Of a stretch of 64,000 nt of DNA, positions 1-64,000 are shown piece after piece. The DNA comes from Hyaloperonospora brassicae (taxonomy: Eukaryota; Oomycota; Peronosporomycetes; Peronosporales; Peronosporaceae). The first letter of the stretch is position 1. Each line of letters starts with the position of its first letter. Position numbers and translations under genes: made by a program. The stretch covers positions 1 to 64,000 of the forward strand of contig CANTFL010001484.1 of NCBI GenBank assembly GCA_947650285.1, in the 5' to 3' direction. The notes beneath the pieces were generated by a model that made no database searches, was not told the origin of the DNA, and saw only the letters and a program-made list of their open reading frames with translations.

Positions 1-940
1 CTATTATTCTCGTTTTGACGACATTGTTGCTTATCTTATGGCTGTTGCTGTGTGTGGTATACACACATCAACAACCTCAACGACAGTGTATTCTTCAGTC
101 GTTTATGGGTTTTTACCGGTTGGCAAGTTTACTTCGGCATGACGTGCCAATTTTATTTCCTGATTATTTTAGCAAAGTCTGACAATCCACTGTTCAACCA
201 GTCGATTGCCTTGCGAATGACAGTATTTCAGTAAAGAGGTGCGTATGCTTTTACGCCTGATCCGCTACATCATCAGTATGGGACTTCTACAAGCAACAGT
301 GAAGGTGTCATTTGCCGCGAATTTCGATGCAATCTAAAGCCTGTGCTAACCTCTCGCGACATTACAAATGATATCCGCCTGTATTGTTAGTATCAGGTCA
401 CGGCCATCCGATAACGACGGATAAAACCCGTTACAAGATTGAGATGACTTTTGACCCTCGCATTAATGAGGCTGCAGAATCGGAACGTCAAGTTCCTGCA
501 AGCACATATACGCGATGATTGCGTATCGAACACTCATTTTAGGTGATTATGAATTGCAATACCTCACAAGTATGAATACCAATCATGAAGGGGTAGAAAT
601 ACTTCTTACCCGCGCGACGCAGCTAATTTAAGGGATTGAGGGTGTCACACGCTGTTGACCTTACAGGTTACCAAGTAGAATATTGTCTTGATCAATGTTT
701 ATAATTTTGATTTAACCTAAAATAGATTTAAGAATATTATCTTTAAAGGTGATATTTGGCATTGCTCCACTTATTAGTAGAAAAATAAAACAATGCCCCA
801 TTTAATCACAAAAAATAAAAATGCCGCAGATGTTTGGAAAATATATGTTGCTCCAGAATATTATAAAATAAAAAATGCTTCACGTCCTAGTAAACTCATG
901 TTAATGTGGTACACATAAAACATGCGTCCTTAATCATTTT
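1..940. other. AT-rich region without a supported gene
   Basis: No reading frame here has a recognisable domain, and the short frames end quickly. The text is AT-rich with scattered stops in all frames, like the other decayed repeat sequence in the left 15 kb. I see no transposon ends that can be paired. Confidence 0.5.
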
Positions 941-947
941 TGTAATG

Positions 948-1059
948 GGAAGCGTTATTTATCCTCCACCCAAATGTAAACCATCCACCCCCCAAATATA
1001 TTAATTTCGATTGGCAATAATCAACCATTCTGATTGGACAAATTGAATGAACGTAACTG
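948..1059 (+). repeat. Left terminal inverted repeat
   Basis: This is the left arm of the inverted repeat pair, about 110 bp. It aligns to the reverse complement of 2462-2569 with small gaps and substitutions. The outer boundary is set at GGAAGCG because similarity fades outside it. Confidence 0.65.
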
Positions 1060-1278
1060 TGAGAATTTCAACACATACAAGACACTCACCTATATATTGC
1101 AAATTTCCCTGTTACAACAACTCTATCAAAATGAACACCCGACCCCCTTCCCCTTCACAATGGGACATGACTCTCTTTATGAGGCTCAAGCTGCTGTAAA
1201 GGCCCATGCAGCATCACAGAATCCGTAATTGCTGCCAAATATGTGCAGCATATGGTCTAATATACACTTTGGCTACTT

Positions 1279-2450
1279 TTAGATTCTTGGCGAATTTCCG
1301 ACGTTACTTTGGACCGAGAAGTTATGACGAGATGGTGACACGACCGTAGTGAGCGGAAAACATCGGGCTCTCAGTTGCCATTGGCCCTGCGTATTCAAGC
1401 CTTGGTTGATTGCGTTCATCTCTTGCTGTTGTGTGTGCGCATAGTTGGGTCCACACGACTGCTTCTGATCACCCATCATCGACTGGAAAGAGTTTACTGC
1501 ACCCATCGACTGACGTGGTGCAGAGAATATCGAAAACCTGTCGGTACTATTCTGGCTTGTCGCAGAGAATGCCGACAATTCGTCGCTGCTATTCGTGTCC
1601 AGAGATAGTGCTAGAGCAAACTCAAAACTGTGCGCCTGTGAGGCTTGATTCGTGGAGTAATCACTTTGAATTCCCCTCGACTTTGCCGACTGTTGTTGAG
1701 CTTGAGTCTCGTGATGCAAATTGCCGAAGCGGTAACTCGCGCTTTAATACAGGACAGCGTTGTTGGCTTGGGACATTTCGACCTGCAAGAGTTGGTGAAT
1801 CTCCTAATCAATTGCAGGTACGTAAGCGTACTATTGCACAGCACAAGATCCGGTCAGGAAATGAAATAGAGGATAAAAAAGAGTCTGTAGCTCATTTTTC
1901 AACCCCAAATGTCGTCAACACAAACAGTTCGTACCCGCGTCTTCGCCTTTTGGCACACCTGCACCTCAATATTTGTCACGAGCTGCCGAATCCTCGTGTC
2001 ATCCTGCTCTGGATGCGTAATCTGAAGCTGTCGGTAACTAGCAAGACACCAAAAGCAAGCAGCTCACACTCTCGACAGACACTCTTGCGACATAGCAACG
2101 ACCAACGCGCATTCGCTGCAGATACGTTCGCCTCAGAAGTATGTCCTGGGCAACCAATCGCTGCTACAGCTCCTCCTCTTGTAACATCGTCATCTCGTCC
2201 TGCTCTTCCTTTTCAACATCGTTCTCTAACCTGCTCCTCATCTTGACCTTCTGCTTCGTCCCCAGCTTCTGCTTTCACCTCTCCAGCCTTATCTCTTCTT
2301 CCTTCTTCTCCTTCTTCTTCACCTGCGATACCGACACGAAAGGACGCCAGTGCGCTTCGTCTCTGCCTCCGTCTTTGTCTCTGTCGCTTGCCGCCTCCTC
2401 GTTCCCGTACGCTAAAGGTTGCAATTTGAAGGTGAGTGTCTTGTGGGTGT
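1279..2450 (-). pseudogene. Fragment of a KIX-domain-type transcriptional coactivator gene
   Basis: Read on the minus strand, the interior of the inverted-repeat element gives gene pieces in different frames. Around 2450-2140 lies a Lys/Glu-rich stretch predicted to be helical. At about 2036-1922 a segment contains DDTRIRQLVTNIEVQVCQKA, which fits the core pattern of KIX domains (R-x-LV-x-x-IE-x-x-V-x-x-KA). At 1840-1740 there is a further helical piece, and 1719-1279 holds a Gln/Ser/Asn-rich tail of 146 codons. Stops and frame changes lie between the pieces; some may be introns, others decay. KIX domains occur in Mediator and CBP-type coactivators and bind activator peptides. Location between inverted repeats suggests transposon capture of a host fragment. 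The KIX call rests on the pattern alone. Confidence 0.45.
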
Positions 2451-2461
2451 TAAAATTCTTA

Positions 2462-2569
2462 CATTTGCGTTCATTCTATTTGACCAATCAGAATAGTGGA
2501 TTATAGCCAATCAAAATTAAATTTGGGGGTTGGTGGTTAACGTTTGGGTGGTGGATGGAAAACGCTTCC
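2462..2569 (-). repeat. Right terminal inverted repeat
   Basis: This is the right arm of the inverted repeat pair and is the reverse complement of 948-1059. It runs from CATTTGCGTTCATTC to ACGCTTCC at its outer end. Confidence 0.65.
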
Positions 2570-2744
2570 TTTTTGTTTTTCCATTTTTAGGGCCGTGACC
2601 AACCCCCGCCCTGCTTGGGAAGCCCCGGAAAGGTTCTGCCGCGGGCGTGCTGCGCTTGCAGCCACCAGTTACAGTCGCAGGCGCGATAAAAAAGTACGTA
2701 AACGCGTCTTTGTATCATCGGTCGCGGCCATATATACAGTCAGT

Positions 2745-3060
2745 CGGTGCTAATGTTGTTGATAGTAATGTTATTTCATTTGCTATTGTTGATTCTAGTT
2801 GCTATTCTTGATTCTGTTGCTGCTACTGCTATTGCCGCTGTTGCTGCTGTTGCTGCTGCTGCTGTTGTTGTTATTGTAGGTTATGCGGCTGCTGTTGTTG
2901 TTTCAGTATCTATTGTTTCTGCTATTACTGCTGTTGCTGCTGTTGTTGTTGTAGGTGATGTGGTTGCTTGTGGTGTTGCTCTGTAGATGATGCTACTGCT
3001 ATTGATACTGATGTTGTTGTCGAAGGTGCTGCTGTTGCTATTAATGTTGTTTTACTTGTG
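2745..3060 (+). repeat. GYT-rich imperfect trinucleotide simple repeat
   Basis: The plus strand is a long run of GTT, GCT and GTA triplets (TGCTGTTGCTGC and similar) broken by short non-repeat text. It is open in one frame and would translate to a Val/Ala-rich low-complexity peptide, which I do not treat as a gene. It lies just right of the inverted-repeat element. Confidence 0.75.
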
Positions 3061-3334
3061 GTATTGCATTCCCTTCCTGCTTATCGGTTTTGATACTTCA
3101 AAACACACATCATATCAATAGACCCCAATGAATCGATTCTTTCTGTTTAGCTCTTATTGATTGGCTTCAATGTCTGCAGACTTCGTCGTATGCAGGTCTA
3201 TTTCAGGGAGAAAACGTGCGATGATGCCTTAAGCTGATTCGTCAAACTATGTCGTGGGGCATTTTTTATATTCCAATCATCTGGGGCATTTAATGTGATT
3301 AAATAGGTTGTTATACATTTTCCCTTTATTATCT

Positions 3335-3420
3335 GATGTATGCCAATCAAGTTTATTAATAAACTACCAATCGCTGCTGGACGCGCGCTATGGGTAGTGA
3401 AACGGTACATACAGATCGTA
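3335..3420 (+). repeat. LTR fragment, Element 1 family
   Basis: The block CCAATCGCTGCTGGACGCGC followed by GCTATGGGTAGTGA matches the conserved core of the Element 1 LTR family (CCAATCGCCGCAGGACGCGC in the solo LTR at 46,095-46,486). Only about 80 bp can be matched; the ends are lost. It is an old remnant in the same orientation as the 46-kb solo LTR. Confidence 0.6.
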
Positions 3421-4823
3421 TTGATATTGTTACATACTTATGATTACTTTTTAAGAATTAATTAAATTATCTCAGTTAAAAGTTTGACGTTCTCAAAGTG
3501 AACATCGTGCTCATGCTTTAGTGAAGTTTAATCATGACGATTTATTTTGCGTGTTGATGCGTGGACACACATCATGTGTTGTGTGGATAATGGCATTTCG
3601 TACTTATGTAAACGGACGAATCTTAATCTTATACACTTACGCTTTTTACTTGAATACCGTGTCCGTGGCTCGCGCTCCCTCGATGTTTGTCTCAGCGTGG
3701 CTAGATATTTAACAGGCTCAAGTATATGAAAAACAGTTATACTTATAATGTAGAATTGCGTCTTTACGTAGATACTACTTGCTACCTGCGTATGTACGCG
3801 ACTCCCTTTAAACCTGTAGCAATATGTGTTTGCGTCGAACAAATATCGGACTCATTCACCATGATAGTATCAGGTGTTGCCGGATCTGATGCTACGCGTG
3901 ACAAAACGTAAACATTTCTACATCAAAGAGCTGCAGTTCAACTAATAGGCTCGACCATTAATCACAGGGCCGCCATTGTCATGATAGTTTGTGTGGAGGG
4001 GGCGATAATTATATTTTTACGTCTAAGTGCACACTTCATGGACTCGACAAGGCCGAAGAATCAATGCTTTTGAGTCGACGTCAAAACTGTTAACAAATTG
4101 AAGGGTAAGGGGTACAAGTTTATTTACAGTTGAGTTGATGAAGCAAAAAAGATCAATCTTTTATCGGTCCGGCGCATGTACTTCATCCCACAATCGCGTT
4201 AGTAACTATCGGAAAATTCGTGAAGGTTGAAAGCGATTACTTACTAAGGCGATCTGGGAAGTTCGACGACCCTATCGAATCTCTTTGCATCTTAGACGAG
4301 ACAAAGAAGAAAAAAGTTGACAGGGGTAACGTAGGTGGGCGAGCCAAAATTTGAGCCTTTCAGCTCATAATTCATAACTATGTACGTGATTTTTTCGTAT
4401 GTAAGCATCAAGGCGTAACGAAGGCATCATTTAAAGTAACGCTTGAAGAGTTATTAATTTGAGCTGAAATCATGAACGTAATTTGGGGGCCCGTGTTAGA
4501 CACGCTTAATTTGAACTTACGCGATCAACCGTGAGTAATGAAACATCCTTGGCTTGTAGAGGGGTGACCGGTCCGCTAGCCTTGCTTGAGATGGTCTTGC
4601 GGAGTCAAATGTAAAATTGAGAATGTGTTAAAGACCGTGTTAAACTACCGTGCCTAACTGGCAGCTTCACCTCATTCCTTATTATCATCCATCCATCAAC
4701 CATCCATCAATCCATCCCTCATATTATTCTCAGCTTAGTCGAGATTGGTCGTGGAGTAGGATCCATCCATCATGAACCAGTCTAGGTGGTAGTTATGGCA
4801 TACTCCCCCATGAAGCAAGAATA
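3421..4823. other. Region without a supported gene
   Basis: Short overlapping frames at 3520-3910 lack any domain signature and are mutually antisense. At 4681-4727 there is a short run of ATCC/CATC repeats. Nothing else can be supported. Confidence 0.5.
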
Positions 4824-5251
4824 CTAGCACGGGAAAATGCGACGAATCGATAGCCGCTGCGTCGTCGCGCCTTTGTCAATAGTGACGGTTCCAGTTTCAT
4901 GAACAGTGCTAATAAGGTAGGGCCCATCCGACACTTCCTTAGTCTTTGCACGAAACTGTTTGGGTCTTCGGATCATTATGCGATCGCCGGGATGGTAAAA
5001 GTGCACGAGCTGTTTGGTATTCTCGCGTGTGTTGTCAGCTCGGATAGCGTGAAACTGCCTTTTGGACAGGTAACTCCAATTCGCCTCGTGCAGTTGCGAG
5101 AATTCATGTCTTGTCCAAATATGAGTTGTCCCTGAGATGCATTGAGCATGCTATGGTAGCTTGCGCGTACGGCAAAAACGGCGTAATGCATTACCTCTTT
5201 CCAATCTGCGCCTTTCTGACAACGAATGGCGTTTAATAACTCCAGATGCAC
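4824..5251 (-). pseudogene. Retrotransposon integrase C-terminal remnant
   Basis: Two overlapping minus-strand frames together give the end of a retroelement integrase. The upstream one (5251-4976) has the pattern of the post-catalytic helices, with AVFAVRASYHSMLNAS and QLIFGQDMNSRN. The downstream one (5006-4824) has a GDRIMIRR ... DGPYLISTVHETGTVTI ... LSIRRIFPC pattern, typical of the SH3-like C-terminal DNA-binding domain. The two are out of frame with each other, so one frameshift lies near 5000. No LTRs were found. Most similar in pattern to Ty3/gypsy-type integrases of a lineage different from Elements 1 and 2. Confidence 0.65.
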
Positions 5252-6005
5252 ACGCTCACAGATAACATTAGTTTGTGCATATGGTCTCTTTAATCCTAAC
5301 TTTACGTTTGTAGCTGAAAATGCTGTATTGATCGATCTTCGTGTAGCAATAAACCGTAGTCAGCGTAAGCAAGTTGAATAATAAGCCGGCATTGTATTGT
5401 TCATCGGGATGACAGAAAAGGGGATGATTATGAAGTATAGACCTTTATTCGCGAAGAGCGGGAACTAGAGATCACGCTTACAATCAATGAAAAAATAATG
5501 AAAAAACAACCTTCAGCTCTTGCTTTTTAGTGTTGCGTCTCGCAGGAGTTACTCAATACATGACCAAGGGGGCCCACCGCTAGCAAATGTGGCCGAGACG
5601 AGGACCCGACAAAGCTACGTAGATTGCAGCAATAGACTGATATTTCGCAATGCTGAGAGCAGCAACAGATGAACGCTGAGCTTATAAATCTGCATCGGGA
5701 GAAACTCAAAGAGGTTGGCGTGTAAATACTCATAAATACAGATAAGGGATGTTAAATTCCCTAAATATGTATATTTTATATCACATCAGGATGCAGTGTC
5801 AACAAACATGTCACTTCTTTCTGAAGTAGTTGTTGCAGTATAAACATTTAGTCTAACGCCACTCGCTAGAATAATAGAGGCTCACATTCTTTGAGCGCGC
5901 CGATTCGCTTACGAGAGGAACATTGATCCTCGCAACAGGCATTTTTCTACAGTGATGCATCGAGAAGTGGAGTCCACAACACATTGCAAATGAATATTAC
6001 GCCAA
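5252..6005. other. Region without a supported gene
   Basis: Only short frames without domains are present. The text probably belongs to the decayed retroelement whose integrase remnant lies to the left, but nothing in it can be matched. Confidence 0.4.
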
Positions 6006-6006
6006 T

Positions 6007-6330
6007 GTGACGATCGTCCTATACGTAAATATTCAATTTGATTTTATCCTTGTCATACCCTGGCTTAGGAAGTACGAGACACGGATTAGCTGGAAGCATC
6101 GAGAAAGGTTGTTCCCTTTCGCTTTATCATCAAATGGTCATTATCGAATAAATAAATCCGTTTATTTCAAAGACGTAATGGTTTTTATGCGAATAGCTGC
6201 TATGCACTCACGTAAAATAGAGCGATTGCACGGGATACACAAGATCTTAGTGTTGTTGAACACTACAATGCGGACCAAAGTGCTGGTGGACGTTTTGAAA
6301 CACAGGCAGCGCGAAGAATTCAAAGCTTGA
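6007..6330 (+). pseudogene. Ty3/gypsy protease-region remnant
   Basis: The translated stretch FDFILVIPWLRKYETRISW near the start of this frame matches the protease-end motif FDVILGLPWLRKYEPRVSW in Element 1 pol in this same window. Aspartic-protease flaps of Ty3 elements usually carry this block just after the active site. The active-site part itself (D-S/T/C-G-A) is missing upstream and the reverse transcriptase is missing downstream. It is thus a broken internal piece of an Element 1-like retrotransposon on the plus strand. Confidence 0.65.
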
Positions 6331-6761
6331 ATGAGACCTATGAAATGCGACATGGAGGCCTGCTCAGCGGTCAGCGTCCAAATAATAATAAATGCGTTGC
6401 CTTGAAGCGAAAAATATGGTTTTTAGACAGACTGTGGACCTGATTGCAGCGATCTCGCTGTTCTTACTAACACATTACGACATCTATAAAAACAATGGTG
6501 ATCCCCATTTACCTTAAAGGATAAGTTCTTGGGACATTATAGTGAAGCGATATTTTATAAGTGGAAGACCAGGAGGCTGAAGATGGGAGAGACAAGGGAC
6601 AGCACATTGTAGAAAAGTCCTGTGAAGAAAGAGTTCCCCAGAGGCGAAATATTTGGCTGAGGAGAATAATCGACGAGATTGAGTAATGATAGAAATTTAG
6701 AAACAGTACCAATCATGAGGTACCGAAAGTAATGTATTACGAGCCTTCATGGAGGACTAAA

Positions 6762-6848
6762 ATCCCTCAAGGAGGATCTCGGTACCTAAACGTGGACCTC
6801 GGTCCCTCAAGGTGGACCTAAGGTTCCTCAAGGTAGACCTCGCGTATC
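6762..6848 (+). repeat. Short tandem repeat, about 21-bp unit, four copies
   Basis: Units such as CCTCAAGGTGGACCT recur four times at about 21-bp steps with point differences (CCTCAAGGAGGATCT, CCTAAACGTGGACCT, CCTCAAGGTAGACCT). It lies in non-coding sequence and no function is suggested. Confidence 0.6.
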
Positions 6849-6849
6849 T

Positions 6850-8393
6850 CGAGATCAAACTACTCCTGACCATTCAAAGCTGGGATCGAGTATGAGGCAA
6901 GGTTTGGGTAAAAGAGTTAAATTACAGGACGATAATTAATTCTACTTAATTTGAGTTCTTCTTGTAACGACTCCGTCGTGCTAGATTAACTTGGTAGACC
7001 TGTCTCCATGTTTTGAGGAAGTGATATACATTGACCCCTCGGTTTACGACAGTTTTATGGGAAAAACAACTAAAGGTAGAGCTCCAGAAATCCTTTATCC
7101 TATGAGTTCGTCGTGTAAATTCCCCCCAATACAAGAAATTGAAATCGTTCTGTCCACTTCGTCGTCAGGGAGATGATCGAAGGTCAGGTAATTAATATTC
7201 CTAAAACATGACGTAAAATTACTGGAGCGACAAGATTGCTGTATAATTCAGCCATATGTCCACTCTCGACCGAGTCGATTGAGTGGACACCTTCTGGCTT
7301 ACCAAGTAAATATCCACTCGGCGGCCTTTAGGTATGACTCATTCGAGATCAACATCATCACCATTCCACCCAAGTCTATGGAAGAATGCAACCCGCCAGC
7401 CGAAGATCTCAAAACGTGATATACGGTCCATACGCGGCGTCGGCGTACTAATTTCGTGAGTCGGCAGTCCGGCACAATGAGTGGATTGGGGTCTCATTAC
7501 ACCGTATTAAAAACCCACTTTACCACAACATCTCATCAAAATATCGAATATATTAGCAAATAGCGGATGAATTGTATACGCTCATATACTTAATCACATT
7601 GAATAAATGGTCTTAAACTTGGAGATTATAAGTCTCCAACACGAGCACCTAAAAGGTACTTTTGCGATATATGGAGGCCAAGTTCTAATCAATTTACTCA
7701 TTTGCACTTGAGAAAATACTTCGTGGTAGATGATCGGTCGGCAGTAAATTTGCGATCGATAGAAAATTTCATCAGTCCATTGATGAAGGCAGAAATTTTC
7801 AATAATGTTAGTCCTATTAAGACTTACGAGTTCCACTCCTTGAATTCACTTTGAGCACAAGGATTATAGAATAATCTAACTGTATGCAAACGTATATTCC
7901 CCATTTTCGTGCCGTTATAGAAGCATAGAGATAATGGAAACTACAATGAACTAAACTGAAGTTCGGTCCACAGTACTTCATATAGAATGTGAAGACACTG
8001 CCTCGTAGCAATGTTCGACATGTTCTTTGCTGATCGCATAGCAGCGTGTCATGCGATAGATCTATCCTCTCTGCACAGTCTGTGTCCTTTGTGTGCAGAA
8101 GTCCACAGATACATAACTAATAATATACGCACGCAACAAGTTGTATGATGCTATGGTATTTTCTTAGTCGCTGATAGCGTGGAATCGCCTTATCATACAT
8201 GTTTATAAAAAGCGTACTATCTTTAGTATTTAAGTCATGAACGGCTTCTATCGCATTCGCATGATGAAACTGACCATCCGTACACAGGATTAACTTAGTC
8301 ACGGTGCAAGGCTCGGGGAGTGGCTAGAAATATAGCAAGGGCTGAGTGTCGCCCGTGCCGCATTCGAGGAATTTTGACAAAAGAGTTATGATC
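6850..8393. other. Region without a supported gene
   Basis: Frames are short, AT-rich and without domain patterns on both strands. The stretch ends at the target-site duplication of the solo LTR at 8399. Confidence 0.5.
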
Positions 8394-8398
8394 GGTGC

Positions 8399-8809
8399 TG
8401 TAACGGGGCACTGGTAGCTACGCACCGACTTCAGTGTGATCCAGTGCCCTGTAACGTAACACTTGATATACGCTGAAGGAGAGCTCAAGATAATTCAACT
8501 TTACTTAGTTGTATAGAAATAACTTTGCATCAATGCGGTTTACTTCTAAAGCATGTCTTTTCTTACTACGAGTCCTGTCTTGAACCTATTATAACAAATC
8601 GTGAAGTCTACACATCACTCATTGCGCGCGTCTAGCAGCGATTTAAGGGATAATTTATATAATTATATTAACTAATAAGTAAACAATTAGCTCGCTTCGA
8701 CACAATCAGTATTTTCTGTGATATTGTGATGGGTTCGTAAGACTGTATTTATAATATTATCATTATCGTCATAAGTATTATTATCATGCAACAGGCTCAC
8801 CCCGTTGCA
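8399..8809 (-). mobile_element. Solo LTR, Element 1 family, with 5-bp target duplication
   Basis: It begins TGTAACGGGGCAC and ends CACCCCGTTGCA, matching the ends of the Element 1 LTRs (TGTAACGGGGCAC ... TGCCCCGTTACA), and contains the conserved core ACTCATTGCGCGCGTCTAGC. It is 411 bp long against 388 bp for the intact LTRs. The same five bases, GGTGC, flank it at 8394-8398 and 8810-8814. This is the expected product of recombination between two LTRs. The orientation equals that of Element 1. The middle is strongly diverged, so the insertion is old. Confidence 0.85.
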
Positions 8810-8814
8810 GGTGC

Positions 8815-10207
8815 GAGATTTGGCATTGACCTCCTTCGACAATCGCTTTGTCCGTATACGGACCAAGTGCGGACATGTGTATGCTATAGCCTTAAATCAC
8901 GTACGAAGGTCCTTACGCTTATTAACGGGAATAAGTTGTTCGCGAACGTCGAGAAGTTTCGTTCTAAATGATCAAAATATCAAAAAAAGTATTACATTTA
9001 TACCAATAGTTTACGCCCTATATACCGAAACTGTTGTGACATGTACTATATATCATATTCTTACATAAGTTTTATCTATATGAGATGGTATGTTCAAATT
9101 ACGGCTTACCTGCACATGAACTCGCGCACTAAAGCTTACATGATAGTGCATCTTTCTTGTGCACAGAAAAATGATCGCAAGTGTGCTTTTAGTGCTGATT
9201 GCCAGCGTTATCAATGCTTTAACAAAGATCGATGATATCGCCGGAATAAGCGATCGCGGAAAACATGCAGGATATGCATTTCAATAATATGAGGACAGAA
9301 AATTATACACTACACTGTGCGTTGGCACACTATATTATTTGCACAAATATGACGTGTGGAGAAGTGTGGTCTTGATTTCGCCGAATCTATCGTCAACTTC
9401 TCAATGCGCACAAACTTAACTTCTTCTGACAAGTTACTCAGATCGATGTATAGTTAGATACTTGTGATATCCTGGTGTACTCGTAAATGACAATTCTTGT
9501 ATCTACGCAACAGCTTTAAGTGGTGAAATATAGGTTAAGTGATAAATCGACCTAAGAAGCACGTCAGAATTTATAAACAGAGTGTATATTGTGTAAGCTG
9601 GTAGAATATAGAATGAATACAAGCTAGTCCTCGAAGTTTGGTGCGCTATTCGCATGAAAACTACTTCTCTTTGTTAGATATGAAGGTTGGATGAAACGAC
9701 AGAGCCAATTTCATTACATGAAGCCATCTTGTCGGTTTTCAATGCGTTCGTTTCGCATACGCGACTTTTATGCTTCACGGAACTTAACTTCCTACAGGCA
9801 TAATTATCCCAACATTAAAAAAACTCAACTTTTTGAAGTAAAATCTTACCACTTTTAATCAGAGCCTTGTGATCATCTTGTGCATACGTCGATTCGTATG
9901 GACTAGCATCTTCGTAACTTCTTTTCGAGAAGTTAAGTCTTGTTAAAATTTGATACTAAAAAGCTTATGTTTGTTACTCAGGAATCGTCGTGTAAACATA
10001 TGAGTACTTGTAATTATTACTATAAGACTGGTATCCGATTGTATAGTCTGAGATCATGCCGATCTAGTTTTGTGAGCAGTTATTTACGTGTCGAACATAA
10101 TACATCATCTACAAACACAAGTATCAGCACTATTGAGTCACCGCGTCATTACGATATTATGAACATGGTTCCGTAAAACATTGTCGAGACTCGTTTCCAG
10201 TCAACCA
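8815..10207. other. Region without a supported gene
   Basis: AT-rich sequence with only short frames. The frame at 8786-9068 starts inside the solo LTR and is not credible as a gene. Nothing else is recognisable up to the copia remnant. Confidence 0.45.
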
Positions 10208-10703
10208 TTAATGAAGTAAATAACTCCGCTTACGACCCGCTTGGCGTAACCCACATAAATACTTGCGTACGACATCTGTGTGACCCTTGCTCTGACATGA
10301 AAACTCGTCGATCGAATTCACATAGTTTGTGGGATCATTTAGATATGCCGTCTTGATATCAGCACTGTATACTGTTGGATTCATCTCTGTGGCTAACGCA
10401 AGCATCATGCAAAAAATCGACATGCGAGCCATAGGGGAGAGTATTTCCACAATTATTGGAAGGTTGCTAAAAATGGCCAAGAGCAATTAACCTTGCCTTT
10501 AAACGAACCCCGTAGACATACAAATCTGATTTAAGCGCCCACGCCCACATAGTTAGAATCGGATTGGCGTCTGGTGGTATTTCAGTACCAGAAATATGCT
10601 CCAAAACTTCATTGAGCTGCCATTTCTTCGCACTGAGCCTCATGCCAGATGTGTAAAGATATATACTGTGTTGCTTATCTACTATTACGTGGCATCGTGA
10701 CAT
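10208..10703 (-). pseudogene. Copia reverse transcriptase remnant
   Basis: The upper frame (10,703-10,467) contains SDLYVYGVRLKARLIALGHF, matching the copia block K-x-x-x-G-x-x-x-R-x-KARLVA-x-G. The lower frame (10,486-10,208) contains LSPMARMSIFCMMLALATEM and SADIKTAYLN, matching SPVAR-x-x-x-IR-x-LLALA and D-V-x-TAYLN. They are out of frame with each other. The catalytic YVDD block is not present, so the copy is truncated. Confidence 0.8.
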
Positions 10704-11113
10704 CTATGGCGCGTATATCCTTGCCTTCCTGGTCCAGCACTATCGTGAGTGTGCGGTCATGGCAACAAAATCTATGTGCCAAGTTGGCTTGTGTCTTTTC
10801 GATGCATTCCGCAGACCTGCGCGTCGTATCTATTCCGCTCGATTGTCGCCTGTGCTGTCAGAGGTGTGACTGATGCGATTTACTGGTTGTCTTATTAGTA
10901 CTTCGATTTAAGCATCATCGTTGACATTCAATAGATTGTCCTTAATATTCGCAGTTAATTTCGATAATTAGCATGATTGCAGGTAGTCGTGGTTGCTGTT
11001 TTCCTCCGACTGTGAGGAAAATCTCAGAGAACTCGGAGTTTTAATCGATACAACTTCTATACCGCCAGCGCCTTTTACACCCTGTTTTCTTATTACTGCC
11101 GCTCGTATACTTC

Positions 11114-12487
11114 TCAGATCATCATTATGTCCATTGCATCGTTGTGGTCAAACACTTCCTCGTGGTCGTCTGTCTCCTCTTCCATTGTGATCGAAATAAT
11201 ATTAGCTATATAATCGCCCATTACAGATGCTTTAACACCAGTTGCTTCATTTTCCTCGCAATTAGAATCAGATGGCTCACCAGTAATTGTGGATTCGCTT
11301 TCTGACTTACTTTCGTCGTCGTCTGGTGTAGTGAACCGCATCCTCAAAAGCACACGTACAGAATTGTCACTTTGGTGGATGTCACGATACACAAGAGATT
11401 CATCGATGTCCGCGTCAGAAGCCCACTGGCGACTATGTTCCGTAAAGCAGTAGATTTTGTACCTAACATTGCCTTCCTTATAAACCAGCTCAAATCCAAT
11501 TTTAGCATTAGATATGTGTCGTGGTCGATCTAGACCCGGGGGAGGGTGCATGAATATACGCAATAGCTTCAAATATTCGAATGTGATAATAATCTAGTTT
11601 GGGGCCGAAAATGCGTTCAAACGGGGTACAATTATCGTCTTGTTTTAGACACAATTTTTCAAATACACCGCGTACTCAAACGCATCTGACCACAACTGAG
11701 GTGGGAAACCAGATTCTCGAAGCGTCACCTTCGTCACATCACCTAGCTACTGATGCTGTCACTCCGCGGGATTCATGTGAGAGCGTATCGGTCCAACCTT
11801 CACATGTTCGATCCCACGTGATTTGTACCAACCGTCGATGTCACGAGTGACGAACTCGCCACCTTTATCTGTGATTTTTTTTCACATATAGATTCCATTC
11901 TCGAAAAAAAACTCTGGACGCTGCATCCAGCTTGCCGTTCAGCACAACAAACATAGTTCTCCGCGTCCTTATTGTTAAGGAGACGTGCTGTCAAGTATCG
12001 CGAATAACCGTCCATGATGACGAAAATGGTCTTATACTTGGTGCCATTATTTCTTGAAGAAGGAATCAAGTCGGAATTCACCACTTGATTAAGACTTGTG
12101 ATTCCATTTACCTTCTTTTTATTGCGACGTTTGCGTCTTTGTTTACTGACGTGACAGGCATCGCAAGGAATCGACCTTCATTCAGTCAAAATCGTTTCAT
12201 CCATATAGCCTTGCTTTTTCCATGACCTTCAAAATCTGCTCACAGATGTGGCCAAGGCGCTGATGCCAGATCTTCATCGGTGTAACTCCATCTGCTGCAA
12301 CACACATGGCAATGGTTTGAGGTGACGCTTTGGTCTGTAAAGACTCTGCAACCAAGCCTGATGTTCGCTCTTCGTGATGTGGTTCTAGTGATCCTACACT
12401 CATACATTCCAGAAGATCTACCGCGTGATATGATGAGAATATCCACATCCTAATTTCATGCAAGGCCCTGATTGTTTTTTTATTCAC
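11114..12487 (-). pseudogene. Copia GAG-pre-integrase and integrase remnants
   Basis: Three minus-strand pieces in different frames are visible. At 12,487-12,197 the segment MKIWHQRLGHICEQIL is the GAG-pre-integrase (W-H-x-R-L-G-H) motif. At 12,084-11,800 a segment with TIFVIMDGYSRYLTARLL matches the start of the integrase catalytic core (a conserved D-x-x-S/T/R block). At 11,572-11,114 an acidic stretch resembles the linker after the integrase core. Stops and frameshifts separate them, and the DDE triad cannot be completed. Confidence 0.7.
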
Positions 12488-12791
12488 GATACAAGATCAT
12501 GAAATCCATACTAGGACAATACAACTTTACTTGTGATCCTTGTTCGGATGCCCATCCTGGAGAGAAGAGGCCATGCTTCGCATTTGGAACATGCAACAAG
12601 TCATCCAGAATGAAGACTTCCTCGTTTCCATCAACTAATGTTCGCATTTTGATGGTGCCCATTCCTATCACCTGTGCATTCAGTGCGGCTGAGATACCGG
12701 ATAGACTGACCTTCGACTGAGCCAAAACGGGACTGTACACAACGAAATCATTGCGCTTGGCTAAGACGTGCACGTTTTCACCTGTGTCCAA
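12480..12791 (-). pseudogene. Copia protease remnant
   Basis: The frame contains VIGMGTIKMRTL and LDDLLHVPNAKHGLFSPG, the conserved second half of copia proteases (G-x-G-x-v ... L-x-x-VLHVP-x-x-x-x-NL-x-S). The catalytic D-S/T-G part upstream is not in this frame. It runs into the GAG-pre-integrase segment through a frame break. Confidence 0.75.
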
Positions 12792-13144
12792 GTACCAGAT
12801 TTATCTGATCGTAGTCATGCTACCATGCCGTGATTTGCCTTTCTACATTTCATTTTCTTTCTCAGGTAAATTGGATGTTTCATCCTTGTGACGATCGTTG
12901 TACACGGGTTGTGCTGACTTCTCTGGCCGACGTGCAAACAGTACGCGAGGCTTCGATGTATCCCTAGGACCTTCCTTGCAATCTTTTCGAGATGCCCTGG
13001 CTTGCCGCAATCGTAAAAAGCTCTATTGTCCTTCCTATCATCGCGATTGTTCTTGACCTTATTAAAGTTACCACTTCATATAGGTCCTGCTATCTCACCA
13101 TGTAGATGGCCAATCTGAGCCAAGATCTTCACTGACTTCCGTAT

Positions 13145-13690
13145 CTAGTATCTCGAAGTTACCGTACAAATATGCTCCTCGAGCTCGTCCATATTCTTAG
13201 CTGGTGCATTCCCACAACAGTTTTGGATTTGATTCAATCCGAATTCCGGTACCGCGCTTCGTAGAATTTGAAGCGTGTACATCATCAGTGTCGTACACGA
13301 GGGCTTGCTTTCATAGTCAGCCAACTGAATCTCCTTGTTTCGAATCTGACGCAGATCATCCTCGATGTCGTCTTCGGTATTATATCGCGTTTCAAGTAGG
13401 TCTTCTTCAAGACATTGCACAGTGTGAAAGGTAGCAACTGTGTTCGATCGAATCTCGAACCGCTTGCGCAACACTGCATACAGCGCAATTCCCTTTTCTC
13501 GTCCTGTAATTTTCATCTAGTTCTGGCGATAGCGACATCATCAGCTCTCGTCGAAGCCGTCTTCCAAGCTTTTCCAGCGTGAAATTCCCTTCAATATTTG
13601 ACAGATACTTCGGATCGATAAGATCTCATGCAATATCCTAAAGCTCTTGGTCCATGTCTTGTTGTGCCATCGTCGCCATCTCCTTGTATG
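13145..13690 (-). pseudogene. Copia gag remnant
   Basis: From about 13,686 leftwards the minus strand reads a start followed by a segment with DLIDPKYLSNIEGNFTLEKL, broken by two stops, then an open stretch at 13,516-13,145. This resembles the Ty1/copia gag (UBN2-type) region of plant and oomycete elements. A zinc-knuckle remnant (YDCGKPGHLEK) follows at about 13,010-12,975 in another frame. The copy is non-functional. Confidence 0.65.
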
Positions 13691-15143
13691 TAAGCTAGAA
13701 TATTACTTATAAATTAGGTGGCATGTTATCCTTCGAATACAATCTGTCCGTTATTCTGAGGGACCGTAGTTGTAGCTCGTACCTTGTTGTAAAAAAAACG
13801 CTTTACTCTCACGACGCAATTCGAAACTGATTATTTGTTATGTCCTACTAACCTACTTAACATGCACCATTCCATCGTGGAATCCGTACAAACCTTCCTA
13901 GAATCCAAAGCTGGCAAGTGCAACCTGGGACCGTGAGTCGGTATGACTGAAACCCATCTTCACTAAACGGTCAACAATACTCACCAATTGATTCACCAAA
14001 TGGGTCGACAGAAGTATTCACCAACTGATCTACCAGCTGTTGCTCAACTTATTATAACACACGATAATCAGGCAATCAGATATTGGCCGTGAGTGAGGCT
14101 CGCCGATTGATAAAGAGCTTAGAGTTGTGGGGTGAAGGCGCGTAAAACTGTCAAAGGCCAGGCGGCGACAAGGTTGGTAAGGGTCCGCTCGCGCTCGCAA
14201 ATATTGGAGTTGTGACTAAGTAGTTATGAACCACATAGATTGTGTGAACGCATTGCCTATTAGAGCTAACACGTGGTTCGTTATACAGTGGTTCAATAAG
14301 GCGATCCGCAATTCGGTAAACCATCATTCGCAGTTTGGAATACTGCGATCTGCGATCTTGTGGACCGAGATCCATCGTTTCGCCATCCTATGTACCGTAA
14401 TCCAATTTTCCCGATACGCATGGATTTGTAGTGGATGTGGACACATGTGTCACGAGATCGAAATGATCGTGGTCGCTGGTATTAGATTGAAGGGGTAAAG
14501 ACGGACTCAACCGTAGTCGTAAGATTCAAATAGTTTGCTCCCGTTTCACCTGTTATGGTTACAAGCGGTCCGAACGCCGTCACTCCGTCGAGCTTGTCTG
14601 ATCAACGCGGCTTGCTTCCGGATGGTAGGCAGGAGCTGCTGCCGTTGAGTACTTGGAGGTCCAAGAAGGTAATGATAGTAAGGTAGACGAAAGGTAGAGT
14701 ATCCACATGTCGTAGTCGAGTGTAGAAATGCCCAAGTTCGAACAACGTCTAAAATGGCGTTGAGCCATAATTACTGTTAGGAGCATATTGGCCATACTCA
14801 ACAAATATAAATAGGCGTGAATCAAGCATTACTGCGGATGTGAAACCAAAACTACCCTGGTGTCATTTCCCATATATCTGAAAACCTCGACTACGGTCCA
14901 ATGTTTACCAAAATAGTTGCATTAATGCGTATGCGCAACGCAACATTCCATATGTTGTGATTCTTCGCCTTGGATTCGCACTCAGTGCAACCCAGAACAG
15001 AACTCGCTCGGTGGACGGTGTGCTCAGTGGAGTCCTGTAAATAGCACGACAGATACCAGTCATTACGTTTCCTGGTGCGCAGCATCTCCCAGTTAGCCCA
15101 AGTTGCGTGAGAAGCTATGAGGTGCACTTATGAGCATTGAATT
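13691..15143. other. Region without a supported gene
   Basis: Several short antisense-overlapping frames occur (14,151-14,498 and 14,580-15,127), none with a domain pattern. The text may include copia 5' sequence and LTR remnants that cannot be paired. Confidence 0.4.
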
Positions 15144-15202
15144 ATGCTTGAGGTTTATAGTCAACTGTATCTTTTTAACACTCGACTATGAACCTCAAGC
15201 AT
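15144..15202. repeat. Imperfect inverted repeat (19-bp arms)
   Basis: ATGCTTGAGGTTTATAGTC (15,144-15,162) and GACTATGAACCTCAAGCAT (15,184-15,202) are reverse complements apart from one position that can still pair as G-U in RNA. The 21-base loop is T-rich. It lies 240 bp beyond the 3' end of the minus-strand methyltransferase gene. It could be a small element remnant or a hairpin in a 3' transcript. Confidence 0.7.
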
Positions 15203-15441
15203 TAATCAGCGCAGAGAATAAGTCAGCAAGCTGCTGCATCATTCTCGTTGGCTCGTGCCTGACATACACGACAGTGGAGTAGTCGCCATTTGATCGTGCA
15301 CGCCGAGGCCGCTATTTTTCATGTGGAACGATCAGTGTATAAATGTTGGCGTTGCTAACCAATGGAAAGTGCAGCTACTATCAAGCGACTAGTTCGTTTC
15401 CAGCAAAGTCGGGTGATGACAAGGCCTAATCCTCCATAAGA

Positions 15442-16434
15442 TTACATGACAGGATCCTCCGCGTGGTCGACATCATGCGCAAGAATCTCTCCAAGACGCT
15501 GCACATATTCGGGTGAAATGCTGCAGCAGCCGCCAATAATACTTGCGCCGTCGTCAATCCAGCGAGTCGCAAACTTGCCAAACACCTCCATATCCACGAC
15601 TGACTGCAGCGCACCGGGAACTAGTGACTCTTCCATGGCGCCTGCCTTGGACTTTGGCGAAATACGGTCACCGTAGCCACCGCAACGGATGTCATACTTC
15701 TTCATCATACTCTCCACATCTGAGTCCTCACTCAGCCGCCGTATCGCCTTTGTTATATCTTCCGGCTGAGAGCAGTTGAACAAGATGCCTTTCAACAAAC
15801 TTGCTGCGCCTTCATCTGCGCCGGGAGGCAACTCCGTATGACTGGTGCAGAACTCGATCAGACTTCGCACGCTGGCAACCACTTCTTCTCCGCTGCGTAG
15901 CTGGCCAGTGCTATTTAGAGCAAAAGACACCATCACGGGCACCTTCAGTGTCAACACACCCTCATATGCCAACTTCGCTTTAGCGAGTGACGACATCGTC
16001 TCGGCGAGAAACACGTCAACCGATGGGAGCAAAGCCTCGCCAATGAGCAAGTACGTGTCGAGCCCCTTTTCGCGCTCAACGGTGCGGTCCGACCGGAGGC
16101 TGTACACGAGTGGCGGCAGCGATCCGCAGATCTGGACGCGATTCTTGGGCTCAAACTTCGCGCGAGCGTCCGCGGCCAATTCGCCTGCCGTCTCGGTGTA
16201 CATGCGGATTTCATCCGGAGTAAACCCCACGCCTGGGGTCACATAGTAATTGTTCGTCACGAGCATCGTCGCGCCAGCCTTCATATACGCCTCATGAGCC
16301 TCCCCCACGACGTGGTAGTACGCCGGGGACACCAATGCACTTGCTGACAGCATATTGCGGTCGTTCGGCACGCCACGACGGAACAGTTCGTGCATGATTT
16401 CGCCCGCGAGAATGTCCACCTTTTTCGACTCCAT
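15442..16434 (-). CDS. Homocysteine S-methyltransferase-like protein
   Basis: This is a single uninterrupted frame of 330 residues starting at an ATG, close to the usual length of the family (about 300-340). The Pfam S-methyl_trans fold is supported by the early block around residues 51-70 (KAGATMLVTNNYYVTP), by the first zinc ligand in LFNCSQPE (Cys221) and by the C-terminal GGCC motif (Cys303, Cys304), which together bind the catalytic zinc. Family members transfer a methyl group from S-methylmethionine, adenosylmethionine or a betaine to homocysteine to make methionine. The usual N-terminal DGG/DGA-type motif is replaced by LAGEIMHELFRRG, which resembles fungal and protist members. No targeting peptide or membrane segment is seen, so a cytosolic location is likely. 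It is divergently transcribed from the acyl-CoA-binding gene, with 266 bp between start codons. Donor substrate cannot be told from sequence. Confidence 0.93.
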   Translation of the reverse strand: MESKKVDILAGEIMHELFRRGVPNDRNMLSASALVSPAYYHVVGEAHEAYMKAGATMLVTNNYYVTPGVGFTPDEIRMYTETAGELAADARAKFEPKNRVQICGSLPPLVYSLRSDRTVEREKGLDTYLLIGEALLPSVDVFLAETMSSLAKAKLAYEGVLTLKVPVMVSFALNSTGQLRSGEEVVASVRSLIEFCTSHTELPPGADEGAASLLKGILFNCSQPEDITKAIRRLSEDSDVESMMKKYDIRCGGYGDRISPKSKAGAMEESLVPGALQSVVDMEVFGKFATRWIDDGASIIGGCCSISPEYVQRLGEILAHDVDHAEDPVM

Positions 16435-16700
16435 GTTCGTTCTAGATCGGTTTCAAATGTGACGCGTGTGCTTTGGACAGCGAAACAAGGAATGGTCGGA
16501 CCACAGGGGCTGCGCGATGATGGCTGGGGCAGCCAGTATCGAGTCTGCGACGAGGCAATCGACCCCAACGGCGACGTTGAAGTGCTCGCCATAGCGGCGT
16601 CTGATTCGCTCAAACCAGCGTCCTGCGTTTCGACGAATCAGAGCTGCGCATCAGAGCAGAGGCGCTCTTTTGTCACGCACGCACTTGGCAAACAAAACCG
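16435..16700. promoter_or_regulatory. Shared divergent promoter interval
   Basis: These 266 bp separate the start codons of two divergent genes and must hold both promoters and 5' leaders. On the minus strand CCATTCCTTGTTTCGC, about 50 bp before the methyltransferase ATG, resembles an oomycete initiator (CCATTC/TCATTY type). No TATA box is evident. Assignment is by position only. Confidence 0.45.
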
Positions 16701-18256
16701 ATGCAGCTGAGCGAGCACACGGAGATGACGTGGGTGGGCGTCGCCTGCGCGGCAGCGAGCGCTGTGGTCGTGCCGCTGCTGCTGCATCGCATCTTCTTCT
16801 TCAAGAAGGTGGATCATGGGCGAACAGCAGGCAGCTGCTCGCTTGAGGAGTACATGATTAAGGTTGGATTGGCTTTGGTCCAACCTTCTTGGACCGCACG
16901 CCACTTTTTGTACACTTTGATTGATTTAACGCATGGCGATGGGCTTTCGTTGTGGCTATTGTAGCATGAAATGAGTGAGACAGAAGCCAAGTTTCAGGTG
17001 GCCGTGGACTTTATCGCTGCACAGAAGGACAACAAGATGACGAACGAGCAGGTTGGCGGATAGTAAAATGAGCATAAAGACGACGTACTTGACAGCGTAT
17101 GGATGGACTAAAGTGGCGACGTCCCTGTTTTGTTTATGTATATGACAGAAATTGACTCTTTATGCGTTCTATAAGCAAGCACACTTTGGCAAATGCAGTG
17201 TGGATAAACCGTCTAGCGCGGATATCGTGGGGAACGCGAAGTGGTATGTGAAGTATGATGGGTAACGATGAAAGTGGGACGAACTCATGTGGGCAACTTG
17301 TTTTGCGCAGGGAGAGTTGGAAGGCTTTGGGTGATTTGGACCAGGAAGTAGCAAAGCAGCAGTATTTGGAGTGCGTGCAAGATCTCTTCGAGGAGTTCGA
17401 CGTGCATGGTCCCAAGACATGGCGCTCATCGTTGATTTCACCGTCAAATGTCGCAAACAAGACAATGGCGTTGTGCGACCATATTTCAATGGCTGGAGCT
17501 GTCAGTATGCCGGAGGTGAATATGTACGTACCTTCGCCTCAATGGTATATTCGATTACCGAGGCTTATCTAGCTCGAAATTTGTCGACTTCTGTATGGTA
17601 CATCGTTGTTGTACAGGTCAACGGATGAGTGGAAGGTGAAAGATGACGTTTTTCACTATGCCAGCACGGGAGATTTGGACAAGCTTTTGCCTGCATTGGA
17701 CCAAGGAGAAGACATCGATACTCAGGTAAGCATGTACCTACTCGGTCATTGCCAGTGTCGATCTCTTTTCATCAAAAGCGCACTCTTGATCTAGACCGAT
17801 ATGTTTTCCGGATGGCTGCCTTGACCACCATAGGACCCTGAAGGACGGACCATGTTGCATTGGGCTGTCGATCGTGATCAAACAGCGGTAGTGGAGGAAC
17901 TGCTGCACCGCAAGGCGTTACCAAACGTTCAAGTAAGTAATGTTGCACAAGGCAAGCAGGGTCACGTTTGCACCATCTAACGAAAATGCTGGCGATGTGC
18001 GAGCAGGACAAGGACGGTATGACACCGCTACATTACGCAGCGAGCTGCGAGCACGAGGGGATGGTTGAGTTGCTGGTACGATCTCTTACCCGGGGTTACG
18101 CTTGCCAAGGACTAACAGGAGATGTCTTTGACACAGGTAAGAAATGGAGCCTTCGTGGATATAGAAGACTTCGATGGTGACACGCCCTTCATGACGGCCT
18201 CGAGCCCTGCGCTTCAGGAGATCATGGCTGATGGTCCCACCAGTAGTACTCTGTAG
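16701..18256 (+). CDS. Acyl-CoA-binding protein with N-terminal membrane anchor and ankyrin repeats
   Basis: Eight exons can be joined in frame with GT-AG introns: 16701-16862, 16965-17051, 17149-17243, 17311-17523, 17617-17725, 17834-17932, 18007-18075 and 18137-18256, giving 317 residues. An N-terminal hydrophobic segment (residues about 10-34, followed by KK) should anchor it in a membrane such as the ER. The acyl-CoA-binding domain spans about 62-150, with LTLYAFYKQAHFGKC, then KWESWKALG and QQYLECV, all hallmarks of the four-helix fold that holds the acyl chain and CoA. Three ankyrin repeats follow (about 195-310; TMLHWAV, TPLHYAA, TPFMTA), each close to one exon. The same order (anchor, ACB, ankyrin) is known from plant ACBP1/2 and is like animal ACBD6. 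The likely role is intracellular acyl-CoA transport or pool-keeping, with ankyrins binding partners. Introns are 60-110 bp. Exon limits are my own reading. Confidence 0.88.
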
Positions 18257-19051
18257 AAACTGGACGAAAACAGACGCTCATCGTGGACGCACACTAGCAC
18301 CAAGTAATCTGTCAGCAGCTACAATGCACTTTCCTACACAACCGGACCGAATGAACGGACATTTGTGTGGGAAGTGCGAGTTGCACTTGCATCGACTCCA
18401 GGGATTGAACCTACACTAGAGCTTACATGAAATGTTCTTTAGGGTTCTATGGGTTGTATGAGGCAACACAGATACAGGTTGGGCAGTTCTCACTTGTATT
18501 TTGACAAGCCACTGACGAGGCCCCTGGCGGGGGGCCGCAACGCGTCTGGCGCGCGTTTTAATACACGTCATTTCAGTCACTTAATGTTCACTTCCAAACA
18601 ATTTGTACACATCCGTAATGTGATCGGGTACTGTTTTTCGGGTACGGCGCTTCCTCACTTTTCCAAGAAAAGTCGCGAGGAACAGACTGAAGTCTAGCGA
18701 ACAAATTGCTCAAGCGGCCCGTTTTGTCGCAAAGCTGCGCGGTGTTATGTGCATGGTGTCGCATACGGAGGGCGGACGAGGCACTTTGATAGTGAGCACA
18801 GCAACCGCTTCAGCTGACGCCGCGTGATCCTCAGGACTTGTGCAGATGGCGTGGTCCCGTTTGCTTCCCTTGTCGCCTCGCTTCACTCAGTTAGTCACAT
18901 CGACGCACGGATGCTTCGTTCATCGTAGCTGACAAGTTAGCCACGACGTCTCCTTGCTCTGTGTTTTTCGAGCTGCGGGTGGGTAGAAGTCGTCGTAGTA
19001 TTCACAGTAGTCAGCCAGTTGTTTCGTTTGCCCTATCGCCCTTTTCGCTTG
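18257..19051. other. Intergenic region between convergent genes
   Basis: This holds the 3' ends of the acyl-CoA-binding gene (plus) and the cold-shock-like gene (minus). Small frames at 18,231-18,697 have no domain signature. No element ends or strong hairpins were recognised. Confidence 0.5.
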
Positions 19052-20278
19052 CTAAAAAATACACGGGTCCGAGCGAGTCTCGCGCTGGTCATCGAGCTTC
19101 TCGGCGTACTTGATGAGGTCCACGTGGTGCTTCACTGGCACATGGCGGAGCGAAATCATCGTCAGCTCCTCCATCGCTCGCGCAAACGACACCTCGCGCG
19201 CCTGCTTGCAAGATTGAAGTGCCGAGCGACTCTTCCTAATGCCGTCATCTGTGCATACTGGCGTGACGTTTCGAGCGCACACGAGCGCTGACGAAGCGGT
19301 ACCCGCGACTGCTGCAACTTGAGCATACGCAAACTCGACCGTCTTGCCGACTGCAATGCCCTGACGCGCAGCGGGTGGCTCTTCGTTTAGATTGAACGGG
19401 ATCACAAATGGCATCTTTGGGCGCTTTCCAGCTCGCGCGCATCCTGCCACTGCGCTGCTCAGGGCCGAAGGTTCGCCTGCAGCAGCACGAACGTCCACGC
19501 CAATGTCGTGTGGAATGATAAAGCCATGCGACCCCTGGACATCAATGATCGTGCCGCAGTGGCGCACGTCGAGCTTATTACTTCCGTCGGTCAGACGACT
19601 GCAGCTCCCCGCAGGTGCGGGCGGTGGTCCAGTCATCGACTTGACGGCCACCGTCTTCATCGCTCCACTAGTGTCTCGCCGCTCGGTTTCCTCCTGCACA
19701 CCGTTCGACGGAACAGAACTCGAGGGAGAGGCCAATGACGGGGCAATGTTGACCGTCGTAGAGGTCACCACGTCCTTGGCCTGAGGTCGCGTCCGCTGCT
19801 GCTGCTGCTGCTGCTGCAGCTTTGCAGTCGCGCAAGTCTTGACCGGAGAGAGGTGCGGCAGCATCGCCATGTGGCCACTGCAGTGGTCCATCTGCGGGTC
19901 GAGGAACTCGTGGTACGACGAGGGCACTATCTTCGAGAGCTTCATCTCCTGCAGCGCGGCGCTCACGACGCTGAGCGCGACCATCGCGAGGCCACCGCAC
20001 GTCACCCAGCGCTCGAGTCGGCCGAGACTCGTGAGCACGAGCACGAGCACGAGCACGAAGAGGGCCAGGACCAGAGGCCGGCGAAGGGAGGGACCGGCAG
20101 CGACGGCCCGGGCGAGCCAGTAGTTCGTGGCGGCGCACAGACTCGTGGCGGACGCCCGCGCGACTTGTCGGGACGTGGCCATTGTCGCCGAAATGGGAAT
20201 CTGCTGCTGCGGCGGCGGCGGCTGTGGCGGCGCGTGCTGCAGTTTCGGACGGCCGGGACCGAGAGCGATGGACGGCAT
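19052..20278 (-). CDS. Two-pass membrane protein with a cold-shock-like domain
   Basis: The frame is open from a GTG at 20,467, but the first ATG is at 20,278, giving 408 residues. The N-terminus is Pro/Gln-rich (residues 12-28). Two hydrophobic segments lie at about 68-86 (LVLALFVLVLVLVLTSLG) and 92-109, separated by a short charged turn, as in a membrane hairpin. A seven-residue Gln run is at 155-161 with a Ser/Thr/Pro-rich linker to about 230. From 238 to 341 the pattern CGTIIDVQGSHGFIIPHD, then FVIPFNL, GIAVGKTVEFAY and ALVCARNVTPV follows the five-strand layout of cold-shock (S1-like OB) domains. It has an insertion of about 30 residues after strand 3 and lacks the canonical aromatic RNP1. 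Role unknown; nucleic-acid binding is possible. The membrane anchoring of such a domain is unusual. The upstream GTG extension is rejected as leader. Confidence 0.75.
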   Translation of the reverse strand: MPSIALGPGRPKLQHAPPQPPPPQQQIPISATMATSRQVARASATSLCAATNYWLARAVAAGPSLRRPLVLALFVLVLVLVLTSLGRLERWVTCGGLAMVALSVVSAALQEMKLSKIVPSSYHEFLDPQMDHCSGHMAMLPHLSPVKTCATAKLQQQQQQQRTRPQAKDVVTSTTVNIAPSLASPSSSVPSNGVQEETERRDTSGAMKTVAVKSMTGPPPAPAGSCSRLTDGSNKLDVRHCGTIIDVQGSHGFIIPHDIGVDVRAAAGEPSALSSAVAGCARAGKRPKMPFVIPFNLNEEPPAARQGIAVGKTVEFAYAQVAAVAGTASSALVCARNVTPVCTDDGIRKSRSALQSCKQAREVSFARAMEELTMISLRHVPVKHHVDLIKYAEKLDDQRETRSDPCIF

Positions 20279-20576
20279 AGTCACTGCAACTAGAGGCGGC
20301 GGAGAGATGGGCGTGTAACGAACGGCAGCTGAGAGGAGGACGGAAACGCACGGATCGTGTTGCTCAATGTGCGGTGGCGGGCGGGCGGGCGCGGGAGAGT
20401 GGACGGTAGGAAGGCGTCGGCAATGGGGAGGCGGCGCCTGTTGTGCGTGACGAGGTCGGTCGTCCACGTATTTCTCGAGACTGCCTTGGGCTGAGTGAGG
20501 TATACTGTGGGCAAGACAAAGAGGAAGGGAGCGGCCTGCCCTGGCTCTGGCAAGATAGGCGCCCCGTGGACTGCAT

Positions 20577-20945
20577 CTAATCTTTTCCTCTGTCTGAATG
20601 TTTTCTGATCTCTCGCGTCGTTGCCACAGGATTTGATGCCATAGATCCGTCCTGTGTTTCGATTCGACGGCGTTTCTTCTTCAAGGACGAGCAGCGGCGG
20701 TGGCGGCTGCTGCTGCTGGTGCCTCGTGGCGCTTGCGCGCTGGACGATAAGCCATACAAAGCGAGTGGTAAAACGATGTGCCCAAGGACGATGGATAACA
20801 GTCGCCCGTGGGTATGCGAAACGCCGCGCCGCCCCGTTTGTCGGTTATTGACTGAAGACAATGACATGATCGAGGTGGCTGGAGATGGAGACACTCCTTC
20901 TCGCAAGTTTTGAGCGGGACGGCCACGCACGACGCTGAAACCCAT
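20577..20945 (-). CDS. Small hypothetical protein (122 aa)
   Basis: An ATG-started frame of 122 residues lies upstream of the cold-shock-like gene on the same strand. It has one moderately hydrophobic segment (LLSIVLGHIVLPLALYGLS, about residues 49-67) followed by a basic patch (LKKKRRR). There is no recognised domain. It overlaps another open minus-strand frame (21,121-20,681), and either could be the leader of the gene to its left. Weak support. Confidence 0.25.
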   Translation of the reverse strand: MGFSVVRGRPAQNLREGVSPSPATSIMSLSSVNNRQTGRRGVSHTHGRLLSIVLGHIVLPLALYGLSSSAQAPRGTSSSSRHRRCSSLKKKRRRIETQDGSMASNPVATTREIRKHSDRGKD

Positions 20946-22617
20946 TCAACTCGATTGACTGTTTTTTCGCGCGCGAAAGAGAACGTGCTGTGCGGTAGAT
21001 TCGCTCGCTTCATTCGCGAGCGTCTCATTGCTTTGGCATGTGTTGCGTCCTTATAACCAGGCGTCCTCTCCGTGGATCTCGCCGAGACGGGCAGTCGCAG
21101 CAGCTTAGGCAGCCCAGGCATGTTTAGATCACTCGTAGCATTCTAAAAGGCGGTATCAGCCTAATCACTTCTGGCGTCGATTTCCCGCTGTCGGATACGC
21201 GTTCGTCAGCGAGAAGATTGATGAACACCGGCAGTGACTCGAAACGAAACGAAACCAAATGGAGACTACAGCATCGGCCACCGGAGCGGTTGCGTGCACC
21301 GCTAGATACTGCTGCCTCGGACGAAAGACGTTGTAGGGCTTTATGTCGTAGATAGATTACAATCTTCATGCGTGCAAGTTTGAGCTGCTTCAACTTGCAT
21401 TAGTGGACGGAAGGCTCGCAAGGCGGTTGTAGCATCGCTGCCGTCCAGAGTTCTGCAATCAACGAATCGCTGGACGGCCTCAATGGCCTTGCAGTTGCAT
21501 TGCCCGGGAGGTCAACATCGAGGCATTTGCCACTCGTGACCGTGGGAATGCTGCACCTGCAAGATCTGGTATGAAATAGTGCCAATACAGAATGAACAGC
21601 TAGCCGTCAGATGGTCTGCTTTGTCTACGACAACGACGCGGGGATCCTGCTCTCATTCGTAATCGTTTGTAGTAAAGACAGACGGCGATTCAATACGCAG
21701 GAGCGCCCGCCACATTTGCCAGGGACGGTTGACGACCGCATGTAAATATATAGTCATTAGGGGCACCCACGTTGGCCATTGTATCTTGCAACAAGCAAAT
21801 GGAACGGCAATGCAGCGTTGTTACAAATTCATGCGGGCAACATACCCTCAGAAGGCGATGAGTCAAACCAAAACGAGCTTCATGGGGGCAATTCTATAGC
21901 CACTTTGCTCACTTCGCGTCGGCAGAACTCGTAATCATTCGTGCAGAAAACGTTGTCGTCGCGGTGGTATCGCATTCTTAGCTTGTCACGTTTGTTCAGC
22001 GTACAAGTGGGAGCGCAATACGAGCGCACTGATCTATTCGCCCAGTCGTCGGACCGCTTCGAAGGCTACACATGCGTCTGATGTTGTTGGTAATGAGCGC
22101 GACGTAAGGCTGACACACTTTTGTACATCGCCAGCATGCATGGATTGCTAGATCCCGTCAATGGTTCTGCGGTGCTGCAACATGTTGCTTCGTGATCCCC
22201 TGAGTACACGCTATGGCAGTAACCAGGCTTGTCGTGTCAAACAAGTTCAGGCACCCTTGCTGCGAGCTGTTTACTACCTCCTTGTTGCTCCTATTCGCAA
22301 AGCAGTACAATAAAACCGCCCGTGAAATCGTCCTATTCCATCGTGGCGTAGTAGTCGGTTGTCCAGCCGGAAGAGCAACGTCTTAGTTCCAATATCTCCT
22401 GTGTAAAGCGTCGCTAATAAGTTGTTCAAGATGGTTTGTACACATCCGTCATGCACGCGATCGCACGGTTGTCAACGACACGACAGGTGCGTGTTTTCTT
22501 CCCAAACGACGCGACGATTGTGTCACGTTGAGACACGCCACTGCAGGCGGCCAAATTTTGGGGCCGACAAAGAGCGGGCAGAATAGCTCCGTCCATCGAG
22601 GGCGCAAAGGATTAGAG
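20946..22617. other. Region without a supported gene
   Basis: Frames on both strands are short and without domain patterns. The interval lies between a minus-strand group and the plus-strand PPR gene and probably contains regulatory sequence. No repeat family from elsewhere in the window was recognised in it. Confidence 0.45.
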
Positions 22618-22820
22618 ATGGACCAAGGAATTGAAATCGATAAGTACGGGCGATGGACGCTAAGTGCGTCATCAGCTGGGGTACGTTTGTGACTGGGAAG
22701 CTGTTAAAGTAACGCCAAGCCTTTTACTGTCGTCAGGTGAGCCTTCACGAAGCCGACAGCGCGTTCGTTGATAAATTAGGCGACGAATTAGCTGTGAAGG
22801 AGATGATGAAAACGCGATGA
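22618..22820 (+). CDS. Possible two-exon short peptide gene (48 aa)
   Basis: An ATG opens 21 codons (22,618-22,680). A GTACGT donor and TCGTCAG acceptor bound a 56-bp candidate intron (22,681-22,736), and 27 further codons plus a stop follow in the same frame (22,737-22,820). The product would be acidic and has no recognised domain. The splice signals are good for an oomycete intron, but the peptide is short. It could equally be the 5' leader of a transcript running into the PPR gene 167 bp downstream. Low confidence. Confidence 0.25.
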
Positions 22821-22915
22821 TTAAGAGAGCGAATTAGTTGGCCTGTAAGGTGGCAAAACTTACCATCCATTCTACGACGAATTGGTCAGCGAATTAACAA
22901 CGAATTGGACGGCAA
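22770..22915 (+). repeat. Degenerate CGAATTAG short repeats
   Basis: The block GCGAATTAGTT and relatives (GACGAATTAGC, GACGAATTGGT, GCGAATTAACA, ACGAATTGGA) recurs five times in about 140 bp just before the PPR gene. Spacing is irregular. They might be protein-binding sites in the PPR promoter or simple sequence drift. Confidence 0.45.
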
Positions 22916-22966
22916 CTATTCGATGACAAAGTGGCCAACAAATTACCTAACGCAGCCACATCCATC

Positions 22967-22973
22967 TCATTTC
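22967..22973 (+). promoter_or_regulatory. Candidate oomycete initiator element
   Basis: TCATTTC, 18 bp before the PPR start codon, within CATCTCATTTCTATCGG, fits the known oomycete core-promoter initiator (YTCANTYY). If used, the 5' leader would be under 20 bases, which is known in oomycetes. This is by motif and position only. Confidence 0.5.
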
Positions 22974-22986
22974 TATCGGCGCGGCC

Positions 22987-25900
22987 ATGCTGCCCCGTCA
23001 CCAGCGCGTGCCTTTGCAGCTGCTACAGCAATCTCTGCGTGCCACCAGTGCTCGCCACAGTAGCGCCACCATCTTCTCTGCCTCATCAGCCACTATCTAC
23101 ACGTCTCACCGTTTGCCAGCGCCGAGTAGACATCTCGATCGGTTCGTATTTCCCACCCAGCAGCACTCGAAGAGCTCTACTCGCACTCTACAGCGCCGAA
23201 ATATCGCTCACGTCCACCAAAAGCCGAATCCTCCGGTTCCCGTACCTCAGGACGAGTATGACGAGCTCACGACTTTCTTGGCCGAGCCAGACACCTCAGG
23301 CCCTGCGGTGGAGCGAGCCAGAGAGATCGTAACGAGTTGGATGCAGCAATACGTGACATCCGATATGCCCGGCCAAGACGCTACTGTTATGGTGATGGTA
23401 GCCGACGCAATGCAAGATCCTCAATTCGTGATGCAGGTGTATACGCGTCTCCGAGACGCAGGCGTGTCCCCGTCGCCTATCACGCTCGAGTACTCAGCCG
23501 CCGCTTGTGCTCACTTGGGCCAATGGCAAACCGCAATCGAGATCATTGGCTTTATGCACGAATCCGCAGAGATCACGCAGCCGTCGCTGGATATTTACGA
23601 GAATGCAATTGCTTCGTGTCATGCGGCAAAGAAATGGATCAAAGCCAAGTGTTTGTTGGAAGAGATGAGGATATACAGACTGGAAGCATCCCCTGAGCTG
23701 CACATAACATCGATTAGACTGTGCATCGACAGTCTGGAGGCTACAGCTACGGAGGTGCTCTTGCATGCATTTTTGCGCGCGTATGAGGGAAAGCTAGATG
23801 CTGAAAAGATACGGGAAATTATCACCGACCTTTTTCACACAGCTCTGGACGCCGAGTCGCTGCCGCAAGCACTCTTCTTGCGTAATGAGATGATGGCACG
23901 ACAGTATCATGTCTCGAAAGAGCTGTATTCGCGACTCGTTCATCTGTGCGCTACGAAGCGCCAGTGGCACAAGGCGCGCGTGTTGCTGCAGCAATTTGTT
24001 GACATCAACGCTCCTCCACCTACGGCTACACCATCCCATCGATACACAGATGATATTCAGTGCTTGTTGGAAGAGATGCAGACAAACAACATCGACGTCC
24101 CGCTGGCGGTGTACAATGCTGCATTGAGAAATTTTGGTCAAATAGCTTTGACTGACGATGCTTTGTCTGTGTACAAGAGCATGCGAAATCGTCAAGTGAC
24201 GCCTGATGCTGTATCATTTGCGGCGCTGATATGTTCCTGTGGCACCAAAGTAGAGCAATCGGAGGATTTGTTTCGTGAGCTGCAACGTAGCAATTGCCAT
24301 CCTACGCTAGATGTCGTGCACGCATACTTGCTGGTTCCTAGTCGCGCAAAGGAGTGGGAAGAAGTGCGTCGACGATATGCGCTTGTGCGTGATGAAGGGC
24401 CGCTGTACACGGTTCTACCATTGGAGTCTGATGTGCGAATCCAGTCGCTCGTTGCTGTAGCTTATGGACGAGTCAATCGCTCGGAAGAAATGCTTCGCAT
24501 CTTTACAAGCATGAAGGTCAAGGGTTTGGAACCCAATCTGCATGTGTATGGCGAAGCGCTGTTGGCATATATTCGCCAAGATCAATGGCGTCATGCGCTC
24601 ATGCTGTTCGACCACATTTTTCAGCAACAGACGCTAGAAATGCGAGAGCAGCGGAAGCTCGAAACGTTTCCAACGCTGTGGGACGCTGCAGTGTTGGCCT
24701 GCGAGAAAGGTGACCAGATTGAGCGTGCAACAATGCTCTACGACACCATTATCGAGCAGCGCGTTCCGATTTCAATGGCAACAGGGGAGCGTCTCGCCGC
24801 GATGCTAACCAGTGTTCCATCCGAGACGTTGTGGAGGTCGTTTAAATTGATTCCGTCGCTCCATCGAACAAAGACGAAGAGTCATTTGAACCCGCGCGCA
24901 CTAAACGCTGTGCTCAAGCGCGCTGTGGAGAACAACGATAGCAATTTGGCCGAGCAAATTGTGACTGACGGGACGCAAGAGATGGGAATACTTCCCAACT
25001 CCATGACGTTTGCTCTGATGCTTCGTTTGTATGCAAGCCGGGAGGACCAAGAGAGCTTTCATTTGTGGTGGTGCAAAATGGATGGAGGCAAAGTGAAGCC
25101 GACGTTGTTCGTGTTTCGTGCGCTGATGCATCAATTGAGCAACTTGAGTCACGAGTGTGAAAACGTAGTGTACCTCAACGCTATCGGAGACTTCCTGCGC
25201 AAATATGAGCCCAGAAACTCGGCCACCGATAGTGCGAATTTCAAGAACACAAAGGAGTACGTCGCACATCTTGGTCGTACTGTATTGGACATTATGGAAG
25301 CCCGTGGCATTGGATCGGACACTATATGTCTACAGAACTATCTGCTACTCAGTCAAGACCCAGATCATGTCATCCGAGCTCTTGTGCTTGTGGAAGACGC
25401 GGTGTCGGCAACAAGCAAGCGTGATGAAAGCGTCGGCCAGGATTGCGTCCATCTCACATCGCGGTTGTTGCACACGCTGTTCACAGCTTTGGATAACTCT
25501 TTTCCGGACGGCCAGCGCATACGCAAACTAATGGTAAATATCGTGAAGGACCTACCGAACGATCTCTCGGAGGATGCGGTCGCTGCTTACTGCGCAGCGA
25601 ACGATGGGTACAACGCGTTGCAGCTTCTACGGGAGCTATTGGATGTAAGATGCCGCTTAACCGACGAGCACGTGTTGTTCTTTCTTACGAACTGCTACAC
25701 GTGCGAGTCATCGTCTCCAGCCTCCGAAGATTCGCGCCCAAGGAGCGCGAATGGCATGATAGTGGACATGGCCTCGCTACTGTGTGCGAGCGAGACTGTG
25801 ACGATGGAGGCAGGTTGCCTGGCCTTTCTGATTCAGCATATTGTGGACCTTTCCAAGTGGCAACAGCGAGACGGTTTTGAAGTATCGACGCAAGAGGAGA

Positions 25901-26040
25901 CGCACGCGATGAAGAAGCTATTGGTACGTGCATTCGCGCACTTTTCGATCCCTCAGGTGACGGAGTTCCTATCAAAGGTAATCGCTCGCGATGATCTTGT
26001 CCATGTGACAAGCATCATTGACGAGCTGCAAGGAGTCTAG
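22987..26040 (+). CDS. Large pentatricopeptide-repeat (PPR) protein, probably mitochondrial
   Basis: This is one intron-free frame of 1017 residues from an ATG. The first 75 residues are rich in Arg, Ser, Leu and Gln with almost no acid (MLPRHQRVPLQLLQQSL), typical of a mitochondrial presequence. The rest is a chain of helix-turn-helix repeats about 35 residues long. Examples are IYENAIASCHAAKKWIKAKC (about 202-221), VYNAALRNFGQIALTDDALS (about 376), LVAVAYGRVNRSEEMLRIFT (about 491) and FALMLRLYASREDQESFHLW (about 675). The PPR family binds single-stranded RNA one base per repeat and acts in organelle RNA processing, stability or translation. No endonuclease (SMR), DYW or other catalytic tail is visible. 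The spacer QQEMRE-type helices at about 545 are charged. It is intact and has coding character unlike the flanking repeats. The RNA target cannot be read out. Confidence 0.9.
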   Translation: MLPRHQRVPLQLLQQSLRATSARHSSATIFSASSATIYTSHRLPAPSRHLDRFVFPTQQHSKSSTRTLQRRNIAHVHQKPNPPVPVPQDEYDELTTFLAEPDTSGPAVERAREIVTSWMQQYVTSDMPGQDATVMVMVADAMQDPQFVMQVYTRLRDAGVSPSPITLEYSAAACAHLGQWQTAIEIIGFMHESAEITQPSLDIYENAIASCHAAKKWIKAKCLLEEMRIYRLEASPELHITSIRLCIDSLEATATEVLLHAFLRAYEGKLDAEKIREIITDLFHTALDAESLPQALFLRNEMMARQYHVSKELYSRLVHLCATKRQWHKARVLLQQFVDINAPPPTATPSHRYTDDIQCLLEEMQTNNIDVPLAVYNAALRNFGQIALTDDALSVYKSMRNRQVTPDAVSFAALICSCGTKVEQSEDLFRELQRSNCHPTLDVVHAYLLVPSRAKEWEEVRRRYALVRDEGPLYTVLPLESDVRIQSLVAVAYGRVNRSEEMLRIFTSMKVKGLEPNLHVYGEALLAYIRQDQWRHALMLFDHIFQQQTLEMREQRKLETFPTLWDAAVLACEKGDQIERATMLYDTIIEQRVPISMATGERLAAMLTSVPSETLWRSFKLIPSLHRTKTKSHLNPRALNAVLKRAVENNDSNLAEQIVTDGTQEMGILPNSMTFALMLRLYASREDQESFHLWWCKMDGGKVKPTLFVFRALMHQLSNLSHECENVVYLNAIGDFLRKYEPRNSATDSANFKNTKEYVAHLGRTVLDIMEARGIGSDTICLQNYLLLSQDPDHVIRALVLVEDAVSATSKRDESVGQDCVHLTSRLLHTLFTALDNSFPDGQRIRKLMVNIVKDLPNDLSEDAVAAYCAANDGYNALQLLRELLDVRCRLTDEHVLFFLTNCYTCESSSPASEDSRPRSANGMIVDMASLLCASETVTMEAGCLAFLIQHIVDLSKWQQRDGFEVSTQEETHAMKKLLVRAFAHFSIPQVTEFLSKVIARDDLVHVTSIIDELQGV

Positions 26041-26905
26041 ATATCCACTAGGTCGATAGCTTTTCGTTGTGTTGAGGCTAGAAGCGAGGGCGGTAGTCTC
26101 GCAATCGGTCACGACGAAACGGCTGTTTTGTCACAGAGCACACGACACCAGCTTTTTGCCCAGCACGAAGGAGATCATAGCGCACGGTGACGGCTCTCGC
26201 CAGCCCCAGCGGAGCAGACAACTATCGTGTCGTAGAGCAAGTATGCCGCTATGATTGCCAAGAGGCTTTACGCCTGAGCATCCTTTGCATCAAAAGCGCG
26301 TGCGCAACCAGCGATTGTGTGTCTATCAATGAAACTTTCGGACGCGCTGTAGCTTCACGTCTATCCTATTTGGTATCCGTCGTCGTTGAAGCGTGTCATC
26401 GCAATTGCAGTAGAAATTTCGGCAGCGTGCATCAAAATTTCGTGGGACGACCAAACTGCGCACGTGTATCGCAAAGCGCGAACATAGAGGCGCCGCTACA
26501 GTCACAGAGAGGGCTTGACTGCCCTGCTGTCTCGAACCGATGAAGCCTGGAAGACCCTTTTGGGCTACCCAGTGGTTTGCCACGGAAGGCTATCAGATGT
26601 GATACTTTGCACTCGGCGCGAAGGTTTCAAATATCTCGCACGTGATCATCACATGGCAATGGAGGCAAATGAACCCAGTGCCGCCAGGACGTGCACAGCT
26701 GTTTCGAATGAGTGCTCTTCTTCTCTCACACGGCCACTTATGGACAGCTCTGTGCTGCAAGCTTCCACCTCTTTGACATGCAAATCAAGCCACGCATAAA
26801 CGTGTCACAACGGCTCAATCTTTCGTTATTCCGCTGGCTACTGACTTCGGAAGCCTTCAGTTGACGTCGGAAAAAGCGGCAAAAACACGGAAATGCAGGC
26901 GTCGC
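26041..26905. other. Intergenic region after the PPR gene
   Basis: Short frames on both strands have no domain signatures. The interval ends at the left copy of a 16-bp direct repeat that bounds the next insertion. Confidence 0.5.
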
Positions 26906-28204
26906 GTCGTCAGAAATGGTGGTGGTGGTGGTGGTGTCAAGTACGTCCATTATAATGATAACTAACGACTGATAAGTGTGACAAGAAGTACGGCCCGGGT
27001 ATCGGGTCGACAACTAAAGGGCTCCGTAGAGCCAGGGGCGACGGCAACGAGGTCAGAGACCCTCCTACCGAAGCCAACTACGAGTCAATCATGACCGCTG
27101 GCGCGACCAAGTAGACTGGGGACATGCGTACCGCCGGAGCGGCAGCACGTACAACGCGGGTATGCTGCCATATAAGGCAACAAACCCCTTTAGGACCGCT
27201 TGCGCGGCCCCCGACGTGGAGTGCGATCACCGAAGTGACTGCGTGGCGTGGAGAACGCCAACCCGCCGTATATCTCTCCGAGGAGCTCAACCATCTGCGA
27301 TGGTGGCTCCCTTCAGCCGCTTGCGCGGCCCCCGACGTGGAGTGCGATCACCGAAGTGACTGCGTGGCGTGGAGAACGCCAACCCGCCGTATATCGCTCC
27401 GAGGAGCTCAACCATCTGCGATGGTGGCTCCCTTCAGCCGCTTGCGCGGCCCCCGACGTGGAGTGCGATCACCGAAGTGACTGCGTGGCGTGGAGAACGC
27501 CAACCCGCCATATATCTCTCCGAGGAGCTCAACCATCTGCGATGGTGGCTCCCTTCAGCCGCTTGCGCGGCCCCCGACGTGGAGTGCGATCACCGAAGTG
27601 ACTGCGTGGCGTGGAGAACGCCAACCCGCCGTATATCGCTCCGAGGAGCTCAACCATCTGCGATGGTGGCCCCCTACAGCCGCTTGCGCGGCCCCCGACG
27701 TGGAGTGCGATCACCGAAGTGACTGCGTGGCGTGGAGAACGCCAACCCGCCGTATATCGCTCCGAGGAGCTCAACCATCTGCGATGGTGGCCCCCTACAG
27801 CCGCTTGCGCGGCCCCCGACGTGGAGTGCGATCACCGAAGTGACTGCGTGGCGTGGAGAACGCCAACCCGCCGTATATCGCTCCGAGGAGCTCAACCATC
27901 TGCGATGGTGGCTCCCTACAGCCGCTTGCGCGGCCCCCGACGTGGAGTGTGCGCTCGCCGCAGCGGCGACACGTGGCGCGGGGTACGCCTCCAGTCCGTA
28001 AAACACCCCTGCTAGGGCCGCTTGCGCGACCCGTCGGTCTCCTACGCCCACACCCGCGACTGCGAGTGCAGCGTGCCCGCGTCAGATCTTCGACCACGTC
28101 GGCTCCCCAAGGGGAGGATTCCCTCCGACGTGACTGCCCCGAAGGGAAAAAGACTGGCTTGAGCTGAACCGTGAAAATTTGGGAATGGGTCGTCAGAAAT
28201 GGTG
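26906..28204 (-). mobile_element. Non-coding insertion flanked by 16-bp direct repeats, with internal 121-bp tandem array
   Basis: GTCGTCAGAAATGGTG occurs at 26,906-26,921 and again at 28,189-28,204. Between them lie 1267 bp of GC-rich sequence unlike the flanks. At the left edge the insertion starts with a (GTG)n run (26,918-26,936), which on the minus strand would be a (CAC)n tail. A long target duplication plus a simple-sequence tail at one end is typical of a retroposed (LINE/SINE-type) copy reading on the minus strand. No protein-coding domain is present. The class is inferred from the ends only. Confidence 0.5.
27198..27950 (+). repeat. Tandem repeat, 121-bp unit, just over six copies
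   Basis: The block GCTTGCGCGGCCCCCGACGT starts at 27,198, 27,319, 27,440, 27,561, 27,682, 27,803 and 27,924, an exact 121-bp step. Copies differ at only a few positions; the last is broken after about 27 bp. Because 121 is not a multiple of three, each strand can be read through in rotating frames, which makes several spurious 110-130 codon frames. A further partial copy, GCTTGCGCGACCC, is at about 28,019. Confidence 0.95.
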
Positions 28205-28220
28205 CTACGCCGGTGAATCG

Positions 28221-28260
28221 ACAGACAGACAGGCAGACAGACAGACAGACAGACAGACAG
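28221..28260 (+). repeat. (ACAG)n microsatellite
   Basis: Ten ACAG units with one substitution lie immediately right of the insertion described above. It is non-coding. Confidence 0.95.
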
Positions 28261-28916
28261 TCCCGCCGCATGGTGAATCCACGTGACCAGCACCGCGATT
28301 AGACGTTGAGCGTATCGCCTTTCGCGGGGTATGAGGGCTCTGGGTCGTCATTGCTGGAAAATCAACCGCAGACAAGACGGATCAGTGTTGATTGGTCAAG
28401 CCGTAAGTGTCGGATTGTATTCCGCGCTTCCTCGTTGCATCTAGCACTTCATACCCTGCAAAATCTGCTATCGTATCGAGCGCTCCGCACCTGCCGTCAC
28501 CCTTCAACAATGCATATCACGTCACACTGCATGTTTTTCGATTGCCACATCAAAACCGCAAGGCAGCTGTTGTTCAGAAAAGCTCCAGGCCACGTTACAA
28601 ATCCGCCGCTGCGGCTCCCGTCAGCGTCCACACATTAGAAAAGCCGCGCTCAACGTTCGAAGCGCTCGTCCGCTGCCGTTGTCACCTTCAGATCCGACAC
28701 CTGAACGCGGGACGCCCTCCCACTCCTTTCGCCGCACTTTCTTTCAGCTTTTTTCTTTTGCGTCGCGGCAGCCGTTCTGTAGCGAGGAAACGCAGTTCGC
28801 ACACGAGCACTTCATCCATTTGTCTGTCCGTCCGTCCGTCTCTCTTTCTCGCTGTCTATCTCTTCTTCGTCCTCTCTCTCTTCCGTGTGGGATCAGGTCT
28901 GTGGCGCGCCAATCAA
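28261..28916 (+). promoter_or_regulatory. Upstream region and leader of the histidine kinase gene
   Basis: The kinase frame stays open through this interval back to a GTG at 28,407, but it contains no ATG before 28,917 and its translation is low-complexity. I read it as promoter and leader. It has pyrimidine-rich stretches, including a GTCC/GTCT run at about 28,823-28,860, common before oomycete start codons. Confidence 0.5.
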
Positions 28917-31900
28917 ATGGACAGAAGGCCGTCCGGAACGGACCACGAGCCCCTGCAGCCCGCGCACGACGGCAAGCGGAAGAAGAAGAGTGTTTGCCAG
29001 CAGAGCTCTTGTACCAAGAAGAGCAGCAAAGCCGATGCGCGACGCGCGCGACAGGACAGCAACTGTCGAAGCGGTCGTCGTAGCGCTGACGCAGCAGCTT
29101 CGAGCTCAGTGACTTCTGCCGCACTGGCGTTCAGTACGAACACGAACGAGCTCTCCTCGCGTCTTTACTGGATCTTGGACGAAGCCAATGTGCCGGCACT
29201 TGCTGTGGACGCGACGGGCACTGTGACGTTCTGGAACCAGCGGCTGGTACAGCTCTCGGGATTCTATGCCGCTGACGTCGTTGGCCGCTTAGTTACGGAG
29301 CTCATCAGCCCTTCACATTGTGCTGAAGTGACGCGTAGACTGGAGGAAGCTCTTGCTGACGTGAACGTGACCGTGCGAAACGTAGAGCTGGAGCTGGGAA
29401 GCGTGAAGCTTTTGGTAAACTTGACGGCCGACGTGGACGAGACTGAAGTGGCTCGTGTTGTGGCTATTGGTCAAGACATTACGATAAAGACGAAGCAAGA
29501 GCGACGGGACGCTCAAGTCGCTCCGCAAGTGGGTACGTCGATTTTCGAGGTCGATCGGGACGGACGGATTGTTCGATGGCATAAGAAGGCAGAAATGTTT
29601 ACGGGTTACAGGATGGACCAAGTTGTGGGTGCCCCGTTCATTGACTTGGTACATGGAGACGATGGTGAGGCCGTGAGCGAAGTTCTGGCCCGTGCTGCAT
29701 CAACCAACACGTCGGTATCAGAGCTGATGTTGTCGCTGAAAACGGCCAAGGGCGCGTACGTTAAGTTGTCGCTGAGTCTCGCGCCGCATATCAGTTGGGG
29801 TGATGGAGGTGCTGGAGTTGTTGACCGCATGGTTGCGTCTTGTAAGAACGAGTCGATGTGCAGCGCGAGTGATAGGGCGTACAGCAAGCTTGTGGATTTG
29901 GCTAATGTACCGATTTTTGGCATTGATACAAAAGGATGCGTCGTGATATTTAACAAGAAAGCTGCACAAGTTAGCGAGTACTTACCGGGCGAGGTCGCAG
30001 GTGTTGATCTGGTGCTGTGTTTGGTCCACGAAGACCATCGTGAGGAGGCGACAGTAGTTTTTGAAAAGGCGCTACGCGGTATCGAGACTGCAGACTTTGA
30101 GCTCGCTATGATCACGAAACACGGCCAAACGGTAAAGATGTTGTTGAGTGTTATGCCACGCTACGACCTTGCTGGAGAAGTTATTGGTGTGATTGGCACA
30201 GGTCAGGAGGTCACAGAGCGAGTCGTGCAGGAGCACGAGTACACTCGCCTCATTGATAAAGCAAATGCTCCTATCGTAGGTGTGGACAAAAACCTTCGTG
30301 TGACGATTTGGAACAAGAAGGCAGCAACCATCACTGATTATTCGTATGTGCAGGCGATGGGCAAGGACCTTCTCGGGTTCATTGCGGAGCATGCGCGTGA
30401 CACAGTAGCAGACGTGCTATCGAAGGCTATGGAGGGCATTGAGACTGCGAATTTCGAGTTTCCGCTAGTGACAAAGAGCGGGCGTCAGCTAGACATTTTG
30501 CTGAACACTACGCCGCGCTTTGATCAGAGCGGCGAAATCACAGGCGTTGTAGGTATCGGACAGGACTTCACTGATCAGCGTGCCCAGGAAGAAGAGTACA
30601 TTCGATTGATTGATACGGCCAACGCGCCGATATTCGGCATCGACATGGATGGTCGCGTCGACATTTGGAACCGAAAAGCTGTGGCCATCACGGAGTACAC
30701 GGTGCTGGAAGCCCGAGGAACACGTCTTGTTGAAAGCTTCATCCCACTTGACCACCGCGCTGGAGTGGCAGCCGTGATGTCGAAGGCCATGGACGGGGAA
30801 GGCACCGCTAACTTTGAGTTCCCGCTGATCACGAAAACCGGTCGACGCGTAGATATTTTGCTGAACGCTACGCCACGTTACAACCAGCACGGCGATATCG
30901 TGGGTGTTGTAGGAATCGGCCAGGATATCACAGAGCGTATCGTGCAAGAGCAGGAGTACAGTCGCTTGATCGACACAGCCAACGCACCCATTTTCGGTGT
31001 CGATATGACAGGCCTTGTCAATATTTGGAACAACAAATCTGCAGAGATTACGCAGTTTACTGCTGATGAGGTCATTGGAAAGGATCTGGTGCAAGAATTT
31101 ATATCGGAAGGCTATCGCTCTGCCGTAGGTCTAGTGCTGTCGCAAGCGCTAAACGGTGTGCAGACAGCCAACTTCAACTTTCCCCTGATTACCAAGTCCG
31201 GGCGCCGCGTGGAAATATTGCTGAATGCTACTCCACGGTACAATGAGTTGGGTGAAATCGTTGGTGTCGTAAGCATTGGCCAGGACATTACGGAGAGAAT
31301 CGCGCAGGAGCATGAATATAGCCGTCTGATTGATACAGCTAACGCGCCTATATTCGGAGTGGACAGTGAAGGTCGTGTTAACATCTGGAACAAGAAGGCT
31401 GCTGAGATAATGCAGTATTCTACTGACGAGGTTCTTGGCGAGAATCTTGTGGACAAGTTCATTACCGAAGACTACCGTGACGCTGTTGGTGCAGTTTTGT
31501 CAAAAGCTCTTGGTGGCTTCGAAACCGCAAACTTTGAGTTTCCACTTGTGACAAAAGCGAATCGCCGAGTCGAGATTTTACTTAATGCCACACCTCGGTT
31601 CAACGAACATGGGATAGTTATAGGCATGGTAGGCATTGGTCAGGACATTACGGATCGGATCGCACAGGAGCAGGAATACGCGCGATTGATCGAGAAAGCG
31701 AATGCGCCGATTTTCGGCGTCGACGCGCAAGGCCTGATCAACATCTGGAACCATAAGACGGCTGAGATGACACGTTTTTCGAAGGAGGAAGCGATCGGCA
31801 AAGACTTGATAAGCTGGGCTATTCCGGAAGAGTACCGCGATGCCACGGAAACGATCTTGTGGAAAGCTCTAGAGGGTGATGAAACGTCGAATTTTGATGT

Positions 31901-34900
31901 CGAGCTGAAGAAAAAGGATGGCCGCACCGTGAATATCCGAATGAATGCGACCGCAAGATTTGACCAGCACGGTGAAATTGTGGGTGTGGTAGGAATTGGC
32001 CAGGACTTGACTGATCGCATTGTGCAGGAGCAAGAGTATACACGTCTGATTGACACAGCCAACGCGCCGATCTTTGGCGTCGATGCAAACCTTTGCGTGA
32101 ACATCTGGAACAAGAAGGCTGCTCAGATCACGAAATACTCTACAGCAGAAGTGATTGGTGAGAATTTAGTGGAGACTTTCATCTCGCCAGAGTATCGGCC
32201 AATCGTGGCGGACGTGTTCAGCAAAGCTCTAAACGGCATCCAGACAGCAAACTTCGAGTTTCCACTAATCACTCGACCGGGCACACGAATCGAGATTCTT
32301 TTGAACGCGACCCCGCGAAATGATATGCATGGCAACATCGTCGGCGTGGTTGGCATTGGCCAAGACATCACCGACCGTATTGCGCAAGAACACGAATACT
32401 TTCGACTGATCGATACGGCAAATGCTCCGATTTTCGGCGTGGACACGTTCGGGTGCATCAACGAGTGGAACCAGAAGATCGAGGAGATTACGGGATTCCA
32501 CAAGTCGACCGTCCTAGGGCTATCGCTGGTGGATGCATTTATCAATGCTGAAAACCGTTCCGAAGTGCGCAAGCTACTGAATCAGGCGTTGATTGGCATC
32601 GATGTCGAGGAGATGGAACTGCCTATGACGACTGTTGCTGGACGGTCATTGTTGTTGCTCGTCAATGCATCGAGTAAGAAGGATATGCACGGCAACATTC
32701 GCGGTGTAATTGGAGTGGGTCAAGATTACACCGCAAAGAAGCATATGGAAGCGGCTAAAGTCAATTTTCTGGCTTCTTTCAGTCACGAGCTGAGAACGCC
32801 TCTGAACGGTGTGCTGGGTATGCTCGAACTGTTGCGCGACCAAAAGCTGGACAAGACGTCTGAGCGTTACGTGCACATTGCGTACATTTCTGGGTCGCTG
32901 CTGCTGAACCTGATCAACGACATTCTCGACTTGTCGAAAATCGAAGCGGGGCATATGGAAATATCAGCAGACCCGTTCGAGATGGAGGACTTGCTCGAGT
33001 ACTCGATGGCAATATTTAAGTTCAAGGCTCGTGAGAAACACATCAAGCTTACGCTGGAATGCTCTCCTAAGGTCCCGAAGCGAGCAATCGGTGATGTGAG
33101 TCGACTCCGGCAGGTGGTGTTGAACCTGCTTTCGAATGCCATTAAATTTACGAACGAAGGATCGATCACGGTTCGTTGCAATATGGTCCCATCACCGGAC
33201 CTTCCGAAGGATTGCGTGAAGTTGTTGTTCCAGGTCATTGACACTGGCGTCGGCATGGATGAAGAGGAAAAGTCACGATTGTTTTCACTCTTCACAAAGC
33301 TTGAGCGCACACGCAAGAACAACCCCACGGGTTCTGGCTTGGGCCTCGCGATTTGCAAACAGCTCGTGGAGCTCATGGACGGCGACATTGACGTTGAGAG
33401 TGAGCTCGGCGTGGGCTCAGATTTCTTTTTCACGGTTGTCGTGCGCCGACTTGATGAAGACGATCTTGTTCAGAAGCTGCCAGCTGCCCTGGCCGCCGAT
33501 ACGGCCGCTGCACTGTCTACTGGAAGGCATAACGCGTCTACGTTGGAGCTGGTGCCTAAGCATGCTCGCATTTTGGTGGTGGAGGACAATGAGTTTAATT
33601 GGGAAGTTGTCAAGAGTTTTTTTATGGAAGACAACCATTTGCTTCAGTGGGAAACAAATGGCTTGGATGCTTATCAGATGTACCAGGACCATCACGATTC
33701 GTACGACATTGTGCTGATGGATTGTGAAATGCCCATCATGAATGGGTACGACTCCACTCGCAACATTCGTATCTTTGAGCAGCAACATGACCTTCCCCAC
33801 ATCCCTATCATTGGCGTCACAGCATACGCTATGAGTGGCGATCGCAAGAAGTGCCTTGACGCAGGAATGGATGAATTCATCGTCAAACCTGTTTCAAAAA
33901 CCGAGTTACGAAAGGCTATTCGTAAATGGATGCGTGTTCGCTACCTAGACCAACATTGCACTCGATCACGCGTTGAGTCTCTGGAAACGACTAGCACCGA
34001 CGCATTATGCAGCCTAGGTGCCGTCAACTTGGTGGCAGCATCTAGACACGAAGAAAAGCTCGACCTGGATCGGGCCATCTCAGACCTAGAACTGGAAGAC
34101 CCAATGATGATCGGCCAGCCTGGTGGAATCCAGACAGTTGCAGGGTCTGAGGCGTTGCTAATGTCGCTCACCACCATTAGCGAGAGCAAGAGCAACCAAT
34201 CAGCGAGCTCGGGAACTCTTGGATACACGATCGGGCCACTGGATAGTCTAACAACGACTGTCGTGCTGCCAAACCTGACGGAACAACCGATCAAGCCACT
34301 AGTGACACGTCCTGGCAATCTCATGAATGCTTCGAGCATTGTCGGTATGAACATGTTTGCTGCGGCGAAAGCGGCCGGAATCTATCCTATGGACGCGACG
34401 GAAGCTGTGCCTCAGTCTTCGTCATCAGACGGCAGTGGTGACCAGCAAGATGCTGCCGAAAGCGTTACTAGCTCGACAGATGCTGTGAGCAAGGTTGCAC
34501 GGGCGTACTCAACGACAATGGCCCCGGAAGATGTCGTGATACCAGCTGGTGATCCAATCGATTATTCGCTGGGTGTAGAGCAATGCGGTGCCAGCGAAAG
34601 CCTGTTTGTGAGTCTTCTCGAGAAGTACGCAGGGCTGAGTGAAGAATTCATGAAACGCATCGAAGATGCCTATTCCACGGGCGACTTTGTAGTGCTGCGA
34701 CGCGAAAGTCACTCACTCAAGGGATCGTCAGCATACGTCGCCGCAGTCCGTGTATCGAAGGCAGCATTCCGTGTACAATTAGCTGCTGGGCACGTCATGG
34801 AGGAGACTGCTACGGAGAGGGGTCATGCCTCGCTTGTGGACGCGCTTCAACTTCTAAAGAGTGAACATCGCGCATTGCGTGGCTATCTGCGACGGAACTT

Positions 34901-34991
34901 TTCCTTTCGCGCGAGTGCTGGTGGTGGAAGTCAGGAATCCAAGAAGAATGGCACTGTAGCAGGTGGCGACAACGCCTGTGCAGTTATGTGA
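28917..34991 (+). CDS. Hybrid sensor histidine kinase with ten PAS domains, receiver and HPt domain
   Basis: The first ATG in a long intron-free frame gives 2024 residues. An N-terminal basic, Ser-rich segment (1-75) has no clear membrane span, so it is probably a soluble sensor. Two divergent PAS domains (about 80-320) are followed by eight near-identical 120-residue PAS repeats starting at residues 322, 442, 562, 682, 802, 922, 1042 and 1162 (pattern YSRLIDTANAPIFGVD). The kinase core follows: H box FSHELRTPLNG (His1290), N box QVVLNLLSNAIKFT, DTGVGMD and GSGLGLAICK. The receiver has VVEDNEFN and LMDCEMP with Asp1602, TAYAM and the Lys of VKPVS. A C-terminal HPt domain carries SHSLKGSSAY with His1932. 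All phosphorelay residues are present, so His-Asp-His transfer could run within one chain; a separate final receiver is not in the window. PAS domains sense redox, oxygen, light or small ligands. Multi-PAS hybrid kinases are known in oomycetes, while animals lack this family. Confidence 0.95.
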   Translation: MDRRPSGTDHEPLQPAHDGKRKKKSVCQQSSCTKKSSKADARRARQDSNCRSGRRSADAAASSSVTSAALAFSTNTNELSSRLYWILDEANVPALAVDATGTVTFWNQRLVQLSGFYAADVVGRLVTELISPSHCAEVTRRLEEALADVNVTVRNVELELGSVKLLVNLTADVDETEVARVVAIGQDITIKTKQERRDAQVAPQVGTSIFEVDRDGRIVRWHKKAEMFTGYRMDQVVGAPFIDLVHGDDGEAVSEVLARAASTNTSVSELMLSLKTAKGAYVKLSLSLAPHISWGDGGAGVVDRMVASCKNESMCSASDRAYSKLVDLANVPIFGIDTKGCVVIFNKKAAQVSEYLPGEVAGVDLVLCLVHEDHREEATVVFEKALRGIETADFELAMITKHGQTVKMLLSVMPRYDLAGEVIGVIGTGQEVTERVVQEHEYTRLIDKANAPIVGVDKNLRVTIWNKKAATITDYSYVQAMGKDLLGFIAEHARDTVADVLSKAMEGIETANFEFPLVTKSGRQLDILLNTTPRFDQSGEITGVVGIGQDFTDQRAQEEEYIRLIDTANAPIFGIDMDGRVDIWNRKAVAITEYTVLEARGTRLVESFIPLDHRAGVAAVMSKAMDGEGTANFEFPLITKTGRRVDILLNATPRYNQHGDIVGVVGIGQDITERIVQEQEYSRLIDTANAPIFGVDMTGLVNIWNNKSAEITQFTADEVIGKDLVQEFISEGYRSAVGLVLSQALNGVQTANFNFPLITKSGRRVEILLNATPRYNELGEIVGVVSIGQDITERIAQEHEYSRLIDTANAPIFGVDSEGRVNIWNKKAAEIMQYSTDEVLGENLVDKFITEDYRDAVGAVLSKALGGFETANFEFPLVTKANRRVEILLNATPRFNEHGIVIGMVGIGQDITDRIAQEQEYARLIEKANAPIFGVDAQGLINIWNHKTAEMTRFSKEEAIGKDLISWAIPEEYRDATETILWKALEGDETSNFDVELKKKDGRTVNIRMNATARFDQHGEIVGVVGIGQDLTDRIVQEQEYTRLIDTANAPIFGVDANLCVNIWNKKAAQITKYSTAEVIGENLVETFISPEYRPIVADVFSKALNGIQTANFEFPLITRPGTRIEILLNATPRNDMHGNIVGVVGIGQDITDRIAQEHEYFRLIDTANAPIFGVDTFGCINEWNQKIEEITGFHKSTVLGLSLVDAFINAENRSEVRKLLNQALIGIDVEEMELPMTTVAGRSLLLLVNASSKKDMHGNIRGVIGVGQDYTAKKHMEAAKVNFLASFSHELRTPLNGVLGMLELLRDQKLDKTSERYVHIAYISGSLLLNLINDILDLSKIEAGHMEISADPFEMEDLLEYSMAIFKFKAREKHIKLTLECSPKVPKRAIGDVSRLRQVVLNLLSNAIKFTNEGSITVRCNMVPSPDLPKDCVKLLFQVIDTGVGMDEEEKSRLFSLFTKLERTRKNNPTGSGLGLAICKQLVELMDGDIDVESELGVGSDFFFTVVVRRLDEDDLVQKLPAALAADTAAALSTGRHNASTLELVPKHARILVVEDNEFNWEVVKSFFMEDNHLLQWETNGLDAYQMYQDHHDSYDIVLMDCEMPIMNGYDSTRNIRIFEQQHDLPHIPIIGVTAYAMSGDRKKCLDAGMDEFIVKPVSKTELRKAIRKWMRVRYLDQHCTRSRVESLETTSTDALCSLGAVNLVAASRHEEKLDLDRAISDLELEDPMMIGQPGGIQTVAGSEALLMSLTTISESKSNQSASSGTLGYTIGPLDSLTTTVVLPNLTEQPIKPLVTRPGNLMNASSIVGMNMFAAAKAAGIYPMDATEAVPQSSSSDGSGDQQDAAESVTSSTDAVSKVARAYSTTMAPEDVVIPAGDPIDYSLGVEQCGASESLFVSLLEKYAGLSEEFMKRIEDAYSTGDFVVLRRESHSLKGSSAYVAAVRVSKAAFRVQLAAGHVMEETATERGHASLVDALQLLKSEHRALRGYLRRNFSFRASAGGGSQESKKNGTVAGGDNACAVM
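29880..32759 (+). repeat. Eight in-frame 360-bp PAS repeats inside the kinase gene
   Basis: The codon for the Tyr/Phe-less start of each repeat (YSRLI-type) recurs at 29,880, 30,240, 30,600, 30,960, 31,320, 31,680, 32,040 and 32,400, an exact 360-bp period without a single indel. Identity between neighbours is highest among copies 5-9 of the ten PAS domains. Confidence 0.95.
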
Positions 34992-35749
34992 GCGGCCATT
35001 AAAAGGGATCCCGTCCATATCATTGCGCCGCAGGAATAAGTTATGTATACTCAAGTTATTCATCTTCCTTGCCATTGGTTCCTCTTGTCGTCGCGCCTGC
35101 ATCCCGAACTTCCAGCCAGCTGAGTCTCGAACAGTCACATGTCGCCAAAACGAGGGTTTTCGAATACCGTGAGACTGTTCGAGGTTTCGTAAGCTCTGAT
35201 GCACTCGCGCTCACGGCAAGTGCCGATTTGCGCGAGGACTGGTCAAGTTCACTGTCTACGAGGCAAAGAGGAAGAAGCGCACCGATTTAATTGCATACAA
35301 AACACAACGGTGACTCGAGTATCTGCTTGGTCGGTCTTCTTGTTTACGCAATGGTTCTCTCGCAGTGTGCCTGTAGTTGTGCTCCAACTTGCGTCCTGAA
35401 TGTGCCGAAACAGCAGTGATGGGCCATGTTTGCACAACCTCGTCCAATATATTCCGGTCTTGCTGCCACCATTGACACGATTCGCTCCAGCGTTGTCTCT
35501 GTCTGTCGCCTTCCGCTTGCTTCTTTGTTAGTCTTCCCCACGGTGCCGTGATCTAAAGTCGTACATGAGCATCCGTTCGACGCTGCAGCGTTGCATCCAG
35601 TCTTACTCAAGGTACTTGTCTAAGAAGTCGCCATGAACATATAGACGCCCGCATGTCGAGAGTTATCCAGCGTCCGTCAGCGATTGCAGTGCAGATCATG
35701 GTTCTGCAAAGCTGCGTAGCGATCGGTTCCGCGTGAACAAACGTGTAAT
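34992..35749. other. Intergenic region after the kinase gene
   Basis: This holds the kinase 3' region. A minus-strand segment at 35,610-35,400 (reading LDEVVQTWPITAV in one frame) might be a further decayed exon of the pseudogene to the right, but the support is weak. Confidence 0.35.
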
Positions 35750-37859
35750 CGTTCCTAGCATTCACTGCAGACCAGACTACGCTTTCGGAGGACGGCGATC
35801 AACTGCAAAAGCAGTTGAGGTGGTGCATTGCTTACAACGACCGAGCCTTCTCTACTTGCATACTCTTTCGTTGACGAGCCACAGCTTTTGCCGCAATCTT
35901 TATTAGCACGTAGCCACTGTAGATCTTTCACTGCTTTGGCGTCATGGCTTATGCTGAACAACGTAACACGAGTCGTAGAGCGCCTTCTTCAACATGCGCG
36001 TCTTGATTTCCGGATCAAACGTCGCCTTCGGAGAGCGTTTGAGTGGCTTTGTTTCACGCATTTGCACCGACAACTATTACATGCTAGATCATGCAAGGCA
36101 CGTGCGCTCTGGCGCTTTTGTGTCGCTATTCAAGCGCAAAGTAGAAGGAAGAGCGCCTTGTAGCGAACGAGCTTTATGCACGAAACATAGTTGCTTGCAA
36201 CGGTATGGTGCAAGTTTGAGCAAAACACCGGCAAAGTTTGGCACTGACACCTTTTGTTCCAGCGACGATCTCAAGGTAACGCTTGTGACCGAACTATGAA
36301 GGGGCAAATGCAGACGATTGGGTGCTGATGGCATACAACCGCTGCGCTATTGGTCTTACTTGCAAACGAAGTGAGACACCAACGGGTGGAACCGGTCAGA
36401 CGTGGGCGCATGCCGTCGCTTCTCCTTCACCTGTCAGAGCTAATTGTGCCTTGCATCACACTCTAGCAACTAGGAACTTGCTCCTCTACAGGGTCGCCAA
36501 ATTCCTCTTTCAGACGTTGGAGGTGATACCTCCTCGTGACTGTGGCATTCTCGCACTAGTAAGCTGAAATGAACGACTCAATCTGCGCAAGAATCGCACA
36601 TCATCGGTACTCAATGCACAGAAAAACATGAGCGCAACATGACGTACCCTTGATCGAAAAAGCGACAGAGAAGGGCTCGAGATGCGCACACGGCAAAATT
36701 GGTGAAGATCCGTCCCGAACAAGTTGTAAACAGTTCAATATGGCCGTACTCGATCACGCGGAGCCCCAATTACTTTGCCTACCAGTAAGAATTGTCGGAG
36801 CAAGTCTTGTACACGGAGACGTCCTCTATCACACCCAGCGACTGCAAAGATTTATTCGTGACGTACACGTAAAACACCTGAAGACGTAAAAAAAGAGCCC
36901 CAATCACGTCAAAGCAAGCCGCCATGACATTGCAGTATGCTACATATGACACTTACGCCATTGACCTTGTGAAGCAATGAGTCTTCCATATACTCGAGGT
37001 AGTCCAAGCTTGCAAAACGCTTGATCAGAGGTGGAGCTTCATTTCTGTGCAAGCAACGAAAACAGAAAGCCAAGCACAACATCTTCTGTATCGTAGTCCG
37101 AAACACACACAACATCTACCAAAATCGCAACAGTCGGTGCTTAAAGACAGCGTTGTGCGCATCAAGGAGTCTGTTTTCCACCACGTCGATCGATATCAGC
37201 AATGGGCTCTCCATATCGGGTAGCGGCTCCTTGAACTTTCGATAATACACATCAGCAGTCTGCAAGAACTTGCATTAGACCCTACGAGGCATCTGCACTT
37301 GACAGCCCCATCCTCAGTGCAAACCTACTCGACAGTATACAGAATCGTGGTATGGCAATAGCCAACGGAGACCGAGTCCCTATCTTCTGGTAACGTGAGC
37401 TCTACACGAGAAGCTCTTTTATCTCCATCTGACGTCCGTACGACTTTGATCCTGTGGTGACAAAGAAAGCATCCAGTTCTGACTTGGCCGGCGCTCCGAA
37501 ACGACGACGTCGTCGTCTTCCTGTCGAGCGCATAAATGGCTCATCACTAGGGAGGAGCCACAGACGTTCTATCCACGAAAGTTGCTGCGTCTTGCAAAAC
37601 AAGGAAGCGCGTCAACGTAAGTCAAGATACTTTTCCAACATCTTTACAACAAGCGACCGACCAGCACCGTCCATGTTCGTACTGTTGACTGCAGTAAGGC
37701 GACGAGACAAATCCCTACCGCAAGCCACAGCGGCTGGAGTGACACTATTTGACTCAGCTTATCCGGCTCTTGTGTCTCCTCGTCTGACGTCGTCGTGTCC
37801 AATGCAAAGTGGTACATCCAACGCACGGCGACCTCCGACGCTACAAAGAATACGATTAT
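35750..37859 (-). pseudogene. 3' part of an interrupted multi-exon host-type gene (unknown function)
   Basis: Protein-like exons with plausible GT-AG introns read right to left. They are a segment with two hydrophobic stretches (37,859 to about 37,684), a basic segment with STGRRRRRRFGAPAKSELDA (about 37,588-37,409), YYRKFKEPLPDMESPLLISI (about 37,259-37,120), APPLIKRFASLDYLEYME (about 37,085-36,960), VFYVYVTNKSLQSLGV (about 36,875-36,770), then TRRYHLQRLKEEFGDP (about 36,545-36,470), FDPEIKTRMLKKALYDS (about 36,020-35,960) and an end segment to 35,755. At least one stop (about 37,117) and one frameshift (about 35,950) cannot be explained by introns. The 5' end is cut at the insertion site of Element 1 and resumes on its other side at 45,836. 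I do not recognise the family; a membrane protein is likely. Confidence 0.55.
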
Positions 37860-38247
37860 TGTAACGGGGCACACCCTTGCGTAACTTAACGCAAGGGATT
37901 TGGGTGCCCCGACAGACGTACACGTGGCAAGCGAGGAAGCGTAGGTAGGGTAAAAGTAGAACTGTTATATTAATAAACTAAGTCTTTTAACTACTGTCTC
38001 TTCGTTTGACTTAACTTAATTTTACTTATATAACTGCATGTATGGTGACGTCTCGTCACCACTCATTGCGCGCGTCTTGCGGCGATTGGTGGGTTGATAT
38101 CATCACGATATCAACCAATGAACAGACCCTTTGGTCGACCCTTCAATATCACCACTTTGGTGATATTGTTTAAAGAATATCCATCTTATATTCTTTATTG
38201 TCACTTTCCTTAAGTGACAATATCATGTAACGGGCTGCCCCGTTACA
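37860..38247 (-). repeat. Element 1 left LTR (3' LTR of the coding strand)
   Basis: 388 bp from TGTAACGGGGCACACCC to GGGCTGCCCCGTTACA. Nearly all of it can be assigned to consecutive hairpins, for example CCCTTGCGT/ACGCAAGGG, GGTGACG/CGTCACC, GGTTGATATC/GATATCAACC, AATATCACCA/TGGTGATATT, AAAGAATAT/ATATTCTTT and ATTGTCACT/AGTGACAAT. Confidence 0.97.
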
Positions 38248-38260
38248 TCACCCCCCCCTT
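38248..38260 (-). other. Element 1 polypurine tract
   Basis: On the minus strand AAGGGGGGGGTGA directly precedes the 3' LTR. It is the expected primer for plus-strand DNA synthesis. Confidence 0.85.
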
Positions 38261-38378
38261 AACTGATAGTCACCGTGTGACTATCGAAATATGGAGGCCA
38301 CCCGTTGGCCACCATTGGGACAGGGAGCACTTGTTTGGTCCGTTCCACTCACTTTCCGCTTGACCTCGCATAGTTAAC

Positions 38379-39983
38379 ATGTCTATGCGAGGTGACTCAA
38401 GACCCACACAGCCTGGTGCTGTGCAAGCCTCTGCGGCAGACGCTTCGTCGTCTGCCGCCCCTTCTTCGCCTGCAGCAACAGGTGCTGCAGGTGCACGCGG
38501 TATCACGCCGCGTGCGCACGATGACCCCGATGTGGAGGTCATCTACTCTGGCGAGTCAGACGTGTCTGACTCGGGCAATGCTCCAGAGGCGTCTCGCTCA
38601 CCGGCGACGCCTCAGTATTCGCCAAGGCCACTGCCGAACGAACGGACTCGTGATTCGCATCACAGTCTGTTCGGCAGTGATGACGATGATCAGGGTGGTG
38701 AGTTCTATTCTTCACCACCGCTGGCTCGTGCGTCTTCGCACGAGCGTGATGATGATGGCGCGAGCCGTCGTCAATCTGGGAGGCGTGGTACCGACAAGGG
38801 TACCACTGTCAATCATGATGAGCTGAAGCCGTGGCGTTTGCCCGAACAACTCATCAATAGCCTGTCTCACGAGACAGGCCAACACCATCGAATACCCTTA
38901 TTCGATGCAACCGAGCTTCACGGCTTGAGTTCCAGCGCGAAGAACTTTCGCGCTGAAGAAGACTTTTATCTCGATGTCTTTCTTAGACATCGATGGTACA
39001 ACAGCAACCAAAAGCGTGACAAAACATCGCTTTTGGCTGCGTGGAACGCGTTCGTCCAAAACGTCAAGAATTTTGGACGAGAGGGGTGGCTCAAGAAACT
39101 TGAGGCAACACGCCTCAGGTTCGAACGGCGAACGCCAACCGGTGCTAGGTACCGGTTGCATTGTTTGTCGAGTGAGGCAGGCATTCCTTGCCTCACATGG
39201 GGAGACCCTTGTGCGAGTTGTGTTGACAACTCGCAGCGTGCACATAGGGATGTGTACTCCCTAAATTCGCCCTGGGGAAGGGCACACATCTCGGCTGAGA
39301 TGCGTGACGCGATTGCAAACTTGCAATCCGTCTACAAGCGCCTTGGGCGCGTGTTTACCGATGGGCCACAGGACTCATCGGATGGGTCTCGTCATACTGG
39401 CGGACGAGACCTTCAACATCCATCAACAGCTGAGAGCGGGGCTCCCAGCTGTTCCAAGAGGGTGGATACCCCCTCCACTGGACGAGGTAGCTCGTCCTTG
39501 ATCCTGAATCGTCACGGTGATTCAAGATACGCTCCACTAGAAAGCGTTGATCACCGTGAGCATCCACCAAAGGATGTGGTGGAGGAGGAAAGACCTCCTC
39601 CAGAACCCCAGGCCCACCATCTCGACCCTTTCGAGATGGATCGCGCAATCGATGAATTGCGCGATGACTTGAAGCACGAGCGCGACCGACGCTACGCTTT
39701 GACCGACACCGTGCGGAAGAACCGCAAGGGTCACGAGGCTGATCGGGCGAGGGATCGCGCCGATTATGCCACGGCGCAGCTTCAGGTCGAGCGGGATGTC
39801 CGCTCCCTTTTCGGCGAGCTGGCGACAGCTCGCGGAGAGATAACTCGGTTGAGTTCCGAGGTATCATATCTGCGCGACCAGACGGATCGTCTGGAGCGCG
39901 AACGCAAGAACTTGATGGATGTTCTTGAACGTGGGGGCTATCTTCATCGGAAGAAGAAGGCTCGTACTGACAGTACGACCTAA
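38379..39983 (+). CDS. Antisense ORF of Element 1 (534 aa, unknown function)
   Basis: An ATG-started frame of 534 codons lies on the strand opposite to gag-pol, between the left LTR and the integrase C-terminus, and overlaps the 3' end of pol (39,355-39,983) tail-to-tail. The protein has a Ser/Ala/Pro- and acid-rich N-terminus (1-150). A compact, probably folded region follows at about 150-330 (EEDFYLDVFLRHRWYNSNQ, SLLAAWNAFVQNVK, LRFERRTPTGARYRLHC), with paired cysteines at CASC. After a disordered linker there is a Glu/Arg-rich coiled coil at about 415-520 and a basic end (HRKKKARTD). I recognise no known domain; it is not Gag, Env or a protease. Transcription would need a promoter in or near the left LTR. 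Element 2 keeps a decayed counterpart in the same place, which argues that it is a real gene of this lineage. Roles such as capsid accessory, silencing interference or antisense control are speculation. Confidence 0.7.
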   Translation: MSMRGDSRPTQPGAVQASAADASSSAAPSSPAATGAAGARGITPRAHDDPDVEVIYSGESDVSDSGNAPEASRSPATPQYSPRPLPNERTRDSHHSLFGSDDDDQGGEFYSSPPLARASSHERDDDGASRRQSGRRGTDKGTTVNHDELKPWRLPEQLINSLSHETGQHHRIPLFDATELHGLSSSAKNFRAEEDFYLDVFLRHRWYNSNQKRDKTSLLAAWNAFVQNVKNFGREGWLKKLEATRLRFERRTPTGARYRLHCLSSEAGIPCLTWGDPCASCVDNSQRAHRDVYSLNSPWGRAHISAEMRDAIANLQSVYKRLGRVFTDGPQDSSDGSRHTGGRDLQHPSTAESGAPSCSKRVDTPSTGRGSSSLILNRHGDSRYAPLESVDHREHPPKDVVEEERPPPEPQAHHLDPFEMDRAIDELRDDLKHERDRRYALTDTVRKNRKGHEADRARDRADYATAQLQVERDVRSLFGELATARGEITRLSSEVSYLRDQTDRLERERKNLMDVLERGGYLHRKKKARTDSTT

Positions 39984-40587
39984 GCCTCCCCACGTAAAAC
40001 GTAGGATGCGTGCGCATCCTACGTGGCAATTCGAGTGTGTATGCATTGCCCTTGCGATGCAACACTCGAAATGGCCCAATGTATTTCGGCAGTAGTTTAC
40101 TACTGCCGACACTAGTGACTGCATGTCCAGGTAGGTTTACCGTTGACAGTAGTACTAGGTCATTAACCTTAAATGAAAGAACATTCGCTCTTCCATTCTT
40201 GTCTGCGTTCCGTTTCTGACGGTCCACCGCATTTGCGATGGAGTCCTGAACGAAACGGACTACCGCTTCTCGAGTCAGCAGGAAGTTCTCTGCTGACTCT
40301 TTGTTTTGTCTAGCAGTGCGCTTCGTGCGCACTGCTAAGAGATTGCTCTCTTCTTCAGCGAGGTTGTCTTCTTCCTCGCTGGCATAATCGTTGGCGATGC
40401 TGAATATACCAGCATCGTCATCATCATCCGAATCAATAATAGCGTCTTCGCTATTATTGAGATGATCTTCTTCATCGATGTCGACTTGATCGACATCGGC
40501 ATCATACGTGACGACGTTTGCGTCGACACGTGATGAGCAAGAGCCAAAACGGTTTTTGCTCGAGCGAGTCCCTCCCCCCTTATCCAA
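39355..40587 (-). CDS. Element 1 pol 3' part: integrase C-terminal domain and chromodomain (frameshifted)
   Basis: This minus-strand frame continues pol after a one-base shift at a run of six G (about 40,573-40,578). It opens with a very acidic stretch (EDAIIDSDDDDDAGIFSI), then RQKRNADKNGRANVLSFKV and LPKYIGPFRVLHRKGNAYTL, the GPF/Y-type module of Ty3 integrases. A Pro/Arg-rich linker is followed at the end by a chromodomain (FLVERILNHRDDSG, YLVQWRGYPPSWNSWEP). Chromodomains steer Ty3 elements to modified histones. The linker and chromodomain lie opposite the antisense ORF. A one-base loss in the G run (or a sequencing error) is the simplest cause of the break. Confidence 0.85.
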   Translation of the reverse strand: MDKGGGTRSSKNRFGSCSSRVDANVVTYDADVDQVDIDEEDHLNNSEDAIIDSDDDDDAGIFSIANDYASEEEDNLAEEESNLLAVRTKRTARQNKESAENFLLTREAVVRFVQDSIANAVDRQKRNADKNGRANVLSFKVNDLVLLSTVNLPGHAVTSVGSSKLLPKYIGPFRVLHRKGNAYTLELPRRMRTHPTFYVGRLRSYCQYEPSSSDEDSPHVQEHPSSSCVRAPDDPSGRADMIPRNSTELSLRELSPARRKGSGHPARPEAAPWHNRRDPSPDQPRDPCGSSARCRSKRSVGRARASSHRAIHRLRDPSRKGRDGGPGVLEEVFPPPPHPLVDAHGDQRFLVERILNHRDDSGSRTSYLVQWRGYPPSWNSWEPRSQLLMDVEGLVRQYDETHPMSPVAHR

Positions 40588-43500
40588 GAGTCACACTCTA
40601 TAAGGGTGGGCAATCGTGGATGGCGTAGGCCATTCACGTAAAACGGTGTGTGCTGTGTTGAAGCATGCACCGAATTATTGATGGCGAATTCCACCATGGG
40701 TAGGAATTCGCTCCAACTCGGAAACGAGTGGACATATCCTCGAAGGATCTCTTCGAGGACACGGTTCGCACGTTCCGTCTGACCATCTGTTTCTGGATGG
40801 TCAGAAGTGGACATCTTCAATCGTGTTCCGAGAGTACGGAACACGGTTTGCCAAAATTCCGCCGTGAACCGAGGGTCACGGTCGGATACGAGTTCACGGG
40901 GTAACCCGTGGAGTCTAAAGACCGTGTCTAGAAAGACACGAGCACAACCTTGAGCCTTGATTGACTCAGGGACAGCAGCAAGATGGACCATCTTGCTGAA
41001 TCGGTCCACAAACACAAGAATACCATTATTCTTGTGAGCGTCTTCGGGAAACCCGAAGACGAAGTCCATTGAAACGGACTGCCGGCACTCTGTCGGAACA
41101 GGCAGAGGCTGCAATGGCGCACGGGATGAAGGACTAGGCTTCACCCGTTGACATACTTCGCAAGCACGGATGTACTTGCGAACAAACTGATACTGGCGGG
41201 GCCAGTAAAAGTCGCGACTTACCGTGAGGTAAGTCTTTTCTCTACCACGATGGCCGCTTGTTGGGGCATCGTGACACTCATACATGATGCGCAATCGCAA
41301 ATCATGATGAGCGGGTACGACGACACGAGGCGTGTCGTCGGCAACAGCTGTATAGTACAGCAATCCGTTGCGTGTACTATACCGATCCGATGAGGATCGG
41401 TACAGAGCCGGTAAATTCCTCATGGATTTACTGGATGGATTCACCAGATGATCCATCAATCGCAGAAGATCCTTATCTTCCGCGTATGCCTTTCGTACGT
41501 CGTCAAGTAAACTTGACGACGAGACACTGAATGACAGTGTCGCAACAGTGGGCTTGTCCTCACTGTTGGATTGCGCGTCCGGCTCGAAATCGGGCCGGCG
41601 CGAAAGAGCATCCGCGACGACATTGAGTCGTCCCGGTTTATACTCCACGGACAAGTTATACTCCGCGAAGAAAGACAGCCACCTCGCCATTCTTTGCAAG
41701 AGGTGAGGGCTGTTTACGGCCGTGCGTAATGACGCATGGTCCGTGTAGACAACAAACGGTCTATCTCCCAGGAGATAGACGCGAAACTTAGCCAGTGCGT
41801 ATTTCATGGCAAGGAGTTCCTTGTCATGCACTGGGTAATTACGCTCAGCTGCTTGCAGCTGACGCGACTGATAACAGATGACGCGCTCCGCGCCATCTGC
41901 ATCGAACTGCATTAACGCACAGCCGATTGCAAAATCGCTGGCGTCACAGACCACATGAAATGGTCTGTCCTGATCTGCAATCGCCAAGATCGGCGATTGC
42001 ATCAAGCTTTGCTTGATACCCTCTAAGGAACGCTGGCACTCAGCGTTCCATGACCACTTGACATTTTTCTTGAGCAAGCAAGAAAGATGAACAGTCATCT
42101 CGGCGTAGTTGCGCGAGTACTTGTGCAAGTACGCCGCAAGACCAAGGAACTTCCTTAGTCCCTTGACATCGACTGGCACTGGCCAGTCGGTGATCGCCTT
42201 GATCTTTTCGGGATCAGGGCGTACGCCGTGTTTCCCCACGATGCACCCAAGAAGTGGTATTTCGCTAGCCGCGAATATACACTTCTTGAGGTTGGCGTAC
42301 AACTTATGCTTGCGCATAAGTTGAAGAACCTGACGAACGTGAGTTCTGTGAACTTCAACGTCCGTCTTCCCGTCCATAGCCCGGCTATGGACGAACACAT
42401 CGTCGAAGTAACTCGGTGCGAAGTCTCGCACCGGTCTCAACAGATTTGTTACACATCTGTTGAATGTTGCAGGGGCATTACTCAGCCCCTGTGGCATCAC
42501 TAGCCACTCCCACAGCATCCCGCTGGGGGTACTCACTGCCGTGAACGGGACGTCCCGTTCACGCATCAGGATCTGATAGAATCCATCCATCAGATCCATG
42601 GACGAAAAGATGGTACTCTTTGACATACCATCTATGATTACGTCCTTCCTCGGTATCGGCGTCTGAGCCGGTACCGTTGCAGCATTCAACTTGTTGAATG
42701 CGTGCACTATCCGCCACCCTCCTGTGGCTTTTCGCACACAGAAGGTCGGAGAGCTGTGAGGGGATGTTGATTCCCTCACATGGCCCGCTGCTAAGCGATC
42801 GGCAAAGAACTTGTCGATCGCTATCACTTGTTCACGAGGCAGTGGCCACTGCTTCATGACACAGTATTTCGAGCCCGGTTTGAGCTCGATCTCGTGTCGA
42901 GTGCCTTTGTCCTTAGGCAACTCGCAAGGTACGGATTCAGGGAACACATCCCTGAATTCGATCAAATCCTTATACAAAGGATTTGCCTGAAGTGACTCCC
43001 AGGATTGGGACGCGTATCGCTCAATCCGAGTCTTCTCATCGAGGACACTTTCGTCCATCGATGAGCTGCTGAGAACCCGTTCGTTCTCAGCAAATACTGT
43101 TGCCGACCGAATGTCGGTCACATACTCGTCCTCTGTGACGAGTACGCAGATCTGCTTGACTTTGCCACTACGCAGATCACGCAAGAACCGTTTCGGTTCT
43201 AGCGTTGGCAACTGAGTTATCTCCGAAGTCAACTTCGGAGGCACAATCAGATCAAGCGTATAAGCGCCTACGCTTGATCCGTCATTAACCAAGACGTTCA
43301 ACGTCTCGGTTTCTTCCTGGGAACTTGCTTCCACAGGTTGCTGAGGGCCTGATCCCTCAGCAAGCAACTCTTGAGAAACTCCTTCCTCAAGTACGTGGGG
43401 ACTTATTCCCTCGACGTCTTCCGACTGTGGCTGTGCAACCACAGTCAGGAACCGATCCTCTACGGTCGACTCTCCAGTCGACCTAGGATTTTCATGTTGC

Positions 43501-44269
43501 CCCTTGGGGGAAACAGATTTCTTTCTTCTAAGATGCTGCCCGCTAGGCATGCATCCATGTCCCGGTCCACTCGACTTTTTTGAGTGGTGGACCTTCGGCG
43601 CAGCCTGTACTTCTGTACAGCTGCCGGGAGCTTGCTCCACAGTGTAGTGATCAACTACACTGTGACCTTGTGCAGTCGTGCTAACGACCGTACCGCAAGT
43701 GAGGCCATCGCACTCACTCGCAGAACATCCACACGCTTGTGGACGCTCCAAGATGTTCATCAGATGGCCATCTGATGAACAAGCAGCAGGCATCTTCACG
43801 GATCGATGCTGCCAGCTCACCCTTGGCTCGTACTTTCTGAGCCAAGGTAATCCCAGGATGACATCAAATTTGTCATCCAGATCTAGTACGATGAAATCAT
43901 CATCGTACTGCTCGCCCTCTAACGTGTAGTGGATTCCTACTACACGTTTCTCAACGGTTATCGATGCGCCTGTTGCAAGGCGCACCGTCATCCTTGTGAG
44001 GGGAATGTCGCGCTCAACGAACTTGAGCCTACGACCCTCTAGTGACTGGCGACGAACAAAGTTGTTCGACGCCCCACAGTCTACTAGGGCACGAAGCGAC
44101 AAGTCATTTGTCGCTTCCAACTTCAAGGTGATGAGCGAAACGTCATCACCAGGTGCAGAGACACACAATGATTGTGTATCTGGAGCAACTTTCGTCAAGA
44201 GATTTGCAAATTCTCTTGAGGTTGCTGGATCAGTAGGGCGCTCCGCCCCTACTGACCCCGACCATTTTT
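40335..44269 (-). CDS. pol: Element 1 pol: protease, reverse transcriptase, RNase H, integrase core
   Basis: The frame has no own ATG start; it is open from the slippery site at the end of gag, as expected for a frameshift-made Gag-Pol. In order it shows the aspartic protease (LVDCGASNNF, an unusual DCGA in place of DSGA or DTGA), the reverse transcriptase (LMDGFYQILM, MPQGLSNAPATFN, and YFDD where YVDD or YLDD is usual) and RNase H (VVCDASDFAIGCALM, VHDKELLAMKYAL, YTDHASL). The integrase follows, with an HHCC zinc finger (HRGREKTYL ... CEVCQRVKP) and the catalytic core (MDFVFGFPE, VSDRDPRF, and the Glu in TERANRVLEE). The frame then runs out of sense after about 40,580, where pol shifts frame. 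All catalytic residues up to that point are present. Confidence 0.95.
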
Positions 44270-45403
44270 TGATGGCCCGTCTCGCTGTTGCGGCTTCGCA
44301 ACAGCGCTGGACCCACGCCCATTGCCCTTTCTGGCGAATGGTCGTCCATTTCGCTCAGTACTGTTTGGTACTGGGCGCGGAGCACTACACTCGTATGCGT
44401 AGTGCCCTAACTTCTGACAGCGATTGCACCTCTGCAATCGCTTGTTGCTTGTAGAGCGAGGTCTCTCGCTCTCAACATAACAGAGGTCCATTGGTTCTGG
44501 ACCTCCGATCTCTTGTCGTCTCGGTGGACGGTAAGAGTTTGAGCTAGCATGAGCCTGTCTCATGCTAAAGTCTTCCTGTTCCGCGGCTGATATCGCTTCT
44601 TCAAGCGTATTCAGCTCAAGGCGGAACAGGTGGCTCCTGACGGGCCCTTCTGCGAGCCCTTGCATGAACACCGTAATTAACGTATGTTCATGAACTGGGT
44701 TAGCAGTTATACTACTCGCAAGGAGTCGTATATGTTGTGCGTAATCGTGCACATCACGCTTACCCTGCTTGAGTTTCAGGAGCTCTGAACGAGCCCTGAA
44801 CTCAGCACGTGGTGGCTCAAACATTTGTCTGAGCCGGGACTTGAAGTCATCTAGCGACCTAAACACGTTTGGGTCGCTACTCTCGAGTCCCAGGGACCAA
44901 GTTTTGGCACGCCCTGCCAAGTGGGTCTGAGCAAATGTGAGTTTCATTTGCTCATCTTCGACGCGACGAGCCCTTAGGGCTCTGTCGAGTTCGACAAACC
45001 ATAGTAACAGGGAGTCCTCTGGGACTCCACTGTACTTGGAGATGTCGACTTTCATCACTTCGGGACGACGCGCATGCGCCGTCCCGCCCACAGCAGCATG
45101 GAATTGCTGCTGTCTCAACAGCTCCGTCTGTTGAGCACCGAGTTCTCTCAACTGCTCGGCCTGTTGAGAGCCTTGCTGGTGAAGCAAGGCTACTTTCTCC
45201 CTCTCGAGAGCAAGTTCATTGTGAATGAACTTGGCGATAGCAGCATGTTGTTGGTCTCTGTCTAGAGACTCCAACATGGTGCTGACGACGAGTTCGCCTA
45301 CGGTAGAACTCATTCGCTCTACCGCACCCCATTCGATGTCACTCAAATGGGTAAACCCTTCACGCGTGGCGTGAAAGGTGTCTTCTTCATCCAACATGTT
45401 CAT
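44249..45403 (-). CDS. gag: Element 1 gag
   Basis: An ATG-started 384-codon frame begins 44 bp inside the 5' LTR edge. A Gln/Leu-rich helical region (about 60-110) precedes the Ty3 retrotransposon gag core at about 130-270 (LLLWFVELDRALRARRVEDE, MKLTFAQTHLAGRAKTWSL, SRLRQMFEPP). One zinc knuckle follows, CNRCQKLGHYAYEC (C-x2-C-x4-H-x4-C), with basic flanks. It ends in GRGQ just after the slippery site. Gag would form the particle and package RNA. Confidence 0.95.
   Translation of the reverse strand: MNMLDEEDTFHATREGFTHLSDIEWGAVERMSSTVGELVVSTMLESLDRDQQHAAIAKFIHNELALEREKVALLHQQGSQQAEQLRELGAQQTELLRQQQFHAAVGGTAHARRPEVMKVDISKYSGVPEDSLLLWFVELDRALRARRVEDEQMKLTFAQTHLAGRAKTWSLGLESSDPNVFRSLDDFKSRLRQMFEPPRAEFRARSELLKLKQGKRDVHDYAQHIRLLASSITANPVHEHTLITVFMQGLAEGPVRSHLFRLELNTLEEAISAAEQEDFSMRQAHASSNSYRPPRRQEIGGPEPMDLCYVESERPRSTSNKRLQRCNRCQKLGHYAYECSAPRPVPNSTERNGRPFARKGNGRGSSAVAKPQQRDGPSKNGRGQ
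44264..44270 (-). promoter_or_regulatory. Minus-one ribosomal frameshift site at the gag/pol junction
   Basis: Read on the minus strand in the gag frame, A-AAA-AAT is a canonical X-XXY-YYZ slippery heptamer four codons before the gag TAG stop. The pol frame is the minus-one frame and is open from exactly this point. A hairpin with a 6-bp stem (GTAGGG/CCCTAC) starts about 11 bases downstream. Together these are the standard parts of programmed minus-one frameshifting. Confidence 0.85.
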
Positions 45404-45432
45404 GTTGGATGATGTGGTCCTTGGAAGGACTA

Positions 45433-45445
45433 CAAAGTGCTACCA
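45433..45445 (-). other. Element 1 primer-binding site
   Basis: On the minus strand, two bases after the 5' LTR, TGGTAGCACTTTG begins with TGG, the complement of a tRNA CCA end. The TGGTAGC start fits an initiator-methionine tRNA as used by many Ty3 and Ty1 elements. The exact tRNA is inferred. Confidence 0.7.
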
Positions 45446-45447
45446 GG

Positions 45448-45835
45448 TGTAACGGGGCACACCCTTGCGTAACTTAACGCAAGGGATTTGGGTGCCCCGA
45501 CAGACGTACACGTGGCGAGCGAGGAAGCGTAGGTAGGGTAAAAGTAGAACTGTTATATTAATAAATTAAGTCTTTAAACTACTGTCTCTTCGTTTGACTT
45601 AATTCAATTATACTAATATAACTGCATGTATGGTGACGTCTCGTCACCACTCATTGCGCGCGTCTTGCGGCGATTGGTGGGTTGATATCATCACGATATC
45701 AACCAATGAACAGACCCTTTGGTCGACCCTTCAATATCACCACTTTGGTGATATTGTTTAAAGAATATCCATCTTATATTCTTTATTGTCACTTTCCTTA
45801 AGTGACAATATCATGTAACGGGCTGCCCCGTTACA
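45448..45835 (-). repeat. Element 1 right LTR (5' LTR of the coding strand)
   Basis: 388 bp, the same as the left LTR apart from seven substitutions, four of them clustered in the AT-rich part around 45,600. Transcription of gag-pol would start here on the minus strand. Confidence 0.97.
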
Positions 45836-46089
45836 ATTATCGCCGCCCCTTGTAGCTACTGCATCATCAGTGCACGCTGTGGTTCGATGGTGCAGTTTGC
45901 AGAACCGTCTGCTCTGGTGAGAAAGTGAGGTATATTTAGGTACGTGGACGACCTACTATATCCCGTCACCCGGCAACAAGGTTACCGGGGTGACTGCTAC
46001 TTTATATACTAGGTAGGGCCAGGTCTCGTACAAAAGAACGCATGCGCGTAGCCTCCTGTCGCGAGATGATCGGGTTCCTCGGTTCCAGT
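45836..46089 (-). pseudogene. 5' side of the interrupted host-type gene
   Basis: The minus-strand frame that reaches the left pseudogene exon (hydrophobic IVFFVASEVAVRWMYHF) continues, once Element 1 and one copy of its ATTAT duplication are set aside, into this segment in the same frame. Here it reads ANCTIEPQRALMMQ, then one TAG stop (or an intron acceptor ending in TAG), then LQGAA. Farther upstream the frame is closed by stops before the solo LTR at 46,095. It supports insertion of Element 1 into an exon. Confidence 0.5.
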
Positions 46090-46094
46090 ACGGG

Positions 46095-46486
46095 TGTGAC
46101 GGGGCAGCCCGTTACATGGAATTGTCACTTTAAAGAAACAATGACAATAAAGAATGTTAAGTTGAATATTATTTGAACAATATCACCGATAGTGGTGAAT
46201 TGGTGAAGCGACCAAAGGGTCTGCTCATTAGTTAATATCTTGACGATATCAACCCACCAATCGCCGCAGGACGCGCGCAATGAGTGGTGACGAGACGTCA
46301 CCATACACTCAGTTAGATTAACATAATTAAGTCAGGTTAAACTTAAAGACAGTAACAAAAGACTTAATTATATTAATACAACAGTTTACTTTTCCCTTAT
46401 CTACGCTTCCTCGTTTGCCTCGTGTACGTCTGTCGGGCGCACCAAAACCCTTGCGTAAAGTTCACGCAAGGGTGTGCCCCGTTGCA
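46095..46486 (+). mobile_element. Solo LTR, Element 1 family, with 5-bp target duplication
   Basis: 392 bp from TGTGACGGGGCAGCCCG to GTGCCCCGTTGCA, opposite in orientation to Element 1. Flanked by ACGGG at 46,090-46,094 and 46,487-46,491. It is diverged from the Element 1 LTRs by many substitutions but keeps most hairpin arms. It lies between the host-gene fragment and the LINE, 260 bp from Element 1. Confidence 0.92.
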
Positions 46487-46574
46487 ACGGGGCCCTGTAT
46501 GACATATTGGTCGGCTCGAGAGGTCTCCAACGAATGGTTGACATCAGAATCATGGAAGGTCGTAGCCTCCTGGA

Positions 46575-48588
46575 CTAGATCGGTGTTAGAAGAAGCGTGC
46601 GATTGAACCGAAGCCCCTGTGTCCATAGCGATATTCGCCAGTCTGCAGGGTCGTCCAAGTCAGTGCCTCTCCAAGGTGGGTCAAACCCATGGCAAAGTCG
46701 GCTCCTTTTGAATGTATAAGCCGTACCCCGTCGATTGCGCAGCCACGACATACCCTGGAGCGTGGTGTGGACAAGCCACCGTTGATTAAATCGCCCCGAC
46801 GCCGCAACTTCAGCACGCATCCCGGCTCTCAGGCGATCATCAAGCACCCGCCGGACATCAATTTTGACACTACCGTCGTCATTATAGACGACTGCAGCTC
46901 TCGATGTACCCGATAAGGCACGTCTACAAACCTTCCTGATCGCACCTTGGCGAGAGTGTCGAGCCGCGAAAATTATAATAATGTCGGACACGATTTTCCA
47001 TAGAGGCGCTCAATATCGGGGATGCTTGTCTTCCGTCCAACAAGGCGTGATAAAAGCCGGACCTGACCCGCTCGATACCCACAAATAGACAATAAGTAGT
47101 AAGTCCCTCGAAGAAAGAGTAGATGTCCATTGTCCAACTGCCGTAGCTGCCATAGCCATCAATTCCGTCCGAATACAAGGAACCGCTAGACCCCCCTGCC
47201 GGATCGGTAAGGAAGCTATCTCGGAAGGGACCCTCGACCGGTACCGCTTGCCATCACGGACGCCCCAGACAAAGCCAATAATTAAGATGTGCAGCCTGGT
47301 AACCACGGCGGGAGGAGACCAACAGTGCCGTGCTAAAAATATGATTCTGGAAACAGCGATATCACTGGCGAGCTGCACCCGCTGTTCCACCGTGTGAGTC
47401 TTCTCTCGTGCTAGACAAATTAAAGATTTATAAATTTATTTATAAGGTAAGGGATTGGATGCGCTGGTTCGAGTTATCGGACACCGCAACATGTTGTCTC
47501 ACCAGAACACCAAGATATTGGCAAGATTCGCCGGGGGCCAGCAGAGTGAGACCACAGGTGTTTACAGGTTGCGCTGATCCGCGCGGGTCCAGCTCGATGA
47601 CTATTGATTTTGACCGGTTTGTTCAAAGACCGGACACATGGGCGAAATCATCGAGAATAGCGATAACCAAAAAAATTTGCAGACCGACCGCGAAGGTAGA
47701 CATCAGTATCATCGGCATATCCCGAGACTTTCAGCTTAGTTGTACGCCCTCCAGATGTGATAGGTACACCTTGAATGTCCTCCAGCGCTTGAAGCACCCG
47801 ATAGACGCTTTCGAGGGCGAGAATAAAGAGATGTGGCGCAAGGGGACACTCTTGCCGTATTCCGCAAGTAACGGCACGTCGAATCGAGAAAATCCATTGA
47901 CGAGAAACGGTACGTGGTGTCGCGGTGTAATTTGTGCCACGACGGATACAAAGTGGGGCAAAATCCCAAGCCATGTCAGCGCCGAAAGTAAATATGGACG
48001 TAACAACGTGTCGTACGCCTTTGTAGAATCGAGAAGCAGAACAATTGCTCTATGCAGATCGCTGTACGAGTTTACAGCTTTGCGTACCGTCACGAAAATG
48101 TCAAGAGCTGAATGGATCGATAGCTTCGGAACAAAACCAACTTGAGTCAGCAACACACGATGCGACAGCAATGACCGCACCCAAAAAGAAAGGATCTTGG
48201 TAAATAACTTGTAGTCGCTGTTTAGTAGAGAGATCGGGAGATGATTAAGTGGAAAAGCAGAGGCTGGAAGTTTCTTGAAATTCTGAATATTCGCTTCATC
48301 AAACGTCGCCGGGCTTACGTGCAGCAAGCTGCACGTAAGCCATCTGGTGTAGAATGTCGCGAGAATAGGGAAGAGCGTGTTCGCGTAACCGCGGCAGAAG
48401 GTTTTGTTGATTTCATCCGGTCCAGCGGCTTTACCACGTTTGATCCTCTTCAAAGCCGCACTCACATCGTCGGGAGAAATTTCCGATGTCACAGCAGAGT
48501 TATTAACCCGCTCCGGAGGGGTGGCCCGGGAAAGGAACGCGGCGGTATTTTCAGGACAGGCGAAGGAATGAGTCTGATACGCTTCCAA
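46575..48588 (-). pseudogene. LINE reverse transcriptase and C-terminal region
   Basis: The frame 48,588-47,731 contains LKRIKRGKAAGPDEINKTF, the classic LINE start of the reverse transcriptase (K-x-x-x-GPDG/E), then LISLLNSDYKLFTKIL-type and VLLLDSTKAYDTLLRPYLL, the first catalytic aspartate block (D-x-x-K-AYD). The catalytic YADD block follows in another frame at about 47,700 (VSGYADDTDVYL). Downstream pieces (47,390-46,575) give the thumb and tail (FVWGVRDGKRYRSRVPSEI, RQGGLAVP). Frame changes at about 47,730 and others make it non-functional. Confidence 0.85.
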
Positions 48589-48779
48589 CCGTCTTTAATT
48601 TAATCAGTCAATTCCTGAGACCGATTCGGCCTGGATGTCGCTTTCCCTTTCAGAGACACGATTGTGTTGTATTTAAACTTAGTCAAAACTCGCCGGGAGG
48701 TCTCTTCAGGCGTGTACGTGTACGTGTACTGAACGAAAAGGCGTTCTTTTTTGGACCGTTGCCATAAGCGGCGACACTT

Positions 48780-50060
48780 TGCCATTAATTCGACAATTTT
48801 TGTCGAATTAATGGGTGTGCTAGGCTGGTCCCAGCTTTCATGATCGTCCTAAGGTGGGATATCAGGGGCAAGCGCCACCAAGAGAGCAGTATCCAATCGG
48901 ACATAGAGACGATGCAGCATCTGACGATAGATTACTGTCAGGCTTTACCGCGCGGATTTGGTTGTCCCTAAAGAACATTACGAAGTCTTATCTTCCAGTC
49001 GTCCCACGAGTCGGCCACGATCCGTGCTGTGGTGTGGTCCGACATCGGAACAGAAAAAATTGCGTCAGCTCGAAGCTAGACCAGCGCAGTGGCCGCATAA
49101 TGGCTTTGTTCGCGGCTGAATGTGCACAACCTGGAACAGTATACACGCGCCTCCTCTTTCGGACACGGACCACATGACGGGACACGCCGATATTGATGAT
49201 GATGCCATTGTGGTCGACAGCAGGACCAGGTACCGACATAGCAACGTCTTAAATCCAATCGGCATGTTGAGAAATCACATACCACCTATTTAGTCGCAAA
49301 CTTGCCAAACCGCCGCCCGGCAGAGTGTAGAAATAAGTGTGAGCCACCGCTAGAAATGCCGGTACAGCCCCCTATTCTTCGGCGATCTTCATGTCACCAT
49401 CAAGAACATCACTGAGCTGCGCTCGACCGAGAAGCTATCGGGACGCCAAGGAATCGTGGCTTCCGGGTGGCGATATAATGGAACGGTCGAGTCGTGGATC
49501 CAAATTACTGTTGAAGTCCCCATCGATTAACATGGGTCAGTCATATTCCTGTAGAATAAGTGGAAGTCTCTCGAACAGCGACTATCGCTTAGTATTGACA
49601 CTTGGTGCATACACGTTGACAACAAGAACTGTTTCTTCAAGGAGAGTAAGCTGAATAGCCATCTAGTGCGGCATCCAATGCGCCTCAGACCACGCCACCT
49701 TTTTTCATGACCGACTAGTAAAGGTTCAATAACATCGCCACTCCACCTTTAGAGCGCTCTGACTCGGTCCACAAACGAGCGTCCACGCTTGCGCACAATA
49801 CCATAGGAGGAGGTATAAAGCTTTTCCATAGTAAACGACTCCTAATAGTGACTCGCGTTACCTGTAGAAGAACCAAATCGATTGTTCCATCAAATTTGCT
49901 CTGTCTAAACTGACTAAACCATGATGAGTAGTGTTCCGGATGCTTGGATAGTCCGCAATATTTTGCTAATGAAGACTGATGGTGATGTCGAGCGGCTGAC
50001 GGGACGCCGTTAACAAAAGTATACGACTACGTTGGAGAATGCTCAGAGGCGGCGCAACCC
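48780..50060 (-). pseudogene. LINE endonuclease region
   Basis: At about 49,660-49,470 the minus strand reads VLVVNVYAPSVNTKR, then LMGDFNSNLDPRLDRSII with a stop between, the diagnostic (V/I)-N-x-YAP and GDFN-x-x-x-x-x-x-DR motifs of AP-type LINE endonucleases. Other catalytic blocks are blurred by stops. It lies just upstream of the reverse transcriptase, as in L1-like elements. Confidence 0.65.
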
Positions 50061-50080
50061 CTAGCTCATCCGAGATGCCC

Positions 50081-53000
50081 TCAGAACTGCATTTCCAGCA
50101 TCTGACCATCGCGAGCGAAAATGTCTAACCTCGGGTGCCAATTGAAAGGTTTGCAGAGAACTCCAACGACCGCCGCGCGCACCTCAGTAGAGAGGTGATA
50201 TAGCACAGCCTTCGTTTGCGGTATTAACACGTCCGTCTTAATCTCAATGGGTGCGAGCTTTGGTGCAACACGCATAGAATATTGAGGACTCCCCAATAAT
50301 CCAAATCAACAAGCGGTTTGACGACAGTCGCGCACAACAACTCAGGCTGTAGTTTGCCAAATCGTCGCCACAGTTGAATATTTTTTGTCGTTCTCCATCG
50401 TATTTGACCTGTTAGCACATCTGCCGTGGCAGCCCAACCCGTGCACAGATCGCAGAATTTGCGTCGCGAGTGATGTGGAGCCGGAAAATCGCCAGATGAG
50501 TAACACTGTTGATGACATGTCCAAACGAACGCAGGGTTTCGCCCGGCGTCGAGGTGAGATAAGCAACATGATAAGGTAGACCAGAGAGGAGTCTCTCCAA
50601 TTCCAAGGCACACGTGATTATCTGCGCCACTTGTTTCGTTGGTCTTACATGCATGGTAGCAGGTGGTCTGGCAACATCATTGTGTTGGCTGACCCAATTG
50701 CGAATCGCAGCGGTGTTCGCTAGATTTTTTATACTATCCGACTTAGCAGCAATCGCCACCGCAGCAGATGCAGTGTCCGGAACGTTTTGCAATCTGGTTG
50801 CGCGTGCAGTCTGGTCGTGGGTATCGGGAGCGCGAACGTGCGCCATCGGGGACCAGACCGCTACCTCCGAACAGAGATCGCCCATGCCAACGTCAGGACG
50901 TTTCGGCTACCATATGCACCCGTTTTAGGGTCGTCGAGTACTCCAGACGAAGCCTTGAGATTTTCCTCGATCGTCATGTCCAGAATTTGCTGGAATAGGT
51001 ACAATATCGGCGCAGGGATATGGGGTTGCAGCCCCTTCATTTATATCGTGTAGGCATAAAGTGTCACCAACCGAAACCATGCTCTTCGCCATAGAAACAT
51101 CGAGAAGAGTGTGACTGCAGCTCGTTCGACGCCTGGGGGCACGTCAGTGTCAGATTTGCGGTCCCACTGATAGAGGATTCACCGCGAACGGCACCGTGCG
51201 AGGTGGTGGTTCTGTCTGCCCACCTGTGATAACCCGTTTACGAAAAATGTAAGAGGCCAGCAATCGGTGGATCATGAACCAAATACGCTCTCTGCATCTT
51301 TCCTCCAGCGCAGCAGTCAACTTGTGGAAAGGTGTATCAAACCGCGGACCCTTGACTTCAAGCATGCGCTTCTTTTTAGGTGTGATATTTGCCAACCGGC
51401 GGGTCAGAGTTTTAAGTATTTTCGCTGCGGTCGTTGCATCTATATTCGTTTGGCTTGACAATGCATTCTCTGAACGGTATTTGTACTCCAACCGTTGAAA
51501 CTCTCCTTTGTCGTCGTCAAGATAGGCAGAGTCCTCATTACCCTAAGACTCAGTAGCAATAATGTTTTCCGATGGATTGAGCATGATCCTCGAAGTAGCA
51601 TGACATTTTGGTTTCTGCCTCGCGATACTTCTTTGCGATAAGTAGACCAGTTCCCGAAACGCCTGCGTGCGCTGACCAACCGCCTTATTGGGGGCAGAGG
51701 GCGTTGGCGCAATTTCGAAATACCTTTGGGACTACCCGTGGTCTTAACCGGCTAAGGTGGGCTCTTCTTTGCTGATACCGTGGTCGCACAATTTTTCTAG
51801 GTAGTAGCCGCCGACTTCGAAAGAGGCGTCTTTCGTGAATCATCAATCTTGGTGGACTGCGATTGTGTAATTGGTGTCGCTGGAGGCCCCTTAGTCGTGC
51901 TGGACGGCGCCACCGGGGGACGCACATCACGAATTGTTTGTTCGTACCAGAATTGAACCCATTAGTCGTCTATCAGCCTGTGACGCGAGTAGCACCTCCA
52001 CGAAGGACGTGGCCTCCCGTGAGATGGAATGCGGTGGTATCACCCGAGTGAGCAGAACAAGGACGTGCCGACGAGACTGTACTTAATAGAAAAGCCTTGT
52101 CCATCCGTCTTCAGCTTCGCGTGGTCGCCACCGAACTGTCTGCCGTCAAGACCATGCTTCAGGCGACAGGCAGCGTATAAGTGGTTCGAAGTCAACCCAC
52201 TGACGTGAGGCGGAGGAATTGGCACACCATTGAACTCGCGGTGATGCTGAACGTGAAAAGCGCCTTTGCACCCGCCGCAATTGAAACTCTAGTGTTGAGG
52301 CAAGTAGCGGGTGAAACAGGGAGCTCGTTGGAAGTGCCGAAAATTATGGAGGAAGATCTCCATATTGGAGGTCACTATGTGCGTAATCAGCTTAAAGTGT
52401 TCGGGACATGACACCGTGTCGAAATTCGACACGAAAAAATTCGACTTGTACATCTCCGAGCCGTGTGAGCATCCACGAGTTATGGATGTCGCACATGACA
52501 CACTGGAATCGAAAATAGCTAAACTCAAGCTTGCCGCCACTTCATAGTTCATGTGGTGTCTACCGAGCGACGTAGCAGGTAGCAATAGATTAGTAATGTC
52601 GTCGCGCTCCATTGTAGCTAGACACAACATCTGAAGACGCTTACCGCGAACGAGAATTGTCTTGGCATGCCCGCTCGCAGCAGATGCTATATTCGGCATA
52701 ATGAAAGTCAGGCGCCCCGTGTCGGCGTCGTAACTGGTTCTTTTTGGCACCCTTGACCAATTCTCAACTCATGATATAGGTCTCCGTCTTCCCCGCTTGT
52801 CCTTCCAAGCGTTGTAGAAGCGACTTCTTCCCCGCGATGTACTGAGGCATACGCACATACGTAAAAACAATCGCGATAACCTTTCCTTCGAGGTACGCTT
52901 CGAAATATCAAGCATCACTACCATTCTTGCCCGCGGGTGCGTGCAGACCATAAATTCAGGCGGAGAAGAAAATACGATGACCCCATCATTCATGCCGCAA

Positions 53001-53630
53001 GAGCCTCCTCCTCAAGCGGAATAATTGGAAGCAGATCATAGTCCGCCTTCTCAACCCACGCCGTGATGGCCGTGAGGATCAGAACTGCGCTGTGATCATG
53101 AAGAGCATCGGTACCAGCAACACCATCGGTACCAGCAACACCATCGGCGGAGAACGGGCGGGCTACATTGTCCGTAGTAGCTTGATGAGATTCGGAAGGG
53201 TCAGGTCGGTGGTGTCGTTTAGGTCCGGTCGGCGAATATCGTCCGAGTTCGGTCGGCGAACGTCGCCGACCCCGCTGACAGCATTAGCGTAAGAGTGTCG
53301 ACGAACCATTGCATTTAGTACGACGCCAGGGTCGACCGTGTCGTGCCCTTCCATAACAACTACGGGGAACATAGGCGTACTGCAGCCTCCCCCGTCATTC
53401 ATCTCTCGCTCATCAAGGATATCGTGAAGGTGATCGCGCTGCGTGGGCGTGCTGTGCCGTCCCGTGAGCTGTGGAGCAGAGCTGCGTATCTCGCTGCCGT
53501 CGGTAAGTCGCATTGGTGGTGGCAAACTTCCACGTGCCAAAGGTGTAACTTGCTTATAAGATCGCAAATTAAAAGTAGAACCGTCTGCTCTTGGGCTGTA
53601 GCAGTAGTACCTTACATTGCGTGATTCCAC
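50081..53630 (-). pseudogene. Probable LINE ORF1 region
   Basis: This is a string of minus-strand frames (53,630-53,163; 52,750-52,289; 52,225-52,040; 51,491-51,150; 50,885-50,412) lying upstream of the endonuclease. At about 52,285-52,225 a Cys/His-rich stretch (CGGCKGAFHVQHH) resembles a zinc knuckle. No other domain is clear. The assignment rests mainly on position. An 18-bp direct repeat (GGTACCAGCAACACCATC) occurs twice at about 53,108-53,146. Confidence 0.4.
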
Positions 53631-53873
53631 GACTGGTTAAACAAACGGGACGCAACGACTTTTGTTTATATTTTATGGACTTCCAGATCAGAATCGATAG
53701 CATTCGCTTATATATCGTCATAATTGTGCTGACGCCCGGGTGGTGAGTAATCATGCAGAAGACGAGGAAGCGGACAGAATTGTCGATCATTTATCTAACT
53801 GGGAAGGCGATAAATCCAGTCGAATCGATAGATGTTACGTTCTAACAACTGGTCATCTTAAGATTGCTGTGTA

Positions 53874-55728
53874 GTGGTTTCGAAGCCACCTTTTCTCTCA
53901 GACCATCAAGAAGTGGAGCTACACTTACGGGCGCGGCAGCGTACTTCACAGCCACCAAGCGGCCGTCAGGTGACTTATCCCATCCTTGATAATCAACCTT
54001 CTAGATTTGTGGCCGAGCTACTCGACGGGATGGATACATGGGCGTTGGGCAGGACCATTTCAGTTTATCAATGGGACGCGGCTGTCATTTCGTGTAAAAA
54101 GAGCATAACACGAGTCCGTAAACAAACGCGGCAACGGCGGTATCGGTACAAACAGCGCGTTTAACAGCGCGAAAGGCGATAATTTCTAACTCGAAGTCAG
54201 TGGATCGATTCTAATATGGAAGGAATTCGTCTGGAGTACTTGATTCGAATCGGATAGCGGCCGGAAAGGACCACCGGCCGACTCCGGTGGTCCTTTCGGC
54301 GAATTGCTGACTGGGACCGGGATCAAACGGTGTCTCGGATCGATAACATGCATGCCCCGTATTACTTAAGAAACATGACAGTAGCCACAAAATTTGCTTC
54401 GTAATGGTAACCAATTTTATGAGTTGTTGATCGAACCGAACACGTGTCTGCTTTACCTGATGCTATTCGAGCATTTGTCCGCGTTCCAACTGAGTGTCGG
54501 TTGTTCTCTTTAGATAATTTGGTCTTGCTCGCGCAATGGATCCAAGCAGAGTTCTGCAGGCTGTCGCTGATATCAGAAGACATAAACCTCTGATCCTGAT
54601 ATTCTGAATAACAATTTATATAAAGACACACAGCGCTGATGGCGCCAGCTCTGCTGACGGTGACCAACGAGATTTTGCGAAAAGAACATATGCCGTCGAA
54701 CTTTTTAATGGCTTAGTGATTTCGCTGCGTAAGAAGGGCGATATGTCAGATGCCATCGATTATCGCCTGATATCTGTACTCCATACCAGTTATAATTGTT
54801 TTGAAAAAGTGCTAGCGACGCGCTTGCAGCGAATTCTACCAATTGTTATTGGGGAAGCGCAGCAGGGGTCCGTTCGAGGCAGGCGTATGTACAAGCTCGT
54901 GGTAATGATGCTATCCAATCTTTTATCATCTTCTGAGAACGTAGACCTATATTAGCTAGCTAGAGCCGTGCCATTCTTATAATGGATTTGCTAAAGGCGT
55001 ATGACACAGTGGATCGGAAGTTTCTTGTTGAGGCCCTTCATCAGCTTTACTTCGACGAACAGTTTGTATAGCTCATTCTCCGAATGCAAACCGAGATCAC
55101 TGCACGTTTCATCGTTAATGGGGAACACTTTGCTCCCCTTCCATTACTGACCAGAATCCGCCAAGGTTATTCCTTAGCACCTTTACTATTTTCACTCGTC
55201 GTGGAATTACTCAGGTCAGTTATTCGGCAGGAGCCTAATCTCCACGGGCTATCAGTGCCAGGGAATATCGACGCCATACATTTTTTCTCGGCTTTTGTCG
55301 ATGACTCGAATATTTTTCTCCATCGCGCGGAACAACTGGAGCCAGCCTCCCGTCTAATTAGTCGCTTTTGAGAACTATCAGGTCTCCGTGCACAGTCGAC
55401 AAATGCAAGTTAATATTTCTAAACACGACTATTCTACTACAGCAGTTTCAAGGCGTCTTAGTGCTGCCTCCGCAGGAGACAATTCGATACTTGAGGTAAG
55501 ACGTGGATTCTGAGGCGATAATTCATCGTAATTGGGCACTGCGTCTTCGTCGGGTGCAGCGTCGGCTCTTGACGGCAGCAACGGTAGCGACGAGTGTGCA
55601 ACAACGGGTGGTAGGTTTAAATGTTATGATCCTACCTTCCGTCTTACTTACAGGTGCAGTCTTCGACATCCATCATTGGGCGCAAACGGAGTTAACTCGG
55701 AGGTACGAGCCGTTTCTGTGGAAGCATG
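53874..55728 (+). pseudogene. Second LINE, plus strand, left part
   Basis: The pieces in order are an endonuclease end (LSDHQEVELHLRARQ, 53,874-54,164), then reverse transcriptase segments: ISLRKKGDMSDAIDYRLISV (54,716 on), ATRLQRILPIVIGEAQQGSV, MDLLKAYDTVDRKFLVEAL (about 54,980), RQGYSLAPLLFSLVVELL and FVDDSNIFLHRAEQ (FVDD catalytic block, about 55,295). A C-terminal piece, HHWAQTELTRRYEPFLWK, reaches 55,728. Frameshifts separate them. The frame is cut exactly at the insertion point of Element 2 and resumes at 63,703. Confidence 0.85.
54260..54300. repeat. Strong hairpin (17-bp stem)
   Basis: GCCGGAAAGGACCACCGG (54,260-54,277) pairs with CCGGTGGTCCTTTCGGC (54,284-54,300) over 17 bp with a single bulged G and a 6-base loop. 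It sits between the endonuclease and reverse transcriptase remnants of the plus-strand LINE, so it may be a small later insertion or a structural RNA feature. Confidence 0.9.
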
Positions 55729-56205
55729 TGTAGCGGAGCTACACAGCTTCGTTAGTCAGAGGAAGACTTAACGCTCTACGAGTAACTTTGGTGTTACGAA
55801 CCCGACTCAAAGAGTCAACAAGCTCAAAGAGCTTACGGTCCCTGTTCCAGGGGGATCAAACGATCAAAAGAATCACAACACAGAGTGCTCAAGAGCAGCT
55901 ACCCTTACAGGCGTTGCTAGCTATTACTATCATGACGCTTAGTAAGGCACGTGTATTTGTTTGATCAAAATGGGAACTGAATTTTACTCTATTCTTTTAG
56001 CCTAAAAGAACGCCTAAGAACAAAGTAATCAACCTACTCGCTAATGTCCTGAATAAAACCTCTCAAAAGATCTCGTAATCCATGATTGACAAATATCAGT
56101 CTTCAACAATCGATACTGTGTTCTAACATTACTTTAGAGGGGATCCCATCCCTTGTGTGCACCACACCTATTGTCGACTACCAGTCGACGTGTAATCCCG
56201 TTACA
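55729..56205 (-). repeat. Element 2 left LTR
   Basis: 477 bp, TGTAGCGGAGCTACAC ... CCCGTTACA. It shows many short inverted repeats (TGTAGC/GCTACA, GACTC/GAGTC, AAGCTC/GAGCTT, TTCTTTTA/TAAAAGAA, GTCGAC/GTCGAC, GTAA/TTAC). The adjoining minus-strand polypurine tract GATGGGAGAGGG is at 56,206-56,217. Confidence 0.92.
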
Positions 56206-56309
56206 CCCTCTCCCATCAGACTGACGTTTCCACAAAACGTCAATCGAATTCTTTTTTCGAAGAGGGCGGTGTGTTTGCTACAACATAACGATTTGCCAAA
56301 CACCAACCA

Positions 56310-57760
56310 CCATGATTTGCCACCTAACGAGTCTCGGACTCTTTCCTCCTACCTCGACTTCGATGAGGAAGTGGACTACGATAGCATTACCAATGTCTAT
56401 AGCGATGAAGGGACATCGTCCCACTCACTTGTGCCTGAGGTACGACCTCTTTCAGCACCCAATTGACTCGTTGAACGTAGTGACCCCACCGCACCCGGGT
56501 GCAGCATCATACAACAGATGCAGATGTTAACATCATCGCATATCAGATCGATAATCAACAGGAGTTGGTTCTTCAACAAGAGGAGGGCTATCTTTGTCGA
56601 TCTCGGACCCAAGGGGTCATACAAAACCGGTGCGGCTATGTTTTTCAACACATGTCGTGTAGCAACGTCTCCGTCAAACGAAAGGCCGTAGCATTTCAAT
56701 ATGGGACATTGGCCCAGAGGCTACGTCGCCTGAAGACATCGCGTTGCGACAGTCCCTTCATGGAAGGTATCTCGATCCTTTCCTGACCATCCAAGGTCGA
56801 TACAAGGAACACCTTAAAAGCTTGGCTCGTGGTGTTTTCGTTCGACCGATTTGGGGCGTAACCATCTTGTTGTTTGCCGGTTAGTTGCCTGAGGAGGAGG
56901 GCGATTGGTTCATTCTCTGTGTGTACCGCAACCAAAACCTCAGCAGCGTCCCAGCTCTGAGAGCAAGTGCTTGTGTGGCCGATGTTTGTCTAGAACGAAA
57001 GCTTCGGTACGAATACGCCAAGCTCAATGCCAGAGGCTAGTTGCGTAATCGCACACGCTATGCTTCGGCTACGCCATTAGTCACTGGATCCTAACCTTTG
57101 GTGCTGAGCAACCCGCTACTTCCCACCACTGTTGGTAAGAATAGCTCTCGATCGAGGGATGCCCCTTTCCACGATGTTTAAAAACATATACGGCGTATGG
57201 GCAATCCTGCCGAAGGGGTATCTCACACTCCCACGAGTTCTCCGACTCCGGGTACCCTTGCCACTTCTACAGATACCGGTATTGGACATGACGACGACGT
57301 CGTCTCAGAAGTTTTTTACATGGAACTCGTGGTTACCTTGCTCATCAAGAAGCGTCGGTGGCGGTCGGTCTACCGGAGGAGAAGCATGAAAAGGTGCTTC
57401 TTGAGCTGAGTGGTCTTCGTGAGACATTGTATAATTCCCAGAGTGCGCTTGACGCGATAAGAGCCCGTGTTCAGGCATTGGAGTCGGGCCAAGCCTGGAT
57501 GTAGGCTCAGCTTGATCTCTTTATTCGGATTCAGCAACCGATGGCAAGGCCAACTGACCTAGCACAAGCACCTATAAGTGAAGTGGGACGGATCTTGATA
57601 CGGCTTAAGCAAGCCAACGTAGAACACAGGGTGCGTGCGTAGTTTGCGCGGAAGGTTGAGCGTATACGCAAGTCCCTTCTTGGCGACGACCGCGAATGGC
57701 CAATGAATCGCGAGCACAACTTTGTCTTGAAGACGGCGGAAACTACATTTGTAGGTAAGT
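56310..57760 (+). pseudogene. Decayed antisense ORF of Element 2
   Basis: On the plus strand, at the same place as the Element 1 antisense ORF, coding-like pieces occur: an acidic segment (LDFDEEVDYDSITNVYSDEG, about 56,358-56,420), a helical segment at about 56,700-56,860 (ALRQSLHGRYLDPFLTIQGR), and near the end LRETLYNSQSALDAIRARVQ (about 57,410-57,470) with further Glu/Arg/Leu-rich sequence to about 57,760. The last part looks like a coiled coil, as in Element 1. Stops and frameshifts interrupt it. It overlaps the Element 2 integrase C-terminus on the other strand. Confidence 0.5.
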
Positions 57761-60650
57761 TCTTAGCATTGAGTGGAACTTGGTCTCCGATCTTAAACCG
57801 TTCAATACAACCTATGACTTAAGAACCAGTTTGTTTCTTCTGCTTGTATTGGCGATCAGCCAGTGCGTCACGTACATGTCGTAAGATATTCAATCGCGTT
57901 GCAAGAAACTCGCTTACCTGTTTTGACTATTAGCCGGGATGATATGAGCTAGTCGATCGGCAACTCCTCCCCCACCAAGCTTTGAACCACGCAGTGGTAG
58001 CGTTAACGGAACGCGAGGGTGTGTATTTTCGTTCACATGGAATGGTGAAAAGGCTGTTGAGTCATGAACAGCGTTGTTTAATGCAAACTCAACGATCGGG
58101 AGCATCGAGCTCTATTTTTTGTGGTGTATGAGCGCAAACACTGCGTAATATTTCAGCAATGACGCGATTCAATCGCTCGGTTTGACCATCGGTCAGCGGA
58201 TGATCCGCTGTGGACATGTCCAATCTTGTGCCAAGCACCTTGAAGACGGACTTTTGAAATTAAAAGGAAGGGAGGGTCTCGGTCCGAGACAATTTCCATA
58301 GGCAAACCGTGTTGTCGAAAAACGCGATCGATAAACAGCGTTGCTGTATTCTCACCATCAATGGTATCCGGCACAGCCGCCAAGTGAGCAATCTTGATCA
58401 AACGGTAAACAAAGACCACAATATCCGGATTGCCATGTGCGTCTTTCGGCAAACCGAACATGAAATCCATGATGATGGACTCCCAACACCCCTTGGGTAT
58501 GGGTAGACTAGCTAGCGGTGCAGCCGCATAAGCCGAGGGTTTCACACGTTGACACGTTTCACAAGTACGCACATATGTGCTCACCCATTTGTATAGTTTG
58601 GGTCACCAATGACATTGGCTGACCGAGTCGTAAGCTTTTTCACGATCAAGACGACCACTCAACGCAGTATCATGTGCCTCATAGAGGATTCGATACTTCA
58701 ACTCCTCATCATGAGGAACAGCGACGCGAGGCATGTCCTCAGCATCTGTGCTAGATTATAACAGGACTTGATCGATGGAATATCGATATAGCCTCGCACG
58801 TAATCATGCCGACGGTTCTATGTCTAATTCCTTAAACTCCTCGCTCCCTAGAGTACGTATCAGAGCTACACAGTGTTCATCCTTGGCATATGACGAACGA
58901 ATGAGGTCAGTGACCGACGACGACAGATTCGTAACATGAGCAAGCTTATAGTCAGGCCTGCATTACAACGCGTCAGCCAAAGCATTATGCTTGCCCGGCT
59001 TATACTTCACCTTGAATTTGTACTTGGCAAAGAAGGAAAGCCAACGCGCCATTCTCTGAGAGAGGTGAGGCGACTGGGTCGCAGTGCGTAGTGACGCATG
59101 ATCTGTATAAATCACAAACGTCTTAGAGCCAAGAAGATGAACGTTGAATTTGACGATAGCATACTTCATTGCAATAAGCTCTTTGTCATGAATAAAACAG
59201 TTCTTTTCTGCATCCTTCAGCTACCGGGACTCAAACGCAATGACGCTTTCCCGTCCATCAGAATCGGTCTGTAACAGGGCGCTGGCTATGGCAAAGTCAG
59301 ATGCGTCACAGACGACACTGAAAGATCTATTAGGATAAGGCAAAGCCAGGATTGGTCCATGAAGGAGACTTTCCTTTACTGCTTAAAATCATCATGCTCG
59401 GTGCTAGTCCAGAACCTCAGCACATCCTTTTTAAGGATACAGACAATGGCTGAGCCATGTCTGCGTAATTCGCACTATACTTGTGTAAGTAATTGGCAAG
59501 GCCAAGCCACTTACGTAAGTCCTTTTGCTTCTTTGGGACCGGCCAATCAACTATGGCTTTTAACTCAGCGCGGTCCGCTTTAAGGCCTCGCTTACCAATA
59601 AAGCACCCTAAAAAGGAAACCTCTTCTGCAGCAAATATGCTCTTAGACGCGTTTACGTACAACTTATTCGTGCTCATGCACTCGAGCACCGCTCATAAAT
59701 GGTCAATGTGATTGTCCACATCTGACCGACCGTTCATAGCACGACTATTGACAAAATGTCATCAAAGTACGTCTGTGCATATCCTCGGTGAGGTCTGAAC
59801 AATTGTGTCACAAGACGATTGAATGTAGCCGGGGAATTTGATAACCCTTGCGGCATAACAAGCCACTCCTAGAGCATACCGCTAGGAGTGCTAACCGCTG
59901 TCAGCGGAATATCGCTCTCTCGTATGAGAAGCTGGTAATAACCATCGACTAAGTCGAGCTCACTGTACATTGTACATCCCACCATATTGTTCTGAATAAC
60001 ATCATGTCACGGAATTGGTGTCTGTGCCGGGATGGTGGCCGCATTAAGCTTATTGTAAGCATGAACTATGCGCCACATCCCATTGGGATTTTTGACACAG
60101 AAGGTCGGTGTGGAATGGTGATATTTGCTCTCACGTACCATTCCTGCCGCGTGCTTTGCACGAAAGAAATCGCCAATGACGTCACACAGTTCCTTCGGTA
60201 AAGGCCAATGCCATGTTACGCAGTATTCAGTTCCAGGAACCAAGTCAATTTAATGACGTACACCTCAATCGGGAGATAAGACGGACGGTGGGTTGTGACG
60301 CACCACATCCTCGAATCCTTAACCAAAAGACAGAACGTATCAAGATGATACTTAAGTATCAAATATCCTCTACGGGCGTTCAATGCCGCCTTTGTGTCCT
60401 CAAGGATAGACTCGTCCAATAACAAGGATAAATTCAACTCATTATTCGGCCGAATGACGCATAACTCGGACAATTCTCCTGCCTGCAAGACTTGGCTAAA
60501 TTCGCCGTCAGACATTTCGTCTAGGTCAAAGAGAGTATTCAAGGATGGAAGAGTCTCGAGACTAATATTGCCATCAATATAGCCAGTCACTCCAATTACA
60601 AGTGTTTATATTGTATTAGTAGTATTATCACTTCGTGACACCCCGGACGT
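57590..60650 (-). pseudogene. Element 2 pol: reverse transcriptase, RNase H and integrase remnants
   Basis: Pieces in several frames, right to left. Reverse transcriptase: WHWPLPKELCDVIGDFF and KNPNGMWRIVHAYNKLNAAT (60,243-60,007), then VSFLGCFIGKRGLKADRAEL (59,689-59,417). RNase H: MKYAIVKFNVHLLG and YTDHASLRTATQSPHLSQR (59,169-58,963). Integrase: CETCQRVKPSAYAAAPLASL, MDFMFGLPKDAHGN, HGLPMEIVSDRDPPF (58,584-58,153), then ALNNAVHDSTAFSPF (58,105 on) and a C-terminal AYTLNLPRKLRTHPVFYVG-type module at about 57,730-57,590. Closely parallel to Element 1 pol but with many stops; the element cannot encode its own proteins. Confidence 0.88.
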
Positions 60651-60656
60651 TTGGCG

Positions 60657-61682
60657 CTAAACAGTTGCCACCCGATGCCGGAACTGATACATCAAAAATA
60701 CCTTACGCCTCCTAGAGGCCGGGACAATAAGGTCCCGGTAGTTTCTATTGATCTTGACACGCTCTATACAAGAGCACATGTCTTGAACGACATCTGGTGA
60801 AGTTTTACGTAACTCGGACACTTCACCCAGTGGATTTACTCGTACCACTTCACGTACAGCATCCGAGACTATCCCTAAACACTCTGGCTTCTCGCCATCA
60901 ATGTAATTACCGACATTCAGTGAGGTTTCATATCGGCCGCCCTCATTCGGTGGAATTTCACGTGCCACCCCACTCACATCAGAGGAATTACATTCTTGAT
61001 GTCTTGGCCCTAGACCAACCATGCCTGCAGCATGCAGTGACTCATTATCACAACGAGTATCACTCAACGGAGTACGACTCCCTTCACATACGGTGAAAGT
61101 GCTCCGCTCAACTTTCGTGTCATTGACATTGAAGCTTATTAACTCTGACATACCAATGTCCAGCAAATTGGCATCTTCCGTCATTGGCTCGCGCCAATAG
61201 CGCTTTTGTTGCCTAGCAAAGGTGGGTTCATGACTCTCCAAAGCTTCGCTAGGAACATTGCGCATGGCGCTTAATGTCTTAGGTCTCCAATCAATCCATG
61301 GCTCATGGCATTTAAGCCAAGCCATACCCAGGATGAGATCATATCTCGAGCCCAAATCGAGGACAAGACAGCGTTTAATGCTGTCAAAGTACAAAAACTT
61401 CACACCTATGTCCAACGGAACTTTAGACACCGTGACGCGACTACCAGTCGCTAAACGAACGTTGATCGAATCACCTTCATGCGCTTTGATCGCTTCAGCA
61501 TATCGCTGACTTCCCTTAAGGGAACGACGTCGAGCATAATTGCATGATGCTCCGGAGTCGAGTAGGATCGACCAATGCTTCTCAAAGCATTTAACTTTCG
61601 CCTCGGCGACTAACAAGCCAGGCTTGTATCCACACTCTGTACTGGAGGGCACAGAGATCGGTAGGGCTAATCCCTGTTTCAC
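60657..61682 (-). pseudogene. Element 2 protease region
   Basis: The longest open piece of Element 2 (341 codons). The aspartic protease active site ILLDSGASCNYARRRSLKG is intact, with the flap-side block YDLILGMAWLKCHEPWIDW, matching YDVILGLPWL-type motifs in Element 1. The rest is a variable linker to the reverse transcriptase. Its start codon is not meaningful, since pol is made as a fusion. Confidence 0.85.
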
Positions 61683-61738
61683 TCTACCTCGTAGAGAAGC
61701 AACAGAACTCAGCTCTACCCCATCAGGGCGCCCCGCAT

Positions 61739-62772
61739 CTACTGGGTGTCGACGTTTTCCCGTGCCATACCAGATTTATGGTTGTGGCTGGGGTTTTGAC
61801 CCATAGGAGTCGGTTGTTGCTTACGACAAGGACAAGCGGAACGCAAGTGTTTAGTTCTTCCGCACATGTAACAGCGTCTCACGTCCTGTCCTTGCTCTTC
61901 AACATGAAGCTCGGCTTCAGCTTCATCGTTAGCATTGCTGAAATCCATCGGTTCAGGCTTTCGTTAAGCCGAAGTCTTTGCTGAGGCTGCCCTCGCAAAG
62001 TTTGGGTTGTACCCATTTTAACCAAGTCTGGTTGACTTGAAGTTGTGCTCAGCATTCAGAGCGATGCCCGCCGCCTCTATAAAAGTAGAGGGATGGACCC
62101 GAAAGACCTCGGTCCTGTTATCGCCATTGCGAAGACCTTCCATGAAGACGGACACAAAGCCTGTGTCAGGGATAGGGTCAGACTGTATAGAAATCATCAG
62201 AGTTCTCAGCTCTTGGACATAGTTCGCTAGCTCATTCTTATACTGACGGGTGGACAAAAAGCGTGAGCACGCACGATAAGCCTGGTTAGGCGGCGAGAAA
62301 AATTGCAAAAGATCTAACTTGAGCGAATCCCATGTGGGAAACCCTAAGTCGACAGATATACCACATGTCAGAGCCCACGCTCTAGCGCTTACATCGAGCT
62401 TGAAGATAGCCAGCGAGACCCGCTGGTACTCCAGTGCGATAAGGTCAGAGATCATGGCCATCTCAATCTCACGGATCCAGAGGTCGAGACTTACCCCTTC
62501 TTCCCGGAGTAATGGTAAACGTTCACTCGGAGGGGACAGGGCTTAACCTCTTCTGGTGGCATTGACACGTAGCGTGTTGGCATAGCCGACGCTACTTGGT
62601 TTTGAACCTGCCCTAAAAGAGCCGTTTCATGCTGCATGAAGGTCCCGACTCGTGCATTGAGCACATCGTGAACTTCTTCAGCTAAAAATTCCACACATTC
62701 TAGACCTACGGCCGCGGTCAGCATATTAAGCGCGACCTTTTGCGCCTCAGAGAGGGGTGCTGATTGCTCCAT
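61739..62772 (-). pseudogene. Element 2 gag
   Basis: From an ATG at 62,772 the minus strand reads a gag N-terminus (LSEAQKVALNMLTAAVGL), then after a frame break the gag core (AIFKLDVSARAWALTCG, LDLLQFFSPPNQAYRACSRF; 62,461-62,018), then a zinc knuckle CYMCGRTKHLRSAC (C-x2-C-x4-H-x4-C) at about 61,880. At least two frameshifts are present. Confidence 0.85.
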
Positions 62773-62831
62773 CCTCACAGAGGATCAGTCGTTACCGATG
62801 CAGGCGTAGATAGACTACGAGTGCTACCAAG

Positions 62832-63702
62832 TGTAGCGGAGCTACACAGCTTCTTTAGTCAGAGGAAGACTTAACGCTCTACGAGTAACTTTGGTGTTAC
62901 GAACCCGACTCAAAGAGTCAACAAGCTCAAAGAGCTTACGGTCCCTGTTCCAGGGGGATCAAACGATCAAAAGAATCACAACACAGAGTGCTCAAGATCA
63001 GCTACCCTTACAGGCGTTGCTAGCTATTACTATCATGACGCTTAGTAAGGCACGTGTATTTGTTTGATCAAAATGGGAACTGAATTTTATTCTATTCTTT
63101 TAGCCTAAAAGAACGCCTTAGAACAAAGTAATCAACCTACTCGCTAATGTACTGAATAAAACCTCTCAAAAGATCTCGTAATCCGTGATTGACAGGCATT
63201 AGTCTTCAACAATTGATGCTGTAACGGGGCAGCCCGTTACATGGAATTGTCACTTTAAGGAAAGTGACAATAAAGAATATGAAGTTGAATATTCTTTGAA
63301 CAATATCACCAAAGTGGTGATATTGAAGGGTCGACCAAAGAGTCTGTTCATTGGTTGATATCTTGACGATATCAATCCACCAATCGCCGCAAGACGCGCG
63401 CAATGAGTAGTGACGAGACGTCACCATACACTTAGTTATATAAGTAAAATTAAGTTAAGTCAAACAGAGAGACAGTAGTTAAAAGACTATTATATTAATA
63501 TAACAGTTCTGCTTTTACCTTACCTACGCTTCCTCGCTTGCCACGTGTACGTCTGTCGGGGCACCGAAACCCTTGCATTAAGTTCACGCAAGGGTGTGCC
63601 CCGTTACAGATGCTGTGTTCTAATATCACTTGAAACGGTATCCCATCCCTTGTGTGCACCACACCTATTGTCGACTACCAGTCGACCTGAAACCCCGTTA
63701 CA
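62832..63702 (-). repeat. Element 2 right LTR, split by a solo LTR
   Basis: Same sequence as the left LTR with a modest number of substitutions. It is interrupted at 63,220-63,608 by a solo LTR of the Element 1 family with its GATGC duplication. Confidence 0.92.
63220..63608 (+). mobile_element. Nested solo LTR, Element 1 family
   Basis: 389 bp, TGTAACGGGGCAGCCCG to GTGCCCCGTTACA, flanked by GATGC at 63,215-63,219 and 63,609-63,613. It lies inside the right LTR of Element 2, which itself lies inside a LINE. Most hairpin arms are intact, so it is younger than the solo LTRs at 8.4 and 46.1 kb. Confidence 0.95.
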
Positions 63703-63859
63703 GCATGCCTACGCCTCCGAGGTTAGCAGGCACAAAAAAAAACCGGCCCTTCTCGTTTCGCCGAGACAAGCGGGTGGATTGAATCTTGCTTCGTTTGACG
63801 TGGCCACCAAAACGCAGAGAACAAAGCATGCGCTAAATATTAAAAACTATCGTGTTTGA
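63703..63859 (+). pseudogene. Second LINE, right part after the Element 2 insertion
   Basis: After removal of Element 2 and one copy of GCATG, the reverse-transcriptase C-terminal frame from 55,728 continues here without a shift and reads PALLVSPRQAGGLNLASFD, the conserved LINE tail motif (P-x-x-x-GGL-x-L-x-x). It ends at a stop at 63,857-63,859. A lysine run (AAAAAAAAA) precedes it. Confidence 0.8.
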
Positions 63860-64000
63860 CAGGTTTCAAGGTTCAAGTGCTATACCATGGAACGGCGTCA
63901 CCTGATTGGTTGATTACCGTGGGACGTGACATGTGGGACACGACGGGCCATCGACAAAATGGGACGTGTGGACAGAGGGGAATGTGAGAGGCGAAAGCTA
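63860..64000. other. Right edge, nothing recognised
   Basis: Short non-coding end of the window with GGGACGTG repeated near 63,920-63,970. No feature is supported. Confidence 0.4.

What the first reader, a model, noticed from the sequence alone, without database searches (positions are those of the whole stretch)
37860..45835. A retrotransposon built from consecutive short hairpins on its whole length
Nearly every 25-40 bp of Element 1 there is a perfect or near-perfect inverted repeat with arms of 6-12 bp and a loop of 0-12 bases. Exact examples: 12-bp arms at 45,387-45,398/45,401-45,412 (loop TT); 11-bp arms at 40,311-40,321/40,327-40,337; 10-bp arms at 40,272-40,281/40,290-40,299; 10-bp arms at 41,039-41,048/41,052-41,061; 9-bp arms at 38,933-38,941/38,947-38,955. 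They run through both LTRs, gag, pol and the antisense ORF, across coding frames, and I do not see them in the PPR, kinase or methyltransferase genes. This could be selection for a folded RNA genome, or a mutational process (template switching during reverse transcription that perfects quasi-palindromes). I know of no described retroelement with this property along its full length.
Basis: partly seen in the sequence, partly recalled or inferred. Interest (0 to 1): 0.9.

Follow-up and report, generated by a model that had tools for sequence, protein, structure and literature searches.

The report
Retrotransposon folded into continuous short hairpins
A jumping gene in a downy-mildew-like organism carries short self-pairing hairpins along almost its whole length, and changes that break them are rare among the copies that spread, so its RNA or DNA seems to be under selection to fold on itself.

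Summary
Perfect inverted repeats (arms >=8, loop <=20) run at 12-20 per kb inside the element, against 0-0.8 in shuffles and 0-3 in 55 of the other 56 bins. Codon-preserving shuffles give 2.0 for pol where 52 are seen; the PPR, kinase and methyltransferase genes are at chance. Folding energy on the coding strand exceeds codon-shuffled controls by 45-49% (gag, pol) and 37% (plus ORF), host genes -1 to 2%; a comparable whole-genome measure is 15% in SARS-CoV-2 and 23.4% at most in PMC7642675. In 30 copies, private variants hit stems and non-stems about equally, but shared variants are 2-4 times rarer in stems and do not destabilise folding, as private ones do. Hairpin positions are not shared with related families. 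Arm conversion by template switching found no support, though truly non-coding data are scant. Best reading: a retrotransposon version of genome-scale ordered RNA structure, stronger and more perfectly paired than MS2 and Qbeta. RNA versus single-stranded DNA is unresolved; the benefit (shielding from antisense and small RNAs) is inferred.

The parts
37860..45835 (-). LTR retrotransposon (Ty3/gypsy), whole element, hairpins throughout
   Evidence: LTRs, 5-bp target-site duplication, gag and pol domains; hairpin density
37855..37859 (.). target-site duplication ATTAT (left)
45836..45840 (.). target-site duplication ATTAT (right)
37860..38247 (-). 3' LTR of the minus-strand element, 388 bp
   Evidence: 7 of 388 bases differ from the other LTR; 5 hairpins
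45448..45835 (-). 5' LTR of the minus-strand element, 388 bp
   Evidence: 6 hairpins
38248..38263 (-). purine-rich tract next to the 3' LTR, probable polypurine tract
   Evidence: read; function recalled, not tested
44249..45403 (-). gag (Retrotrans_gag, Ty3 capsid; zinc knuckle below its cut-off)
   Evidence: Pfam; 25 hairpins
40335..44198 (-). pol: protease, RT, RNase H, integrase
   Evidence: Pfam; 86 hairpins
39355..40587 (-). continuation of pol in another frame: SH3-like integrase tail and chromodomain
   Evidence: Pfam Chromo 1.2e-13 and SH3_Tf2-1 2.1e-13
38379..39983 (+). antisense (plus-strand) ORF, 534 aa, overlapping the pol tail
   Evidence: ORF; homologues at 40-47% identity over 76-96% of its length (P0002, P0003, P0004, P0007); no Pfam family; 38 hairpins (23 + 15)
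45387..45412 (.). 12-bp perfect hairpin containing the gag start codon
38363..38393 (.). 11-bp perfect hairpin whose loop holds the start codon of the plus ORF
43754..43781 (.). longest perfect stem, 14 bp, loop 0
40311..40337 (.).

Best explanation
This is a young, multi-copy Ty3/gypsy retrotransposon of an oomycete whose whole sequence has been shaped by selection to pair with itself locally. Synonymous codon choice, plus non-coding change, has built about 170 short, mostly perfect hairpins (arms 6-14 bp, loops mostly 2-10). Copies carrying stem-breaking changes contribute less to later copies. What is kept is the amount of folding, not particular structures. This is how genome-scale ordered RNA structure (GORS) behaves in RNA viruses, here in a retroelement and at about twice the highest whole-genome value cited in the one GORS paper that I read. 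Most likely use (inferred): the element's single-stranded RNA, possibly of both polarities because it also has an antisense gene, is kept unavailable for pairing with antisense transcripts and host small RNAs, while each stem stays too short to look like double-stranded RNA. Shown: density, excess folding energy, constraint on stems, non-homologous positions. Inferred: RNA as the folded molecule, and the shielding role.
For: Density and controls. 150-nt windows: mean z -5.40 plus and -5.41 minus; 98% and 99% of 105 windows below -2, host genes near 0. MFED against codon-preserving shuffles, coding strand: gag 48.5%, pol 45.3%, plus ORF 37.4%; PPR 1.4%, kinase -1.3%, methyltransferase 2.0%. Copies: singletons 72 stem/139 outside (28.6 vs 32.2 per kb), shared 15 stem/106 outside (p 9e-6); version with stems from the window copy alone and that copy dropped 65/120 vs 16/101, p 3e-5; loosest stem definition 89/122 vs 29/92, p 8e-4; linked changes collapsed, p 4e-5, 4e-3 and 1.5e-4 for three stem definitions. 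Energy test without stem definitions, pairs of natural sequences differing at one site: singletons +1.24 (plus) and +1.49 (genomic strand) kcal/mol, variants in 4 or more copies -0.07 and -0.24; singletons against all shared, p 3.6e-5 and 2.9e-6. Registers using third positions 48+48 vs 20 for 3-3 pairing. Stem codons not significantly less conserved in protein than other codons in 15 of 16 comparisons. Positions not shared with eight loci at 54-61% aa identity, as in GORS viruses (abstract and passages of PMC7642675). Small RNAs of both polarities along Gypsy elements are reported in Phytophthora infestans (passages of PMC3522703).
Against: Folding is about equal on both strands, and GU pairs of the genomic strand are not clearly favoured: 17 GT vs 10 AC in stems (loosest setting; 5 vs 4 in the strictest); among shared stem variants that break a WC pair, 5 make a G-T on the other strand and 2 a G-U on the genomic strand, against 30 and 20 for singletons. 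The wobble test has no power, since MS2 plus Qbeta give 16 vs 12. With synonymous sites alone the copy test is weak: p 0.07 for the 10- and 15-copy stem definitions, 0.20 and 0.34 for looser ones, 0.08 for the window-only one, 0.012 for the strictest. No compensatory change was seen among shared variants, so classical covariation proof is missing. One protein comparison of 16 (P0045) has stem codons less conserved (p 0.009), another is near it (P0024, p 0.064). Local peaks above 50% are reported inside SARS-CoV-2, so only the whole-length average is beyond the virus values. No RNA, expression or probing data exist here. Related families almost without perfect hairpins are also present in many copies with open frames (one search list).
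Confidence: 0.6

Rival explanations
1. Mutational arm conversion: fold-back template switching, during reverse transcription or replication, copies one arm onto the other, so that quasi-palindromes become and stay perfect without any benefit. Coding regions keep only conversions that the protein tolerates.
For: Stems are mostly Watson-Crick perfect (138 of 161 without mismatch); folding strand-symmetric; positions differ between families; register bias. Perfection, changing positions and register bias are also reported for nematomorph mitochondrial palindromes, where the authors favour conversion (discussion of PMC6649704 read). In coding DNA a forward conversion would often be non-synonymous and be lost, leaving only reversions, so the coding data cannot exclude this model.
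Against: 0 of 15 shared stem variants has a matching partner change; over all pairs the only pair with two Watson-Crick states reached them by different single changes from a mismatch. Only one of the 15 (45412) is truly non-coding, because two others that labelled non-coding lie in the pol-tail frame, so this evidence is thin. 1 of 42 and 1 of 107 clustered changes has a local reverse-complement template. Stem codons show no significant amino-acid cost in 15 of 16 comparisons, whereas template switches in yeast genes gave multi-residue replacements (abstract of PMC8604942). Host genes of the window and a LINE-like element show no excess, so the process would have to be tied to this element's own replication.
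Confidence: 0.22
2. Selection on single-stranded DNA rather than RNA: the first-strand cDNA must fold, for example to limit strand invasion, nucleases or wrong priming.
For: About equal folding of both strands; mostly strict Watson-Crick stems; hairpins also in LTRs and untranslated parts.
Against: No independent evidence; known folded RNA genomes are nearly strand-symmetric too (MS2 z -3.10/-2.73, Qbeta -3.11/-2.89), so symmetry does not point to DNA.
Confidence: 0.13
3. Chance, base composition, codon usage or protein sequence produces the inverted repeats.
For: None found.
Against: Dinucleotide and codon-preserving shuffles.
Confidence: 0.01

Closest known systems
Genome-scale ordered RNA structure (GORS) of positive-strand RNA viruses (PMC7642675: abstract and passages read)
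   Same: Excess folding energy along the whole genome against shuffles; many consecutive short stem-loops; duplexes mostly not longer than 14 consecutive bp; pairings mostly not homologous between relatives; paired sites less variable.
   Different: LTR retrotransposon with a DNA stage; MFED 37-49% against whole-genome values of 15% (SARS-CoV-2), 7.5-10.7% (HCV) and 23.4% (highest cited), though local peaks above 50% occur there; most stems without any mismatch.
RNA phages MS2 and Qbeta (yardstick)
   Same: Folded throughout, almost equally on both strands.
   Different: MFED 27.3% and 30.2% against 48.1%; perfect IRs of >=8 bp 0.84 and 2.40 per kb against 14.17; GU share of predicted pairs 10.5% and 11.9% against 6.1%.
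Coding palindromes of nematomorph mitochondrial genes (PMC6649704: abstract and discussion read)
   Same: Perfect inverted repeats inside functional coding genes, register bias, changing positions.
   Different: There up to 284 bp, scattered, mitochondrial and thought by the authors to be kept by conversion; here at most 14 bp, about 170 along one element, retrotransposon, with evidence of purifying selection.
Oomycete Ty3/gypsy retrotransposons with chromodomain (Chronos group, PMC5348765: passages read)
   Same: Oomycete, Ty3/gypsy, chromodomain at the pol end.
   Different: Chronos is described as carrying an archaeal-type RNase H; no separate RNase H family was seen by Pfam here, without a specific model.

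Membership tests
Genome-scale ordered RNA structure | Folding energy clearly below sequence-order-randomised controls along the whole genome | tested here: met
   98-99% of 105 windows z<-2; MFED 37-49% on the coding strand
Genome-scale ordered RNA structure | Many consecutive, mostly short unbranched stem-loops, no long duplex | tested here: met
   161-174 stems, longest perfect arm 14 bp
Genome-scale ordered RNA structure | Pairings not conserved in position between relatives | tested here: met
   0-1 shared pairs with each of eight loci at 54-61% aa identity; shift-control means 0.6-2.1 (arm>=6)
Genome-scale ordered RNA structure | Paired sites less diverse than unpaired sites | tested here: met
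   weak for synonymous sites alone
Genome-scale ordered RNA structure | The folded molecule is the RNA genome; link with persistence or evasion of host defence | not testable with these tools
   no RNA data; wobble test without power
Template-switch (conversion) palindromes, nematomorph type | Perfect arms without an excess of imperfect ones; register bias | tested here: met
   138 of 161 stems perfect; registers 48, 48, 20
Template-switch (conversion) palindromes, nematomorph type | Arms evolve in concert (paired changes, reverse-complement templates) | tested here: not met
   within copies up to about 10% apart; few truly non-coding sites
Ty3/gypsy LTR retrotransposon | LTRs with TG..CA ends, target-site duplication, gag, pol order PR-RT-RH-IN | tested here: met
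Chronos group | Additional archaeal-type RNase H | tested here: inconclusive
   only RT_RNaseH models found by Pfam; not searched with a specific model

The most novel reading that the evidence does not exclude
A retroelement genome in which selection keeps both strands self-paired along their whole length, as armour against antisense RNA and RNA interference. Pairing itself, not any particular structure, is the selected trait, at a whole-length strength beyond any RNA virus average that I saw cited or measured. Milder forms (coding-strand MFED 12.8-15.6% in four other retroelement loci of the same genome) would make this a general, overlooked layer of transposon evolution.
Probability: 0.35. 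Interest if true: 0.92.

Novelty: new variant of a known kind. Interest (0 to 1): 0.82.

Why it matters
Genome-wide RNA folding has been discussed mainly for RNA viruses (recalled), where its purpose is debated. A mobile element with many natural genomic copies makes it measurable: private variants show the unselected mutation spectrum and shared variants show what selection let through. It also adds a third constraint on transposon coding sequence besides protein and codon use, which matters for dating copies, dN/dS work and small-RNA mapping in oomycete genomes.

Tried and rejected
Rejected: composition or codon artefact. Not supported on present data: arm conversion. Inconclusive: wobble asymmetry as a test of the folded strand; it first looked like evidence against RNA, but MS2 and Qbeta show the same near-equality, so I withdrew it. 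Inconclusive: strand difference in folding; only gag favoured its coding strand (p 0.002 for z, one of four comparisons). Rejected: regular spacing of hairpins. Positional homology with other families: none. Relatives' DNA from other species: two scans of viral contigs gave nothing. In one search two pairs had a double change, each in one copy; I regard this as compatible with chance at 5-10% divergence, without a formal test. Rows dropped: sites with more than two bases or with gaps were left out of the copy counts (9 multi-allelic sites; 6839 gap-free columns used). The first alignment of the copies had mixed orientations and was discarded; it was redone. In one search the strict test kept 186 of 327 variants (sequence pairs differing at one site only); all 327 give the same direction (p 6e-10 or less). 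Of the 36 copies listed, 30 were fetched and used.
Full report
What it is. The stretch 37860-45835 is a Ty3/gypsy LTR retrotransposon on the minus strand. It has 388-bp LTRs (37860-38247 and 45448-45835; 7 of 388 bases differ), a 5-bp target duplication ATTAT on both sides, gag (44249-45403), pol with protease, reverse transcriptase, RNase H and integrase (40335-44198), and a continuation of pol in another frame with an SH3-like tail and a chromodomain (39355-40587). A plus-strand ORF (38379-39983) overlaps that tail. It has no Pfam family but has homologues at 40-47% identity over 76-96% of its length (P0002, P0003, P0004, P0007, of 11 hits), so it is very probably a real antisense gene. Among the 120 pol hits listed (of 2492), the closest by identity is Peronospora effusa at 89%. 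The host is therefore an oomycete near the downy mildews (inference); the genome is 100.56 Mb in 898 contigs. One search scored 36 copies of pol at 98-100% identity, 35 of them without a stop; that number is a lower bound.

How extreme is it. With one script for all, MS2 and Qbeta, classical folded RNA genomes, reach 27.3% and 30.2% against dinucleotide shuffles, the element 48.1%; perfect stems of 8 bp or more are 0.84, 2.40 and 14.17 per kb. Whole-genome values printed for vertebrate RNA viruses are 15% for SARS-CoV-2, 7.5-10.7% for HCV and 23.4% for the highest; local peaks above 50% also occur there (PMC7642675, abstract and passages; their shuffling method is not identical to mine).

Which elements have it. 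All 17 loci of the same family fetched (90.7-98.7% nt identity) have 5.4-14.6 perfect repeats per kb, the lowest in the most diverged copy, L049. Of eight loci at 54-61% aa identity, two have 4.6-5.6 (L036, L045), three 2.8-3.1 (L039, L044, L047) and three 0-0.4 (L037, L040, L050). A distant gypsy element (L038), an unclassified RT element (L042) and a LINE-like element (L043) have 0-0.4. By folding energy the picture is wider: coding-strand MFED is 44.9% in L041 of the element's own family, 12.8% (L036), 15.4% (L037), 14.0% (L040), 15.6% (L042), but 3.2% (L039), 1.8% (L038) and -1.1% (L043). So moderate folding occurs in several retroelement families of this genome, some almost without perfect hairpins, and this family is the extreme of those sampled. 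The positions of hairpins are not shared between families.

Selection or mutation. Thirty copies (the window's and 29 others, 6839 gap-free columns) were compared. Private variants, mostly from after insertion (inference), are about as dense in stems as outside (72 in 2519 stem columns, 139 in 4320 others). Variants shared by two or more copies, which passed through transposition, are 15 in stems and 106 outside (p 9e-6). The result holds when stems come only from the window copy and that copy is left out (65/120 against 16/101, p 3e-5), with the loosest stem definition (89/122 against 29/92, p 8e-4), and when linked changes are merged (p 4e-5, 4e-3, 1.5e-4). Against: for synonymous sites alone it is weak (p 0.012 to 0.34 by definition). 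An independent test needs no stem definition: for pairs of natural sequences differing at one site, private variants cost 1.24 (plus) or 1.49 (genomic strand) kcal/mol on average, variants in four or more copies -0.07 or -0.24; private against all shared, p 3.6e-5 and 2.9e-6. In a more diverged 23-sequence panel of the RT region, which includes six of the 30 copies, shared variants are 29 in stems and 83 outside, singletons 149 and 225.

Template-switch conversion would also keep stems perfect, but should give matched double changes, at least in non-coding parts. None of 15 shared stem variants is matched; over all pairs, the one pair with two Watson-Crick states reached them by different single changes. 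Only one of the 15 lies outside every ORF, since two more that labelled non-coding fall in the pol-tail frame, so this part is thin. Clustered changes with a nearby reverse-complement template are 1 of 42 and 1 of 107. Stem codons are not significantly worse conserved than other codons in 15 of 16 protein comparisons (the sixteenth, P0045, 56.8% against 66.8%, p 0.009; P0024 is near it at p 0.064). Pairing registers favour third positions opposite first or second positions (48 and 48) over third opposite third (20), as expected if synonymous choice builds the stems; the same bias would follow from conversion filtered by the protein. Conversion, in the past or hidden by the protein filter, is therefore not excluded.

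RNA or DNA. Both strands fold about equally. I first read the lack of a G-U preference as evidence against RNA; the control genomes MS2 and Qbeta show the same lack (16 GT, 12 AC; element 17 and 10), so the test decides nothing.

Mechanism proposed. The selected trait is self-pairing of single-stranded nucleic acid, most simply the element's RNA. Facts that fit: in Phytophthora infestans small RNAs of both polarities map along two abundant Gypsy elements (PMC3522703, passages); this element has genes on both strands, so complementary transcripts can meet; stems stay at or below 14 bp, the length above which GORS viruses mostly interrupt their duplexes. That the benefit is shielding from antisense and small RNAs is inference (about one in three). 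Two details may matter for expression: the gag start codon lies inside a perfect 12-bp hairpin (45387-45412), and the start codon of the plus ORF lies in the loop of an 11-bp hairpin (38363-38393).

Comparison with the literature. No paper on hairpins along a whole retroelement was listed, which cover only open-licence PMC text and show listings. The nearest relatives in kind are GORS and the nematomorph palindromes (PMC6649704, abstract and discussion), whose authors favour conversion. Of PMC8794818 and PMC8604942 I saw the outline and abstract only.

Verdict.

Noticed in passing
about 46100-46495 and 63220-63608 (window, opposite orientation): Two solo LTRs of related subfamilies; by eye most arms of the LTR hairpins are kept while loops differ.
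   Followed up: partly
40335-40587: Pol appears to continue in a second frame (chromodomain ORF 39355-40587) with a 253-base overlap near a run of G on the coding strand; possible programmed frameshift. The open frame is 1339 aa in 33 and 1331 aa in 3 of 36 copies, and P0015 is listed with RT and chromodomain in one protein.
   Followed up: partly
39355-39983: Two protein-coding frames on opposite strands overlap here, with hairpins at full density.
   Followed up: partly
37860-38247 versus 45448-45835: All 7 differences between the LTRs fall in the hairpin-free stretch 37898-38042, and by eye the left LTR shares several states with another subfamily (solo63, L033), which may mean recombination rather than age.
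   Followed up: partly
48312-48341, 48782-48814, 54264-54297: Isolated perfect inverted repeats with 14-15 bp arms in or near a decayed RT remnant and elsewhere in the window.
   Followed up: no
L037, L040, L042: Retroelement loci with almost no perfect hairpins still show MFED of 14-16% on the coding strand: moderate folding, presumably by imperfect helices.
   Followed up: partly
30-copy alignment and RT panel, e.g. near window 42093 and 42155: Several shared variants are clusters of 2-5 (one of 10) bases, some in or next to loops; their origin is unclear.
   Followed up: partly
60657-61682 (-): ORF of 341 aa, resembling by eye the protease part of a gypsy polyprotein, no Pfam hit; weak hairpin excess with short arms only (10 vs 3.3 at arm>=6).
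   Followed up: no
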